Source of the DNA: Thermofilaceae archaeon
Lineage (GTDB): Archaea; Thermoproteota; Thermoprotei; Thermofilales; Thermofilaceae
NCBI GenBank assembly: GCA_025057995.1
Contig: JANXEW010000001.1
Span: 403,327-467,326 of the forward strand
DNA length: 64,000 bases
Direction: 5' to 3'
Shown: positions 1 through 64,000 of the stretch, piece by piece
Layout of the letters: the number at the start of each line of letters is the position of its first letter
How positions within the stretch are numbered: position 1 is the first letter of the stretch
Translations under genes and position numbers: made by a program
Notes under the pieces: generated by a model
What the model was told of the DNA's origin: nothing
Database searches by the model: none
Seen by the model: only the letters and a program-made list of their open reading frames with translations

Positions 1-1044
1 TCGGGGGCCAGGCAGATGTCTCCAACGCCTCTCCCATGGAGCAACGTGTTGATAGTTTCCAAGGGTTTTGCAGCGAAGCTTGGAGCGTTTGTAAACAGTA
101 TAGCTGTCGTGCAGCCAAACGTTTCCAAAGTTTCGGTTGAAGAGATCGCCCGCGAAGCCGCCCACATTCTAGACGCTCGCGTTACAACTTATGTGGACGG
201 AACGTCCTACACGTTTAGTAGGTTGTTAAGCTTCGCACTCTTCGGTTGGGAGTCAATCTTGCCTCTCCTCGCCCTCGGGGTCGTCAACGTTGTAACAACT
301 CTCCTCGCAGCAGTTCACGAGAGAACTAGGGAACTCTACGTCTTCTCTTCCCTTGGCCTCTCGCCTCGCGGGGCAGCTTTGATGTTCATCGTGGAGTTTC
401 TCGTCTATGGTTTTATCGGTTCTTACGTAGGTTACATGGCTGGTTGGGCGGCAGCTACCGTCTTTAAAACCGTAGGGCTTCTCCCCGAGTCTTACGTGTT
501 CAACTACGCCTCGTTTTCAGTACTTCTCTCAATGACCGCCATATTAGTCGTATGCTTAGCTGCAGTAGCTTACCCGGCGCTGCAAGCCTCCAAGCTTATC
601 ACGCCTTCACTAGAGAGAGTTTGGAGGCCTCCTACCAAGCCGAAAGGGGATACGTGGGAAGTGGTCTTCCCGTTGAGGCTTACTTCACGGGGGGAGGCCG
701 TCAGCCTGTTGAACTACCTTAGGGAGTACTACCTTGGAGCAGGCTACTATAAATCTAGTTTCAGAGTTTCGAGCGTCAGCGATGCCGACCTTGAATCTCT
801 AGAGTTGAAGCTCAGGATCTTGCTGGCGCCTATAGAGAGTGGGACTGAACAGGAGGTTTCGATAAAAGTCATCGAGCAGCCGGGCAGGAAGTTTACGGTT
901 TCAGTGTTGACACGCTATCTTGGAGGCTCGAGAGCTGTTTGGATGAGCTCAACCCCCCTCTACTTTGACGATCTCAGGAAACAGCTGTTGTTGTGGGCGT
1001 CGATACCTGGTAGCGAGAAGGCTAAGTACGTTTCAAGAGTCTGA
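1..1044 (+). CDS. FtsX-like ABC transporter permease domain protein, C-terminal part (truncated by left window edge)
   Basis: Frame is open from base 1 (S-G-A-R-Q-M...). Three or more hydrophobic segments, 'HERTRELYVFSSLGLSPRGAALMFIVE' resembling the FtsX/MacB C-terminal permease domain; similar in layout to the C-terminus of the 43488-46337 product. Confidence 0.7.
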   Translation, partial: SGARQMSPTPLPWSNVLIVSKGFAAKLGAFVNSIAVVQPNVSKVSVEEIAREAAHILDARVTTYVDGTSYTFSRLLSFALFGWESILPLLALGVVNVVTTLLAAVHERTRELYVFSSLGLSPRGAALMFIVEFLVYGFIGSYVGYMAGWAAATVFKTVGLLPESYVFNYASFSVLLSMTAILVVCLAAVAYPALQASKLITPSLERVWRPPTKPKGDTWEVVFPLRLTSRGEAVSLLNYLREYYLGAGYYKSSFRVSSVSDADLESLELKLRILLAPIESGTEQEVSIKVIEQPGRKFTVSVLTRYLGGSRAVWMSSTPLYFDDLRKQLLLWASIPGSEKAKYVSRV

Positions 1045-1106
1045 ATCTCTACTAGAGGTTCAGCTTTCACAACGGAGACAGCTTTTACAATACACGGAAG
1101 GTTTTT

Positions 1107-1123
1107 CTCACAGCGTATGTGAG
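1107..1123 (+). promoter_or_regulatory. Hairpin (CTCACA-GCGTA-TGTGAG) overlapping the ribosome-binding region of the MttB-like gene
   Basis: Perfect 6-bp inverted repeat 8 nt upstream of the ATG at 1132; the right arm contains the GAGG Shine-Dalgarno-like sequence. Confidence 0.35.
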
Positions 1124-1131
1124 GGCTGCGT

Positions 1132-2550
1132 ATGCCTAGACCCGCTCTCGGGGTTTTACTGAGGAACGAGGCAGAAGAAGTCCATTCGAAGGCACTCGAG
1201 CTGCTTGAGAAAGTCGGAATCCTTTTCGAGGATAAACTGGTTGAAAAATTGGTTAAAGAGGCTGGCTGCGAGGTCAAGGACGGCAGGGTTTTAATACGTG
1301 AAGAGCTTGTGGGAGAGGCTCTCTCAAAGGCTCCTAAAAGGTTCGACCTCTACGACAGAGAAGGCGAACGGGTCGCTACTCTCGGCGACGGAGCGCTCGT
1401 CTTCAACCCTGGATCCGCCGCTGTGAGGATACTGGATTACGGTGCGAAGGAGCCTAGACCCCCCACTCTGGAAGATCTGAGGAAGTTCGTAGTTCTCGCC
1501 GACGCTCTAGACCACTTGAAGGCCTTGAGTACGGCGTTGGTGCCCAGCGACGTCCCAGTAGAGGTTAGCGACGCTGAGAGGCTCTACGTTGTGTTGAAGT
1601 ACTCTAGAAAGCCTGTAGTCACAGGAGGCTTCACTGTGGAAAACGTCCCAGTGATGGTAGATATGCTCGAGGCTGTGCGCAACGACTACAGGGAGAAACC
1701 TTTCGCTATCTTCGACGTGTGCCCCTCCCCCCCGCTCTCGTGGAGCTCTATAACCTCCAGGAACCTCGTGGACTTAGCTCGCCTAGGCGTCCCGGCGGAG
1801 ATAATATCGATGCCGGGTCTAGGAGGTAATGCTACTGTAACTGTCTACGGCGCTCTCCTCCAACATCACGCTGAAGTTCTCAGCGGTGTAGTAGTGGCAC
1901 AGCTTGCTTCGCCCGGGGCTAAAGTTATCTATGGTGGATCCCCTACTCTAACTCACCCGCGCTACGGGACAGCTCTCATCGCAGCTCCTGAAGCGGTGTT
2001 GGTGAGCTTAGCTTACAGGGACATGGCTAGGCTCATCAACTTGCCGTGTCATACTTACATGGCCATCTCAGACGCTAAAACTCTAGACCCTCAAGCGGGG
2101 GCTGAGGAAGGCTTTACGGCTGCTCTCGCGGCTCTAGCAGCTTTCGATGTAGTGTCTGGACCTGGGATGCTCGAGTTTGAGAGCACTCAGTCGATGGAGA
2201 AGTTGGTGATAGACAACGAGGTGTGCGGTCTAGCTTTGAGGCTGGCTAGAGGGTTCTCGTTGAACCCAAGCGACTTCGACGTGATAAGGGAGGTTGTAGA
2301 GAAAGGTAAGGGCAACTTCATGGCTCACCGGCACACGCTCCTAAACTTGAGGAAGGAGGTTCACGTACCCAAGGTTTGGGACGCTGAGCCGACGGCTAGG
2401 AGGAACCTGCTGGAATGGGCTAAGGAGGAGGTAAAGCGTATCCTGAGAGAATATGAACCTCTCGTGCTCTCTGGTGAAAGGCTCGAAAACTTGGAAAAGG
2501 TCAGGGCTAGGTTATGGCGTAAAACGGGTAGAGAACCTCCGTCTATATAA
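1132..2550 (+). CDS. Trimethylamine methyltransferase (MttB) superfamily protein, non-pyrrolysine type
   Basis: 472 aa; MttB-family features (GSAAVRILDYGAKEPRPPTLEDL; ISDAKTLDPQAGAEEGFTAALAALAAFDVVSGPG). No in-frame TAG. Confidence 0.8.
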   Translation: MPRPALGVLLRNEAEEVHSKALELLEKVGILFEDKLVEKLVKEAGCEVKDGRVLIREELVGEALSKAPKRFDLYDREGERVATLGDGALVFNPGSAAVRILDYGAKEPRPPTLEDLRKFVVLADALDHLKALSTALVPSDVPVEVSDAERLYVVLKYSRKPVVTGGFTVENVPVMVDMLEAVRNDYREKPFAIFDVCPSPPLSWSSITSRNLVDLARLGVPAEIISMPGLGGNATVTVYGALLQHHAEVLSGVVVAQLASPGAKVIYGGSPTLTHPRYGTALIAAPEAVLVSLAYRDMARLINLPCHTYMAISDAKTLDPQAGAEEGFTAALAALAAFDVVSGPGMLEFESTQSMEKLVIDNEVCGLALRLARGFSLNPSDFDVIREVVEKGKGNFMAHRHTLLNLRKEVHVPKVWDAEPTARRNLLEWAKEEVKRILREYEPLVLSGERLENLEKVRARLWRKTGREPPSI

Positions 2551-2599
2551 AAATCTTTAAGAGAAAACCATTTTAAGGTATGATGTTACTACAAGAGTC

Positions 2600-3931
2600 A
2601 TGCCGGCTGAGTTTGAACCTTATCCAGAGTTCGTTAAACTCGGCTACGTGCCAAACCCCGATAGCGACGTTATACTCTCTTTCAGAATAACTCCGAGCGA
2701 AGGTTTCACGATAGAGGATGCTGCAGGCGGCGTAGCGGCGGAAAGCAGTACCGGGACATGGACTACGCTTTACACTTGGTACGACAAAGCTCGTCTCAAC
2801 AGGCTGATGGGTAAAGCGTATGAAATTAAGGATCTCAAGGACGGTTCCTTCCTCGTCAAGATAGCGTACCCTGTCGAACTCTTCGAAGAGGGTAACATGC
2901 CTGCTTTCTTGGCCTCTGTCGCAGGAAACATCTTCGGCATGAGGAGGGTTAAGGGCCTTAGGCTTGAAGACCTATACTTGCCGAAAGCGTTCCTCGCTCA
3001 CTTCAAGGGTCCGGTGAAGGGGATTGAAGATTTAAGGAGAAAGTTGAAGGTGGAAGGAAGACCTATAGTCGGCACAGTGCCGAAACCGAAAGTAGGTTAC
3101 TCACCTGAAGAGGTTGAAAAGTTGTCTTATGACATTTTGACAGGTGGTTTGGACTTCGTCAAAGACGATGAGAACTTGGCGGGACCCAGCTACTGTCGCT
3201 TTGACGAAAGGGCGAAGTCTATAATGAGGGCTATTGACAGGGCAGAAAATGAGACTGGCGACAGGAAGGTTTGGCTAGCTAACATTACGGCTGACGTAAG
3301 GGAGATGGAACGCAGGTTGAAGCTTATCGCCGACTACGGTAATCCTTACGTGATGGTGGACGTCGTAATCACCGGTTGGTCGTCTCTCACTTACGTGAGG
3401 GACTTAGCTGAAGAGTATGGTCTAGCTATCCACGCTCACAGGGCTATGCACGCTTCTTTCACGAGGAACCCATACCACGGCATCTCGATGTTCGCTCTAG
3501 CTAAGCTTTACAGGGTGATTGGAGTCGACCAGCTGCACGTTGGTACGCCAGAGGTCGGCAAGTTAGAGGCTAAGACGATCGACGTGATAAGATGCTCTAA
3601 AGTGCTCAGGGACCGCGTATATAAGCCGGATCCTGACGACATATTCCACTTCGAGCAGGACTTCTACGGTCTTAAACCAGCTTTCCCCGTCTCCTCTGGA
3701 GGTTTACACCCTGGGACGCTTCCTGAGGTGATTAAGGTAATGGGCGTAGACCTAGTTCTTCAAGTAGGAGGAGGCGTAGTAGGGCACCCTGATGGACCTA
3801 AGGCTGGAGCTGCTGCCGTGAGACAGGCTATTGACGCAGCCTTACAGAATATACCTTTAGACGAGTACGCGAAGAACTATAAGGAATTGGCTAGAGCTTT
3901 AGAGAAGTGGGGCTTCGTAAAACCCATCTAA
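2600..3931 (+). CDS. rbcL: Ribulose-1,5-bisphosphate carboxylase/oxygenase, archaeal form III
   Basis: 443 aa; TVPKPKVGYSPEE, GGLDFVKDDEN, HAHRAMHA, QLHVGTPEVGKLEAK (loop 6 Lys), PVSSGGLHPG, LQVGGGVVGHPDG all present. Confidence 0.95.
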   Translation: MPAEFEPYPEFVKLGYVPNPDSDVILSFRITPSEGFTIEDAAGGVAAESSTGTWTTLYTWYDKARLNRLMGKAYEIKDLKDGSFLVKIAYPVELFEEGNMPAFLASVAGNIFGMRRVKGLRLEDLYLPKAFLAHFKGPVKGIEDLRRKLKVEGRPIVGTVPKPKVGYSPEEVEKLSYDILTGGLDFVKDDENLAGPSYCRFDERAKSIMRAIDRAENETGDRKVWLANITADVREMERRLKLIADYGNPYVMVDVVITGWSSLTYVRDLAEEYGLAIHAHRAMHASFTRNPYHGISMFALAKLYRVIGVDQLHVGTPEVGKLEAKTIDVIRCSKVLRDRVYKPDPDDIFHFEQDFYGLKPAFPVSSGGLHPGTLPEVIKVMGVDLVLQVGGGVVGHPDGPKAGAAAVRQAIDAALQNIPLDEYAKNYKELARALEKWGFVKPI

Positions 3932-4077
3932 GGTAAAACGCTTACAAGTCAAGCGAGAAAACCTCCGGTAGAGGTAGTCACTGTTGTCAACATAGGGTAA
4001 ACTCTTCGCTATAAGTAACCTAATTGATCACTGATACAAGTTTAGGTTGAGTACATGAGAGATGCTTAACTGAACTG

Positions 4078-4923
4078 TTAGTTTAGAAACTGTTTGAGGT
4101 CCAAGTGACTTTCTCTCTTATGAGGGAAAGATTGTTGGAACTCCACCCCAAGATTCTCGCAGAGTTTCTCTATTAACCTCCTCACGTTAGCTCTCCATCG
4201 ACTACTCGCATCCGTCGCGTGGGGATATATTTTTGTCACCTGTTTCATCGGGTTCTCAAGACAGTGTTTCATCCTGAAGTAGTCGAAGTATAGTTTGGAA
4301 CCGGTAGCTTGAGCTACTTCGATGATCGTCTTAATGTTGTCTTCATCATCGTTTACTCCTCTCATTAAGGGGCCGAGGAAAAGCCATGTTTCAACGCCAT
4401 TGTCGCTCAGTTTCTCAAGAGCTTTCGCTCTAGCCGCTGGTTCAGGTGCATTAGGTTCGATAAGTTTCGCTAAACCCGTTTCCACAGTTGTAATCGTTAA
4501 ACCAACGTCGACAGAATGTCTCCACTTTGTAAACAGGTCAAGGTCCCTTAACACTAGGGGAGATTTTGTCTGTATACTCACCCTAAAACCGGAACGAAGC
4601 AGTAGTTCAAGACCCCTCCTCGCCAGTTTCTCGACCTCTTCGATAGGTTGGTAGGGGTCGGTGATCGTGGATACGCCTACGACACCTCTCTTAACCCTCT
4701 CCGCCTCCCTTGCAAGCAATTCAAGCGCGTTCTCCTTCACGTATACGATGGACCCCCACCGTTCGACAGCGTCCCTGAACCGCGTATAGCATCGAGCGTA
4801 GCAGTAGAGGCAGCCGTGCGAACATCCGGCGTAAGGGTTGTAAGCGTAATCAAGGTCGTAAAGATTTGACTTTGCTAGAATGCTAACAGCTTTGATTCGT
4901 TTGTACTCGATGTTCACAACCAA
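4078..4923 (-). CDS. Radical SAM protein, spore photoproduct lyase-like family
   Basis: 281 aa; YNPYAGCSHGCLYCYARCYTRF gives the CxxxCxxC cluster; ITDPYQPIE and TKSPLVLRDLDL motifs. Confidence 0.85.
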   Translation of the reverse strand: MVVNIEYKRIKAVSILAKSNLYDLDYAYNPYAGCSHGCLYCYARCYTRFRDAVERWGSIVYVKENALELLAREAERVKRGVVGVSTITDPYQPIEEVEKLARRGLELLLRSGFRVSIQTKSPLVLRDLDLFTKWRHSVDVGLTITTVETGLAKLIEPNAPEPAARAKALEKLSDNGVETWLFLGPLMRGVNDDEDNIKTIIEVAQATGSKLYFDYFRMKHCLENPMKQVTKIYPHATDASSRWRANVRRLIEKLCENLGVEFQQSFPHKRESHLDLKQFLN

Positions 4924-6131
4924 GCCTCCAGGCGTTCCTGCCTGATCAACATTTTCAATAAAGTCGACTTATTAAACCAGACGCTGAGGGGAAGGCGCGT
5001 AGCTTTTCCCAAATGTTCTACTACTTCTCTAAGCGTTTCAAATCTTTCCGGCCTAGACTTGAAGAGGGCTCTCACGTTTTCACGGACAAACCAGACTCCT
5101 ATCGGAAGAAAGAAACCTTCATAGATTTCACGTATGAGTATTACGACGCCTTGAAACTTCTCCTTCATCAGGTACTCCGCCGCGGCGAGTCGAGCAGCGT
5201 AGTAACAACCTCCGAGAGACGCATACGTGCTCCTCCCGTGGTAACCTTCCCAATCCCCCTCCACCTCCACTCTAGCGCCCGGGTTCCAAGTGGTGTGAGG
5301 GAACCATGCTTCAATCCACTCATAGCTCCATGATCCAGGCGCGATTATAGCGACGAACGTATTGTGGTAGTGTCTTCTCTCGAAGTAAAGGTAATGGTTG
5401 AGAGTCTTCAGTTTCTTGACGCAGGCTACTAAATGCTTGGAGACCGTGTCGTCTACAGCTGTTATCGACCACCGTGTTGGGACAAGCCTGCGCAACTTTC
5501 CCGTCCCCAGCGCGCCGACTGAGAGCGCTCTCTGAATCACGGAGACTGGTACACCGCTTTTATAGAGGTATAGGATGGCTTCACCCGCTTTAAAGTCTAT
5601 GTCATAGAAAGCCTTCTCTAGCGGGGGTAAAGGCTTCGACTCACCTAGTAGCTTAAGTTTTTCAACGGGTGCAGCCGGTCCCATGGGAGGGGCGAAAGCG
5701 TCAAGCTTAACGCTTGCTTTCGGAGGCTTCTCGAATCGCAGCTCGAGGTCAACTGGACGCTGGGATAATGCTAAAAGTTGCAGCTCTTGGAGGCCTTGGG
5801 TCTTCCTCACGTCCACAGCTGTCACACCTCTTACTAGACTGAGCCTCATCTTCAACACATCCCTGAGAGTAAGCTCCAGCCAACGTTCCGGTGTGTCGTA
5901 GACGCTTGTATCACCTGTCTCTGGAGGTGCAGCAGGAGCTATTCGTACCCTAGGGTAGCCTACTCTCCCGACGAATACTGAAGGGGGGGATGAACCCTCT
6001 AAGACGCTGGCGCATGGAATAGGGGGACTCTCTATGACTCGCCACAAGTCGAATACGGGGCATGCGTGCTTCCCACAAAGTCCTTTAGCACCCCTGCAAA
6101 GTAAGCAAAGAGACGTCGCTTTTGTAGACAT
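4914..6131 (-). CDS. nreA: Nre family archaeal DNA repair protein
   Basis: 405 aa; N-terminal CLLCRGAKGLCGKHACPV zinc motif; GSSPPSVFVGRVGYPRVRIAP; C-terminal QERLEAWL resembling a PCNA-interacting peptide. Confidence 0.85.
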   Translation of the reverse strand: MSTKATSLCLLCRGAKGLCGKHACPVFDLWRVIESPPIPCASVLEGSSPPSVFVGRVGYPRVRIAPAAPPETGDTSVYDTPERWLELTLRDVLKMRLSLVRGVTAVDVRKTQGLQELQLLALSQRPVDLELRFEKPPKASVKLDAFAPPMGPAAPVEKLKLLGESKPLPPLEKAFYDIDFKAGEAILYLYKSGVPVSVIQRALSVGALGTGKLRRLVPTRWSITAVDDTVSKHLVACVKKLKTLNHYLYFERRHYHNTFVAIIAPGSWSYEWIEAWFPHTTWNPGARVEVEGDWEGYHGRSTYASLGGCYYAARLAAAEYLMKEKFQGVVILIREIYEGFFLPIGVWFVRENVRALFKSRPERFETLREVVEHLGKATRLPLSVWFNKSTLLKMLIRQERLEAWL

Positions 6132-6292
6132 CCTTGCCGCTATACGAAGTGAGGGAGTTATTAAAGTATCTTTCTTTCATATATGAACTTGAGACCTCAA
6201 TATTTTTCTGAAAACTATAGATGTTCGCTTAAAGTCGTTCAATGTTTTAGAATACCGCTAAAAATATCTACCACCCCTTTTAAGTTACAGCG

Positions 6293-6397
6293 GGGCTGCC
6301 GAGTACCTCCGGGGTCATGAGACTCACCCTAACTGAAGCGTAAGGGGGGTCCGCCCTATACTCGGCAGCCCTCCTTCCGCTTTCAGCTAGCTAAAGC
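6293..6397. ncRNA. Candidate structured RNA or switch element with mutually exclusive or pseudoknotted helices
   Basis: 13-bp perfect inverted repeat GGGCTGCCGAGTA (6293-6305)/TACTCGGCAGCCC (6359-6371). Second helix CTGAAGCGTAAGGGGGG (6333-6349)/CCCTCCTTCCGCTTTCAG (6369-6386). Third hairpin GCTTT/AAAGC (6379-6397). Intergenic, AT-rich TATA-like sequence upstream at ~6259-6269. Confidence 0.6.
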
Positions 6398-6437
6398 TTC
6401 GGGTGAATTTAAATATCTTTAACTAAACAACTAGTAC

Positions 6438-7367
6438 ATGACTGTCCGGCTGTTCGCCGTTTTGCTTGTGTTAGCATCGAGTGTTTTTGTTACAGCTCAA
6501 CCGACTGTATATATACTAAATGTTCGCGAGTCGGCTGGCTCTTGGACAACACCTAATTTCCTAGCTTTAAGGATTCAAGAGCTTCTTCAATCGGCTTCTG
6601 AGGAGCTTGGGCTAGAGCTGAGTGTTAAGACTGTAGAGTCGATAGAGGATTGGGAGAAGCTCGTTAGCGAAGCGCCTCAGGGCGTAGTCGTCATCAACGC
6701 GCACGGGGAGCTCGTCCCAGTTCCCCCGAAGTATGGTGTAGATTGGCAACTCTTCTACAGGGACTTGGCGATGAACATAATGTATCGGGGGTGGGTTTGG
6801 GTGAACCCCGTCGGTTACGGTTTCTTCTACGTGACGTACAATTACACGAAAACTGCGGAGGGTAGATGGGATTGGGATCAGTTGACGGTAGATGCGGCAG
6901 GTCTTGAAGTGTTAGGAGGTTGGCTAGGAATAATTGCCACTGCGTGGCCAGAGCAGGCTGGCGGTACGCTGCAGGTAACACAGGTGGGCAGGCATGTTTT
7001 CGACGTGCTCGGCTATAACCTACCGGATACGCCTAACGCCCCCAGACCCCTTACAACAAATATACCAGCATCATGGTACTTTTACGTCTATGCAAGTGGA
7101 GACGTTACAGCTTACTCGTGCGCAGCTTTTGAAATAGGTAAGGGAGCCTTGATGTGGGGTGGCTGGGCTTCCAGCCCTACTGAACAACAGGCGATGGTTG
7201 CAGCAGCTTTGACTCTTTACTACCTCTACCCGGCGCAGCTTGAAGCAGCTCAACCGAAGCCCAAAGGGTTGACGCCTGAGCAGCTTATCCTGATAGCTTG
7301 GGGTACCGTAGTGATGATCGTGCTCCTCATAGTCGTGAGCTTCCTCTTAAAGAGGAAGGGCCGGTAA
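6438..7367 (+). CDS. Exported, C-terminally membrane-anchored protein of unknown function
   Basis: 309 aa; N-terminal signal peptide ending VTAQPTVYI; C-terminal TM helix plus LLKRKGR. Confidence 0.7.
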   Translation: MTVRLFAVLLVLASSVFVTAQPTVYILNVRESAGSWTTPNFLALRIQELLQSASEELGLELSVKTVESIEDWEKLVSEAPQGVVVINAHGELVPVPPKYGVDWQLFYRDLAMNIMYRGWVWVNPVGYGFFYVTYNYTKTAEGRWDWDQLTVDAAGLEVLGGWLGIIATAWPEQAGGTLQVTQVGRHVFDVLGYNLPDTPNAPRPLTTNIPASWYFYVYASGDVTAYSCAAFEIGKGALMWGGWASSPTEQQAMVAAALTLYYLYPAQLEAAQPKPKGLTPEQLILIAWGTVVMIVLLIVVSFLLKRKGR

Positions 7368-7528
7368 AGCGGTTTAAGGATGTGTCATGGCCTTCTCATT
7401 GGTTCAATAGTTTAAGATAAACGGTCGAAAATCTTCTCGGTGTTTAGAGCTTTAAGGTGGATTTCTCGATTGACGCCAAGGCTGAGGGTTGAGTAAAGGT
7501 TTTCTACCATTCATGTTGTAAGCTTTTA

Positions 7529-8395
7529 ATGACGTTGAAGGTTGTCGTCGACACTGACATAGGAGACGATATAGATGATGCGTTCGCGTTAGCTCTAGCT
7601 TGTCTTTCACCTGAGTTAGAGGTTGTCGCAGTCACGACAGTATACGGCGACGTGAAAGCTAGGGCTGAGCTTGCAACTCGGTTGCTAAACTCTCTGGGCA
7701 GGGATGACATACCCGTTGCGCTTGGAGCTTCGAAACCGATATTGGGTGTTGGCCCCAGTTCTCAACCAACCTACTACAGGGCTTTAAAGGATGAAGGTAG
7801 GCGTGTTAAGTCGATCGAGGATAATGCTTTAGACGTGCTTGAGAAATTGGTTAAAGCGGGGGAGGTGGATGTTCTCATTACGCTTGGTCCTATGACTAAC
7901 GCTGCACTTTTTCTCCTTAAGAGGCCCGACTTAGCTGAGGGGCTGAAGCTGGTCTCTATGGGAGGAGCGTACTTCATGAATACCGCAGAGTACAACGTTA
8001 AGTGCGATCCTGAGGCTGCAAGCATACTTGTTGACTCCAACTGCGAAAAGGTCTTAGTCGGGCTCGATGTAACGTTGAAGTGTTTAATGAAGCAGGAAAT
8101 GATCGAAGCCTTAAGGGCCGCAGATAGGGAGCATACGAGAGTCCTCTGGTCTTATACGCAAGCTTGGATGGAGGCGAGCAGGCACCTCCCTATACTCCAC
8201 GACCCTCTTGCGGTTGCAGTAGCCTTCGAGCGAAACTTGGTGGAGGTTCAACCAGCGCACGTGAAGGTAGAGTTAACTGGTCGCTACACAAGAGGTTATA
8301 CGGTAATTGAAAAAGGTGACCCAAACGCGGTCATCTGTAAAGATGTCAATGTAGAAAAGTTCCTAAATCTATTTACTAAGAGGGTGTTAGGTTAG
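7529..8395 (+). CDS. Inosine-uridine preferring nucleoside hydrolase family protein
   Basis: 288 aa; VVVDTDIGDDIDDAFAL N-terminal Ca/ribose-binding motif; LGPMTNAALFL; GGAYF; HDPLAVAVA. Confidence 0.92.
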   Translation: MTLKVVVDTDIGDDIDDAFALALACLSPELEVVAVTTVYGDVKARAELATRLLNSLGRDDIPVALGASKPILGVGPSSQPTYYRALKDEGRRVKSIEDNALDVLEKLVKAGEVDVLITLGPMTNAALFLLKRPDLAEGLKLVSMGGAYFMNTAEYNVKCDPEAASILVDSNCEKVLVGLDVTLKCLMKQEMIEALRAADREHTRVLWSYTQAWMEASRHLPILHDPLAVAVAFERNLVEVQPAHVKVELTGRYTRGYTVIEKGDPNAVICKDVNVEKFLNLFTKRVLG

Positions 8396-8506
8396 CCGGC
8401 AGGCGAGTCAATCGATCGTCGAAGTCACAAGTGTGTCCTAGCCCGGCTCCCCCTTTCTTCCAGCGAACCGTTGGACTATAGTGTATACCAGAGATACTGC
8501 ACGGTT
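8394..8506. ncRNA. Possible structured RNA segment (two hairpin-bounded units)
   Basis: AGCCGG (8394-8399)/CCGGCT (8443-8448), and AACCGT (8466-8471)/ACGGTT (8501-8506) enclosing AGTGTAT/AGATACT; lies in a 480-nt gap between convergent genes. Confidence 0.3.
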
Positions 8507-8874
8507 GACCCCAGGTCTTCACTTTCCTCGTATCGCTCATCAAAGCGTAGTGGTGGGTAGACTTTAGGAGAAGCAATGCTTGAAAACGCCCTACTTTTTC
8601 ATTTCTTCTCTACTAGCCTTGTCTCTAGCCTCTAGCTTTCTAGAGCTAGTCATGTGTCCAAAACTTCTATAGCAAGCTGAAAAACTTCAAACGGTTTAAA
8701 CTCCTACACATGGATCCATTATCAATTCTTCCGTGAACTCATGAAAGAGGACACGTTGAAGGTCTACGAGGTTTCAACTTTAAGGACAGGCTATTCACAA
8801 GGAAGCACAATCAACTCATCTTATCACATCAATAATAAAAGATGTAATATTCTCTACGCTTTACGTACTACAAA

Positions 8875-11800
8875 TTACCTACCAGTAGACAGTTTTAGAG
8901 AAGCTAAGGGGTGGACGTGGAAGGTCTCGATGGTTAAGGATGTGATGCTCGCTTTGTCGCTGACTACGTGTACCATTACGGTTACGCTGTTCTCCCCTTC
9001 TCTAATGAGAGGTTCAGGAATATAGAAGTCTGTCTGTGGCCCCTCGCTAACGAACCTGCCGATAAACTGTCCGTTGAAGTAGAGGAGCATTCTTACTCCT
9101 TTCGCTTCAACCTTCAATTTTAGAGGGGCGGCTACTCTAGTCCCGGGTTTCACTGTGAACGTACCTTTAAGCCAAACTAAACTGGCTTCCATATTCATTA
9201 AGTCGAGTGGAAGGCTTGTGGGAATCCAATCTTTAAGTTCGGTTTTCTCCTTGTACCAGCCGCCGGCTAAGCCTAAGGTTCCGGCTGCAACTTTCCAGTC
9301 TCCTTTTACCTCTAGCCTATACACTTTAACTTTAACGTTTCCACGCGGCAGCCATTCACCAGCTAACGCTAACTCGTTCTCACCTTCAGTTAAGTGATCC
9401 GTAATATCGACTGGACCTAGGTAGACGCCAAGGAACCTCTTATTGACGAAAAGCAACGCTCGCGTGGTGAAGGTGAGAATATATCGTCCCTCCTTCTTTT
9501 CCAAGTTAAGTTTTTTAACGTAAAGCCCACCTCCATCAATAGTTTCAACTATTTCACCTTTCTTTTCCAGCTGAGGGTCTTTAAGAAGCTCGAGAAGAGG
9601 CTTCGGGTCGTTTAAGAACTGTGTGAAGCTAAAATCCCTCCCGTAGGGGATTGTGAAGCGTACGCGCAACCAGCCTTTAAGCTCCTCTTCACGAATCTTT
9701 CCAAGGTAAACGCCACCTATTATGCCGTTAGGCACGAAGAGTTGACCGTCGTTCGGATGACCCGTCGACTCCAATAAAACTACAAGCTCGTTAACCCCTT
9801 GCTTCAATGCCTTTGAAGCGTCCACCTCTAAGCTGTGGTAAACGGACGCTAGCGGGACTCCATTTAAGACGGCGCTCGCGAAATCGTTAAAGTAACTGAT
9901 GTAGAGAGTTTTATCCCCTACAATGTCCTCTGCCGTCGAATTGAACCTTATCAAGTAGGTCGCGTAACCGTTATCGAGGATTCCTATTCTCTCAAGCGGA
10001 GTACTAGGTTCAACGTCTCTTCCAACGAGATACCCGTCCTCACGCTTTAAAAACAAACCTACCGCATTTATAGAAGGTCCAGCGGCAGCTGGTGTCAGAA
10101 CCTCTAAACGGTAGAGTTTGTTTACGATCGGAGTTAGAGAGGTTTCAAAACCGTTCAAGAGAGCGCTGGTTAAAGGTTGTAGGGTGTAGATGAGTGCGGG
10201 ACCCGCACTCTTTTCATCCATCTCCATCTCGAGCTCTAGTCCGCTTTCGGTTAGGGAAGCCTTGCCGATAAAGTAGATGTTAGAAATTATTACAAGCGGT
10301 TCTCTAAAGTCGTCGATAAGCCAAGTCCTCCCAGCTCTAAACTTGGAAGTCGCTACTACAGTCATTGTGTAACTACCTCTTTTCAGAACAGTGATCGAGT
10401 CAAAGTCCCCGTGAGTGAACGTAACGACTACCTTGGTATCACCTTTACGTATAACGTTCACCCCGCTGCTAAACTCTATATCCACGACGTCGTCAGCTTC
10501 AACAGCAAATCCTCCTTCCTCACCTGGATTACCGTACAGTACTAGGAGTACATCATTCCCTTTCACTAATTTCAAAAGGGGCTCAGACGCGGTGTAAAGT
10601 AGCTTAAATGGAGTGCCCGGTATCCTATAGTTTAAGATAACGAGTTTAGCGTTTCTAGTTGGAAGAGGTATTGAGCCAGCGTAAGGTACCACTTCATCCC
10701 CGTACTTCAGCTTAACCGTAAGAAGCTGATCGCCGAGGTTTCTTAACACTGTTAAGACGCTACCTTCTTCTCCAACTCTCGAGAAAACTTCAACGTTGGG
10801 CGCTGAGACTTGAACAAATCCTTCAGAAGGTTTCGTCGAAACTAGGAGATCGTTGAAGGTGCGTGTGAAAAGTGCTACCCGCTTAATTGCGTAGTATCTT
10901 TCACGCAAGTATCCCCATTCGCTTATCGCAGCTTCATAGTCATACGTGGTAGTGATGTATTTTCCAGTGTAGTAGCCGGGGTTTGTACCGCCGTGGAACA
11001 TGTAAATGTTAACAGCGTTAACTCCTAGACCGATGGTAGTTTTAATCAAGGTCTCAGTCCAGGAAGCGGGGAAACTGCCTCTACTGGTAGGAAGAGGCGC
11101 ACCGAAAGTCGAGAACCATCCCCCTTCAAGCTCCATGTGCATCTTCGGCATACCAGGTTGCGTTCTCACGTAGCTCCGGACTTTCGCGTCGAAACCTGAT
11201 ATGTCCCAAGGTGAAGGGTAGTCGTCGATGGTGTTTATGATAGTCGTCCCTTCCAAGTGCCAATCCTCGTTAGTGACTATGGGTAGATCGTCGACATGCT
11301 TCCTAGCTAGCTCGTAAAGCTTCAACAGGTAGTTTGCATCACCCCAGAAATACTCGTTCTCCACCTGCACCATAACTACGGAGCCTCCTCTCGTTATCGA
11401 GTGTCTTGTTATGATCGGAAGTACTGTACCGTACCACTTTTCAGTATAGGCTATGTAAGCTGGATCTAGCGACCTTAGGACGGTAGCCTTCGCGTAAAGC
11501 CAGTTGGGGTGCCCCCCACTATCCCACTCCGAGCAGATGTAAGGGCCAGGTCTAGCTATTACGTAGAGACCCAAGGTCTCCGCCTCCCTGATGTAGCCCT
11601 CCAAGTCTCTACTGAAAGCCGAAGACTCGTAGAAACTCTCAGTCAACTCGTCGCCGAAGAGCTTTGCACCCTCGCTCGGTTCATGCCAGTTCCAAGCTAC
11701 GTAGCTTGCTACAGCATTTAAACCCGCGCGCTTCGCTTTCAGGAGCCTGTCAAACCATAGATGCTTCGGGATCCTGAAATAGTGCATTTCGCCGCTAAAC

Positions 11801-11967
11801 AAGAATAACGGTTTACCTTCTACATTGAAGAAGCCGTTTTGCTGTAATATAACCTGTGTCATGGGACCATACCACCTCACACGCAAATATCCAGGGATGA
11901 ATAAAAAGGCTAGCACGATCGCTGAAATTACAACAGCTTCCATAAACTTCTTTCCGAATTCTTGCAC
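8875..11967 (-). CDS. Membrane-anchored glycoside hydrolase family 35 beta-galactosidase-like protein
   Basis: 1030 aa; N-terminal TM; GEMHYFRIPKHLWFDRLLKAKRAGLNAVASYVAWNWHEP, VQVENEYFWG, MHMELEGGWFSTFG; C-terminal beta-sandwich-type repeats. Confidence 0.92.
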   Translation of the reverse strand: MQEFGKKFMEAVVISAIVLAFLFIPGYLRVRWYGPMTQVILQQNGFFNVEGKPLFLFSGEMHYFRIPKHLWFDRLLKAKRAGLNAVASYVAWNWHEPSEGAKLFGDELTESFYESSAFSRDLEGYIREAETLGLYVIARPGPYICSEWDSGGHPNWLYAKATVLRSLDPAYIAYTEKWYGTVLPIITRHSITRGGSVVMVQVENEYFWGDANYLLKLYELARKHVDDLPIVTNEDWHLEGTTIINTIDDYPSPWDISGFDAKVRSYVRTQPGMPKMHMELEGGWFSTFGAPLPTSRGSFPASWTETLIKTTIGLGVNAVNIYMFHGGTNPGYYTGKYITTTYDYEAAISEWGYLRERYYAIKRVALFTRTFNDLLVSTKPSEGFVQVSAPNVEVFSRVGEEGSVLTVLRNLGDQLLTVKLKYGDEVVPYAGSIPLPTRNAKLVILNYRIPGTPFKLLYTASEPLLKLVKGNDVLLVLYGNPGEEGGFAVEADDVVDIEFSSGVNVIRKGDTKVVVTFTHGDFDSITVLKRGSYTMTVVATSKFRAGRTWLIDDFREPLVIISNIYFIGKASLTESGLELEMEMDEKSAGPALIYTLQPLTSALLNGFETSLTPIVNKLYRLEVLTPAAAGPSINAVGLFLKREDGYLVGRDVEPSTPLERIGILDNGYATYLIRFNSTAEDIVGDKTLYISYFNDFASAVLNGVPLASVYHSLEVDASKALKQGVNELVVLLESTGHPNDGQLFVPNGIIGGVYLGKIREEELKGWLRVRFTIPYGRDFSFTQFLNDPKPLLELLKDPQLEKKGEIVETIDGGGLYVKKLNLEKKEGRYILTFTTRALLFVNKRFLGVYLGPVDITDHLTEGENELALAGEWLPRGNVKVKVYRLEVKGDWKVAAGTLGLAGGWYKEKTELKDWIPTSLPLDLMNMEASLVWLKGTFTVKPGTRVAAPLKLKVEAKGVRMLLYFNGQFIGRFVSEGPQTDFYIPEPLIREGENSVTVMVHVVSDKASITSLTIETFHVHPLASLKLSTGR

Positions 11968-12030
11968 AAGCGTAAAACCTGATTCACCTTAAAATATTCT
12001 CAGTAGAAACCATCTGTAGCCTGACCGAAA

Positions 12031-12040
12031 AATTTAAATA
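12031..12040 (+). promoter_or_regulatory. TATA-like element (AATTTAAATA) upstream of the structured RNA
   Basis: AT-rich box 25-30 nt before ~12060, in a divergent intergenic region. Confidence 0.45.
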
Positions 12041-12059
12041 GGATGTTTCAATTTAAACA

Positions 12060-12232
12060 TGAGGGCAGTCTACCCCAAACAACCCCCGTCGTACGCAACA
12101 CACGCTAATCCCGATGTAAGTGATTCCATTGCGCTCCTCGAACTATGCCGACCGCTGAACGTTAACGTCTTTGCGGTCGGCGAGGGGAACCCCCGCGGGG
12201 GACAGGGGGAAATAGGCTGCCCTCCTGTTTTT
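12060..12232 (+). ncRNA. Candidate structured ncRNA or leader RNA
   Basis: CTCCTC (12134-12139)/GAGGGG (12182-12187) enclosing perfect 9-bp GCCGACCGC (12147-12155)/GCGGTCGGC (12173-12181); CCCC-CGCG-GGGG hairpin 12190-12201; terminal hairpin CAGGGGG/CCTCCTG followed by TTTTT. The 5' end is inferred from the TATA position. Confidence 0.55.
12203..12232 (+). terminator. Hairpin plus T5 terminator-like element
   Basis: CAGGGGG (12203-12209) pairs with CCTCCTG (12221-12227, one G-U), followed by TTTTT 12228-12232. Confidence 0.45.
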
Positions 12233-12256
12233 CCTTGCGAAGTCGTTTAAGGGGAA

Positions 12257-12283
12257 AAGCAGATATAGGTATAGCATCTGCTT
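12257..12283 (+). promoter_or_regulatory. 8-bp inverted repeat directly upstream of a small membrane-protein start
   Basis: AAGCAGAT (12257-12264)/ATCTGCTT (12276-12283); proposed GTG start at 12289. Confidence 0.4.
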
Positions 12284-12288
12284 GTAGC

Positions 12289-12501
12289 GTGATAAGTCTA
12301 GCCGGGATCTTTCAACTGCTGTTGGCTCTGTTGTTGATTGTTCTCGGGATCATTGTCATAGTCTTCCTAGTTAAGTTGTTCATCGTCCTGCTGCCAGCCG
12401 CTATAGTAGCTCTTATAGTCTGGTTTTTGACGAAGAACGAGCTGTTAGCCGCTATAGCATTCCTCGTCATTGCAGCAATATCTCTCTTTAAACTGTTGTA
12501 G
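12289..12501 (+). CDS. Small hydrophobic membrane protein
   Basis: About 70 aa from GTG 12289 (track start 12235 seems too early); two to three hydrophobic segments. Confidence 0.55.
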   Translation: MISLAGIFQLLLALLLIVLGIIVIVFLVKLFIVLLPAAIVALIVWFLTKNELLAAIAFLVIAAISLFKLL

Positions 12502-12511
12502 GGTGTCTCGC

Positions 12512-13624
12512 ATGGGTTTACAGTTCTCGGTCGAACGGCTTGAGCCCGATACTTTCAAAGTGGCGGCCATCGAAGGAGGCGTCAACGTAAGCTGGCTTTA
12601 CGTGATCGACGTACTCCTCCATTACAGTTCCGCGAAGGTAAAAGTAGGAGGCGTCGCCGGAGTGTACACGCCTCGAGAGTATAGGGGTAGAGGGTTTTCC
12701 GCTGCCACTCTCCGGTACGCTGTAGAGTGGATGAAGGGTCAAGGCTACCCCCTGACTGCTCTCTTCGGGATCCATGAGTACTACCATAAGTTCGGTTACG
12801 CGACCTTCATGGGTGAGCATACTGTGACGATGAGCTTGAGGGACTCTTCTAGAGTTGAGTCAGAAGACCTAGATTGGGAGATATCCGACGACAGCGGGTA
12901 TTTCAAGGAGGAGATCGCTGGAATCTATGAGACAACCAACGCTCTCTGGATCGGAGCGAGAGTTAGAGACCCCTCTACTTGGCCGGGCTTTAGAAAAGGG
13001 GTCTCGTGGGAGCATCCGGCTAAACCGTTAGTGTTGAAGAGCTCCGGGAGGGTTGTCGCATATGCTGCGTTCGAAAGGTGGCCGAGCCCGGAAGAGCTGC
13101 TTGTCGCAGAGGTTGGAGCGAAGGGCCATAGCGTAGAGCTCTACAGATCTCTTCTCAAGGTCCTTTACAAACTAGCCCTCGAGGAGCGTAAGAGCCACAT
13201 AAAGGTTCACGCGCCTCCCGACCATCCTTTCACGCGATTAGCCAAAGTTTACGGCTGTACCGTCGAAAGCTTCTACCCGTGGAGCGGGGGCGGTATGGCT
13301 CGTGTAACCAGGCTGAGAGAACTACTTGAAGCCATAAGGCCAGAGCTTGAGTTGAGGTCGAGAGACTTGGAAGGGTGTGTGACGATAAGGACGGGGGGAG
13401 AAGAGGTTACGTTAAGGTGCCGTAGAGGAGACGTGGACATCGAAGAGGGAGGTTCTTCAACGAATATCGTAGAGCTAGACCCGGGCGAAGCCGCCCAACT
13501 GGTATTAGGCTACAGTGACTTCGTCAGGATGCAGAGCAGGTCCAAGGCGCAGGGTAGCTTGAAAATCTTATCAACGCTTTTCCCAAGCGGAGAACCTTAC
13601 GTGTGGCAGCCGGACAGGTGGTAG
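12512..13624 (+). CDS. GNAT family N-acetyltransferase, Eis-like
   Basis: VAGVYTPREYRGRGFSAATLRYAVEWMKGQGYPLTALFGIHEYYHKFGY is a typical acetyl-CoA binding/Eis-like motif; likely ATG at 12512. Confidence 0.82.
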   Translation: MGLQFSVERLEPDTFKVAAIEGGVNVSWLYVIDVLLHYSSAKVKVGGVAGVYTPREYRGRGFSAATLRYAVEWMKGQGYPLTALFGIHEYYHKFGYATFMGEHTVTMSLRDSSRVESEDLDWEISDDSGYFKEEIAGIYETTNALWIGARVRDPSTWPGFRKGVSWEHPAKPLVLKSSGRVVAYAAFERWPSPEELLVAEVGAKGHSVELYRSLLKVLYKLALEERKSHIKVHAPPDHPFTRLAKVYGCTVESFYPWSGGGMARVTRLRELLEAIRPELELRSRDLEGCVTIRTGGEEVTLRCRRGDVDIEEGGSSTNIVELDPGEAAQLVLGYSDFVRMQSRSKAQGSLKILSTLFPSGEPYVWQPDRW

Positions 13625-13649
13625 ACGGCCGTATATTTTATAAAAAGAG

Positions 13650-15305
13650 ATGAGGCGTCCCTGCATGGATCCTGAGGGTTTCGTAGTCCTAGTGGCTATG
13701 GAGATCCATCTCGACAACTTGCCTACCTACGCTGGCGGTTTGGGGCTTCTAGCTGGGGACCTCTTGTTCTCAGCTGCAGACTTGAACTACCCCATGGTTG
13801 GAGTTACGCTGCTTCACGACAAGGGCTACGTTTGGCACGATGTAAGCCAGGGTAAAGTCATCGACCACGAGGAACCTTACAACCCTCTTGAACATTGTGA
13901 AAAACTCGACTTGAAGCTTAGGCTTGAGCTTAAGACAACCCCCATACACCTTTCTGTTTGGCGTTACAACGTTAAAGGGATACGAAGGGAAGTACCAGTC
14001 TATCTTCTAGACGCGAACGTGCCGGAGAACCCTCCTCAACTCCGGTCATTAACGTCACGGGTGTACATTGAAAGCAGTTGGGGGGAGAGGCTATTGAAAG
14101 AGCTCATCCTAGGGTTGGGAGCACTACAGTTGGTTGAGAAGCTTAGGTTGCCCGTCTCAAAGTTTCACCTCAATGAAAGCCACGCAGGTTTTCTTGCGGT
14201 GGAGTTAATTAAGAGGAGCGGTAACTTGATGGACGTAAAACGGAAGGTGGTCTTTACTACTCATACTCCTCTCCCCCACGGCCACGAGGAGTTCGAATAC
14301 AACCTTGTTGAGAAACACTACGAAGTTCCACAAGTAGTTAAGGAGGTTAGCCCAGGTAAGCTTAAGATGACTAGATTGCTTGAAGCAGTCTCAGGCTACT
14401 ACAACTGCGTCTCCCACAAGTTCAGCCTGGTACACAGACTCATCTTCCCCGGATCCGATCCCGAGTACATAACGAACGGCGTACACCACGTCAGATGGGT
14501 GTACAGTAGAGTGGCAGACTTCTACGACGAGAGGCTGCCCGGTTGGAGGGAGGAGCCTGGAAAGTTAACTTACGTAGTAGCCCAACCTTTAGAAAAGGTT
14601 TTAGCTGTGAAACGTGCTTGTAAGACAGCGTTAGTTGAGTACGTCAACAGCTGGGCATACTCTAATGGAACCTTCCAAGCCAGGGCGTTTACGGTAGCCG
14701 CCAGGAGGAGGATTACAGGCTACAAACGTTTAACGTTAATTCTCCAAGACTTGGAGCTACTAGAGGAGTTGGCTAAAAAACATGGTTTACAGCTGGTTTT
14801 CAGCGGTACTGTACATCCCGCGGATGGAAGCGGTAGAGGGGAGCTCTCCAAGATTCTAGATTTGGCTTCAACGCTCAAGCATGTGAAAATAGCGTTCATC
14901 GGAAAACGTGGTGTTAACCTTGAGAAACTTGTAGCAGCGGGCAGTGATCTGTGGCTTCACACGCCTAGACCGCCGTTCGAGGCTTGCGGGACGAGTTGGA
15001 TGCGGGCAGCCCTCAACCTCACGCCGACTCTCGCTTCAAGGGACGGGGGAGTACTTGAGGCTATAGTGGATGGCCACAACGGATGGCTGTTCGGCAGGAA
15101 CGTCATGCTGCCCAACGAGCCATTAGATGATAAAGAGGAAGCTGGAGACATGTACGCGAAGCTGAAGGAGGCTATTGAACTCTATTATAGTAATCCTAAA
15201 GCTTACGCGTTAATTTGCGCTAGGAGTACCGCGACCATAGCTCCCTACTTTAACAGCCATAGGGCTCTTCTCGAGTACGTAGCTAGGGCCTACGTTCAGC
15301 CATGA
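13650..15305 (+). CDS. GT35 alpha-glucan phosphorylase homologue with altered PLP-lysine motif
   Basis: 551 aa; LPTYAGGLGLLAGDLLFSAADLNYPMVGVTLLHDKGY; HLNESHAGF; TTHTPLPHGHE; DLWLHTPRPPFEACGTSWMRAALN. Confidence 0.82.
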   Translation: MRRPCMDPEGFVVLVAMEIHLDNLPTYAGGLGLLAGDLLFSAADLNYPMVGVTLLHDKGYVWHDVSQGKVIDHEEPYNPLEHCEKLDLKLRLELKTTPIHLSVWRYNVKGIRREVPVYLLDANVPENPPQLRSLTSRVYIESSWGERLLKELILGLGALQLVEKLRLPVSKFHLNESHAGFLAVELIKRSGNLMDVKRKVVFTTHTPLPHGHEEFEYNLVEKHYEVPQVVKEVSPGKLKMTRLLEAVSGYYNCVSHKFSLVHRLIFPGSDPEYITNGVHHVRWVYSRVADFYDERLPGWREEPGKLTYVVAQPLEKVLAVKRACKTALVEYVNSWAYSNGTFQARAFTVAARRRITGYKRLTLILQDLELLEELAKKHGLQLVFSGTVHPADGSGRGELSKILDLASTLKHVKIAFIGKRGVNLEKLVAAGSDLWLHTPRPPFEACGTSWMRAALNLTPTLASRDGGVLEAIVDGHNGWLFGRNVMLPNEPLDDKEEAGDMYAKLKEAIELYYSNPKAYALICARSTATIAPYFNSHRALLEYVARAYVQP

Positions 15306-15862
15306 CTTGTATAGGAGCTGGAAACCTTCTCTACGCCCGTTTCTTCAATGAACCTCTTCTAGCGAAACTATTCAAAAACAGGGAATATATTTGTGAATTC
15401 TTCCAGTTGATCGTTAAACTCGCACGCAGGAACTTCTTCACGCTCGCCTGCCTTCGCTACGGTTCTGAAATCGCGGCAGCCGCCATCTACGTTTCAGAGA
15501 TTCGTCCCTCAGTTCACGTTCTCGAGTTAGCCAAGCTACTAGCGGGCTTTTCCCCGAGGGTGTTAGTATCCTTCCCTTCACAAGCGAGGGAGTTCTTGAA
15601 TTACTTCAAGGCTATACGGGATTTGAAACCTCGTTGCCACCTTCTCTTTATAGCCTCAGCTTACAAAGGGAGAGGTTACGGTTCTAAACTTTTGAAGTTA
15701 GTAGAGGATTGTTGCGCTAAGACTGGCTATAATTGGATCGTTCTAGATGTTTACCTCCGCAATCCAGCTCTACACTTTTACTTGAAGAGAGGCTATAAGC
15801 CGATCACTTTAGTGAAGTGGTGGGGAGTCGCTTACGTAGTGATGGCTAAGAGGTTGAAGTAG
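15302..15862 (+). CDS. GNAT family N-acetyltransferase
   Basis: 186 aa; LFIASAYKGRGYGSKLLKLVEDCCAKTGYNWIVLDVYLRNPALHFYLKRGYKPI. Confidence 0.82.
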   Translation: MTCIGAGNLLYARFFNEPLLAKLFKNREYICEFFQLIVKLARRNFFTLACLRYGSEIAAAAIYVSEIRPSVHVLELAKLLAGFSPRVLVSFPSQAREFLNYFKAIRDLKPRCHLLFIASAYKGRGYGSKLLKLVEDCCAKTGYNWIVLDVYLRNPALHFYLKRGYKPITLVKWWGVAYVVMAKRLK

Positions 15863-16029
15863 AGTTACGCTAGTCAGTTCATAACGTTAACGTAATTATA
15901 TAGAGAACGTGATTCGTATTTGGTTGTTTCTAAGTTAAAAACATCGTAGAAGGCGTCTTGAGTTAGATGCTTCTCCCGGAGAGGTTACTTTCGTGATCTT
16001 TACATGTTTTCAATCCCGCTTTAAGAGTG

Positions 16030-16049
16030 GTATTACCGTCAGGTAATAC
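16030..16049. promoter_or_regulatory. Perfect palindrome, likely operator of the downstream VapBC operon
   Basis: GTATTACC-GTCA-GGTAATAC abuts the TATA-like CTTAAAAATG and precedes the antitoxin gene. Confidence 0.55.
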
Positions 16050-16065
16050 TTAAAAATGTTTACGA

Positions 16066-16305
16066 TTGGGTAGACCCGTGGGGAAAGTCGTCGTTTCCGC
16101 TAAGATCGAGAGGGAGCTGTACGAGAAGGTCAAAAGATACAAGATTCCGGTTAGCGTCGTCATCAGAAGAGCTTTAGAAGAAGAAGTCGCTCGCGTTGAA
16201 GAGAAGGAGGTTGAAGTTGCTCTTGAGAAAGCTGGGAGAATACTAGAGAAAGTACCTAGGGGCGAGTTTGTAGAGATCATCAGGTCAAGCCGAGAGGAAA
16301 GATGA
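16066..16305 (+). CDS. vapB: VapB-type antitoxin
   Basis: 79 aa; VVVSAKIERELYEKVKRYKIPVSVVIRRALEEEV ribbon-helix-helix-like N-terminus; overlaps the PIN-domain gene. A GTG at 16078 is an alternative leaderless start. Confidence 0.8.
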   Translation: MGRPVGKVVVSAKIERELYEKVKRYKIPVSVVIRRALEEEVARVEEKEVEVALEKAGRILEKVPRGEFVEIIRSSREER

Positions 16306-16745
16306 AGTTTCTATACGACGCATCCGCTCTGTTGAACTTGTTGAGAGAGCTTAAGGCTGACGCGAGAAGCGTGCTTAAAGGACACTACATACTCTCGTTG
16401 ACAAAGTATGAAGTGGGTAACGCTGTGTGGAAGGAGGCGTGCCTTAGAAGAAGGCTCAGCGTAGAAGAGGCTGAGGAGCTTTTAAGGTTGCTTAACGTCG
16501 TATACAAACTCCTTGATGTAGTTGAACCATTCGATTGGGACCTTGTATTAAAAGTCGCATGCGCCCTAGAAGTGACGGTGTACGATTCAGCTTACATAGT
16601 CACGTCGATTGAACGGGGTTTTACACTAGTTACCGATGACGAAAAACTTAGACGTAAATCCGAGTCTAGCTCACGGCATTTGAAGGAGCTACTGGGTAGA
16701 GAACCATTAATCTTATGCAGCGAGGATGTTGCCAAGTTACGATAA
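16302..16745 (+). CDS. vapC: VapC-type PIN-domain toxin
   Basis: 147 aa; FLYDASALLNLL, LSLTKYEVGNAVWKE, VTVYDSAYIVTSIERGFTLVTDDEKL PIN acidic residues. Confidence 0.88.
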   Translation: MKFLYDASALLNLLRELKADARSVLKGHYILSLTKYEVGNAVWKEACLRRRLSVEEAEELLRLLNVVYKLLDVVEPFDWDLVLKVACALEVTVYDSAYIVTSIERGFTLVTDDEKLRRKSESSSRHLKELLGREPLILCSEDVAKLR

Positions 16746-16989
16746 ACGCTCCTAACAGCCGTCCGCACTGGGCCTCTCATGATCCTACAGTTGAGGCGAA
16801 GCTTGATGTAAGTAAGAACGTCTAACAAAATAATTACGGGCTTTTAAGGGGTTTTCCCCCACCGGGTCTTTAGACCTTGCGGCGGCTACCTACGTTAACC
16901 AGCTTCAAAGGCCAGAATACTTGAGGCTGAGTAGTTTCGGGTTACAATCACCGATATATCTAAGTTTTTGAGTTTGAACTTTCTACTAT

Positions 16990-18192
16990 ATGGCTTTCAG
17001 CAACGTTACATTAAGCACTGTCGAGAGCGTGATCAAAAAGGTTGAGGAGAGAGTCAAGTCGCTTGCTAACCCGATCGAAGGGGAACAATACTCTAGCGTA
17101 GGTTTCGTCGACGGCAGCTACGTGATGGATGAGAGACGTGGCGTGTACGTTTTAGCCCTCTCAGCTGCTACAATCCTAGTGGAAGGGGGCAGGATGGAGG
17201 GTTTACTGAAAGGTAGCTCGAAGCCTCAAGTTACAGTTCTCATCCCTAAAAGCTTCGGCGAAGCTAGGGCGAGCTTACTCATGTCGATACTTGAACTACT
17301 TGGAGCTCTAGACCTTGTTAACAGGGGTGTTCAAGCGGTCTTCCTTGACGGAAGCTATGTTTCCGAGTTGATGGTTCCTTTTGGACACCCTAGGGACGCA
17401 TACGAGAATTTTACGTCCACTTTTGAACACAAGGTTGACGGGATACTTGATAAGTGGGGTAAGGCTGTTGAGAAAGCTTCAGAGAGCGCTCCGGCAGGCG
17501 AACCGTTGAGTGCCTTCTCGTCTTTGCTCAAGGAAGTGAACGCTTGCGCGTGCGAACTATATACTGAGCTCGTAAGCTCTTCAGACAACCAGGTTAGCAA
17601 GAAAGAAGCACTAGACTTTAGTTTCGTTTTCTGCGAGTCGACGGCTTTCCTGGCGTTGCTGGACAACTTTCTCGCTGCATGTAGAAACAGCTCAGTCTAC
17701 CCCTATTGGGTAGCTAAAGACGCTGAGAGCAGGTATGTTGTCGAAAGAGAGGGGGTTGAAGGTTGGCTGAACGATTTAACTCTGTTGGACTACTCGTGGA
17801 AGGAGCTGGACTACGCGTACACGGAGCTGGAGGGTAAGAAGCTCCATAGGCCAAAGCCGTGCGCCGTCTGGGAACCTATACTGGGCAAGTTGTACGAGAA
17901 TTGGGGGGAGAACCGCGTAAGCTATTTTAAGCTAGCTAAGGTAGGCCCCGTCTCTCAGATGACTTACCCTAGATTCGCCGAGGGCGGTGCAGCGCGCACG
18001 GCTGTAGCTACGCTTCTAACTCTAGCCGACAAGAGAGGTTACCCGAGGCCTCTCAGCTACGTGCACCACATTGCGGTCCTTAACCCGGAGTTGGCTAAGC
18101 TTTTAGCGGACGAGCTCTACCGTAGGGAAAATAACCCTATCGTGAAGTACATGCTAGCGCCCTCTGGGAGGGTTTCAGCAGGATTAAGGTGA
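16990..18192 (+). CDS. nurA: NurA 5'-3' nuclease
   Basis: 400 aa; SVGFVDGSYVMDERRGVYVLALSAAT and VFLDGSY NurA motifs; overlaps HerA. Confidence 0.9.
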   Translation: MAFSNVTLSTVESVIKKVEERVKSLANPIEGEQYSSVGFVDGSYVMDERRGVYVLALSAATILVEGGRMEGLLKGSSKPQVTVLIPKSFGEARASLLMSILELLGALDLVNRGVQAVFLDGSYVSELMVPFGHPRDAYENFTSTFEHKVDGILDKWGKAVEKASESAPAGEPLSAFSSLLKEVNACACELYTELVSSSDNQVSKKEALDFSFVFCESTAFLALLDNFLAACRNSSVYPYWVAKDAESRYVVEREGVEGWLNDLTLLDYSWKELDYAYTELEGKKLHRPKPCAVWEPILGKLYENWGENRVSYFKLAKVGPVSQMTYPRFAEGGAARTAVATLLTLADKRGYPRPLSYVHHIAVLNPELAKLLADELYRRENNPIVKYMLAPSGRVSAGLR

Positions 18193-19886
18193 AGGATATG
18201 CTCGAAGTTGGTAGGGTAGTTACGGTTTACGGTCGAAGTCTACTGCGTTTCGCAGCTTTCGAGGATAAAGTCCACACGCTCTTAAAGCCTGGAGCCTACG
18301 TGAAAGTCGAGTGCGGAGGCTCTTGGGCTTACGCTATGATCGTCAGCTTCAACCTCCTAGACGAGTTGTATAGAAAGGGGAGGATCGTCGAAGAGCTTGA
18401 AGGGTACACGGATCTGAGACCAGCTAGAAACGAGCTTATCGCGATGCTCTTGGGGGTTGACACCGGTGACGGGATACGGAGAGGTGTACCTGAGCTGCCT
18501 CGCCCAGGCCAGAAAGTCTTCCTCGTAGAAAGGGATGACCTTTCGAGAATAGCTGGCTCAGGGGATTTAGAGATAGGTCGCCTCAGCTTCGATGGAAGCG
18601 TACCTTTCACCCTCTCACTAAACATGCTTTGCTCCCGACACTTCGCTGTACTCGCCATGACGGGGGCTGGGAAGTCCAACACGGTAGCTGTGATCCTCTC
18701 CTCCCTCCTTGAAAATTACTCGTACCCTCGGATTATAGTCATAGATACGCACAACGAGTACGTACCTCTCGCAGCCCGCTTTAAAACGGCTAGAGTTTCA
18801 TCGCCAGCCGGTAGAACGGCACGCTTAGTTGAGACGAGGTACGGCATAGCTCCGACCCCTTTGGAAGTCCCCCTTTGGACGTTGGGCTTAGAAGAGATCG
18901 CTGGGCTCCTAAAGCTCGATCCCTCGAGAGCTACAAAACAACTCTTGTACCTTCGCAACGCTCTACAGGAAGTAAGGAGGAGAAGGTACTCTGCGGCTGG
19001 CGCAGACGATGTAGTTTACTTTGAAGCGGAAGAACTGAAGGAGGCGGTTGAGAGCCAGGCGAGGCCTGGAAGGTACACGGATAGATCTCTCGATGACTTG
19101 ATCCTTAAGATAGATTCTCTACTCGAGAACGCTGATGTAAAGTACGTGACTAAACCGGTGGCTAGCTCCAAACTTTACGAGTCGTTAGATCTCAGGGAAC
19201 CCCAGAGGAGCGTTGAAACTTACGTGAAAGTGTACGAGCAGCTACTTCAACCTGGTTTAACGATAGTTGCTCTAGGAGGTTTACCCAGCGATGCACAAGC
19301 GTCCACGGCTGCAACGATACTCAAATCCCTCTGGAGGTTGATAACAGCTAGTGTCTTAGCTGGAAACCCTCAACCAACCCTCCTTATAGTCGAAGAAGCT
19401 CACAACTACGCTCCCCAAGGTCGATGGGGTCCGGCACGGGACATCCTAGAAAGAATCGCTAAAGAAGGAAGAAAGTTCGGCATCGGTATAGGCGTCGTCA
19501 GCCAGAGACCCAGAGAGCTTTCACAGACCCTGCTCGCACAGTGTGGTACGCTCATAGCGTTGAGGACAGCCAACCCGCGGGACCAAGAGTACATTTTAAG
19601 CAGTATGGAGGACGTAGTAAGCGAGATGGTCGAAGGGCTCTCAGGCTTAACAACCGGAGAGGCTCTTATATCTGGATCCGCTGCTCCAATTCCAGCAATA
19701 GCGAAGGTTCACGATTTCCAAGCAAAGAGCGGCATCACGCTCGGAGGCAAAGACATCGACTGGCGTGGAGAATGGAGTAGACAGCCTCGAGCTGTAAACT
19801 TAACCCCATACCTCATCGGAGAGATCTCTGAAGAGATTAGCGAAAAAGAAAAAGAGGAGTCAACAATTGAAAAGTACTTCATGTAA
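18189..19886 (+). CDS. herA: HerA hexameric DNA translocase/helicase
   Basis: 565 aa; AMTGAGKSNTVAVIL Walker A; LLIVEEAHNYAP Walker B; IGIGVVSQRPRELSQTLLAQCGTLIALR. Confidence 0.93.
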   Translation: MKDMLEVGRVVTVYGRSLLRFAAFEDKVHTLLKPGAYVKVECGGSWAYAMIVSFNLLDELYRKGRIVEELEGYTDLRPARNELIAMLLGVDTGDGIRRGVPELPRPGQKVFLVERDDLSRIAGSGDLEIGRLSFDGSVPFTLSLNMLCSRHFAVLAMTGAGKSNTVAVILSSLLENYSYPRIIVIDTHNEYVPLAARFKTARVSSPAGRTARLVETRYGIAPTPLEVPLWTLGLEEIAGLLKLDPSRATKQLLYLRNALQEVRRRRYSAAGADDVVYFEAEELKEAVESQARPGRYTDRSLDDLILKIDSLLENADVKYVTKPVASSKLYESLDLREPQRSVETYVKVYEQLLQPGLTIVALGGLPSDAQASTAATILKSLWRLITASVLAGNPQPTLLIVEEAHNYAPQGRWGPARDILERIAKEGRKFGIGIGVVSQRPRELSQTLLAQCGTLIALRTANPRDQEYILSSMEDVVSEMVEGLSGLTTGEALISGSAAPIPAIAKVHDFQAKSGITLGGKDIDWRGEWSRQPRAVNLTPYLIGEISEEISEKEKEESTIEKYFM

Positions 19887-20039
19887 ACCACCCTGACCCG
19901 GGAGAGTCGAGGCTAGCTTAAATTCAGGTTCCATATAGATACTTAAAACCTCTACCTACTCTCTTCATTGACACTTTTATAGTATTCAAAAAATGTTTAT
20001 GATAAAGCTTATATATAACGATTTAAATCAGTTTTCTTG

Positions 20040-21959
20040 ATGGGAGCAAGATTTGGAAAAAAATATAAATGGGTTATAATCGCTTCTGCCATCCTCGTAA
20101 TATGGTCCTTGCTTCTCCCTCTAGCTTACTCTCAGCAAGAAGAGAGGAAACCCCTGTTCGTAGGCGCATGGCCTTACCTCCTGCCTCCTGAGGGTCATTT
20201 CAACACGTTTGTCACGGGTGCGTTAACCTTCGGCATCTATCATCAAGTTATTCAGGAGCCCTTAGCCTTATACTTGTGGCACAACGATACTTACGTACCC
20301 TGCCTAGCTACCTCTTGGGAGATCACCGGAGATTATTTTGTTGTGAACCTTAGACGTGGTGTAACTTTCCATGACGGTACACCTTTCACTGCTAGGGATG
20401 TTGCTGGAACTTGGTTGATCCATTACATACTAAATCACCCGTTGTACTCTCTAGGGTTTGTAGACAGGGTTGAGATAGTCGAAGACTACACGGTTAGATT
20501 CCGCATAAAGAGACCGTCACCGATACTTGTAAGGTACATTCTACGCGAACCCGTTAGGCCGTACTCCACGTACAAGGAGTTCGTAGACAAGGCGATGGAC
20601 TTCATGAACCAAGGGCTGTCACCTACTTCTGATCCGGTTAAACAATTGGCTGCAGACTTCAGAAACTTCAGGCCCGAGCAGTACATAGGTACTGGACCCT
20701 TCATGTGGACTGGGGAAATAACGGAGGCGGAAGTCTGGTTCAAGTTCTACGAGAATTACTGGAACAAGGATAGGGTGAAGTTTAAGTGGTTAAAGCTTGT
20801 CAATGGCGAGACACCGCAAGTTACTCCTCACGTGTTAGCTAAGGAAGTTGACTACGCTACGCACGGCTTCCCACCTGCTACGGAGCAACAGTTCAAGGAG
20901 TTAGGAATCAGGATCATTAGACCTCCAATATACTCGGGTCCTGCGATACAGTTCAATATGAAGATATGGCCGTTGAGCGAGGTATGGTTTAGGAAAGCGA
21001 TAGCCTACGCGATCAATACTACTGAAAACGGTTGGGTATCACTATCGGAGTCAGGAAGACCCGTGAGGCATGCGACTGGGCTCCCGATAGAACTCGCGGA
21101 CATTTGGTTGACCAGCGAAACCAAACAGAAACTCGAGGTATTCGAGTACAACCCAGACAAGGCTTCACAGATGTTGCGTGAGAATGGTTTCACGAAGGGA
21201 GCTGACGGTTTCTGGCGCTACCCCAACGGTACAGTCGTAGAGTTTGAGCTTATATTCCCAGCTGAGTTTGCAGACTGGTCCGCAGCTGCGGCTAACGCTG
21301 CAGCCCAGTTGACGAAATTCGGCATCAAAGTTACTCCCAGGGCTATAACGTTCACACAGCATCCGATCGAGGTCTGGGAGGGTAGGTTCCAGCTGGCTAT
21401 CCAGAGCTGGGGCGGCGGCGCCAACCCGCACCCCTACTTCCACTTCTATCAAGCTTTCATGTACTGGAATGAGAAAGAAGCAGGCGTCGGGCAGGGAAGA
21501 CCCGGTATCAGCTTCCCGTTGATTCAGAGCACAAAGTGTTGTGGAACAGTCAACATTCGAGAGCTTGTGGCTGGCGTAGCTGAAGGTTTTGATATGGAGC
21601 GCGTCAAGCGGGGTACCAATACACTAGCATTGGTCTTTAACGAACTCTTACCATGCGTAATCCTTTGGCAGAGGTATGGAAACAACCCGGCGCTTGATGG
21701 TATAAGAGTTACCGGTTGGCCTCCCGATGGCGATCCTATATTCAAGAACCCGCCGTACGGCGATGCTTTCACAGTTTTCATGTTGCTAACCGGTTACGGT
21801 ATCAGGCCTACGCCGCAAAATATGCCTGCCGCTGAGACGCCACCTGCTGAACAGCCAGCCCAACCAGGGCTTGACTTGACGATGATTATCGTAGCTGTAG
21901 TCGTCGTCGCCATAATCATCGCTGCTTTACTCTTCGTCAAGCGTGGAAAGAAAAGCTAA
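20040..21959 (+). CDS. ABC transporter substrate-binding protein, family 5 (oligopeptide/oligosaccharide type), C-terminally anchored
   Basis: Signal peptide; VNLRRGVTFHDGTPFTARDVAGTW; C-terminal TM plus VKRGKKS. Track start 20037 is TTG, ATG is at 20040. Confidence 0.92.
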   Translation: MGARFGKKYKWVIIASAILVIWSLLLPLAYSQQEERKPLFVGAWPYLLPPEGHFNTFVTGALTFGIYHQVIQEPLALYLWHNDTYVPCLATSWEITGDYFVVNLRRGVTFHDGTPFTARDVAGTWLIHYILNHPLYSLGFVDRVEIVEDYTVRFRIKRPSPILVRYILREPVRPYSTYKEFVDKAMDFMNQGLSPTSDPVKQLAADFRNFRPEQYIGTGPFMWTGEITEAEVWFKFYENYWNKDRVKFKWLKLVNGETPQVTPHVLAKEVDYATHGFPPATEQQFKELGIRIIRPPIYSGPAIQFNMKIWPLSEVWFRKAIAYAINTTENGWVSLSESGRPVRHATGLPIELADIWLTSETKQKLEVFEYNPDKASQMLRENGFTKGADGFWRYPNGTVVEFELIFPAEFADWSAAAANAAAQLTKFGIKVTPRAITFTQHPIEVWEGRFQLAIQSWGGGANPHPYFHFYQAFMYWNEKEAGVGQGRPGISFPLIQSTKCCGTVNIRELVAGVAEGFDMERVKRGTNTLALVFNELLPCVILWQRYGNNPALDGIRVTGWPPDGDPIFKNPPYGDAFTVFMLLTGYGIRPTPQNMPAAETPPAEQPAQPGLDLTMIIVAVVVVAIIIAALLFVKRGKKS

Positions 21960-22040
21960 ATTTTCGATCTAATATTTTATATTTTTTCTTTAGCTAGTTT
22001 TATATAGTGAGTCATCTGGTATCTCTCGGAAGGTGAAAGA

Positions 22041-23072
22041 ATGAGCTTGAAGAACTTGCTTAGAGCTGTGCTCGGGAACTACTTGTTTAAGAGAGCTTTA
22101 AGAGCATTCGGCATCATAGTAGCAGCTTCTACTATAACGTTTTTCATAATCAGGTTGATGCCGAGTAACCCGATAGAGATCTTCATAAACCAGATGATGT
22201 CCGCGTACGGAATGTCTTACGAGGATGCAAAAGCTATGGCTCTAGCGCTTTTTACAATAGATCTGGATAAACCTCTACACGAGCAATACTTCGAGTACGT
22301 GACGAACATAATTAGAGGAAACCTAGGAACGTCGATCTCCATATCTCCGGGCACCCCAGTAATGAACGTCGTCACGGCTTTCCTGCCTTGGACTCTCTTT
22401 AGCGTTTCAATCTCGCTCTTCTCAAGTTTCCTCCTCGGCATTACCCTCGGGATGATAGCCGCTTACAGGAGGGGCGGTATATTCGACAGGGTGGTCAGTA
22501 CCGTTGCCGCCGTGACGAGCGCTATCCCCGGCTACCTTTTAGGAATCCTCATCGTAGTTTTTATCGGAGTTCGCTTCGGATTAATCAACTATATGAGAGG
22601 GGCTTACAGCGCTGGGCTCACTCCCGGCTTCAATCTCCCATTCATCGTAGATGTTTTCCTTCACTTGGCAGCTCCCTTTACCACCTACGTGCTGAGCACC
22701 TGGGGTGGTTGGATGCTATCCATGAAGGCTAACACAGTAGCAGTGCTCGGCGAAGATTACGTAACTGTGGCGAGGGCCAAAGGATTACCTGAGGGGCGTA
22801 TAAGGACTCAGTACGTCGGGAGAAACGCTATGCTACCTCTTTTCACATCCCTTGCGATCAGCTTAGGCTTCATATTCGGCGGGTCTACTCTTATAGAGAA
22901 CGTGTTCGTCTACAGGGGGGTTGGGAGGCTGCTCTGGTCGAGCATCAACGCTCGCGATTACACCGTGATGCAAGCAGTTTTCCTGATCATCACAATTTCT
23001 GTTGTCGTATCCAACTTTTTAGCCGATCTAATTTACAGCCTCATCGACCCAAGAGTCCGCGTAGGCGGGTGA
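22041..23072 (+). CDS. ABC transporter permease (DppB/OppB-like)
   Basis: 343 aa; TFFIIRLMPSNPIEIF; DYVTVARAKGLPEGRIRTQYVGRNAMLPL. Confidence 0.93.
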   Translation: MSLKNLLRAVLGNYLFKRALRAFGIIVAASTITFFIIRLMPSNPIEIFINQMMSAYGMSYEDAKAMALALFTIDLDKPLHEQYFEYVTNIIRGNLGTSISISPGTPVMNVVTAFLPWTLFSVSISLFSSFLLGITLGMIAAYRRGGIFDRVVSTVAAVTSAIPGYLLGILIVVFIGVRFGLINYMRGAYSAGLTPGFNLPFIVDVFLHLAAPFTTYVLSTWGGWMLSMKANTVAVLGEDYVTVARAKGLPEGRIRTQYVGRNAMLPLFTSLAISLGFIFGGSTLIENVFVYRGVGRLLWSSINARDYTVMQAVFLIITISVVVSNFLADLIYSLIDPRVRVGG

Positions 23073-23959
23073 GGGGGATGAGCCTTAAAAACTTAAGGGA
23101 AGCAACTCGCATCTATTTAGTAGACCCCCTTAAGTTGATCTCAAGGAAAAAGTCGGGTCTCGTAGCTCTCTTCGGCCTACTAATTTACATCATAATGGCC
23201 TTGTTTGGGCCATACCTAGTCCCTCTAGACATCACCCCTAAACCGGGGAAACGATACCTTCCCCCCTCCCTAGAGCACCCCTTAGGAACAGACTTTGAGG
23301 GGAAGGACATTTTCTCCCAGATAGTCAATGGAGCTTGGGACGTACTTTATGTAGCTTTTCTTGCAAGCTCCTTTACGATACTGATAGCAACCCTACTAGG
23401 ATCTATCTCTGGTTTCAAGGGGGGGTTTGTAGACTCTATCATAATGGCTGTCGACGAAATACTGTTAACGATACCTCAGTTCCCTCTCCTCGTAGTACTA
23501 GCAGCTCTAGTGAGACTCGACAATTTCACCCTAGCGCTCGTTTTAGGTGTCCTGTCCTGGCCTGCTCTGGCGAGAGCTATCAGGGCTCAGATCTTGTCCT
23601 TGAAGGAGAGGGACTTTATAGAGGCGGCACGAGCTCTAGGGTTGGGGTTGAAGCACATAATATTCGTCGAAATGATCCCTAACCTGTTACCTTACATCGT
23701 AGTAAGTTGGATACTTTCGATGACGGGAGCTATCTACTCTCAGGTCGGTTTAGTGTTTCTAGGCTTTGTCCCATTTACTTCTCATAACTGGGGTGTCATG
23801 ATCAACCTTGCTTGGACTTGGGGAGCTATCTACCATAAGGACAGCGTATGGTACATAATCTCACCGATTTTCGCGATAATATTCTTTCAGCTGTGCACTA
23901 TATCGTTCGCTTCTTCACTCGAGGAAATTCTTAATCCAAGGCTGAGGGAAGTGAGGTGA
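23069..23959 (+). CDS. ABC transporter permease (DppC/OppC-like)
   Basis: 296 aa; HPLGTDFEGKDIFSQIVNGAW; ERDFIEAARALGLGLKHIIFVEMIPNLLPYI. Confidence 0.93.
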   Translation: MRGMSLKNLREATRIYLVDPLKLISRKKSGLVALFGLLIYIIMALFGPYLVPLDITPKPGKRYLPPSLEHPLGTDFEGKDIFSQIVNGAWDVLYVAFLASSFTILIATLLGSISGFKGGFVDSIIMAVDEILLTIPQFPLLVVLAALVRLDNFTLALVLGVLSWPALARAIRAQILSLKERDFIEAARALGLGLKHIIFVEMIPNLLPYIVVSWILSMTGAIYSQVGLVFLGFVPFTSHNWGVMINLAWTWGAIYHKDSVWYIISPIFAIIFFQLCTISFASSLEEILNPRLREVR

Positions 23960-23963
23960 AAAT

Positions 23964-25001
23964 ATGATCGAACTGGAAACTAAAGGAACGTTAACCGTAA
24001 ATGAACCGGTGATATCTATAGATAACTTAACTGTAGAGTACGTCTCACCTAGGGGAGTGATCAAAGCAGTTAGAGGTGTTAGCCTGAAAGTTTACCGGGG
24101 CGAGACGCTATTTATCGTAGGCGAAAGCGGGTCGGGTAAGTCTACCCTCGGACTCGCTATGCTTAACATCGTCCCTAGACCAGGTCGTATAGCAGGAGGG
24201 TCGATAACCTACCACATCGATGGGAGAAACGTAAACATCCTAGACTTGCCTTTAGAGGACCAGAGGGCTTTCAGGTGGAAGAACGTCGCAATGGTGTTCC
24301 AGTCAGCGCTTAACTCTCTAAACCCCGTCCTCAGAATATGGGATCAGATGTACGATACGATAGAGTCCCACGATAAACACATCTCGCGCGAAGAAGTCTA
24401 TGAAAAGGTTAGAAGGCTTCTCTATTTAGTGAGGTTGGACCCTGACCGGGTGCTCAAGGCTTATCCTCACCAGTTGAGCGGTGGAATGCGGCAAAGGGTC
24501 ATGATAGCTCTAGCTCTTTTACTAGACCCAAAGGTCCTCATCTTGGACGAACCAACTACGGCACTCGACTTGTTGACTCAAAAGAGCATTATGGAGGTTC
24601 TGAAAAACATTAAAAAGGAACTCGGCTTGACGATGATTTTCATCACGCACGACTTGTCTCTCGCAGCTGAGCTTGCAGATAGAGTGGCGGTCATGTACGC
24701 TGGAAAGCTTGTAGAGTTAGGCGACGTATACGACATATTTTACAGGCCTAGACATCCCTATACTTTCGCCCTTATGAAAACAGTCCCCAAGCTTACGTCG
24801 ATAGACGAGGAGCTTTATCCGATCCCAGGGTCTCCGCCGGACATGGCGAATCTTCCGCCGGGCTGTAAGTTCCACCCGCGCTGCCCTTACGCTACTAGAG
24901 CCTGCTCGGATGTAGAACCTTCCGAGGAGTGGTTAACTCCAAGCCACTTAGTGGCTTGCCATAGGCACAGAGATCTATCTTTAAGGGTTGAGGCGCGATG
25001 A
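23964..25001 (+). CDS. ABC transporter ATP-binding protein (DppD/OppD-like)
   Basis: 345 aa; GESGSGKSTLGLAML, LSGGMRQRVMIALALLLDPKVLILDEPTTALD, PGCKFHPRCPYA. Confidence 0.95.
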   Translation: MIELETKGTLTVNEPVISIDNLTVEYVSPRGVIKAVRGVSLKVYRGETLFIVGESGSGKSTLGLAMLNIVPRPGRIAGGSITYHIDGRNVNILDLPLEDQRAFRWKNVAMVFQSALNSLNPVLRIWDQMYDTIESHDKHISREEVYEKVRRLLYLVRLDPDRVLKAYPHQLSGGMRQRVMIALALLLDPKVLILDEPTTALDLLTQKSIMEVLKNIKKELGLTMIFITHDLSLAAELADRVAVMYAGKLVELGDVYDIFYRPRHPYTFALMKTVPKLTSIDEELYPIPGSPPDMANLPPGCKFHPRCPYATRACSDVEPSEEWLTPSHLVACHRHRDLSLRVEAR

Positions 25002-25996
25002 CCGGGCTTCTCGAGTTAATGGATGTTTCAGTAGCGTACCAAGTCGGTCGAGGAATCTTATCGACGAAGAAAGTTGTTAAAGCAGTTGATAGAGTCAACT
25101 TGGAGCTCGGTGAAGCTCAGACGCTGGCTTTAGTCGGCGAATCTGGCTGCGGGAAGACGACGACAGGCAAGGCCGCGGCAGGTCTCATAAAGCCTACAGA
25201 GGGCTCGGTTCTATTTCGCGGCAGGGACGTATGGAAGCTTGATAGGAGCGAATTCAGAGAGTTCCGGAGATCTGTACAAATCATACATCAGGATCCCTTC
25301 GCCTCGTTGAACTCCATGTTAACTATTTACAAGACTCTCTCAGCACCCCTTTTCCAATATAAGATTGTCTCATCAAAGAACGAGGCTGTAGAGCACATCT
25401 CAAAGCTCTTAGAGACCGTCGGACTTGTACCGCCTGAGGAGTTTATATTCAAGTATCCTCACCAGCTTAGCGGCGGACAAAGGCAGAGAGTAGTGGTAGC
25501 TAGAGCGATAAGCATTAACCCTAAAGTGATCGTCGCCGACGAACCCGTATCGATGATAGACGTTTCACTCCGCCTTCAAGTCCTAAGGCTGATGAAGGAT
25601 CTCCAGCACAAGATGGGTATCTCATACCTCTTCATCACACATGACTTGGCGACGGGAAGATACTTCGCTAGCGATGGATACACTGCCGTCATGTACTTGG
25701 GAAGCATCGTCGAGTACGGTCCAACAAACTCGGTCATACTGGACCCGCAACATCCATACACTAAGGTCCTCCTCTCTGCTATCCCTGAACCTGATCCTGA
25801 GAGGACACGAAAGAAAAAGGTGATGCAACTTAGAAGCCTAGACGTGCCAAGTCTCCTAAACATTCCGCCAGGCTGCAAGTTCCACCCGCGCTGCCCCTTC
25901 TTCATCGAAGGTAAATGCGACAAGCAACCCCCTCCAAGATATTACCTTGATGATCATCGTTGGGTAGCATGCTACCTTTACGAGGGCGTTGGATAG
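24998..25996 (+). CDS. ABC transporter ATP-binding protein (DppF/OppF-like)
   Basis: 332 aa; GESGCGKTTTGKAAAGL, LSGGQRQRVVVARAISINPKVIVADEPVSMID, PGCKFHPRCPFF. Confidence 0.95.
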   Translation: MTGLLELMDVSVAYQVGRGILSTKKVVKAVDRVNLELGEAQTLALVGESGCGKTTTGKAAAGLIKPTEGSVLFRGRDVWKLDRSEFREFRRSVQIIHQDPFASLNSMLTIYKTLSAPLFQYKIVSSKNEAVEHISKLLETVGLVPPEEFIFKYPHQLSGGQRQRVVVARAISINPKVIVADEPVSMIDVSLRLQVLRLMKDLQHKMGISYLFITHDLATGRYFASDGYTAVMYLGSIVEYGPTNSVILDPQHPYTKVLLSAIPEPDPERTRKKKVMQLRSLDVPSLLNIPPGCKFHPRCPFFIEGKCDKQPPPRYYLDDHRWVACYLYEGVG

Positions 25997-26223
25997 TGGA
26001 CCCGCAACTGGGTAGGCACGCGTTTAACCTGGCGTTCTACTTCGTCCTCATGTCGGGTATTCTACTACCTTTCCTTAACCGCGATTCGCCAGAGTTTATT
26101 GCCGCTGTTTTCGCCTTCATCTTCAGTCTCGTATTCCTTCTCGTGGTAGTGTGGGAGGTTAGGCGAGAGGCTAGAATACCTAAGACTCTCTCGTCGAGTG
26201 AGGAGAGGCTCGGGGATCTCTAA
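25996..26223 (+). CDS. Small two-TM membrane protein
   Basis: Hydrophobic segments AFYFVLMSGILLPFL and FAFIFSLVFLLVVVWEV; GTG 25996 is the preferred start. Confidence 0.5.
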   Translation: MDPQLGRHAFNLAFYFVLMSGILLPFLNRDSPEFIAAVFAFIFSLVFLLVVVWEVRREARIPKTLSSSEERLGDL

Positions 26224-26289
26224 CCTATTTTTGTTTAATGTCTACGCCTGGAAAAAGAATAAAAGCCTATTATATAACTTGAATATGAA

Positions 26290-26520
26290 GTGAGTAGGCT
26301 CGTCAGGTTCTTGCTTCAACAGCTGGGCTTATACCATTTAACTACCCATGAGGATCGGGTGGAAATAGATAGGGAGATTGAATTGAGGACAGGCGTCAGT
26401 TGCGACGAAGCGATTGAGAAGGGGCTCGTATCTAGGGATGAGTTCACTGCCATCGTATTCGATGTTTTGAGGAGGAGGAAGCTCAGACGGCAGACTGAAG
26501 TCATGGCCGCGTACACTTAG
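26290..26520 (+). CDS. Small hypothetical protein
   Basis: 76 aa ORF from GTG, preceded by TATA-like TATTATATAACTT; charged, plausible coding composition. Confidence 0.55.
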   Translation: MSRLVRFLLQQLGLYHLTTHEDRVEIDREIELRTGVSCDEAIEKGLVSRDEFTAIVFDVLRRRKLRRQTEVMAAYT

Positions 26521-26701
26521 TTACGGTTTCGCATCATATACCCGGGTTCCTTAAAGTTGGTTTCTTGCTATCTTAAACTTATGCATCGAGTGTACAGTTA
26601 TCCTTCTGAAGTTAACAAGAGTTGCTTAGAAGCTTTCACCACGTAGCCTCGAAAGGTGGGTTTAAGCTAAATAAAATTCGTCTAAGTCTCTACCCTTTTA
26701 T

Positions 26702-27406
26702 GTGGTTGAAGTTTACGTCGGAACCTCCGGCTGGGTTTATAACTGGAATGAGGGCAGAGATTTAAAATGGTATGTCGACCACTCTGGGTTAAATGCTGTC
26801 GAGTTGAACGCTTCTTTCTACCGTTTTCCTTTCCCTGCGCAGGTAAAGTCTTGGGCTACTAAGGGTTCGAAGTTGAGGTGGGCTGTGAAAGTTCACAGGT
26901 CGATAACCCACGTTAGGAGAGTTGGGGCATCATCCGTTGACGTCTGGAATAGGTTTATGGAAAGGTTGTCTCCCCTTGGTCCTTTTACCGACTTTTATCT
27001 CTTCCAACTTCCGCCGAGCTTCAACTTTTCAAGCAGAAATGAGGAGAGGCTGAAGATATTCGTTGAGTCGACAGGCCTAGGCCGATGCATGGCTGTGGAA
27101 TTTCGACACGAGTCATGGTTTTTGGAAAGAGGATTGGACCTGTGTAGAGACTTAGGCGTTACGTTTGTCTCTGTAGACTCTCCAATGGGTACGTGGATTG
27201 GCTCTAGTAACGGAGTCGTCTACTTGAGGGTTCATGGACGTGGCACATGGTACTCTTATGATTACAGTGTAGAGGAGCTGACTGAGTTGGCTGAACTTAT
27301 AGACAGTTTATCGCCTAATAAGGTGTACGTGTTTTTCAACAATGACCATTGGATGCTCGAGAACGCTAGGGTCATGCATCAAATACTTCAAAAATTTTTG
27401 AAATAA
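26702..27406 (+). CDS. DUF72 family protein
   Basis: 234 aa; VYVGTSGWVYNWNEG, ELNASFYRFP, KVHRSITH, FNNDHWMLENA. Confidence 0.9.
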   Translation: MVEVYVGTSGWVYNWNEGRDLKWYVDHSGLNAVELNASFYRFPFPAQVKSWATKGSKLRWAVKVHRSITHVRRVGASSVDVWNRFMERLSPLGPFTDFYLFQLPPSFNFSSRNEERLKIFVESTGLGRCMAVEFRHESWFLERGLDLCRDLGVTFVSVDSPMGTWIGSSNGVVYLRVHGRGTWYSYDYSVEELTELAELIDSLSPNKVYVFFNNDHWMLENARVMHQILQKFLK

Positions 27407-27484
27407 CGGAAGCTTAATAAATTTAACACGTTGAGTTGATTCATCGAAAGTTAGACACAAATACGGTACGCCAGCATCTAAACT

Positions 27485-28798
27485 ATGCTTGCAAGCGTTG
27501 ATGAAATTAGAGAACTCCTTGAGTTGGAAGTTTTAGAAAGGTTTGAAGAAGGATTCAACGTTGATGTAAAGTTGTTGAAGGAGCAGATTAGAGCAGCTCG
27601 AAACGTTGAAGAGTTGAACGAAATCTACGAACGCTTACAGGGGGCTGAGCTAAGGGAAGATTACCCATACAGGGAGCCGAACGATGGGAGAGAGATAATA
27701 GCGGAAAGACCCGCGACGCCAACGTCATTCCACGTAGACTTGGACGAGAGAAGCCTACTTGACAAACTCCTGGGGGCTTGGCTGGGGAGATGCTCTGGCT
27801 GCATGCTGGGGAAACCTGTAGAAGGTTGGAGTAGGGAGAGGATCACTAAAGCTTTAGAGAGAATAGGTGAAAACCCTCTAAAAGGACCCTATATCCCCTT
27901 TGCCGCGTTCTCAGACCTAGCGCCGGAGCATAGGAAATGGGTGTATCCGCTTACGAGAGAGGGTATTAGGAGAGCTGAGAGAGATGACGACCTAGACTAC
28001 ACGCTGTTGAACTTGGCTCTCTACGAGTTAAAGGGGCCCGGCTTCACTACAAGTGACGTGGCATCAGCTTGGCTTACCATGCTCCCGTACAACTTGACGT
28101 ACACGGCTGAGAGAGCTGCTTACCGGAATCTTGTCTTAGGCTTAAAACCTCCGGAAACAGCCGTCTACCTCAACCCTTACAGGGAGTGGATCGGGGCTCA
28201 GATTAGATCAGACCTGTGGGGCTACGTTTCACCCGGGAACCCTGAGAGAGCTTCGATGCTAGCGTATAAAGACGCCCGTCTCTCACATGTAAAGAACGGC
28301 ATCTACGGTGAAATGTTCTTTGCAGCTGCTTTAGCGCTCGCTTACAAGCTTGATGAACCCGTTTCCCTGATTAACGAAGCTTTGAAGGTTATACCGAAGA
28401 ACTGTAGGCTAGCTGAGGCTATAAGCTACGTCGTGTCGCTTTACAGGGAAGGGATTGACTGGGGGGAGGCTATAAAAGACATCTTGGCTAGGTACGGAGC
28501 ATACCATTCCGTACACACGATTAACAACGCAGCTATCGTCGCAGCTGCCTTGATCTGGAGTGAAGGGAACTTCGCTAAAGCTATAGGCTACGCTGTTACA
28601 GCTGGGTTAGACACCGACTGCAACGGTGCGACAACGGGAAGCATCATGGGCTTAATGCTTGGAGCTAGCAACCTTCCTCATGATTGGGTTAAACCGTTGA
28701 ACGACAGGCTTGCGACAGCCCTCAGCGGGTTGGGCGAATTGAGCATACGAGAGCTCGCGGAAAGAACTTTGAAGTGTTTACTCCTCTACCCGGAGTAG
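27485..28798 (+). CDS. ADP-ribosylglycohydrolase family protein
   Basis: 437 aa; LLGAWLGRCSGCMLGKPVEGWS; RDDDLDYTLLNL; TAGLDTDCNGATTGSIMGLMLG. Confidence 0.9.
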   Translation: MLASVDEIRELLELEVLERFEEGFNVDVKLLKEQIRAARNVEELNEIYERLQGAELREDYPYREPNDGREIIAERPATPTSFHVDLDERSLLDKLLGAWLGRCSGCMLGKPVEGWSRERITKALERIGENPLKGPYIPFAAFSDLAPEHRKWVYPLTREGIRRAERDDDLDYTLLNLALYELKGPGFTTSDVASAWLTMLPYNLTYTAERAAYRNLVLGLKPPETAVYLNPYREWIGAQIRSDLWGYVSPGNPERASMLAYKDARLSHVKNGIYGEMFFAAALALAYKLDEPVSLINEALKVIPKNCRLAEAISYVVSLYREGIDWGEAIKDILARYGAYHSVHTINNAAIVAAALIWSEGNFAKAIGYAVTAGLDTDCNGATTGSIMGLMLGASNLPHDWVKPLNDRLATALSGLGELSIRELAERTLKCLLLYPE

Positions 28799-28835
28799 GT
28801 TCACATTAAGAGCTATGCAAGTATGAGTGACTCTA

Positions 28836-28851
28836 GCCTACGTCTCTAGGC
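28836..28851. terminator. Short hairpin between convergent genes
   Basis: GCCTA (28836-28840)/TAGGC (28847-28851). Confidence 0.3.
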
Positions 28852-28865
28852 AAGACTCGACTATT

Positions 28866-29552
28866 CTAGTGCAGATCTAGAGCATCTTCCACAGCTGATA
28901 AAACTCTAGCGGTAACATTCCAAGCTTCTAGTGTAACCTGTGAAATTGACACAGTCTCATCGGCTATTTCATAAAACTCGCTGCTGAAGTCTCCAGCTTG
29001 AAAACAGCCGATGATTACCATTGGAGTTTTCTCCTCAATAATCTTCCTTGCTAAATCTACCGGTTTTATTTTATAACCTTTCTCAGTCAAAAGATAAACT
29101 TTACTAGGTTTAAGTTGTTCCATGAGTTCACTCAGGTCGCAGGATAGAACTTGCAGTAAAGGTTCGCTGGAGCCGGGCGGCACCTCCTCCTCTACTAAAA
29201 GTTGCTCCATGAGACCTATGAAACGGTTGTAATTTCGTGGCAACTTTACGTGCCTTGAGACTCTAATTATCTTGCCATCATACGTGTGGATGTGAAGAGA
29301 AAGCAACCTGTTCCTATTGAGTAGGGAACCTAAAGCTAGTAAAGAGCAGAAATGTACGATGTCTGGACGCCCCCTCCTTTCAGCGTCGCCAAGGTTGAGC
29401 ATAGCTGGGCGATGGATGGATACATCGAGCAGAGTCTGTCCAGGCCTTTTACCCCTGCGTTTAGCCCAAGCTTTAACAGCCGGATGTTCCCAGAGTTCTC
29501 TAGGAACGAGCTCTAGGCCGCTTGCAGCAAATAGAAGACAAAGCTCGTCCAA
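28866..29552 (-). CDS. nep1: Nep1/Emg1 SPOUT family rRNA pseudouridine methyltransferase
   Basis: 228 aa; LLDVSIHRPAMLNLGDAERRGRPDIVHFCSLLALGSLLNR; LHIHTYDGKIIRVSRHVKLPRNYNRFIGLMEQLL. Confidence 0.92.
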   Translation of the reverse strand: MDELCLLFAASGLELVPRELWEHPAVKAWAKRRGKRPGQTLLDVSIHRPAMLNLGDAERRGRPDIVHFCSLLALGSLLNRNRLLSLHIHTYDGKIIRVSRHVKLPRNYNRFIGLMEQLLVEEEVPPGSSEPLLQVLSCDLSELMEQLKPSKVYLLTEKGYKIKPVDLARKIIEEKTPMVIIGCFQAGDFSSEFYEIADETVSISQVTLEAWNVTARVLSAVEDALDLH

Positions 29553-30022
29553 AGTGATCGCACCTCCCTACAAGTCTATTCATAAATAACATTGATGTCC
29601 AGAACCACTCTATCTTTAAACTCATATGAATATAACGAAATAATTTTTCGAGAAAGTGCTCAACTCTATATGTTTATTCATGAAGTTGCTGACGAAATAA
29701 TAAAAGTTTAACGAAAACTTTCTCTAACTAAATCACAACGATTTACTTTACTACAATAACGTAAGCTTAAAAGAGTTTAACCTCGATCAATCATGTTGAT
29801 CGTACATGTCAAGAGTCTAGTTCTATAAGGTGAATTCTACTACGTGATCAGGTGTGGACTGTCTTAAACTTTAGATAAGTAACCTACTTATAACTTACCA
29901 CTAACAGTACTTTTAATATGCATACTTACTCTCCTACCCCCTCAGCAGCGTAAACGATTGTATTATAACATACAATAATACGTGAATTTAACACTTGTAG
30001 GTGGATGACGTGGGGGTGTTTT

Positions 30023-30739
30023 TCATGATGTTTCCTGTTGTTGTCTATCTTCTATTATATTTAACATCAAAGCTATGGATTTTAACTTATTTATTTTGCT
30101 AGATTCATACTTTAATTCTTCTAACCATCTTATGTAAGCTTCGTCAGGGTTTCTAGATGTTACAACAAAGTTAAAGATGTAGTTAACCATACGCATCACT
30201 TGCTCCTCGCTTAAGTTCCTTGAGCTTAGAGAATCGGTGGGCGGTGGAGGGTACTCCCAAGCCGTTACCCTAGCTATCTCGATTGGTTGAAGTGATATCG
30301 TCGCGTAGCCCGCCTTAGCTGGCGGCTCCCTTTTCCCCACAAGTTTTCTCCAAGCTTCGAGATCGACTTTCCCTGTTACGCGAACCCTAAGTATCTGTCT
30401 AGCGAGTTCCCAAGACGCTTCAGCCTCGACGGCTATAGGTGGCCCATAACACTCTATTGAAAGCTTGAAGCCGCTCGCGTGCAAGGATCTTAGCCTACGC
30501 AGAAGAGGTTCTTCTGTCCAAGCCCACGCGTCCACGTAGGGTAAGCCCGAGTCTCTGACCGCGGATACCAGGTCGTCCCATGTTGTTAAGCCCTTTACGA
30601 AACCTTTAACGTGTCGTTCAAGTTCACTCGGGTAAGGTAGTAGAACCCCTTTCAACTCATCAGCTGCAAGTACTATTTCCTCGGCTGCCCACAGCCTAGC
30701 TAACCGGAGCCTGGATGCCACTATGACCCAAGGCTCCAT
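30023..30739 (-). CDS. Hypothetical protein
   Basis: 238 aa long ORF with no competing ORF; no recognised family. Confidence 0.6.
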   Translation of the reverse strand: MEPWVIVASRLRLARLWAAEEIVLAADELKGVLLPYPSELERHVKGFVKGLTTWDDLVSAVRDSGLPYVDAWAWTEEPLLRRLRSLHASGFKLSIECYGPPIAVEAEASWELARQILRVRVTGKVDLEAWRKLVGKREPPAKAGYATISLQPIEIARVTAWEYPPPPTDSLSSRNLSEEQVMRMVNYIFNFVVTSRNPDEAYIRWLEELKYESSKINKLKSIALMLNIIEDRQQQETS

Positions 30740-30838
30740 ACGCGCGTACGTGAAGCGTGAGAAGGGAAAAGTTTTCCTCTGGTCGAGGCGTTCGTCAACA
30801 ATAAAAAGATGCTTAAACTTTACTCAACGGTGTAGAGT

Positions 30839-31825
30839 TTGCGTATAAGGATCTTGGGACTGTTTCTCCTGTTAGCTACGGTAATCCCTTCGCGTTACGA
30901 TTCGTTCGCTCAAACGCCTGTAGTGGTTACTAATACTGTCACTTATTCTCTTCACGGGCGCTTCCTCCTAGTTAACAATAACAACTTTACCGTAAGAGAT
31001 TACGTGTATGTTCCTCTTCCTCAAAACTCTTCGTTTCAGAAAAGCTTTGTGAACTATATGGAGCCTAACCCTCTTCGGTATTTACGCGACGAGGACGGTA
31101 ACTTTTATGCTATTGTCGTCGTCGAAGTTGAGCCTAAATCCAATGTATGGATCAACGTCTCTTACACCGTGAAGGTTTCAGCTTACCGTTTGGGCGACGC
31201 GGGAGCGCTCTGGCCATCTTTAGAAATAGTTAGAAAGTACACTTCATCCAGCGGCTACTGGAACATATACAACTCGACGTTGATTGACTTGTCTTACCGT
31301 ACCGCTCTAGCTGATACGCCGTTAGAGACGGCTAGGAAATTAGCTGAGTGGGTTGTAGCTAGAGTAGGCTACAGGATTGAGCTTTCAAGGCTTGGTAGCG
31401 ACCATGCCCTAGTTGCGAGACGCTTCGACTACGTCATAGTCGGAGATTGTGTTGAAGTAGCCGATGTGTACGTAACTATGGCGAGAATCTTAGGTTTGCC
31501 TGCTAGAACTGCTTACGGACTCCTTCTCTCAGGTTTAAAAGGTAGAATGTGGCTTAACCTTACAACTCTCCACGAAGAAGGTTTGCAACTGCTTGAGCAC
31601 TGGGGTGGACACATGTGGCCTCAAGTCTACTTCACCGAGGTCGGTTGGGTGGACGTAGACATGCTCGACGGCTTGAAGCCGAACGTAGGGGTCTACAACG
31701 AGAACCACATACTCTTTGGTGTCGAGGAGACTAAATATTACGGTTCAGCTTTAAGTAGCGCCTGCATACCGAGCTACCTTACCCTCCAGTACGTAGAGTA
31801 CACGTACGAAGGTGAGAGAACTTGA
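30839..31825 (+). CDS. Exported transglutaminase-like domain protein
   Basis: 328 aa; signal peptide to FAQTP; GDCVEVADVYVTMARILGLPARTAYG, GGHMWPQVYFTEVGWVDVD (Cys/His/Asp triad). Confidence 0.85.
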   Translation: MRIRILGLFLLLATVIPSRYDSFAQTPVVVTNTVTYSLHGRFLLVNNNNFTVRDYVYVPLPQNSSFQKSFVNYMEPNPLRYLRDEDGNFYAIVVVEVEPKSNVWINVSYTVKVSAYRLGDAGALWPSLEIVRKYTSSSGYWNIYNSTLIDLSYRTALADTPLETARKLAEWVVARVGYRIELSRLGSDHALVARRFDYVIVGDCVEVADVYVTMARILGLPARTAYGLLLSGLKGRMWLNLTTLHEEGLQLLEHWGGHMWPQVYFTEVGWVDVDMLDGLKPNVGVYNENHILFGVEETKYYGSALSSACIPSYLTLQYVEYTYEGERT

Positions 31826-32943
31826 ACCGCTTCCATCTACTCGCTGTTTTGATTTCTACCTACGCCGTTCTAACGTACGCTCAGCCGAGCTACTGGATCG
31901 CCTTAAACTATAAGGTTACTTTCTCGAGCGACGGCAGTGCCCTCGTAGAAGCCATGTTGCATCCATTCTCCCTAGACGGGAATAGCCTCTTTGGTGATGC
32001 TCGAGTAGAAAGGGATCTCAACGCCTCTGTAAGGGGGATCGCCAATTACACTCTATTAATGTTCTCAGACAACCTGAAACTCCTTTCCTATAGTCTTCTC
32101 TCCTACGAGAAGCGGCTCCACGAAACCGTAATGTGCGACGTAGCTAACACAGGGGTGATGTCTAGTTTTAAAGGAGCCTACGTGTTGTCTACGTTAGTTT
32201 ACCTTAACACTAGCAACTACGTTAGGAAGCTGAACGCTACGCTCTACGAGGTGAAAGTGAGAGACAGCTTCACCAGCATGGACGTACGCAGCTGGATTGA
32301 CGTAATCCACTTCTGCTTTAAGAACGTTCGACTGAGGGAGTTTAGATGGGAGCCCCCCTTCGCTCGTGGACCAAAATCCGCCGAAGACGGATGTATGCTA
32401 TGGGAGAATTACAACGAGCAAGAAGCCCCAGACTTTTACGTTTTCATTCTAGAAGCCCCTAGCTTCGAGTACGTCGGTGAACCACCGGAGATCTCAGCTG
32501 TCATATCAAACATTGAGTACGGCTACAACCGTTTCACAGTCACGGTGAAGAACACGGGGTTAACGAGCGGTTACGCTTACGTAAGAGTTGTATCAAATTC
32601 CTCTGAGCAAGCTCGAAAAATCTACCTCTCAGCGAGAGCTTCGAGAGAAGTTACCTTCCCTAATATAGCTGGCGAAGTTTTCATCATCGAGCTATACTCA
32701 GGTAGTGAGTTGCTTGACAATAGAACATTCACAACTTACCATGGAGACGTGGTTGAACCGTCTGACACCGTTAAACCGCCAGACACGTCTGATAAACAAC
32801 AGTCGACGATGCCCTCAGTTACTGTTATACTAATTGTAACCTTCATCGCAGTCATACTCATTATTCTAGTTCTAACGGTATTTTTCAAGAAGTCAAGACA
32901 ACAATCACAAGAAAACTACTCTACCGATGTATACTTGAAATAA
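31822..32943 (+). CDS. Exported, C-terminally anchored protein of unknown function
   Basis: 373 aa; signal peptide to TYAQPSYW; C-terminal TM plus KKSRQQ; overlaps the transglutaminase gene by 4 nt. Confidence 0.7.
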   Translation: MNRFHLLAVLISTYAVLTYAQPSYWIALNYKVTFSSDGSALVEAMLHPFSLDGNSLFGDARVERDLNASVRGIANYTLLMFSDNLKLLSYSLLSYEKRLHETVMCDVANTGVMSSFKGAYVLSTLVYLNTSNYVRKLNATLYEVKVRDSFTSMDVRSWIDVIHFCFKNVRLREFRWEPPFARGPKSAEDGCMLWENYNEQEAPDFYVFILEAPSFEYVGEPPEISAVISNIEYGYNRFTVTVKNTGLTSGYAYVRVVSNSSEQARKIYLSARASREVTFPNIAGEVFIIELYSGSELLDNRTFTTYHGDVVEPSDTVKPPDTSDKQQSTMPSVTVILIVTFIAVILIILVLTVFFKKSRQQSQENYSTDVYLK

Positions 32944-33173
32944 AAAAATTAGATGAGTAAATGATCTTCCTAGCTAGATAAATTTAATGCCATAGTTGTA
33001 GTAAATACTCATTCTAGAAGGGTTCTTTAACATAAGAAGTAAAAGAGATACTTCAAGTGATGATCCGGCACTTAAAACTCTTGAGATAATACTAGCGGTC
33101 TTAGCCTAAAGTTTTGCGGTTTTTAATAAATTTTAATGCAAATTTTTTTCTAGTATTGATTCGGAACTACAGC

Positions 33174-34238
33174 GTGAAGAAACTGAAAGTCGGGATTATT
33201 GGTGCTGGTGGTATAGCAAACAACCACGCTCACTACTACAGGGAACTACCGGATGTCGAGCTATCTGCTGTCGCGGATGTAGCTCAAGATAGGGCTAGGG
33301 AGTTTGCTCTCAGGTGGGGCATCCCACCTGATGGAGTTTTCAGCGAATTTTCAGAGATGTTACGTAGCGTAGAGTTAGACGCCGTCAGCATCTGTACGCC
33401 ACACAAGGTTCACGCTAAACCAGCCGTCGAAGCTCTCAAACGAGGTATCCACGTCCTAGTTGAGAAGCCTATGGCTTCATGCGGTTCTGAAGCTTTGGAG
33501 ATGTATAAGGCGGCGAGGTCTTCAGGGAAGATCTTAATGGTAGGTTTTCAAACCCGATGGTCACCTGAGTTAAGAGTGGCTAAGAGAATCGTGGCCTCGG
33601 GAGCCCTTGGGAGAGTTTACTACGCGGAAACCACACTCGGAGGTAGGAGAAGGGGTATACCGGGGTCGGCGACTTTCACGAAAAAGGATCTCGCGGGAGG
33701 TGGAGTGCTTCTCGACCTAGGCTGTTACGCGATAGACAACATAATGTTCGTGTTGGGTCATCCCAAACCTCTGGCTGTCTCAGCTTCTATCGAGTCAGCC
33801 GTAGGCGGGCAGAAGGATGCACTGGTCGAAGGCGGCTGGGCTTGGAACCCCGAAAGCTTCGAAGTCGAGGATTTTGTCTCCGCTTTCATAAGGTTTGAGA
33901 ACGGGTTGACCGTCCTCCTGAAGGAGAGTTGGGCTATGCACCTTGAGACTTTAGGCTCACCCTTTATTCTAGGTACCAAGGGCGGGCTAAGGCTTTCACC
34001 GTTGGAGTTGTATAGGGACGAGTGGGGTTATATGGCTAACACTTCCTTCAAGCTGCCCCAAGTTGACATCTACAGGGAGAGGATCCGGAACTTCGTTGAA
34101 GCAGTCAAGAAGGGCGGTCCTTCGCCTATAGACCCGCGAGAGATCGTGATGGAAATGTTCATCATCGACTCCATCTACGAGTCAGCTAGTAAAAGGAAGG
34201 AGGTTGACGTAAAACTGCCTGCTGAACTGTTCTCTTAA
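33174..34238 (+). CDS. Gfo/Idh/MocA family oxidoreductase
   Basis: LKVGIIGAGGIANNHAHYYRELPDVELSAVAD; VEKPMASCGSEA; likely GTG start at 33174. Confidence 0.92.
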   Translation: MKKLKVGIIGAGGIANNHAHYYRELPDVELSAVADVAQDRAREFALRWGIPPDGVFSEFSEMLRSVELDAVSICTPHKVHAKPAVEALKRGIHVLVEKPMASCGSEALEMYKAARSSGKILMVGFQTRWSPELRVAKRIVASGALGRVYYAETTLGGRRRGIPGSATFTKKDLAGGGVLLDLGCYAIDNIMFVLGHPKPLAVSASIESAVGGQKDALVEGGWAWNPESFEVEDFVSAFIRFENGLTVLLKESWAMHLETLGSPFILGTKGGLRLSPLELYRDEWGYMANTSFKLPQVDIYRERIRNFVEAVKKGGPSPIDPREIVMEMFIIDSIYESASKRKEVDVKLPAELFS

Positions 34239-35272
34239 GTTTCTCCGATCCACTCCAGCGCTTGTAAGACGCACTCGTCCGGAGTCTTTAACCTGACAAC
34301 CATTTCCCTCGCTTTCTTCACGTTTTCTTCTACTTGGCTCTCATCTAAGCTTAAAACTTCTTCAGCAAGTTCGCTGGGACTCCCATCCCACCGTTTGAGA
34401 GGAAAGCCTAAACTTTGAACGTACGCGCTTACTTTCAAGTTCAACGGGAAAGTATAGTACGAGGGGATGCCTAGAAGTGCCGCTTCTCTCGCCATAGTGC
34501 CTCCGCCCGTAACTACAGCTAACGAATGATGAACTAGGTCTAAGCCATCGACACAAGTCGTAGGCGCTAGGAAGCCGCGTTTCAAAGCTTCTTTACGCTG
34601 TTCTTCGTACCTAGGTAGAACAACCGTCGTTAAGCCGTGCTTCTTGAGCACATCACATAGCTCCAACCAACCCCACCCGCCCCAAGAATAGTAAGCGGCT
34701 TTGAACTCCTCAGGCCTTACAACTACGTACCGTCTCCTCTCTAGTTTAAGTTCCTTTAGCGTGCTACCTGTAGGCTTAAACATTTTAACCCACAGGATCT
34801 CGTCAACACCATCGTAGTAGAACACGCGAGCGTTTTTCGAGAGGAAGTTTTCAAACTCTCCTCTTAAGGCTTCTGGAGCTACCAGTACTGAGCAAAGCGG
34901 GAGGGAGAGCCTGTTTGCAGCTTCAGCGTGAGGCGTATCATTTAAAGCTATGTAAGGTATCCCTAGACCGAAGGCAACGCGCGCAGCCGACGGGTTTGGG
35001 TAGGCTACGAGAGCTTTAGGCGAAGCTTCGCCGACCAAGCGTGCTAGAGCGTAAACTCTATTTGCGTCTGCGAGCAGCTTCCCAAGCTTTGTACCGCCCC
35101 CGTGCTCTCCAACCACCGTCGGCTTCAACCCGTAAAGTTCTATAGTGTAACGTGTACACTCGTACTCTCTACAGGTGATAAAAGTCTCGTAGCCTAAATC
35201 CTTCAGGTGGAGGGCGAGGCAGGCGGCGAGCCTCCCCTGCTTAGAAGTTAAAGCATCAAGCCAGACTCTCAA
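34235..35272 (-). CDS. DUF354 family protein (glycosyltransferase-like fold)
   Basis: 345 aa; MRVWLDALTSKQGRLAACLALHLKDLGYETFITCREY; VTGGGTMAREAALLGIPSYY. Confidence 0.85.
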   Translation of the reverse strand: MRVWLDALTSKQGRLAACLALHLKDLGYETFITCREYECTRYTIELYGLKPTVVGEHGGGTKLGKLLADANRVYALARLVGEASPKALVAYPNPSAARVAFGLGIPYIALNDTPHAEAANRLSLPLCSVLVAPEALRGEFENFLSKNARVFYYDGVDEILWVKMFKPTGSTLKELKLERRRYVVVRPEEFKAAYYSWGGWGWLELCDVLKKHGLTTVVLPRYEEQRKEALKRGFLAPTTCVDGLDLVHHSLAVVTGGGTMAREAALLGIPSYYTFPLNLKVSAYVQSLGFPLKRWDGSPSELAEEVLSLDESQVEENVKKAREMVVRLKTPDECVLQALEWIGET

Positions 35273-35278
35273 CCTGTT

Positions 35279-36079
35279 TCACCCTATCCTCTGTACCCGT
35301 GCCCCCAAGTTGTTCAACTTTCTTTCAAGGAACTGAACTACTGTAGTGACGAGCGTTGCCGCCCTCTCACGTTCGTCATCGAACGCTGTGACGTGGAGTT
35401 CAAGGACTGGGACGCCGAGTTCAGAGCCTTTCGGGTGGCTTTTTACGTAAACTTTTTCACTCAACTTTAAAGCTTCTTTAATCACGGGGGCGGCGAGGGA
35501 TTCAGGGACGCCTGAAACCTTAAGCAGGGCTTCTGAACGGCATTTTAAGGGTTCAAGCTTCCTTAATTTAGGTTCCACGTAGCTTTCGAAAATGGCCTCC
35601 ATCTCAGCTGGAACGCCCGGGAGTAAAAATAAGTGTGCGCCCTTCCACTCCACTTCTACGCCGGGGGCAGTGCCTACGGGGTTGTATATCGGCTTAGCCC
35701 CTTTGGGGAGCTTAGCCATCTTTACCCTGCTCTCCGTGAGGTCGCCCCTATACTTTTCCTTGATCACCTTGAGTGCATCATCGTTCAGCTCTAGTTCAAC
35801 ACCCATAGCTTTCGCCAACCCCTCTACAGTCATATCGTCAAAAGTGGGTCCCAACCCGCCTGTAGAGACGACAACTCTAGCCCCCCTGTCTACGGCGGTG
35901 GAGAAAGCCCACGCTATCAAATCCGGTTCATCGGGCACTATCAAACCTCCTTCAACTCTGTATCCCAGGTCAGTCAGCTTCCTCCCCAGCCAAGCGAGGT
36001 TAGTGTTGACGACTTTGCCTATCAACAACTCGTTTCCCACGCTAATCAAGTAAGCTTTCGGTCCAACGGTCAGCCCCAT
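35279..36079 (-). CDS. CinA-like / molybdopterin-binding domain protein
   Basis: 266 aa; AYLISVGNELLIGKVVNTNLAWLGRKLTDLGY; VVVSTGGLGPTFDDMTVEGLAKAMG; PIYNPVGTAPGVEVE; LLPGVPAEMEAIFE. Confidence 0.92.
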   Translation of the reverse strand: MGLTVGPKAYLISVGNELLIGKVVNTNLAWLGRKLTDLGYRVEGGLIVPDEPDLIAWAFSTAVDRGARVVVSTGGLGPTFDDMTVEGLAKAMGVELELNDDALKVIKEKYRGDLTESRVKMAKLPKGAKPIYNPVGTAPGVEVEWKGAHLFLLPGVPAEMEAIFESYVEPKLRKLEPLKCRSEALLKVSGVPESLAAPVIKEALKLSEKVYVKSHPKGSELGVPVLELHVTAFDDERERAATLVTTVVQFLERKLNNLGARVQRIG

Positions 36080-36172
36080 CGTGCAAGTGGGAACGATGCC
36101 TTGGATAAACGTAGCGGTTTAGTTTGAGGTTATCGTTTTAAGCCGCTTAACTGAAGCCCGGTAGGTCGCCGG

Positions 36173-37210
36173 GTGAAGCATTTGCAAGTTAGAAAAACAC
36201 AGTTCCATGGAGTTGAGGTGCCGGTCATTAGTCTAGAGAAGGGGGAGGAGGCTATAATAGTTTCAGATACTCACTTCGGGTTAAAGTATAAGGAGAAGTT
36301 CATGAGTAAGTTCAAAGAGTTTGAGAAGTTTCTAAAAAGTTTTACGGATACTAAGCGACCAGCTTTGCTTGTCCTCTTAGGGGACATCTTCGAGTTTTGG
36401 ACGGCGAGAGCTAGCGAGATCCTCTTCTCCGCTTTATCTCCCTTGAGGCAGCTTGTAAAACTTGACTCCAACATAGTGTATGTCGTAGGCAACCACGACA
36501 GGATCGCAGCCCACCTTAATAAAGGCGGGGTCCTAGAAGGAGAGAAGCTCATCATCGCACCAGACTACGTGGTACTAGAATGCGGGGGGAAGAGAGGGTT
36601 GCTTTTTCACGGTCATCAACTTGACTGGAAGTTCATCAGGCTTAGATGGATTTGGAGGGTGGAGACCTACATTTACCTTCTCTCGGAAACTCTTTCGGTT
36701 CTACCCTGGGCTCTTGAGTGGATTTTAGCCCTCGGCTACATTACCATCCTGCCTTTGCTCCTATACTTGACCGAAGGTGCACCGCTCACTTATAGGGCTT
36801 TCACTCTGATATCAGCCTTATTGCTTCTCGCACCTATTATTGTGCTACTGTGGAGGGCTGTTCAGGACAACGTGTGGTACGGTGTCGTTCAACCGTTGTC
36901 GTACAAGCTGTCCAAGGGGAGGCTTCGAGGGAAAACCATCGCTTCAGGACAAGTTAGGAAGGCTCTAGAAAACTTGTTGAGCTTAGTGGAATCTAACGGG
37001 CTAGGGCGTATGGATTTCGTCATATTCGGTCACACACACGTACCGGGTTTAATCAAGGACGAGAACGGTAAGATTATCGCTAACACTGGGGGTTGGGTTG
37101 AAGGGTTAGAGGGATCCAGTTGCAGTTTCCTAAAAGTAAGCGACGAAGGAATTACTTTATCGAGGTGGAACGGGTCGCAGGAGGAGATTTTATTCTTCAC
37201 CCCCTTTTAA
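36173..37210 (+). CDS. Metallophosphoesterase with transmembrane segments
   Basis: 345 aa; IVSDTHFGLK, LLGDIFEFW, VVGNHDR, FHGHQLD, IFGHTHVPG; central hydrophobic helices. Confidence 0.9.
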   Translation: MKHLQVRKTQFHGVEVPVISLEKGEEAIIVSDTHFGLKYKEKFMSKFKEFEKFLKSFTDTKRPALLVLLGDIFEFWTARASEILFSALSPLRQLVKLDSNIVYVVGNHDRIAAHLNKGGVLEGEKLIIAPDYVVLECGGKRGLLFHGHQLDWKFIRLRWIWRVETYIYLLSETLSVLPWALEWILALGYITILPLLLYLTEGAPLTYRAFTLISALLLLAPIIVLLWRAVQDNVWYGVVQPLSYKLSKGRLRGKTIASGQVRKALENLLSLVESNGLGRMDFVIFGHTHVPGLIKDENGKIIANTGGWVEGLEGSSCSFLKVSDEGITLSRWNGSQEEILFFTPF

Positions 37211-38088
37211 GAGAGGAGAGCTAAGAGAAAGGGGAGAGTGAGGGTCGCTACAGTCGTTAGTATCACGACTACGCTGCTCGCTTTCTCAGAGCTAGGATTG
37301 TAGACAGTACAGAGTATAGCGCTGGTCACAGCCGGCGGCATAGCCGCTTCAAGCATAGCTACTCTATGCGGTAGGCTACCAGGCTCTAAGTAGAGGGGAG
37401 AAGCCAGCCACATGACAGCAGGAGCTATAAGGAACCTTACAACAGCTACTTTCGCCGCTTGCGCCAGGTTCTTGGGTTTGACTTTCATGGATTGACTTCC
37501 AAGAGTGAAGAGAGCGAGGTAAGGCGCGGAACTCCCAACCTTTGACACTGTTTCCAAAAGCTGACGCGGTAGCTTTACACCAAAAGTTGATAGGAGTAAC
37601 CCCCCTATAATAGCGTATAAGGGCGGGAACCTGGAGAGTTCCCGTAACCCCTCATTAAGGTCCCCTTTTAACAGGAGGGGGGCTAGCAGGTAGCCGAGTG
37701 AGGCGTTGAACAACACGTAGAAGCCTACGAGGGGGAGGGACTCAGACCCCCAGAGCACGTAGGCTAAAGGTATTGGAAGGTACCCTGCGTTAACATACGT
37801 CGATAGAAGCATTAGTTCCCTGTCTTTAGTAAGCACGTAGGAGGCGGCGAGGGATACAGAAGCGGAGATGGCTACAGACAACCCCATCTGAAAGAGACTG
37901 GCGACAGGCTTTCCGCTCCCGTAAGTGGACGTGAAGAGAAGCAGAGGGAGGAACGTGTAGAGAAGGATTCTCGAAAGTCCTTGCGCTATATCGTCCTTGG
38001 GTCTAGCCTTTATCGCATAAAGGGCTCCAATGATTATAGGCACGTAGAGCTCGAGTAGTGCCGTTAAGATTTTCTCCAAGCAATCCAC
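37207..38088 (-). CDS. AEC family (auxin efflux carrier-like) transporter
   Basis: About 10 TM; TALLELYVPIIIGALYAIKARPKDDIAQGLSRILLYTFLPLLLF; AAMPPAVTSAILCTVYN. GTG at 38088 avoids the 47-nt overlap implied by the track start 38136. Confidence 0.8.
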   Translation of the reverse strand: MDCLEKILTALLELYVPIIIGALYAIKARPKDDIAQGLSRILLYTFLPLLLFTSTYGSGKPVASLFQMGLSVAISASVSLAASYVLTKDRELMLLSTYVNAGYLPIPLAYVLWGSESLPLVGFYVLFNASLGYLLAPLLLKGDLNEGLRELSRFPPLYAIIGGLLLSTFGVKLPRQLLETVSKVGSSAPYLALFTLGSQSMKVKPKNLAQAAKVAVVRFLIAPAVMWLASPLYLEPGSLPHRVAMLEAAMPPAVTSAILCTVYNPSSEKASSVVVILTTVATLTLPFLLALLS

Positions 38089-38089
38089 C

Positions 38090-38635
38090 CTACGTTCGGA
38101 GTACGCCCGGGTATCTGAGTTGAAGTGAATGAGCACAACGGAAGCAGAAGCGGTGGGTCTTAGAGTCCACCTCCATTATCGAGTTGCTGAACCTCATTAC
38201 ACAACGCGGCGTCTTACAGTGTTCGAGACCTAAAGCGTGTCCCAACTCGTGTATAGACTCCTTAAGAAGCCTAGCAGACAGTACCTCATCGTCTGAAGAG
38301 AACCCGTAGAACTCGGGTTTTAAACGGGTGAGGAAGACGGCGCCGCCCCACCCTGGCTTCGCTATCCCGAACACGAAGTTTAAACCTTCAACGTAAGCGT
38401 CCGAGTCGATGAGTAGAAGAGTCACTGGTGGAAGGATTCGTGAGAGATCCTCCATAAGCAGATCTGCCCGAACTTGTTCCCTTTCATCATCGTAGAAACT
38501 TAACACTCTTCCAGGGCTTAACCCTTTCCCTGTTATTACTTCAACTGTAAAAATTGTTCTAAGCTCGTCTACGAGGCGATGAACTAGTCCCGTCTCCACG
38601 TTCACCGGTTCTACACGTATCTTAAGAGCTTCCAC
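38090..38635 (-). CDS. amzA: Archaemetzincin family zinc protease
   Basis: 181 aa; ESIHELGHALGLEHCKTPRCVMRFSNSIMEVDSKTHRFCFRC. Confidence 0.94.
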   Translation of the reverse strand: MEALKIRVEPVNVETGLVHRLVDELRTIFTVEVITGKGLSPGRVLSFYDDEREQVRADLLMEDLSRILPPVTLLLIDSDAYVEGLNFVFGIAKPGWGGAVFLTRLKPEFYGFSSDDEVLSARLLKESIHELGHALGLEHCKTPRCVMRFSNSIMEVDSKTHRFCFRCAHSLQLRYPGVLRT

Positions 38636-38726
38636 GCGCGTGAAGGCTAATCTACGATCTATTAACCTTGTTGCAACCTTCTAGCGAAAGACTAAATTAC
38701 CACTCGCTCACTCTGGAGGACTTGTT

Positions 38727-39398
38727 ATGAGGCGTTATGAGCTCCTTGTACTGCTTCTCGAGCTCGCGAAACAAGGTTGTGCGCGAACCCCTGTGAGTAT
38801 CGATAAAATGGTGCTTGCTTCAAACTTGGAACTTTCAGCTTGGACTCTCAACCGGTGGCTAAGGGATGCCGTTAAGGCTGGCTACGTTGAAGTAGTATCA
38901 AAAGGTAGGAATAGAGGCTATTTTCTCACCGAGAAATCGCTTTCAGATCTTAGTGCCCTCCTGACTGAGCTTGAGCATTCCATCAGGGGGGTTAGCAGGT
39001 TGACTTTAACGGGGAAGATCTTTCGCGGACTCGGTGAGGGTGGATTCTATGTATCACTCAACGAGTATAAGGAGTGGTTTAAAACTTTCTTAGGCTTCGA
39101 GCCTTACCCGGGGACCTTAAATGTACGCCTCAACCCCGAGTCTACAGTAAAAAGGAAAATGCTCGATTGTTACGACGGCTTCCGTATACCCTCCATGGAG
39201 AGGGGAGATGATAGGTACTGTAGTGCGCGCCTATTCAAGGCTGTGATCAACGATACGGTTGAGGGAGGGATCGTAATTCCGGAGAAGACTGTTTATGGGC
39301 CTGATGTGCTGGAAGTTGTAGCTAAAACCTGTCTAAGGGAAACCCTGGGTCTCAAGGACGGAGATGAAGTGAAGATAGAAATACTTCTGAACCTCTAA
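38727..39398 (+). CDS. ribK: CTP-dependent riboflavin kinase with N-terminal winged-helix domain
   Basis: 223 aa; HTH N-terminus; LTGKIFRGLGEGGFYVSLNEYKEWFKTFLGFEPYPGTLNVRL. Confidence 0.92.
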   Translation: MRRYELLVLLLELAKQGCARTPVSIDKMVLASNLELSAWTLNRWLRDAVKAGYVEVVSKGRNRGYFLTEKSLSDLSALLTELEHSIRGVSRLTLTGKIFRGLGEGGFYVSLNEYKEWFKTFLGFEPYPGTLNVRLNPESTVKRKMLDCYDGFRIPSMERGDDRYCSARLFKAVINDTVEGGIVIPEKTVYGPDVLEVVAKTCLRETLGLKDGDEVKIEILLNL

Positions 39399-39412
39399 GC
39401 GGCAGGGGTTGT

Positions 39413-39604
39413 GTGAAAAGTCAAGTCACGGTCATGTTGTTTGAAGCAAGTCAAATGCCTGTTTTCACCTTCAGCTTAGAGGAATGGGTCTTGAAGCTCG
39501 CCGCTACAGCTGTTACGGCCACGGCGCTTATCCTATTACTCTTAGTTCTCCATCGGTTGAAGCTCTTCTCAATCAAGAAAAGAGAGAAGGCAGCGATAAA
39601 ATAG
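39413..39604 (+). CDS. Small single-TM membrane protein
   Basis: 63 aa; one TM helix followed by KKREKAAIK. Confidence 0.4.
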   Translation: MKSQVTVMLFEASQMPVFTFSLEEWVLKLAATAVTATALILLLLVLHRLKLFSIKKREKAAIK

Positions 39605-39648
39605 GGCTCCAGGAACTCCTTCACCGGAGTAATAGGCTGAGCAACTTA

Positions 39649-40092
39649 TCAATAAGTTAAACGGAGCTCCTCTAGAACACGTTTAATGAATTCTCTAGCT
39701 TTAGCTAGCTCCTCTCTCTTCGTCTCTCTTGCGAGTGGACACAATTCATCAACAGTTACTTCACAGTTCTCTACTTCGATGACGATAGGGTACATTGAAC
39801 AGCCCAACGGGCGGTATTCGTAAATAATACACTTCCCGTCCCTGTAGAAGAAACATTTCCCGTCTACATTTCGAAGCCTGTAGAAGCCTCGGCGGAAAAC
39901 GGTGAACTCTCTCTTCACATAGCCTAACGCCTCAATCCTCCTCAAGTCCGACGGCGTAAGCACCATCTCAGTGTCTCTACAGCAAAGCCCGCACTTAAGG
40001 CAGTAGCCTCTAGCCTTCCAAACCGCTGGCGTCGGCTCTACCCCTTTAACCTCGTCCCTCATCGACCCTGTCATTGTATTTACTTTCATCAA
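39649..40092 (-). CDS. YkgJ family cysteine cluster protein
   Basis: 147 aa; GYCLKCGLCCRDTEMVLTPSDLRRIEALG; KCFFYRDGKCIIYEYRPLGCSMYPI. Confidence 0.9.
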   Translation of the reverse strand: MMKVNTMTGSMRDEVKGVEPTPAVWKARGYCLKCGLCCRDTEMVLTPSDLRRIEALGYVKREFTVFRRGFYRLRNVDGKCFFYRDGKCIIYEYRPLGCSMYPIVIEVENCEVTVDELCPLARETKREELAKAREFIKRVLEELRLTY

Positions 40093-40093
40093 A

Positions 40094-40888
40094 CTAGAGA
40101 AGCATGTTCATACATTCAGTAACTGTCTCACCGATATAGGAGACTGTTCTCCCATCTACGCGACGCACACCTTTCCTCCTTGCTACAGATTCGGCGGCGG
40201 CTGGAGTAGTGTAAACAACTTCCATTTCAACGGTTTTCTCTACGCTTAACGGTTTAAACGCCCCTTCTATCGACTTTTTAACAGCTCTTTGAGCTGCTAT
40301 GGAGATCAACTTGTAGGTAAGGGATGGGTGGAGGCACTTTGCCGCGTACATGCTAGTAGCATGCTTCACAGCTACCCCCTCTACATTTCTAATCAACTCT
40401 TCGGCTTCTGCAACCGCAGCTGCATCACCGGCGACCATGGCTAACGGGACGCCTAAGCTACCGGCGATTAGAGCCCAAAGCCCAACTTCACCCACCACGC
40501 GTCCGTTTACTCGGATCTCGTGTATCGAAGTATGCGAAAGAGTGTGGCAGAGCAGGGCTAGTGGGGCTCCAGCCTTAGCGTGCGCTCCTACAGCTAGCAC
40601 AGCGTCGAAGCTTTCGTCCAACCCCTCCATTTCTAGAATCCTTCTACCTCTAATCAACTTCGCAGAAGGATGAAGCTGCTCAAGGAGTATGCTGAAAGCG
40701 GCGCCGTGGCCGTCTAACACAACTACCTCATCGACGCCAGCGTTGAGCGCCCCTTCGATAGCAGCGTTCACGTCACTAGTAAGCATCCTTCTAGCTTCCT
40801 CGTGTAAACGTCCCCCAGGGTTAAAATCCTCCCAGTAGCCAGCTACTCCGGTAGCCCCCTCTAAGTCAGTCATTATGAAAACTTTCAT
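40094..40888 (-). CDS. M55 family D-aminopeptidase (DppA-like)
   Basis: 264 aa; MTDLEGATGVAGYWED, VVVLDGHGAA, AVGAHAKAG, HTLSHTSIHEIRVNGRVVGE. Confidence 0.93.
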   Translation of the reverse strand: MKVFIMTDLEGATGVAGYWEDFNPGGRLHEEARRMLTSDVNAAIEGALNAGVDEVVVLDGHGAAFSILLEQLHPSAKLIRGRRILEMEGLDESFDAVLAVGAHAKAGAPLALLCHTLSHTSIHEIRVNGRVVGEVGLWALIAGSLGVPLAMVAGDAAAVAEAEELIRNVEGVAVKHATSMYAAKCLHPSLTYKLISIAAQRAVKKSIEGAFKPLSVEKTVEMEVVYTTPAAAESVARRKGVRRVDGRTVSYIGETVTECMNMLL

Positions 40889-40919
40889 TAGAAAAGTATA
40901 GGAAGCAGATGGTAAAAAG

Positions 40920-41363
40920 CTAACTATTTTCTAGGTCTACGTGTGCTCGTACTAGGGTGAACCTGCAACTATCATCTGTCTTTTCCACGAAGAACCTACC
41001 TTGTTTTCTCGGATACCATCTGCCATCAATCATTGAAAGGTGTACAGTGGAGATGTGGGGGAGGGGGCAGAACTGGACACAGTCGGTTAACGAGAAGGGA
41101 CAAGGTTGTCTCACCTTAACCTCAATCGCCTCCTCAGTAAGGGTTATGTCTCTAACTTCAGCACCGAAAGCAGTCATGATGTGCGTTAAACTCTCCGATA
41201 GATTCTTCTGAACAGGGATCGTCAAATCTTTGAGAACACGTTGAGCCGCCTCTTCTGAGGCGATCTTGGTTAGCCCTACTGTAAGCACTTTCAACTTATT
41301 CAGCGAGTCTACAAACGCTTTAAGGAAACTCTCCCTTACAGCTACAGCACCACATTCGGTCAC
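40920..41363 (-). CDS. Hypothetical protein with conserved-looking Cys residues
   Basis: 147 aa; PCPFSLTDCVQFCPLPH. Confidence 0.55.
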   Translation of the reverse strand: MTECGAVAVRESFLKAFVDSLNKLKVLTVGLTKIASEEAAQRVLKDLTIPVQKNLSESLTHIMTAFGAEVRDITLTEEAIEVKVRQPCPFSLTDCVQFCPLPHISTVHLSMIDGRWYPRKQGRFFVEKTDDSCRFTLVRAHVDLENS

Positions 41364-41447
41364 AAGGCTTAGTCGACTGTTGGGATAAAAACAGTTTCAT
41401 CCTACAACATACTTAAGAGCATTCAAGTTAAAGCTCTATGCAGTTTA

Positions 41448-42074
41448 ATGGATGTCCACGTAAAAGTCCACGTTGAGGCCGATGTACAAACGCTCGAGTA
41501 CAAGGGGGCGGTAGTCTACGTTACGTCGACGGAGCCTTTGGAAGGCTGTGAACTAACCTTGAAGTTTAAGAAGGGGGTTGCCGTAACGGGTTGCTTGCCG
41601 CACTGGCCTAATAGAATTGAGGAAAATGAAGCTTCTTGGAAGGTACTATTCTACCCCCGCATCTTCGAGGACAGGATTCTACACTCCTTTGGAGTTCGGT
41701 TGGATTTAAAGGGTTATGTGAAGCTTACAGCTAAGGTGACCAAGTGGAACTTAAACGGTTGTCTTGTCGAACTTGAAGCTGCGAGAGACGCTGGTTTAAA
41801 GGCGGTTGTAGGTCCACTAGCTTCAAAATACCGTATAGTTGACTTCAAGGGATCATTGAACACTGTTAGCTCCTTGAACTTATCCTACATTCTAGTTGAA
41901 GGGAGCTACGTGAATCTAGTGCTTGAGACTTTTGAACAAGGCATGCTAGCGGGGCATTTGGAATACGAGCCTAGTCCAGTCGAGATACCGTTTAAATTGA
42001 CGCTTACAGGTTTAAATAATAATTATAGAGTTTCTAAATATCTTTTAGCTAGGTTGAAGGACCTTTACGGGTGA
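41448..42074 (+). CDS. Hypothetical protein
   Basis: 208 aa ORF with good spacing to neighbours; no recognised family. Confidence 0.55.
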   Translation: MDVHVKVHVEADVQTLEYKGAVVYVTSTEPLEGCELTLKFKKGVAVTGCLPHWPNRIEENEASWKVLFYPRIFEDRILHSFGVRLDLKGYVKLTAKVTKWNLNGCLVELEAARDAGLKAVVGPLASKYRIVDFKGSLNTVSSLNLSYILVEGSYVNLVLETFEQGMLAGHLEYEPSPVEIPFKLTLTGLNNNYRVSKYLLARLKDLYG

Positions 42075-42110
42075 CGCTATCCTCATATACTTTAAGGGGT
42101 AACGCGGCTT

Positions 42111-43394
42111 ATGAGCGAACAGAAGACTTCCCGTATTCCCGAGTTCTACAAGAAGTCTATTGAGGAGAGACTCAGAATCACAGCCGAGTTTGCCGGATTA
42201 AGCGATGAAGAGGTTTCTCTCCTTAAAAACTTCGGCAACCTTGACCCCAAGGTCGCTGACCGAATGATAGAGAACGTCGTCGGTGCAATGAGCTACCCTT
42301 TAGCGGTCGCTGTAAATTTTCTCATAAACAGTAGGGACTACCTTGTACCCATGGTTCTCGAGGAGCCGAGCGTCGTCGCAGCCGCGAGCAATGCCGCTAG
42401 GATGATGAGGAGGGATGGTGGCATAAAGTCGATGGCTTCAGATCCCATAATGATAGGTCAGATCCAAGTTCTAGGGCTTAGAGCTCCACACTACGCTAGA
42501 ATGCTAGTGCTCGAACACAAGAGCGAGATCATAGAGAAAGCAAACGAGGTCGACCCAGTTCTCGTTCAGCTCGGTGGAGGGGCTAGAGACGTGGAGGCGA
42601 GAGTTGTCGAAGGACCGAGGGGAGCTATGCTTATCGTCCACCTCCTAGTGGACGTGAGGGATGCGATGGGCGCGAACGCCGTCAACACGATGGCTGAGAA
42701 GGTGTCCCACCTCATCGAGAGGATTACCGGGGGGAAAACTCACTTAAGGATTATATCGAATTTAGCCGATCGAAGGCTCGTACGCTCGTGGGTGAAAGTC
42801 TACAAGGATGATCTCGGCGGGGAGGAAGTAGTGGACGCCATAGTTGACGCATGGGCTTTCGCTGCGGCAGACCCCTACAGGACATCAACCCATAATAAAG
42901 GCATCATGAACGGTGTAATCGCGGTAGCGTTAGCTACAGCCCAGGATCATAGGGCGATTGAAGCTGGAGCACATGCGTACGCCGCGCGAGACGGTAGGTA
43001 TAGACCCCTCAGCGTATGGGAGAAGGACTCTGACGGGAACCTTGTCGGTACGCTTGAGATGCCTATGGCTGTAGGGACTGTAGGCGGGGCGACTAGAACA
43101 CATCCGGTTGCTAGAGTAGCTTTAAAGATCCTCGGCGTTAAAAGCGCTAGAGAACTTGCTGAAGTTATGGGGGCCGTCGGGCTGGCACAGAATTTCGCGG
43201 CTCTAAGGGCGTTAGCTACAGAGGGTATACAGAGGGGTCACATGCGTTTACACGCTAGGAACTTGGCGGTTATGGCTGGAGCTACAGGCGATCTAGTTGA
43301 TAAGGTTGCCGAGATAATGGCTAGCGAGGGTAAGGTCACTTACGCTTACGCTAAAGAGCTCGTCGAGAAGCTTTCAAAAGAAGGGGGCGTTTAA
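42111..43394 (+). CDS. mvaA: Hydroxymethylglutaryl-CoA reductase, class II (degradative-type)
   Basis: 427 aa; VEEPSVVAAASNAARMMRR; DVRDAMGANAVNTMAE; RGHMRLHARNLAVMAG. Confidence 0.92.
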   Translation: MSEQKTSRIPEFYKKSIEERLRITAEFAGLSDEEVSLLKNFGNLDPKVADRMIENVVGAMSYPLAVAVNFLINSRDYLVPMVLEEPSVVAAASNAARMMRRDGGIKSMASDPIMIGQIQVLGLRAPHYARMLVLEHKSEIIEKANEVDPVLVQLGGGARDVEARVVEGPRGAMLIVHLLVDVRDAMGANAVNTMAEKVSHLIERITGGKTHLRIISNLADRRLVRSWVKVYKDDLGGEEVVDAIVDAWAFAAADPYRTSTHNKGIMNGVIAVALATAQDHRAIEAGAHAYAARDGRYRPLSVWEKDSDGNLVGTLEMPMAVGTVGGATRTHPVARVALKILGVKSARELAEVMGAVGLAQNFAALRALATEGIQRGHMRLHARNLAVMAGATGDLVDKVAEIMASEGKVTYAYAKELVEKLSKEGGV

Positions 43395-43487
43395 CCTGAA
43401 GTCCGCGGGAGAATGAAGTAATCCTTTTTGTCTTGCTAACAAACAATATAAAGAAAGTTTTTAAGACATATTGGGGAGAGAAAAAGC

Positions 43488-46337
43488 GTGAAGAGTCAGC
43501 TAGCTGTATTAGTCATCATGCTTCTATCCTCAGCTTTTCTATTCTCTTCCGCTCAACCGCAAAGGTACCTTAGGATCACAGTCTCCGGGGATGAGGAAGC
43601 CGTTGACGGGATCGTCTACGTAACTTTTTCGCTGGGAGAGAGGACTTGGACAGAGTATTGTACGCTGCGTAATGGCAGCTGCCTCATAGCCTTAAGTGGT
43701 GATGTTCCTCGAGTTACAGCAATCCGTTTCACTCGTGATATAGCGGTTGTACGAGCTACAGGTACTTCAGAAGCAAGCTGGGTTCCAGAGTGGTGGATGT
43801 TGTTCTGGCAGCCTGAGAACATCATTACCTTAACTTACACGCCTGAAGGTGTAGAAGCTAGGTTAAACGTGTACCCTCGTCTCGAGGGAGGGGAGTTAGT
43901 TCTGAACCTTCTAGCTGTTAAAGTATGTGTAGTAGAGGTTGACGTAAACGAGAGTATTCAAGGTATCTCCTTAGATACGCCTCGAAGGTGGTGGAGGCGT
44001 CAGCAGTTAAACGGAACGTTAACGCTAGTATTGCCTCAAGGAGTCTCGTTCCCACTCGCCCTCGAGGTCGACGAGAATACGAGTGTAGGTAAATTCCTTG
44101 CTAGATTAGCTCCTTTAGGTTTTACTTATCAATCCCCCTGGGGGCGTGGTCTCTCTATCTCGTGTCGTGTCACCTGCGATGATACAAAGTTGAGTTTAGC
44201 GTACCTTGCGGCTAGAGGTGTTAGAGAGAGTTTAGAAACGTATATTGCCTCTGAGATGGATCTCTTTAGGAGGGTAGGTTTTGATGCAAAAACCTATTTG
44301 GAGGATGTAAATTTCTCTATAATGTTGATTCGCCAGAGCGAGGAGGCTTTTCAAAGAGGTGAGGCCCAGGTAGGAGTCGCTCTCTTCGAGAAGGGTTTAG
44401 CTAAAGCCTCTTCCTCGCTGGATGCTTTGAGTCAAGCTAAGGCTGACAGCGTACCCTCTTTTCTGTTTTTACTTGTCTTCACGCTTTTTCTCTCGCTTAT
44501 TGTTGGAAACTTGTCGGAAAAGAGGAAAGTTGTAGTTTCAGTAGCTGTCTTCACAGGTTTAGCGCTTGTAGAGATCACACTGATACCTTACGCTAAGCTC
44601 GCTTTAACCTTTCTCGACCCCACAGCTCTGCAGCGTGCTACACCGTCCTCGATGATACTCTCGCTTTTGACAGCTACGCTCGGGTTGGCTGTTGTAGCAA
44701 CCTTTGTCCTCGGGGCTAAGGGTACAGCGATCAGCGACTTCTTCTGGTACTCTGTGAAGAGCATGAGGAGGAGGAAGCTGAGGTCTCTGCTCACCATATG
44801 TACTATAGCTGTCGTCACCTCGGTAGCAGGCGCTTTTCTCGCGTTAGGTTCCTCGACAGTGACTAGGGATGAGACTTACGTCTCGAGCTTTAAGGGCGTT
44901 AGCGTAAGCCGCCACATCACAACCACTATGTACATTTTCAGGGGTCTAGATCAAGCCAACGAGTACATCGTAACAGAGAGCTACGTACCGTTAACACCGG
45001 GCGAAGTCGAATGGCTAGCCGAGAGTAGCTGGGTTAAAGGTGTCTACCTCCTTAAAGCCGGGGTAACGTTTATCAGTTACAACGGTTCAAGAGCGATCGC
45101 GCTGGTTGCAGCCACTGACGCGAAGCCTTTAGACGGCATAGCCGTTTCCAGAAGCCTAGCCCAGCAACTCGGCTTAAGGGTGGGATCGACGGTAAACATA
45201 GGTGGTAGAAGCGCGGTTGTAGCAGAGGTTTTCGAAGACGAGTCACCGCCAGCTTTGATAGATGGAGTACCGGTGAACGAGCTGCCGCAAATACCCGGTG
45301 GGCGGATGGGGGGCGTCGTGCTAGCCCCACTGGATTTCGCCCCACCAGGGTCTCAAGTCTACAAGGTTTTCCTAGAAGGTGAACCTCAAAAGGATCTACG
45401 GGATAGTCTCGTAAGAATGAGTTACACGTGGAGCGGTAACATGACCACTCAAGGCGGAGCCCAGGTTACAACGTACGTTTATGAGTCCTACAAGGTTTGT
45501 AGCGCAGATGGGAGAAGCTCATCCTGCCTCCTCATCGTAGGAGAGTTTGTTCAAGCTTCGGGTATCCCAGAGTTTTCAATAGTCCTTTTATTATCGGGTA
45601 TGACGGTAGCGATCTCCCTTCTGGGCTCTATGCATGAGCGTGGAAAAGAGTACTCCACCGCGAGCGCGCTCGGCGCTAGCCCGGCTTACGTCTCCTCCAT
45701 CGTGCTCATCGAAGGATTGAGCTACGGTATCCTAGGTGGCGTAGCCGGGTATGTGCTTGGAGAGTTCCTTCAAAACCTTGCCCCGGCGAGAGTTGTAGCA
45801 GTTAAACCTTCGACTTTCAGTCCGGCCCTTGCAAGCGTCTTAGTAGCTATCATCCCTTCAGTTATAGGCAGCGTGATACCGGCGAGAGGTGCAGCGCTAA
45901 AGGTCGTCCCCAGCAGGATAATGCTCAGAAAAGCTGCAGAAGTGCGCATCTATGAGGATATGGCTGAAGCGAGCATACCGCTCAGGATTACTGGAGACTT
46001 GGAAGATTTCGTAGAGTATGTTACTAGTTTCCTTAATAAACCACCGCCCGTGAGTTGGGGTCCGATCTACATGAGAGTCGACGTGAAAAGGAGAGACGGT
46101 GCAGTTGAGTTAATCGAGACAACAGTCAGCTTTCGATCAGAGAGAGCAGCTATGTACTTAGCTAGAATATACATACCGAAGGGTCCAGGAGAAACTGTGA
46201 GAGTTGTAGCAACTTCTCCTACAGGCGAGTGGACAGTCGACCATAAGGCATGTGCTAAAGCCTTCTTGACTTCGCTAAGGGATGACATTTTACACTACGT
46301 CGAATGGAGGAAAGCGAGGTCAGCGAAAGCTGGCTAG
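43488..46337 (+). CDS. Large exported-domain/FtsX-MacB-like permease protein
   Basis: 949 aa; signal peptide to SSAQPQRY; SVKSMRRRKLRSLLTICTIAVVTSVAGAFLALGSSTV; C-terminal FtsX domain HERGKEYSTASALGASPAYVSSIVLIE. Confidence 0.8.
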   Translation: MKSQLAVLVIMLLSSAFLFSSAQPQRYLRITVSGDEEAVDGIVYVTFSLGERTWTEYCTLRNGSCLIALSGDVPRVTAIRFTRDIAVVRATGTSEASWVPEWWMLFWQPENIITLTYTPEGVEARLNVYPRLEGGELVLNLLAVKVCVVEVDVNESIQGISLDTPRRWWRRQQLNGTLTLVLPQGVSFPLALEVDENTSVGKFLARLAPLGFTYQSPWGRGLSISCRVTCDDTKLSLAYLAARGVRESLETYIASEMDLFRRVGFDAKTYLEDVNFSIMLIRQSEEAFQRGEAQVGVALFEKGLAKASSSLDALSQAKADSVPSFLFLLVFTLFLSLIVGNLSEKRKVVVSVAVFTGLALVEITLIPYAKLALTFLDPTALQRATPSSMILSLLTATLGLAVVATFVLGAKGTAISDFFWYSVKSMRRRKLRSLLTICTIAVVTSVAGAFLALGSSTVTRDETYVSSFKGVSVSRHITTTMYIFRGLDQANEYIVTESYVPLTPGEVEWLAESSWVKGVYLLKAGVTFISYNGSRAIALVAATDAKPLDGIAVSRSLAQQLGLRVGSTVNIGGRSAVVAEVFEDESPPALIDGVPVNELPQIPGGRMGGVVLAPLDFAPPGSQVYKVFLEGEPQKDLRDSLVRMSYTWSGNMTTQGGAQVTTYVYESYKVCSADGRSSSCLLIVGEFVQASGIPEFSIVLLLSGMTVAISLLGSMHERGKEYSTASALGASPAYVSSIVLIEGLSYGILGGVAGYVLGEFLQNLAPARVVAVKPSTFSPALASVLVAIIPSVIGSVIPARGAALKVVPSRIMLRKAAEVRIYEDMAEASIPLRITGDLEDFVEYVTSFLNKPPPVSWGPIYMRVDVKRRDGAVELIETTVSFRSERAAMYLARIYIPKGPGETVRVVATSPTGEWTVDHKACAKAFLTSLRDDILHYVEWRKARSAKAG

Positions 46338-46375
46338 AGCTAGATTTTAAATGTATTGGAACGATCGGTTTTACC

Positions 46376-47344
46376 GTGAAAAAAGCAAGGTCTTTCCTGT
46401 TGATATCTATCCTACTGGCTTTCCAAACTACTTTTGCTCAACCAAACTACCAGGTTGAACATCTAATCTTTATGGTGAGCAATAGGGGGGCGGTAAGGAT
46501 AAGCGGGGAAGGATACAGCTTGGGGACCGGTAGCTTAATGTCCTGGGGTCCAGCCTGGCAGTGGCAGGACCCTTGTAGCTGGCAGGACAGCTGGAGGCTT
46601 GTTAGCGGACCTACCGGGTCTGAGGCAGAGTTTGAAGTTGAATGCCATGCGCAGTGCAATTTCGCAAATTTTAGACCTAAGATGAAGTACTGGTTTGGGA
46701 CTAGCGCGAGTCTCCTAGAGATTAACGTGACCACGGTCTCTGACTCAAGTTTCGCTGGCATGTCTTGGACTCTCCAGATATCTGTCGACCAATTTAAAGG
46801 CAGAACAATTTACATTATAGGAGCTGACGGCAAGCTGACATCGTTACGGTTGAGGGAGGAGTACTTGCAGGGTCAAGCTCAACTTGTATCTGTGACAGGA
46901 GCGGCTGGATGGGTTATACCGGCTACGGAAGATGCCGGTATCGTTTATTCAGTTCTATCTGATTTGTGGCCTCAAGGGATCCCGGTAAGCGTCGACGACG
47001 AGAGGGAATGGGCTGGAGGCACTTATGCTCTCAGAAACTGGCTTTCTCAACAGTTTCAACTACCGGCTAACCAAACGCTCAGGTTGCTCATCTACATGAT
47101 CCCCTATAAAGGGGACCCCACGCCGGCTGTAGACCAAGTTGTAGAAGTTTTAAAGAAGTTGGCGAGCGGTTCAACTCTCAGCGAGCTTAAGGCTGAAATC
47201 ATCGCCCAGATCGGCGTTGAAGAAGCTTTAAAGGCGAGGGTTAGCCCTACGACCGTCTATGCGCCGTACGTTTTCCTAGCTGTCGCAGTTTTAGCAACCG
47301 TCGCAGTTGCCTTCATCTTATTGAGAAGGAGATCCAGCTCCTAG
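46376..47344 (+). CDS. Exported, C-terminally anchored protein of unknown function
   Basis: Signal peptide MKKARSFLLISILLAFQTTFAQPNY from GTG 46376; C-terminal TM plus LLRRRSSS. Confidence 0.7.
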   Translation: MKKARSFLLISILLAFQTTFAQPNYQVEHLIFMVSNRGAVRISGEGYSLGTGSLMSWGPAWQWQDPCSWQDSWRLVSGPTGSEAEFEVECHAQCNFANFRPKMKYWFGTSASLLEINVTTVSDSSFAGMSWTLQISVDQFKGRTIYIIGADGKLTSLRLREEYLQGQAQLVSVTGAAGWVIPATEDAGIVYSVLSDLWPQGIPVSVDDEREWAGGTYALRNWLSQQFQLPANQTLRLLIYMIPYKGDPTPAVDQVVEVLKKLASGSTLSELKAEIIAQIGVEEALKARVSPTTVYAPYVFLAVAVLATVAVAFILLRRRSSS

Positions 47345-47403
47345 GGTCGTATACAAGTTAACGATCTTTCAACTTAGAGTATCCTTCGGTTAAGCTTTTT
47401 TAT

Positions 47404-49689
47404 TTGTCGAAGTCATCGTGGTTCGTGCGAGACAGTAAAGGTGTTGAAGCGAGAGTTGAACAACTTCTCTCTAAGATGACGCTCGAAGAGAAGGTTTCCC
47501 AACTTCTCTCGATTCCCATCGAATCCCTAGTGGATGGCAATAAGTTTTCTAAAGCTAAAGCAGAGGATCTGCTTAAGCACGGTATAGGGCAGATCACCAG
47601 GGTTTCAGGTAGTCGTCTCGCCTTAAAGCCGAGAGAGGCCGCCAGCTTAGTGAACGCTGTACAGAGGTTTCTCGTAGAGGAGACTAGAATGGGAATACCG
47701 GCTATCGTACATGAGGAATCACTCGCTGGGCTACTTGCTGCGACAGCAACTTGTTTCCCTCAAGCTATAGCCTTAGCCAGCTCTTGGGATCCAGACCTCG
47801 TGTACAGGGTGGCTTGTGAGATAAGGAGGCAGGTTATGATAGTCGGAGCCCGGCATTGTCTAGCGCCTGTTCTAGATCTTTGCTGGGATCCCCGTTGGGG
47901 GAGGTGTGAGGAAACTTACGGAGAGGATCCCTACCTCTCGGCAGCTATGGGTGTCGCGTATGTAAGAGGGCTTCAAGGTGATTTACGTAACGGTGTCGTC
48001 GCGACAGGTAAACACTTCGCTGGTCACGGCTTCCCAGAGGGGGGTAGAAACGTCGCCCCGGTCCGCATGGGCGAAAGGGAGTTCCGGGAGACCTCCCTTT
48101 ACACGTTTGAAGCAGCTGTTAAAGAAGGGGGGTTGATGTCGGTGATGCCAGCCTACCACGAGATCGACGGCATCCCATGCCATGCTAACAAGTGGCTTTT
48201 AACAAGGGTTTTGAGAGAAGAGTGGGGGTTCAAGGGTATAGTCGTATCAGACTACATGGCTGTTAGACAGCTTCAAACTTTCCACGCTGTAGCAGCGGAC
48301 GAACTTGAGGCTGCTCTTAAAGCTTTAGAGGCGGGAGTGGACATCGAGCTACCTGGAGTAGACTGTTTCAAACGTCTTATAGACGCAGTTAAAGGCGGCG
48401 TTGTTTCTGAAAAGAAAGTGGAGGAAGCGACGGCTAGGGTACTTCGATTGAAGCTGATGCTAGGGTTGCTAGACAACCCTTACGTTGACGAAGGAAGTGT
48501 ACCGGATGTACTCGATGGACCTGATGCCCGACTCTTAGCTCTTGAAGCAGCTAGGAAATCCCTAATCCTTTTAAAGAATAAAGGCATCTTACCTCTTTCT
48601 CAAAAAGCTTTAGCCGTTGTAGGACCTTGCGCCGATGACCCCTTGTGTATGCTGGGCGACTACCATTACGCTCCTCACGTTGGTCTAGACAAACCGGCGA
48701 TAGAAGTCGTTACAGTGTTGGAGGGGGTGAGAAGAGTTGCGCCTCCAGACGTCAAAGTTTATTACGCTAGAGGTTGTGGTTTGCTCTCGAGTGACAAGAG
48801 CGGTTTCAAAGAAGCGGTAGAGGCGGCGGAGAAATCAGAAATAGTTGTAGCTGTTCTAGGCGAACGTTCTGGCGGTTTCTGGCTGCCTGGGAGGGAACAG
48901 TGTTCAGGCGAAGGGCTTGACAGGTGTGAGTTAAGTTTACCGGGGGTTCAAGAAGAGTTTCTAAAAGAGCTGTTGGAGACCGGGAAGCCAGTTGTTGTAG
49001 TGTTAACAAGTGGAAGACCTTTAGCCTTACCGCAAGACGTTCTTGATAAAGTTGATGCGCTTCTCCAAGCCTGGTACCCTGGCGAGGAAGGTGGAACAGC
49101 GATTGCTGAAGCCCTTTTCGGTTTCATAAACCCTGGAGGTAGGCTGCCGATATCTGTCCCCAAGTGCACGGGGCAAGTGCCTGTCTACTACAGGAGGAAA
49201 CCCTCGTCGTACAACCGTTACGTTGAAGCTGACGCTCTACCTCTCTACCCATTCGGTTTCGGACTATCCTACACTGAGTTCAGTTTCAGAGATATCGGGG
49301 TTGAGCCCAGCGAAGTGAGACCTGGTGTAACCTTGAACGTTTCCGTAACGGTAGAAAACGTGGGTAGAAGGGAGGGGGATGAAGTGGTGCAGTTGTACGT
49401 CTCCCGCTCCAACTCCTCCGTCACTAGACCGGTTAGAGAGCTGAAAGGATTTAAGCGGGTGACCTTGAAACCAGGCGAGAAAGTTAGAGTTACTTTTAAG
49501 CTTCCAGTTGACCTGTTAGCCTACTATGATACTGAGATGAAGTTAAGCATCGAGAAGGGAGAGTATTGTTTCATTGTAGCTAAGCACGCGGGCGACGCTG
49601 GTCTTCAAGCTACTGTAAAAGTGCCTGAAAGTTTCAGCCTCCCCGAGAGAAGGAAGCTTCTATCCGAATCCTTTGTAGGGATCATTTAA
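47404..49689 (+). CDS. Glycoside hydrolase family 3 (beta-glucosidase/beta-xylosidase type)
   Basis: 761 aa; KMTLEEKVSQLL; CWDPRWGRCEETYGEDPYL; GIVVSDYMAVRQL; AWYPGEEGGTAIAEALFGFINPGGRLPIS; FGFGLSYTEF. Confidence 0.94.
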   Translation: MSKSSWFVRDSKGVEARVEQLLSKMTLEEKVSQLLSIPIESLVDGNKFSKAKAEDLLKHGIGQITRVSGSRLALKPREAASLVNAVQRFLVEETRMGIPAIVHEESLAGLLAATATCFPQAIALASSWDPDLVYRVACEIRRQVMIVGARHCLAPVLDLCWDPRWGRCEETYGEDPYLSAAMGVAYVRGLQGDLRNGVVATGKHFAGHGFPEGGRNVAPVRMGEREFRETSLYTFEAAVKEGGLMSVMPAYHEIDGIPCHANKWLLTRVLREEWGFKGIVVSDYMAVRQLQTFHAVAADELEAALKALEAGVDIELPGVDCFKRLIDAVKGGVVSEKKVEEATARVLRLKLMLGLLDNPYVDEGSVPDVLDGPDARLLALEAARKSLILLKNKGILPLSQKALAVVGPCADDPLCMLGDYHYAPHVGLDKPAIEVVTVLEGVRRVAPPDVKVYYARGCGLLSSDKSGFKEAVEAAEKSEIVVAVLGERSGGFWLPGREQCSGEGLDRCELSLPGVQEEFLKELLETGKPVVVVLTSGRPLALPQDVLDKVDALLQAWYPGEEGGTAIAEALFGFINPGGRLPISVPKCTGQVPVYYRRKPSSYNRYVEADALPLYPFGFGLSYTEFSFRDIGVEPSEVRPGVTLNVSVTVENVGRREGDEVVQLYVSRSNSSVTRPVRELKGFKRVTLKPGEKVRVTFKLPVDLLAYYDTEMKLSIEKGEYCFIVAKHAGDAGLQATVKVPESFSLPERRKLLSESFVGII

Positions 49690-49815
49690 AACTTTTCAAC
49701 CTTTTTCTCCATAAACTGAACTATAAAGTTTTTAAGTTTAACTTTCGCCAACGTCCGCAGCTTGTATCTACATTCTTTCCGTAAGACATTTTAGTGTACG
49801 AGAGAGACCTGTCGT

Positions 49816-52779
49816 GTGCTGGATCGAAGACTATTCATCAACCCACCTAACGAGTATAGAGGTGCTCCGTTTTGGTCAATAAACGATAAGTTGGATCCTG
49901 AGGAAGTAAGGAGACAGGTCAGGCTACTAGTTGAAGCAGGTTACGGTGGAGTCTTTTTCCACGCTAGAGAGGGTTTAGTTACACCATTCCTCAGCGAGGA
50001 GTGGTTTACAGCTTTTCAAGCAGCTGTGAAAGAGGCCGAGAAGCTTAGGGCTTCTGTATGGATTTATGATGAACTACGTTGGCCTTCAGGTTTCGCCGGA
50101 GGGATTGTAGCAGCTAAAAACCCTCGTTACAGAGCGAAAGCTCTCGTAGCCGCTTGCTCGGAGCGGGCGTTTAAGGGTGTCGTCGCAGCATTCCGCATAT
50201 TTCTAGATGAGAAAGGTGTACCCGTCGGTTACGAGAGAGCGGAAGAGGGTGAGGTAGGTAGAGCCCCCCTCTACCTCTCCTTTGTTGAGTACACGGCGCA
50301 GCCGGGTGAAACCTGGTATGAAGGGTTCAGTTACGTGGATCTGTTAGACGTTGAAGTCGTGAGGGAATTCATAACAGAAGCATATGAACCTTACCTCAAG
50401 TTTAGGGAGAGTTTCGTGCGCGTTATCCCGGGAGTTTTCACGGATGAACCGAATATAGAGTCGAGTAGACCGAGTCAACGCGTTCAGCTTCCTCCCAGGG
50501 GACCACGTTTCCCTTCCCTCTGTATCCCGTGGACTGATAATCTTCCCAAAAGGTTTACCGAGTTGAACGGTTACAGTATCCTAGAAAAGCTGCCTGAGCT
50601 ACTCTTCGACGTGGGAGACTTTATGAAAACCAGGTACGATTTCTGGAAGACTGTTACCCTGATGTTTGTCGAAGCCTTCTCAAAACAAGTTTACGAGTGG
50701 TGTGAGAAGCACGGTTTAAAGTTCACAGGACACTACTTGGCTGAAGACACTCTTCTCAGCCAACTCCGTTGCGCTGGCGCAGTAATGCCTCACTACGAGT
50801 ACCAGCACGTACCCGGTATCGACCACCTAGGCTTCCAAATCTGGCACACTTTCCTAACCATTAAACAGGTAGCCAGCGTAGCTAACCAGCTTGGGAGGGA
50901 GAAGGTTCTGTGCGAAGCTTACGGCTGCCTCGGCAACTACCCAACTTTTGCGGATCGAAAGTGGATAGGAGACTACCTCTACGTTCTCGGTGTAAACTTT
51001 CTCAACCATCATCTTGTCCCATACTCTCTTAGAGGTAGAAGGAAGAGGGATTACGGTCTCAACTTTCACTGGAGTCAGCCGTGGTGGAGGTACAATAGAG
51101 TTGTAGAAGATTACTTTGCAAGGCTCAGTTACGTCTTATCCCAGGGTTTCAGACTAGTAAACGTGCTTGTCTTGCATCCTATGGGTAGCGCTTGGGCACT
51201 TTATACGCCTCTAGCAGAAAAGAGAGTTGAGGAACTAAACGCTAAGCTTCTAAACCTCCTTAAGGAGCTGGTAGTCTTGCACATCGACTTTGATCTTGGC
51301 GATGAGACACTTTTGTCTAAGCACGCCTCTGTAGTTGGATCTAAGCTTAAAGTCGGTAGAATACTTTACGACGCAGTAATCGTGCCACCATGTGTAACGC
51401 TTGCTTCAACAACCCTAAAGCTACTGCAAGACTTCGCTGAAGAGGGGGGTACGATCGTCTTTGTCGAAAGGGTACCGGAAAGGGTTGACGGGGTACCGTC
51501 GAACCAGCCAGCTAAGCTAGCGGAACAGGCGCACGTGATAACTCAGATAGAGAAGTCGGCTTTGGAGAAAGCTCTCAGCCACGTCCCGAAGCAGGTCGTA
51601 ATCGAAGGGGATGAACGAGGTTCTGTCTTATACCATTTAAGGAAGATCGACGATAGGATGGTGCTCTACCTTGTGAACACTGATAGAAGCTCAAAGCTTT
51701 CGCTCAAAGTGGGTTTAGAAGGGCATTGGAAGCCCGAGGTATGGGATGCTCTAACGGGTGAAGCTAGAGAGGTTTACGGGGAGCATGAAGGTGGTAGGAC
51801 CTGGGTTGAAGTAGAGCTCCATCCCATCGGCTCCATCCTCATCGTATACGGACCCGGAAGAGCTAAGGCGAGAGAAACTGGGGACCATTTTGATTCCACG
51901 AAGGAGCTTTTACTGGGTGAAGGATGCTGGAAGCTGAGTAGGCTAGACCCCAACGTCTTAGTCTTAGACTACTGTAGGTTTAGTGTGGAAGGGGGGTCGT
52001 GGAGCGACCTTATTCCAATTCATAAGGCTCAGAGGGAGGTCGTCAGCAGAGGGGTTGGCACAAGGTTTACCTTAAGGTTCGAATTTGAGTGTCGCATCGA
52101 TCCCAAGGTTAGCGATATTTCCCTTGTCGTAGAATCGCCTTGGTTATATGAAGTTGAGGTTAACGGTAAAAGAGTCGACGGATGGGGGGCGAGCGTCTGG
52201 GATCCCAGTTTTCGTTCAGTTAGAATATCGGACTTCTTGGTAGCTGGCTTAAATACCGTTGAGTTGCACGGTACCGTAGGATTGGAGCCCGAGTTTGAGC
52301 CTATCTTCCTCGTAGGGGATTTCGGGGTAGTAGTTGAAGAATCGGGGTCTTTGAAAATGGTAGAGGAAAAACACTTGGTTAACGTCCAGGATTTGTGCAG
52401 CGAAGGCTTACCCTTCTACGCTGGTTCTGTCGAGTTATCTAAGAGTTTTGAAGTACCGGAATCGCCGAGGAGGGCGGTACTCAAGTTTGAGGACTTGAAC
52501 GCGTCTTTAGCTGAGGTTCACATCAACGGAGTTAAAGTGGGGCTAGTCTTCCTACCGCCTTACGAGATCGACGTCACAAATTTCGTGAAGACAGGTAGGA
52601 ACGAGGTTAAGGTAGTTTTAGTGGGAACGTTGAGAAACCTCTTCGGTCCGTTGCATTATAAGGGGGGTGATCCGATGTGGATAGGTCCCGAGGCTTTCAG
52701 AGACGAGCCCCACTGGACCGACGAGTACGTTCTGAAACCTTTCGGATTCAAGGGACTGAAGCTTATTCTCTATTATTAG
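49816..52779 (+). CDS. Glycoside hydrolase related to GH106/alpha-L-rhamnosidase-type proteins
   Basis: 987 aa; PPNEYRGAPFWSINDKLDPEEVRRQVRLLVEAGYGGVFFHAREGL; YDELRWPSGFAGG; C-terminal GH2-like sugar-binding domain. Confidence 0.75.
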   Translation: MLDRRLFINPPNEYRGAPFWSINDKLDPEEVRRQVRLLVEAGYGGVFFHAREGLVTPFLSEEWFTAFQAAVKEAEKLRASVWIYDELRWPSGFAGGIVAAKNPRYRAKALVAACSERAFKGVVAAFRIFLDEKGVPVGYERAEEGEVGRAPLYLSFVEYTAQPGETWYEGFSYVDLLDVEVVREFITEAYEPYLKFRESFVRVIPGVFTDEPNIESSRPSQRVQLPPRGPRFPSLCIPWTDNLPKRFTELNGYSILEKLPELLFDVGDFMKTRYDFWKTVTLMFVEAFSKQVYEWCEKHGLKFTGHYLAEDTLLSQLRCAGAVMPHYEYQHVPGIDHLGFQIWHTFLTIKQVASVANQLGREKVLCEAYGCLGNYPTFADRKWIGDYLYVLGVNFLNHHLVPYSLRGRRKRDYGLNFHWSQPWWRYNRVVEDYFARLSYVLSQGFRLVNVLVLHPMGSAWALYTPLAEKRVEELNAKLLNLLKELVVLHIDFDLGDETLLSKHASVVGSKLKVGRILYDAVIVPPCVTLASTTLKLLQDFAEEGGTIVFVERVPERVDGVPSNQPAKLAEQAHVITQIEKSALEKALSHVPKQVVIEGDERGSVLYHLRKIDDRMVLYLVNTDRSSKLSLKVGLEGHWKPEVWDALTGEAREVYGEHEGGRTWVEVELHPIGSILIVYGPGRAKARETGDHFDSTKELLLGEGCWKLSRLDPNVLVLDYCRFSVEGGSWSDLIPIHKAQREVVSRGVGTRFTLRFEFECRIDPKVSDISLVVESPWLYEVEVNGKRVDGWGASVWDPSFRSVRISDFLVAGLNTVELHGTVGLEPEFEPIFLVGDFGVVVEESGSLKMVEEKHLVNVQDLCSEGLPFYAGSVELSKSFEVPESPRRAVLKFEDLNASLAEVHINGVKVGLVFLPPYEIDVTNFVKTGRNEVKVVLVGTLRNLFGPLHYKGGDPMWIGPEAFRDEPHWTDEYVLKPFGFKGLKLILYY

Positions 52780-52822
52780 AAGCGTTATTATACCCTCCTA
52801 TAACACGTTTTTTGAGAAGTTT

Positions 52823-53350
52823 GTGGACGCGAAAGTCTATACTCTAGGGTACGGCGGGATGAGGCTTGACGACTTTCTAATGCTCGTTAAAAGCATCGAC
52901 AGTTCCGTGGTCGTAGACGTGAGAAGATTCCCTAGGTCGAGTGTCGAAGCCTACGACGGCGAGAAGTTAAAGGAGAAGCTCGCCAGCTTAGGTATCTCCT
53001 ACGTTTGGCTTGGGGAGCTGGGAGCGCTAGGGTTGGGGAGAGTCTACAAGCCCAACGAGTTGGTGGAGTGTACAAACTCCTACACATTCCAAGTATACCT
53101 AGCCTACCTCGTTTCAGAGCCCAGAGCTCTAGCCGCTTTAACTAGGATAAGGGGGATGGCTGAAAGGGGTCTTTCACCAGTTATCATTTGTAAAGAGAGG
53201 AAACCGGAACACTGTCACAGGCAGTATATCGCGGACGCGTTAGCAGCCATGGGGTTGAAAGTGGTACACTTGGTGGGGGGAGACGCCTTAGAGCATTCTG
53301 GGACTCCTTGCTTTAACTACATTAGGGATAAGCTGAAGACAGTCTTGTGA
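52823..53350 (+). CDS. DUF488 family protein
   Basis: 175 aa; YTLGYGGMRLDDFL, VVDVRRFPRS, CKERKPEHCHRQYIADAL. Confidence 0.9.
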   Translation: MDAKVYTLGYGGMRLDDFLMLVKSIDSSVVVDVRRFPRSSVEAYDGEKLKEKLASLGISYVWLGELGALGLGRVYKPNELVECTNSYTFQVYLAYLVSEPRALAALTRIRGMAERGLSPVIICKERKPEHCHRQYIADALAAMGLKVVHLVGGDALEHSGTPCFNYIRDKLKTVL

Positions 53351-53365
53351 CAAGCTAGCGTGCGG

Positions 53366-54064
53366 CTAGGCGCGTAAGTGCATCATTAGGTCCGGGTAGT
53401 TGCTCGTTACACCGTCGACTCCGAGCTTCTTCAGTTGAGCTGCTACATCCGGTTGGTCCACAGTCCAAGTGACGACGAGTAGGTGGAGCCTATGCGCGAA
53501 GGCGACGGCTTTTCCTGTTGCGAGCCAGAAAGCAGGTAGGACGAACTTGCACCCAATCTTCTTCGCCGCTACGATGTTTTCACCGGGTCTAGCGTAGATA
53601 AGCCCGGTGCAAGCGTTAGGCTCCAAAGACTTTACGGTTGTAAGGGCTTCAGCGTGGAAGGAGATGAAGAGGACTTCATTGAGCATGTCTATCTCCTTGA
53701 CTAAAGCTAGAGAAGGGGTTGAGGCTTCAACTTCCTTGAGTTCGATGAATAAGACGGCTCTACCCTTGACGGTCTGTAAAACTTCTTCAAGTAGAGGCAC
53801 TTTATCACCTCCTGCGTCCAACATCTTCAACTGTTCGACGGTCATGTCTCTCACACGTCCGCGGCCATTCGTTGTCCGGTCCACGGTTTCATCGTGTATT
53901 ACCACGGGTACGTTGTCTCTACTTAAGCGAACATCGACTTCAATCGCGTCAACCCCTATCTCCAACGCTCTCTGAACAGCTCTTATAGTGTTCTCGGGCT
54001 CGTAACCGCTTGCGCCTCTATGGGCGACTATGAAGAACTTACCGTATAAAGACTCTACCTCCAT
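53366..54064 (-). CDS. Glycerophosphodiester phosphodiesterase family protein
   Basis: 232 aa; VAHRGASGYEPENTIRAVQRALEIGVDAIEVDVRLSRDNVPVVIHDETVDRTTNGRG. Confidence 0.94.
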   Translation of the reverse strand: MEVESLYGKFFIVAHRGASGYEPENTIRAVQRALEIGVDAIEVDVRLSRDNVPVVIHDETVDRTTNGRGRVRDMTVEQLKMLDAGGDKVPLLEEVLQTVKGRAVLFIELKEVEASTPSLALVKEIDMLNEVLFISFHAEALTTVKSLEPNACTGLIYARPGENIVAAKKIGCKFVLPAFWLATGKAVAFAHRLHLLVVTWTVDQPDVAAQLKKLGVDGVTSNYPDLMMHLRA

Positions 54065-54088
54065 CGCGAGATCTTTCTCTAGTCAGCT

Positions 54089-55273
54089 TTATCTTTGCTT
54101 TGTCAACAAAACAATAGAGAGCAGCTGTCCTAACGCAGCTGAGATCGCGAGGTACCAGATGTTAACCGGTTGGATGCTGTACAGGAAACCTACGATCGTT
54201 GGCGCCGGTATAGTCACGATGTTGCCGAGCGTGTAGAGTAGCGATATAGCGTGACCCTTGGCTACCGCGTCTGAGCCTTCAAGTAAGTCTACGAAGTAGG
54301 CTCGAGAAACCGCAAACTCAGCCCCCCTCAACCCCGACGCTACTGCAGCTGCGAAAGCCAGCTTCGGGTCTACGGGAGATAGAGTGTAGAGAGTGTAGGA
54401 TATCACGCCAGCCAGCGAACTGGTGATCAGGTAACCTAACCTGTTTATCTGAGGCTTAGATGTGACGATCGTTAAGATAATGAGAGAAACAGCGGAGGAG
54501 AAGCTTGGCACTAAACCTGCGACTTCTACGTTCATTCCAGCCCCTCTCTCATCACAAAGGTATAGAGACTGGTAGCTGAAGATCGCGTAGATTACCGATG
54601 AAAAGACTGTGAACAACAGGAGGATCAGCATCCTTCTCTCTAGAGCTACTAGCTTGACCGCTTCTCGCAACCCTCCCCTATCCCCTCTCTCGAGTCTAGT
54701 CTTAGGCTCCTCCAGTTTAAAGACTAAAACCATGGTTTTAGCTGTAAACGTTGAAAGCGCAAGAGCAGCTAGTATTTGGAAACCGCTCACCAAACCTAGC
54801 CGTTCTAAAATAAGACCGGCTAGTGGTGTCAACAAGTTTCCAACTAGGAAGATGACTGTGGGTATAGAGTAGGCTGCTACAAGAGCCTCAGAGCTCGTCC
54901 CTTCTACGAGTAGTACCTCCCAGAGGATAGCGGAAGATGAAGCTATTCCAGAAAAGGTGAAAGCTACCGCAACTAGCTCCCTTCTCCCAGTCACGAAGGG
55001 GAGCAGGACACCCGCGTTTGCCAACGTGTCGAGAACCAGAAAGGCTTTCTTTAGGCTGAGCTTAGCCGCTACCGGCATCGCCATCAAGGGTGCTACCATC
55101 GCTAACCCTCTAGACAAACTCATGTAAGCTCCGTACTCGAGTTCACTGATTCCCAGAGCTGTGACGTATATAGATTGGTAGTAGAAGATCCAGGGCATCG
55201 GTATCGACCAACCCGGCTCTGTCAGGAGAAGCCACTTTGCATTTCGACTTAACTTCTTCCTCCATTTAAACAT
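54089..55273 (-). CDS. MFS transporter
   Basis: 394 aa, about 12 hydrophobic segments with MFS-like organisation. Confidence 0.82.
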   Translation of the reverse strand: MFKWRKKLSRNAKWLLLTEPGWSIPMPWIFYYQSIYVTALGISELEYGAYMSLSRGLAMVAPLMAMPVAAKLSLKKAFLVLDTLANAGVLLPFVTGRRELVAVAFTFSGIASSSAILWEVLLVEGTSSEALVAAYSIPTVIFLVGNLLTPLAGLILERLGLVSGFQILAALALSTFTAKTMVLVFKLEEPKTRLERGDRGGLREAVKLVALERRMLILLLFTVFSSVIYAIFSYQSLYLCDERGAGMNVEVAGLVPSFSSAVSLIILTIVTSKPQINRLGYLITSSLAGVISYTLYTLSPVDPKLAFAAAVASGLRGAEFAVSRAYFVDLLEGSDAVAKGHAISLLYTLGNIVTIPAPTIVGFLYSIQPVNIWYLAISAALGQLLSIVLLTKQR

Positions 55274-55354
55274 ACTACTCCCCCAAACCGGTTCTTTAAA
55301 AGCTAGAGCTTATAAGAAAAAGAAGTATTTTAAGCAAAAAGTAAATGTTTGAAC

Positions 55355-55804
55355 TTACTCCTTTTCATGTTTTTCTAAAACAATTCTTTTAGCTAGCATC
55401 AACAGCCTCAATCCCTCGATCCAGAGTAGAGTTGTAGGTACCGCAGCCACTAGAACGCTTTCCAAGGACGGCTTTGCGAGCAGCCAGAAAACCGTCAACA
55501 AGACTGTACTAAAGACAGCGTACGGCACAAGCCTAGGCACTACGCTCCCGAGCAAGCTTATGTATACGGACATTAACGAGTTAGCATTAACTCTTGCTAC
55601 GTACTCTCCAGACGACTTCTCCGCTAAGCCAAGCTCAACTAGTTTATCCAAGTAGTGTTTCGCTGAGCTAGGACTACTGAAGCCGGCGAGCCTTTGAACT
55701 TCTCTAACACCCATAGGTTTACCGCTTTTCAACAGTATAAAGTAGACTCGAGCTAGTCGTCCACCTATCGAAGCGGTCGTTAGCCCAGCCAAACCTGACA
55801 CCAA
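55355..55804 (-). CDS. Winged-helix DNA-binding protein with C-terminal transmembrane helices
   Basis: 149 aa; RVYFILLKSGKPMGVREVQRLAGFSSPSSAKHYLDKLVELGLAEKSSGEYV wHTH followed by two TM segments. Confidence 0.75.
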   Translation of the reverse strand: MVSGLAGLTTASIGGRLARVYFILLKSGKPMGVREVQRLAGFSSPSSAKHYLDKLVELGLAEKSSGEYVARVNANSLMSVYISLLGSVVPRLVPYAVFSTVLLTVFWLLAKPSLESVLVAAVPTTLLWIEGLRLLMLAKRIVLEKHEKE

Positions 55805-55807
55805 GTA

Positions 55808-57241
55808 TTAGATGAAAAGCTTTCTCTTAACTACTACGTAAGCGATCAACGCTGCTACGACAGCAGCAACTACAGCTACTGCTAAAGGCTGTAACCTTAC
55901 TGAGCCGTTAACAGCTTCTTGACCTGTAGCTGATGATATAACCTTCTGTTCTCCAGATTCTCCACTCGCAGCCACTGTAGCTTGACTCAAGCCTGCATAC
56001 TCAGTGCTTTCAGCCGAAAATACGGGATGTAAGCTGCCCATACATTTCACCAAAGTTGCGCCTGGAACGTAACTGTAAGGGACCCAATCTCCCTCATACC
56101 AAACAAGCTTTTGATTCCACCCAGCGTAACCAAGCTTAGAGGCGTAAACTATGAGAGTTATATCCACTGGGGTGAGACCAGAGATTACGTTGTTTTCAAC
56201 CAACCACACTAGCTCAGCTTTCAAAGCTTCTTTAACATCTTCTTCGGTGATACCCTGCAGTGGCATCAACTTGGATGCAACGCTTTTAACCATCGAGCAC
56301 TTTCTGAAAGTTTCCCTTCCCAAACCTAAAATCTCGAAAAGTTTCTCTAATTCATTAGTCACCTCATCGCTCAAGCTTTCAACACCTTCAACCGCGACTT
56401 CGCAAACACCGTCGCTAGACCTAACTCGAACTACAGCACCTCCAACGTTCTTTACAAGCTCGCCTTCTTCACTCTTCCAACCTGTCTCTTTGTCGAGAGG
56501 CATCAAAGGTATGCAACCGCACTCAACGTTCAACCGTTTGAGCACAACTTCAGCGTAAGCAGAGGAGGACCAGCTTATCGTGAGAATGGTTTCGTATACG
56601 CCAGCTTCTACACGCATAGGAGCATCGTAACCAGGTATCAGCATCATGATCCTGAAACAGCCTTCCCCAATGCTAAGAAGACAAGGCATCGAAACTCTGT
56701 ACTCTGCACCCTTCTCTACTTTTCTTAAAAGAAGGCTACCGCTGATGATCAAGCTAGCGTTCTCTCTAACTGAAGCTGAAAGCTCCGGTTTAAACCTGAC
56801 TTGACAGCTAGAATCGAAAGTGGTCGTGCCGAGGGGGATTGTAATCTCACCAGACCCTGGTGAAAGAACTAGTTGGACGTTCTCCCTCAGCCTCGGGTAG
56901 CAGGGCAGTGTTATAGGGCATGTGAAGGACACGTATTCACGCTCAACAACTGGTGCTTGAATCCTAAGGGCAAGGTACGTCTCGTTGTTTGCAAGCTCTT
57001 GCTCAGAAAGTACGACCACCAGCCTGTTGTCTAAGCGGCTTCTGTAAGCGTAACCCGTACCCCCCATGTACTCGATTTTACTAACTCCCTTCAGTTTGCT
57101 TAAATAGTAGGTTACTCCAGGCTTATTTAGTAAAACTTCTACAGCGTAAACATCCGCGGGGTCAAAACAAGCTAACGCCAGGCTCCCCGCTACAACGGCT
57201 AAAACTGCCAACGTAGGCAAATACATTTTTCTCCAACTCAC
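55808..57241 (-). CDS. Exported, C-terminally anchored protein of unknown function
   Basis: 477 aa; N-terminal signal sequence; C-terminal TM plus VVKRKLFI. Confidence 0.7.
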   Translation of the reverse strand: MSWRKMYLPTLAVLAVVAGSLALACFDPADVYAVEVLLNKPGVTYYLSKLKGVSKIEYMGGTGYAYRSRLDNRLVVVLSEQELANNETYLALRIQAPVVEREYVSFTCPITLPCYPRLRENVQLVLSPGSGEITIPLGTTTFDSSCQVRFKPELSASVRENASLIISGSLLLRKVEKGAEYRVSMPCLLSIGEGCFRIMMLIPGYDAPMRVEAGVYETILTISWSSSAYAEVVLKRLNVECGCIPLMPLDKETGWKSEEGELVKNVGGAVVRVRSSDGVCEVAVEGVESLSDEVTNELEKLFEILGLGRETFRKCSMVKSVASKLMPLQGITEEDVKEALKAELVWLVENNVISGLTPVDITLIVYASKLGYAGWNQKLVWYEGDWVPYSYVPGATLVKCMGSLHPVFSAESTEYAGLSQATVAASGESGEQKVISSATGQEAVNGSVRLQPLAVAVVAAVVAALIAYVVVKRKLFI

Positions 57242-57251
57242 TTTTCCTCAC

Positions 57252-57277
57252 CACTTCAAGTTTCACGAGGTGAAGTG
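57252..57277. promoter_or_regulatory. Inverted repeat CACTTCA-N12-TGAAGTG upstream of the exported/wHTH gene pair
   Basis: Perfect 7-bp arms 57252-57258 and 57271-57277, 11-36 bp upstream of the minus-strand start at 57241. Confidence 0.35.
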
Positions 57278-57385
57278 AAATATTTGCGCTTGTGAACACG
57301 TCGTTCATTTTCCTGAACAAGTTAAGATCTGGATAAAGTTTGTGCGACCTTAAGAGGTGCTAGACTTACGAATGTCTAAAGTTGG

Positions 57386-57433
57386 AAGCGTGTCCCTGGA
57401 GGGACCACAAAGGTGGATTCTAAACCCACGCTT
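57386..57433 (+). ncRNA. Candidate compact three-way-junction RNA element
   Basis: AAGCGTG (57386-57392)/CACGCTT (57427-57433) encloses TCCC-TGGA-GGGA (57393-57404) and CCAC-AAAG-GTGG (57405-57416); preceded by TAGAC/GTCTA hairpin at 57361-57378. Confidence 0.4.
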
Positions 57434-57554
57434 ACGAGCTCCTCGACAGTATACACCTCACCAGTGTAAGTAACCTTGTGCCTAGGGGTTAGGTTAAAGG
57501 GGATTCTATGACGGTTCGAGACACAGTTATTTACCCCTGAAATCTCTTCAACGA

Positions 57555-58517
57555 GTGACTCTGCCTTCGGTATGTGTCGTTGGAACGATGCACATGGACT
57601 TTATCGTTTACGTGAATCAGCTCCCGAAAACAGGTGAAACCGTTATCGGCAGAAGCTTTGAAATGCAACCTGGCGGAAAGGGTGCGAATCAAGCTGTCGC
57701 GGCAGCGCGGCTTGGCGCATCAAGTTTCCTCGTGAGCAGAGTAGGTGACGATTACGTCGGTAAGCTCCTCCTCCAGAACGCTGCCGAGAACAAGGTTGAT
57801 ACTTCAAACGTAAAGGTTGACTCCGAGTCTCACAGTGGAGTTGCGTTAATCATCGTAGATTCACGTGGTGAGAACGTCATAGCGGTAGCGCCTGGCGTAG
57901 ACGAACGCATCTCGCCAGCTGATGTCGAAGCAGCTCTCCCCGCTATCAAAGCCTCCCAAGTAGTTGTAGCTCAACTTGAGGTCCCTGTGGAAACAGCTCT
58001 TAGAGCGATGAAGCTGGCGAGGGATTGGGGGAGGCTTGCAGTATTAAACCCTGCTCCAGCTAAAAGGTTACCTCAGGAAGCTTTCAAGTGTGTGGATGTC
58101 TTAACGCCTAACGTTAGAGAACTTGAAGCTTTAACTGGTAGAAGGGTCGAGTCTCTCGATGATACCGTCAAAGGAGCGGTTGAGCTCCTAGAGAAAGGGG
58201 TTGGCGTCGTCATCGTAACGCTAGGTAGGAGAGGAGCTTTAATCGTCGATGACAAAGGCTCTCGGCTTGAGCCAGCGTTTGAAGTCCCCGTAGTGGATAC
58301 CGTAGGGGCTGGAGACGCGTTCAACGGCGCTCTAGCTGTTTCTCTAGCAGCAGGCTCGGAGATCGATGAAGCCGTAAGGTTCGCAAACCTCGTTGCAGCA
58401 CTTAAGGTTAGGAAAAAGGGCGCTCAAGCGGGTTTACCCTACCTGAAAGAAGTTCAAGAGTTCGCTAGGGGGAAGAGCCTCGAGTTGAGAGTGTTTGAAC
58501 AGTTGAAGAACTCCTAG
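57555..58517 (+). CDS. rbsK: PfkB family ribokinase
   Basis: 320 aa; GKGANQAVAAARLGA, NPAPAKRLP, DTVGAGDAFNGALAVSLA. Confidence 0.9.
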   Translation: MTLPSVCVVGTMHMDFIVYVNQLPKTGETVIGRSFEMQPGGKGANQAVAAARLGASSFLVSRVGDDYVGKLLLQNAAENKVDTSNVKVDSESHSGVALIIVDSRGENVIAVAPGVDERISPADVEAALPAIKASQVVVAQLEVPVETALRAMKLARDWGRLAVLNPAPAKRLPQEAFKCVDVLTPNVRELEALTGRRVESLDDTVKGAVELLEKGVGVVIVTLGRRGALIVDDKGSRLEPAFEVPVVDTVGAGDAFNGALAVSLAAGSEIDEAVRFANLVAALKVRKKGAQAGLPYLKEVQEFARGKSLELRVFEQLKNS

Positions 58518-59329
58518 CCTCCTACGATTTTATCCCTTAGATCCTTAAGGTAGCGAGCTTGATCGAGCTCAGCCCTGTATACAGCTTGTATCCTCGCCTC
58601 AATCTCCCCTCTAACCCTCTTAGGGTCCTTTACACCGTAAAGACACTTGCTGGGATCCCTGCTAACCTCCTTAAGTGTTCTAGCGTAGTCTAAACCCAAG
58701 CTTAAACCCATCCTACTAGCGCGTGCTTCAAGCGATCTCGTGTAGTATTCGGCACCCCACTCGGCTGGGCTTACCAAAATTATCGTCCCGTAGTTTAGGA
58801 TTCTTCCGAGCACGCTTTGCTCCAACACTATACGACCTATGGAGTTGTAGGGGATACTCTGCTCCTGCCTCCTCCAAACGCCAGCCTTTAACAAGACGCC
58901 TGATTCTGTGACTTCGTAACTGATCGACCTTCTACCAACTTCTACAGCTAGCATCGTTAACAAGCTGGCTACGATCGCTGAAGTGGGAAGCCAGGACGAG
59001 TAGCCTACTACTACCTCCTCCAGAGTCGAAACCCCCTTAAAAAATATTGGTAAAGCAACTGGCAGCAGTAGTGAAAGGATTGTCGACGCTATCGCCTCAG
59101 GGCTTCTTAAGACCCATGAAACGATTAGCACAGCTACCAGGAAGAGTAGAGTAAGCGTGTTCGCGAGAAATAATGGTACTTGCGGTACTACGGTGAGTAA
59201 TCGCGTACGAGCCGCTTCTGCAGCTTGTAACAATAGGAATGGAGTGAAGGAGAGGAGGTATCTCTTCAAGAACCCGCTAGTCGAAGGTTTCATTTTTAAA
59301 ACTATATTACCTGTATTCATCGACGTCAT
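58514..59329 (-). CDS. Membrane protein with bacterial PH (YdbS/YdbT-like) domain
   Basis: 271 aa; hydrophobic N-terminal half; YEVTESGVLLKAGVWRRQEQSIPYNSIGRIVLEQSVLGRILNYGTIIL. Confidence 0.8.
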   Translation of the reverse strand: MTSMNTGNIVLKMKPSTSGFLKRYLLSFTPFLLLQAAEAARTRLLTVVPQVPLFLANTLTLLFLVAVLIVSWVLRSPEAIASTILSLLLPVALPIFFKGVSTLEEVVVGYSSWLPTSAIVASLLTMLAVEVGRRSISYEVTESGVLLKAGVWRRQEQSIPYNSIGRIVLEQSVLGRILNYGTIILVSPAEWGAEYYTRSLEARASRMGLSLGLDYARTLKEVSRDPSKCLYGVKDPKRVRGEIEARIQAVYRAELDQARYLKDLRDKIVGG

Positions 59330-59407
59330 CTATACTAGGATTTTAGCTAACATATAACAGTAGTGCCGCTTTTTACAGGTGTAAGACTATAGAATAAAAG
59401 TTTAAAC

Positions 59408-59425
59408 AGTTTAATCTCTTAAACT
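59408..59425. promoter_or_regulatory. Perfect palindrome AGTTTAA-TCTC-TTAAACT between divergent genes
   Basis: 7-bp arms 59408-59414 and 59419-59425; followed by AACTATATCC; 35 nt upstream of GTG 59460. Confidence 0.4.
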
Positions 59426-59459
59426 ATATCCTTAAAGATTCTAGGGTTGACCGGAGCCT

Positions 59460-60170
59460 GTGAGACCGAGCCAGCTGGTCTCGCTGGTATCGCTTAACGC
59501 GGCATTGTACGCAGCCTTAGGCTACGCTAGCTACCTAGGCTTGTTCGCTCCAGTTATAGGAGTTGTAAGATTCTGGCCCTCTGTTTTCATACCGTCGACT
59601 TTCGCTATCCTTTTCGGAGAGACTGTGGGTGGACTTGGAGCTGCGATCGGTATATTCATTAGCGACCTCCTTATACACGGGAACGTTCTCCTAAGCTTGA
59701 CGGTTGGTGTGCCCGCCAACTTCCTCGGCTTCTACACAGTCGGTTACCTCTACAAGAGGTTAAAAGATGGGAGAAAGTGGCTTGCAGCAGTACTCTTCGA
59801 GGAGGTTTTAGTGCTTTCCTTAGTTGTAGCGTCCTACTACTTCGGCTACATAGACTGGTCTGTGGCTTTAGCTTACCTGATCGGGATGACGGTCTCAATG
59901 TTTTTCACCTTGGTTTACGGAGGTTCACGCTTCCCGTTGATTACTTTCGCTTGCAGCACAGGGCTCTTGATAGGCTCAGCTGTAATAGGGTTCGGAGTTT
60001 ATGCGTTCAGCCAGTTCTTCGTCCTTCCGTCTGGAGCTTCCCACCTTCCCCTAGACGCTGCACTCATCTGGTTCCTGTGGACTTACGTTACCGAGATACC
60101 TTTCATGGTGGCACTCGTTCCGCCCTTGACTAGAGCTGCTGAAAGGGTTCTACCGAGGATTAAAGGATGA
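59460..60170 (+). CDS. Membrane protein resembling an ECF transporter S component
   Basis: 236 aa, about 6 TM; LFAPVIGVVRFWPSVFIPSTFAILFGETVGGLGAAIGIFISDLLIHGNVLLSLTVGVPANFLGFYTVGYLY. Confidence 0.65.
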   Translation: MRPSQLVSLVSLNAALYAALGYASYLGLFAPVIGVVRFWPSVFIPSTFAILFGETVGGLGAAIGIFISDLLIHGNVLLSLTVGVPANFLGFYTVGYLYKRLKDGRKWLAAVLFEEVLVLSLVVASYYFGYIDWSVALAYLIGMTVSMFFTLVYGGSRFPLITFACSTGLLIGSAVIGFGVYAFSQFFVLPSGASHLPLDAALIWFLWTYVTEIPFMVALVPPLTRAAERVLPRIKG

Positions 60171-61069
60171 GGTTTGCTGCAGCCTACTCCCCCTCCGGTT
60201 TATCGGGTTTATTTTCTGCTTACACAGAGCCGAGCGACCCTTACAAGAAGGGGGCGCTTGGAGCAGGTTTAGCTTTGGAGAAAGGGGTGCGAGTAGAAGT
60301 CTGGGTAGAAGAGAGTGAGAAACAGGATTTGGAGTGTTATTTGAACGGGCAGAAGGCTAAGTTGGGGTTAGTTGAAAAGTTACAGGCGAAAATTCGAGAA
60401 AAGGGAGGTGTCGAAGGTTCTTACAAAATAATTGTGAAGCAACACGTCTCCGCACCTATCGGAGGCGGGTTGGGTACAAGCGGGGCGAGTGCACTCGCGA
60501 CTGCCTTGGCCTTGGGTAAAGCCTTGGGGGCTAAGATGAACTACCAGGATCTAGCTAGGGAAGCTCACGTAGCTGAGATCGAGGAGGGTACAGGTCTAGG
60601 GACGGTTTCAGGTCTAGTTGTCGGAGGTGCTGTAGCCGTAGCTAGACCAGGTGCTCCGGGCACTGACATGGTGGTCAGGCTGTTAGCTGATCCGAGCGTA
60701 AAAGTCGTAGTCGGATTCTTCTCTCCTATAAACAAGCGTGAAGCGTTGAGTAGAGTTGGCATTGAGAGAGTTAATGAACTGGGGAGAAGACTACTTGATC
60801 GACTTTTAGAGGAGCCTACTTTAGAAAGGTTCATGTTCTACTCTAGACGGTTTGCGGAGGAAGCTGGCTTTATGACAGAACGTCTAAAGAAAGCTTTCGC
60901 GACGGTTGAGCGAGCTGGGGCAGTTGGAGTATCTCAGGCTATGATCGGTGAAACTGTCTTCTCTATAGCGTACGATGATAACGTGGAGAAGGTCGTAGAC
61001 GCGTTGAAAAGCTTGGGGGCTATTACGCTTGTGTCAGGTATCGAATGGCGTCCTGCCGGACTCCTCTAG
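60167..61069 (+). CDS. Archaeal pantoate kinase (GHMP superfamily)
   Basis: 300 aa; APIGGGLGTSGASALATALALGKALG GHMP motif; AHVAEIEEGTGLGTVSGLVVGG. Confidence 0.85.
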   Translation: MRFAAAYSPSGLSGLFSAYTEPSDPYKKGALGAGLALEKGVRVEVWVEESEKQDLECYLNGQKAKLGLVEKLQAKIREKGGVEGSYKIIVKQHVSAPIGGGLGTSGASALATALALGKALGAKMNYQDLAREAHVAEIEEGTGLGTVSGLVVGGAVAVARPGAPGTDMVVRLLADPSVKVVVGFFSPINKREALSRVGIERVNELGRRLLDRLLEEPTLERFMFYSRRFAEEAGFMTERLKKAFATVERAGAVGVSQAMIGETVFSIAYDDNVEKVVDALKSLGAITLVSGIEWRPAGLL

Positions 61070-61723
61070 TATCCTCTTTTTCAACATTTGAGCCGCGGTA
61101 AAGGGGTCTCCGCTGGCGAATATTGCTGAACCAACCACTATTACGTCAACACCAGCTTTAACGACTTGACTGATGTTATCTAGTTTAACGCCGCCGTCAA
61201 CTGTTATGAGGAAGTCTAACTTCTCTCTCTCCCTCAACTCCTTTAGTATAGTCGCCTTACTTAGAGCCCCGGTAAGCATCCTCTGTCCTCCCAGCCCTGG
61301 TTCGACTAAAAGTATGAGAACGGCGTCTAAGTGGGGAAGCAAGGGCTCAACTAATTCAACCCTAGCTGAAGGATTTAAAGCTACAGCTGGTTTCAACCCT
61401 TCATCAGCAATCTTCTGTATAAGCCTATATGGTGTTCGAGTAGCTTCTAGATGGAAGTATAACCTTTCAACGCCGGAACCGGAGAATTGATCTACAAGAT
61501 GCTCGGGTTTTTCAACCATTAGGTGGACTTCACCGGGCACTTGCGACTCTCTAGCTATCGAAGCTACCACTCGGGGACCAAAGCTTATCGTTGGAGTATA
61601 ACTTGTGTCTGCGACGTCGAAGTGGAGTATGTCCACTCCCCCCTTTACAGCTTCCCTCACGTGCTTAACGACGCAAGCGAAGTCCGCGTCGAGTATAGAG
61701 CCCGAGAGCAGAGGCTTGCGCAC
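61034..61723 (-). CDS. rpe: Ribulose-phosphate 3-epimerase
   Basis: 229 aa; SGSILDADFACVVKHVREAVKGGVDILHFDVADTSYTPTISFGPRVV; DAVLILLVEPGLGGQRM; ITVDGGVKLDNISQVVKAGVDVIVVGSAIF. Confidence 0.9.
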   Translation of the reverse strand: MRKPLLSGSILDADFACVVKHVREAVKGGVDILHFDVADTSYTPTISFGPRVVASIARESQVPGEVHLMVEKPEHLVDQFSGSGVERLYFHLEATRTPYRLIQKIADEGLKPAVALNPSARVELVEPLLPHLDAVLILLVEPGLGGQRMLTGALSKATILKELREREKLDFLITVDGGVKLDNISQVVKAGVDVIVVGSAIFASGDPFTAAQMLKKRILEESGRTPFDT

Positions 61724-61873
61724 GTTGATCCCATTTAAACCGCTTAAATAAACACTCCTAACCCTACCCTCGCTGACGGTCTACTAGCCGTCGGACAAGA
61801 ACGCATGTGTCGACGTGCAGGTATGGAGTTAACGATAATTATCTCTTTCAGGATTAGTATACCCGGTGGGCGG

Positions 61874-63400
61874 ATGCCATACTTTTTGGGCATCGATGTT
61901 GGTACAACAGGCTCTAAAGCTGTCCTAGTAGACGAGCAGGGACGAGTGGTCTCGTCTCATACCACAGAGTACCCGCTCTACACCCCTAAAGTCGGTTGGA
62001 CTGAGCAACTCCCAGACGAATGGTGGACTGCAACAGTTTCCTCTATAAAAGCTGTCTTAGAGAAGTCGAGGGTAAAACCGGACGAGATTCAGGGCGTCGG
62101 GCTTACAGGTCAAATGCACGGTCTCGTGATGTTAGATAGAGAGCGAAAAGTGATTAGACCAGCTATACTGTGGAACGATCAACGGACTGGCGAGGAGACT
62201 CAGTTCATTAACGAAAAAATCGGGTTAGAACGGATTTTGACTTTAACGGGTAACGTAGCGCACACGGGCTTCACGGCTCCGAAGCTACTCTGGGTGAAGA
62301 AGCATGAGCCGCACAATTTTGGAAAAATGTGGAAGTTTATGCTACCAAAGGATTACGTTGGGTTCAAGCTTACAGGCGAGGTAAAGACGGACGTGAACGA
62401 CGCTTCAGGAACCTCTCTCTTTAACGTAGAGCAGCGCAGCTGGTCATCAGAGATCGTTGAGGAACTTGGAATCCCCCATGAAGCCCTACCTGACGTACTC
62501 GAGTCGCCTGAAGTGAGAGGTGAAGTCACAAGTGAAGCTAGTACTGAAACCGGCTTACCCAAGGGCACGATTGTAGTTGCTGGGGCAGGCGATCAAGGTG
62601 CAGCCGGTGTCGGAGCTGGCGTAGTGGAGGAGGGAGTGGTTTCAGTCAATATAGGGACTTCAGGCGTCGTCTTCACTCACAGCAGCGTCTACAGGTATGA
62701 TCCGAAGGGTAGGCTACACGCCTTCTGCCACGCTGTCCCAGGCTCTTGGCATCTCATGGGCGTAATGCTTTCAGCTGGCGGTAGCTTACGTTGGTTCAGG
62801 GATAGACTCGGTCAGCTCGAGAAAGGGCTTGCCGACCTATTAGGAGTAGACCCCTACGAGCTTTTATGTAAAGAGGCTGAACACGTACCCCCCGGCTCCG
62901 AGGGCCTCATCTTCCTACCCTACTTAACGGGTGAACGAACCCCTCACGCTGACCCATATTCAAGGGGGGTGTTCTTCGGTTTATCCCTCAAGCATGGTAG
63001 ACAGCACATGGTTAGAGCTATTCTCGAAGGCGTGTGTTATGGGCTTAGAGACTCGCTAGAGCTTATCCTCGCCTTAGGCGTGAAACCGAAGGAGGTGAGA
63101 GTGCTTGGAGGAGGTGCACGAAGCCAGCTTTGGAGGCAGATCTTATCCGACGTTTATGGGATTGATGTCTACACGATGGAGGTTGATGAAGGCTCCTCCT
63201 TCGGCGCCGCCATATTAGCTAGTGTAGGCGTAGGCGCTTACAGTTCAGTCGAGAGAGCTGTCGAAGCGATGGTTCGTAAAAGAGAGCACGTAAAATACAG
63301 TGTAGAAAATAACGCGGTCTATACTAGATACTATCGCTTATACAAGGATCTATACCCAGCTCTGAAGGAGAAATTTAGAGAACTGGCTCAAATAGTATAA
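61874..63400 (+). CDS. xylB: FGGY family xylulokinase
   Basis: LGIDVGTTGSKAVLVDEQGRVV; GLTGQMHGLVMLD; AILWNDQRT; EGLIFLPYLTGERTPHADPYSRGVFFGLS; VLGGGARSQLWRQILSDVYG. ATG at 61874 preferred over the track start 61805. Confidence 0.93.
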   Translation: MPYFLGIDVGTTGSKAVLVDEQGRVVSSHTTEYPLYTPKVGWTEQLPDEWWTATVSSIKAVLEKSRVKPDEIQGVGLTGQMHGLVMLDRERKVIRPAILWNDQRTGEETQFINEKIGLERILTLTGNVAHTGFTAPKLLWVKKHEPHNFGKMWKFMLPKDYVGFKLTGEVKTDVNDASGTSLFNVEQRSWSSEIVEELGIPHEALPDVLESPEVRGEVTSEASTETGLPKGTIVVAGAGDQGAAGVGAGVVEEGVVSVNIGTSGVVFTHSSVYRYDPKGRLHAFCHAVPGSWHLMGVMLSAGGSLRWFRDRLGQLEKGLADLLGVDPYELLCKEAEHVPPGSEGLIFLPYLTGERTPHADPYSRGVFFGLSLKHGRQHMVRAILEGVCYGLRDSLELILALGVKPKEVRVLGGGARSQLWRQILSDVYGIDVYTMEVDEGSSFGAAILASVGVGAYSSVERAVEAMVRKREHVKYSVENNAVYTRYYRLYKDLYPALKEKFRELAQIV

Positions 63401-63415
63401 TTTGAAAAACAAAAG

Positions 63416-64000
63416 TCATAGTTTAAACTCTATCTCTTCATCAAAAGTTAGAAGTCCGGACAGCCTTATATCCCGCGAAGATGAGCCAACTCTAAACTCG
63501 TAGACGCCCTTCTCGACCAACCACTTTTCGCCGTTAAAACACGCTAGATCTCTGACGTTTATACACACTTCGACTCTCTCCGATTCACCGGGTCTCAGCA
63601 ACCGGGTCTTATAGAAGCCCTTAAGCTCCTGGAAAGGTTTGTCGATCTTGCCTTTAGGAGCTCTCACGTAGACTTGAGCCACCTCCTTGCCGGGACGCTC
63701 CCCCCTATTCACGACCTCGAAGGATACCCTTACCAGGTCCTCCTCTCTCCTCAAGTTAAGGTTCCTGTATTCGAACGTCGTGTAGCTGAGCCCGTAGCCA
63801 AACTCGTACGCCGGCTCTACGTTAAACGTGTCGTAAAACCTGTAACCCACGTAGATGCCTTCCTCATAAACAACTCTCACAGGGTTTCCTCTTGGCTCAC
63901 CCGGGAAGCTCCAAGATGGAACATCCTTGTATTCTTTGGGGAATGTGGTTGGGAGTTTTCCTGAAGGGTTGATTACTCCTTTTAGTGTGTCTGCTACTAT
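63416..64000 (-). CDS. Glycoside hydrolase family 3, C-terminal part (truncated by right window edge)
   Basis: Frame stays open from 63880 to 64000 (IVADTLKGVINPSGKLPTTFPKEYKDVPSWSFPGEPRGNPVRVVYEEGIYVGYRFYD), then FGYGLSYTTFEYRN and FnIII-like domain. Confidence 0.9.
   Translation of the reverse strand: MVADTLKGVINPSGKLPTTFPKEYKDVPSWSFPGEPRGNPVRVVYEEGIYVGYRFYDTFNVEPAYEFGYGLSYTTFEYRNLNLRREEDLVRVSFEVVNRGERPGKEVAQVYVRAPKGKIDKPFQELKGFYKTRLLRPGESERVEVCINVRDLACFNGEKWLVEKGVYEFRVGSSSRDIRLSGLLTFDEEIEFKL

Follow-up and report, generated by a model that had tools for sequence, protein, structure and literature searches.

What does the intergenic region between the divergent nreA gene and the exported-protein gene of this Thermofilaceae archaeon encode, and is it a regulatory leader of one of its neighbours or a gene in its own right? 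The region lies within a 64,000-nucleotide stretch of DNA, here called the window, and a preliminary description had singled it out as the strongest unexplained structure found there, a claim that we judge to be sound. Its setting is also as described, with nreA pointing away on one side and, on the other, an exported-protein gene preceded by its own TATA-like box. The architecture proposed for the element, two strong helices (A and B) that compete or form a pseudoknot and a third hairpin, is examined below.

Architecture of the element

By folding and comparison, the intergenic element is predicted to be one long bulged hairpin at 6292-6372, with helix A at its base and an upper stem at 6311-6357. 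Helix A is found just as first reported, with 13 of 13 pairs formed between 6293-6305 and 6359-6371. With arms within 100 nt, 20 inverted repeats are listed for the 64 kb window, and helix A alone among them is perfect over at least 13 bp. Single-strand folding yields energies of -45 to -52 kcal/mol with z-scores of about -3.5 to -3.7 relative to dinucleotide shuffles. At minimum energy, 6289-6371 is predicted to form one hairpin (-45.2 kcal/mol, z -3.7), and the hairpin alone gives a z-score of -4.5. Starting from the internal loop, the upper stem consists of P2 (GGGGU/GCCCU), a 3-nt bulge, a G-C pair, a bulged A, P3 (GACUC/GGGUC), a second bulged A and P4 (CCCU/AGGG). The coordinates of all elements are given in Table 1.

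Table 1. Predicted small RNA, its structural elements and neighbouring features (window coordinates)
Feature	Position	Strand	Details and evidence
nreA, divergent neighbour (context only)	4914..6131	-	Pfam Nre_N E 4e-98, Nre_C E 3e-36
TATA-box-like element of the small RNA gene	6259..6267	+	TAAAAATAT; predicted transcription start near 6289
Predicted small RNA	6289..6376	+	~81-88 nt, approximate because the 5′ end is placed by TATA spacing and the 3′ end is not fixed; covariance-model matches in six genomes, covariation, folding
P1, 5′ strand	6292..6305	+	helix A plus one G-U pair; fold, inverted repeat, compensatory changes in relatives
Asymmetric internal loop, 5′ side	6306..6310	+	CCTCC, only A6358 opposite; varies among species
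P2, 5′ strand	6311..6315	+	partner 6353-6357; folds
Conserved 5′-side bulges	6316..6320	+	1-3 nt (CAT here), G6319-C6352 pair, bulged A6320
P3 and P4, 5′ strand	6321..6330	+	GACTC-A-CCCT; A-U to G-C and U-A to A-U changes
Apical loop	6331..6342	+	length and sequence variable
P4-P3-P2, 3′ strand	6343..6357	+	AGGG-GGGTC-C-GCCCT, without bulges; most conserved stretch
P1, 3′ strand	6359..6372	+	fold, inverted repeat, compensatory changes in relatives
TATA-like box of the downstream exported-protein gene	6408..6416	+	~26 nt before the ATG; leaderless mRNA predicted

Distribution among relatives

A DNA search returned one relative, in a genome of the same genus (G002), where it likewise sits between nreA and the exported-protein gene. 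A pattern of the conserved core matched once in each of the four genomes of the genus, while the reversed control pattern gave zero matches, and a fifth copy was spotted by eye upstream of nreA in another genus (G006). This copy was recovered at E 7e-6 by a covariance model built from the four same-genus sequences, which also recovered, weakly (E 0.08), a copy in a third genus (G007) that retains the helices and bulges and has a TATA-like box upstream. The members number six, one per genome, and come from all four genomes of the genus and from G006 and G007, two other genera of the Thermofilaceae.

The model rebuilt with all six members scores them at 48-97 bits, a match that is given by construction. 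No further match was obtained with it in 39 relatives (E up to 5), and no more copies in 81 genomes of the class (E up to 0.3) or 400 of the phylum (E up to 0.1), where the stricter filters used can lose weak matches. Outside the Thermofilaceae no member was found among the 400 phylum genomes sampled, and 80 nreA loci from named genomes yielded no copies beyond those already known. Absence from two further genera (g2 and g3) is weak evidence because their assemblies are only 57-79% complete. A better negative is provided by the mostly complete, Thermofilum-like genomes of genus g7, which have no recognisable copy, so that not all of the family needs the RNA.

Two weaker candidates were discarded. 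A match of the four-sequence model in another family of the class (G049, E 0.8) has many broken pairs and is missed by the rebuilt model. When the model was restricted to the upper stem, further weak matches were obtained in the 39 genomes; the best of these (G027, E 0.007 per genome), which is the only one that was folded, adopts a different fold with P1 missing and is taken as chance.

Covariation and coding strand

In the six-sequence alignment, which is fitted to the structure of the four-sequence model, 98.7% of the scored cells pair. Both partners are changed in 7 of 25 pairs (12 cells, with fewer independent changes than cells, as four of the six sequences are congeneric). Seven such pairs are reached by 2 of 500 shuffles; when the partners are shifted by 1-3 columns, 0-1 both-side-changed pairs remain and 41-66% of cells are paired. 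Because of this fitting and relatedness each sequence was also folded alone: all six share the architecture, with z-scores from -3.3 to -5.4 and a P1 of 12-15 bp. Two of the findings on which the preliminary description had let the element stand or fall, its occurrence in relatives and its covariation, have thus come out in its favour.

Within this framework the conserved unpaired positions are all located on the 5′ strand of the upper stem, where 1-3 nt are followed by A or U and then by an invariant A. The bulge pattern of 6316-6320 is common to all six members, and so is the bulged A6326 between P3 and P4. The apical and internal loops differ among the members in both sequence and length.

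Hand-drawn structural blocks of the six members contain 157 Watson-Crick pairs, 12 G-U pairs, 0 A-C and 0 other mismatches. As the blocks were drawn around folds that permit G-U but not A-C, the lack of mismatches is partly by construction, and the strand argument is supportive rather than independent proof. On the opposite strand the 12 G-U pairs would be A-C mismatches, and the molecule under selection is therefore likely the RNA of the + strand. The position of the TATA-like box agrees with this reading, as do the covariance-model scores for the same loci, which are 80.8-96.2 bits on the + strand and 15.5-24.1 bits on the - strand (the model being built on the + strand).

The competing helix

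Helix B, whose left arm lies in the loop of helix A and whose right arm lies beyond it, was proposed to coexist with helix A as a pseudoknot or to alternate with it. It can indeed be drawn in the window, where it is strong (equalled by 2 of 500 shuffles of the two arms), but it is not used in the minimum-energy fold, in which part of its left arm enters the upper stem of the hairpin. In none of the five relatives is the equivalent helix clearly better than shuffles, of which 123 (G001), 451 (G002), 252 (G003), 36 (G006) and 345 (G007) of 500 are as strong. Its left arm is taken by the apical loop and by P4/P3, and most of its right arm falls outside the conserved element. From these comparisons we conclude that helix B is a peculiarity of the window genome that arises partly from runs of G and C. 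The third hairpin (6379-6397) likewise finds no backing, having 5 bp only, lying outside the conserved element and not being conserved in the aligned relatives. The upper stem, on the other hand, was missing from the helices first listed, and the architecture of two competing helices is wrong on the comparative evidence.

The least probable of all explanations considered here is consequently that helices A and B alternate or coexist and thereby control the downstream gene. The strength of helix B in the window sequence is what speaks for it. The bases required by helix B form the covarying upper stem instead, a single bulged hairpin with seven both-side-changed pairs is conserved in place of the competing helix, and the gene to be controlled has a TATA-like box past the hairpin and is a different one in G006 and G007.

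Promoter and genomic context

In all six members an AT-rich, TATA-like box is located ~25-33 nt upstream of P1, least clearly so in G006. The usual archaeal spacing between TATA box and start places the transcription start at the foot of P1. No clear oligo-T terminator is seen on the 3′ side of the hairpin.

With a TATA-like box of its own, the exported-protein gene does not need the RNA as a leader. Downstream of the G006 copy comes a different gene, which codes for a small membrane protein on the opposite strand. The G007 copy occupies a ~700 bp gap between a GH3-like gene and a TSUP-like transporter gene (assigned by eye), which both run on the other strand, and nreA is on another contig there. 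These differences in the downstream genes and the lack of nreA near the G007 copy make a cis role for one gene unlikely. Taken together, the separate box of the downstream gene and a shape that is kept where the neighbours differ give the element the appearance of a stand-alone small RNA gene.

Some further observations were made on the neighbouring genes. The predicted exported protein (6438-7367, + strand, 309 aa) has a hydrophobic segment near its C-terminus and no Pfam match; it is conserved in the four genomes of the genus, where its gene adjoins the RNA gene. A small membrane protein of ~170-176 aa is encoded in this neighbourhood in G001, G002, G003 and G006 (L136 6002-6532, L137 3425-3937, L138 3388-3912, L135 4300-4821). 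Its gene is missing from the window (7368-7528), where a nucleoside hydrolase gene directly follows the exported-protein gene. The RuBisCO large-chain, radical SAM and nreA genes of window positions 2600-6131 are found together in the window genome (G000), G002 and G006.

Comparison with known RNA classes

The element had not been recognised as a named RNA class, and Rfam gives no match to it either: with Rfam 15 there is no match at the gathering threshold in the window, the best permissive matches to the element are at chance level (E 1.5 or worse), and nothing is found at the element in loci L002, L041 and L042. ARAGORN, which can miss permuted or split genes, detects no tRNA in the window, and no T-arm motif was seen by eye. 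A C/D box RNA was rejected as well, there being no RTGATGA in the six sequences and no conserved position for CTGA (read by eye). A riboswitch or leader was dismissed on account of the promoter-like box and the changing identity of the downstream gene described above.

Archaeal RNase P RNA resembles the element in being a stand-alone structured RNA gene; the element, however, is ~85 nt long and has no Rfam match, and a full-size RNase P RNA (RF00373) is located elsewhere in four of the six carriers (G001, G002, G003 and G007). RF00373 was not found in the window's assembly or in G006, though the three congeners and G007 have one. This is likely due to an assembly gap, both assemblies being ~91% complete, or possibly to a divergent RNA.

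Y RNAs, the partners of Ro60, have a small stem formed from both ends and bulges in a conserved helix to which the protein binds. The element shares with them the end-formed stem and the bulged conserved helix, but its carriers are without the Ro60/TROVE protein, which was found in 0 of 21 genomes, all six carriers included. We know of no sequence motif common to the element and Y RNAs. In the literature on Thermofilum and its relatives such an RNA was not found described. On present sequence comparisons the element looks like a real structured RNA, narrowly distributed and apparently undescribed.

Interpretation

The element is probably a stand-alone gene for a structured non-coding RNA of ~85 nt, which would be read from the + strand under its own TATA-type promoter and form one long hairpin. 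Structure, strand, compensatory conservation, independence of the flanking genes and absence from the known RNA families are each supported by the sequence data. In the predicted transcript the long basal P1 (12-15 bp) would be separated by an asymmetric internal loop from the upper stem, whose three small bulges all lie on the 5′ strand; the RNA may act in trans. Conserved bulges in the upper stem combined with drifting loops point to a stem that is recognised by a protein, the opposite of the pattern that guides or antisense RNAs with a common target would have. They are thus more suggestive of a protein partner than of an antisense target common to the members, and pairing with any fixed, shared target is less likely as the apical and internal loops drift freely. 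The upper stem would accordingly serve as the binding site of a putative RNA-binding protein, and the RNA could either function with this protein as a small ribonucleoprotein or be a decoy for it.

Other explanations have been weighed against this stand-alone, protein-bound RNA. Antisense pairing with mRNAs is a common mode of action of stand-alone hairpin small RNAs, and the present element, which looks like such a gene, might pair with mRNAs in trans through its apical loop or other unpaired parts. We regard this as unlikely, since the apical loop has no sequence shared by the six members and hence, species-specific targets aside, no common target. That five of the six copies lie directly upstream of a divergent nreA could point to a cis-acting leader or attenuator of nreA or of the exported-protein gene. 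The predicted transcription is directed away from nreA, however, which has an AT-rich box of its own upstream on the other strand (~6159-6168), and the G007 element is far from any listed gene start, with nreA on a separate contig; a cis-acting role is therefore decidedly improbable. An intergenic inverted repeat that is long and GC-rich might also be expected of a DNA-level element such as a cruciform, a protein-binding inverted repeat or the remnant of a mobile element. The bias of 12 G-U over 0 A-C on the + strand is not what a DNA palindrome would show, the element occurs in a single copy per genome and has no match in viral contigs (searched with one exact pattern) or in phage or plasmid records, and the TATA-like box is kept at a similar distance in all six members, so that we hold this reading to be very improbable.

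An atypical H/ACA pseudouridylation guide RNA deserves separate comment, because the arrangement of stem, internal loop and stem is similar. Archaeal H/ACA guides and the H/ACA-like guides of Pyrobaculum are likewise small hairpins with an internal loop encoded by stand-alone genes, and Pyrobaculum has atypical forms in which the lower stem is truncated (PMC4652768). The class is defined by a kink-turn or K-loop with tandem G-A pairs in the upper stem, an ACA/ANA 14-16 nt after the loop-closing pair and a lower stem of 7-9 bp (PMC4652768). In the element there is no kink-turn, with one C only opposite the 5′ bulges and no tandem G-A pairs; no ACA box lies 14-16 nt past the loop-closing pair, around which distance the window reads CCCT; and P1 is longer throughout (12-15 bp vs 7-9 bp). 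The 3′ side of the internal loop has only 1-4 nt in five of the six members and 7 nt in G007, where self-pairing is possible, and the loop is variable, with sequences that disagree between species. Such a guide function is, on this evidence, scarcely to be expected.

More tentatively, and with considerable doubt on our side, the RNA may be the core of an undescribed archaeal ribonucleoprotein, in which the three-bulge stem would dock a lineage-specific or repurposed RNA-binding protein. To our knowledge few structured small RNAs besides modification guides have been described in Thermoproteota. The RNA is well defined by covariation, and with a covariance model in hand it can be searched for in transcriptomes of Thermofilaceae enrichments, while its conserved bulged stem lends itself as bait in a search for a partner protein. 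If the ribonucleoprotein reading holds true, the RNA would take part in a ribonucleoprotein job, for example in RNA quality control or in ribosome or stress regulation, that has not yet been linked to an RNA in archaea.
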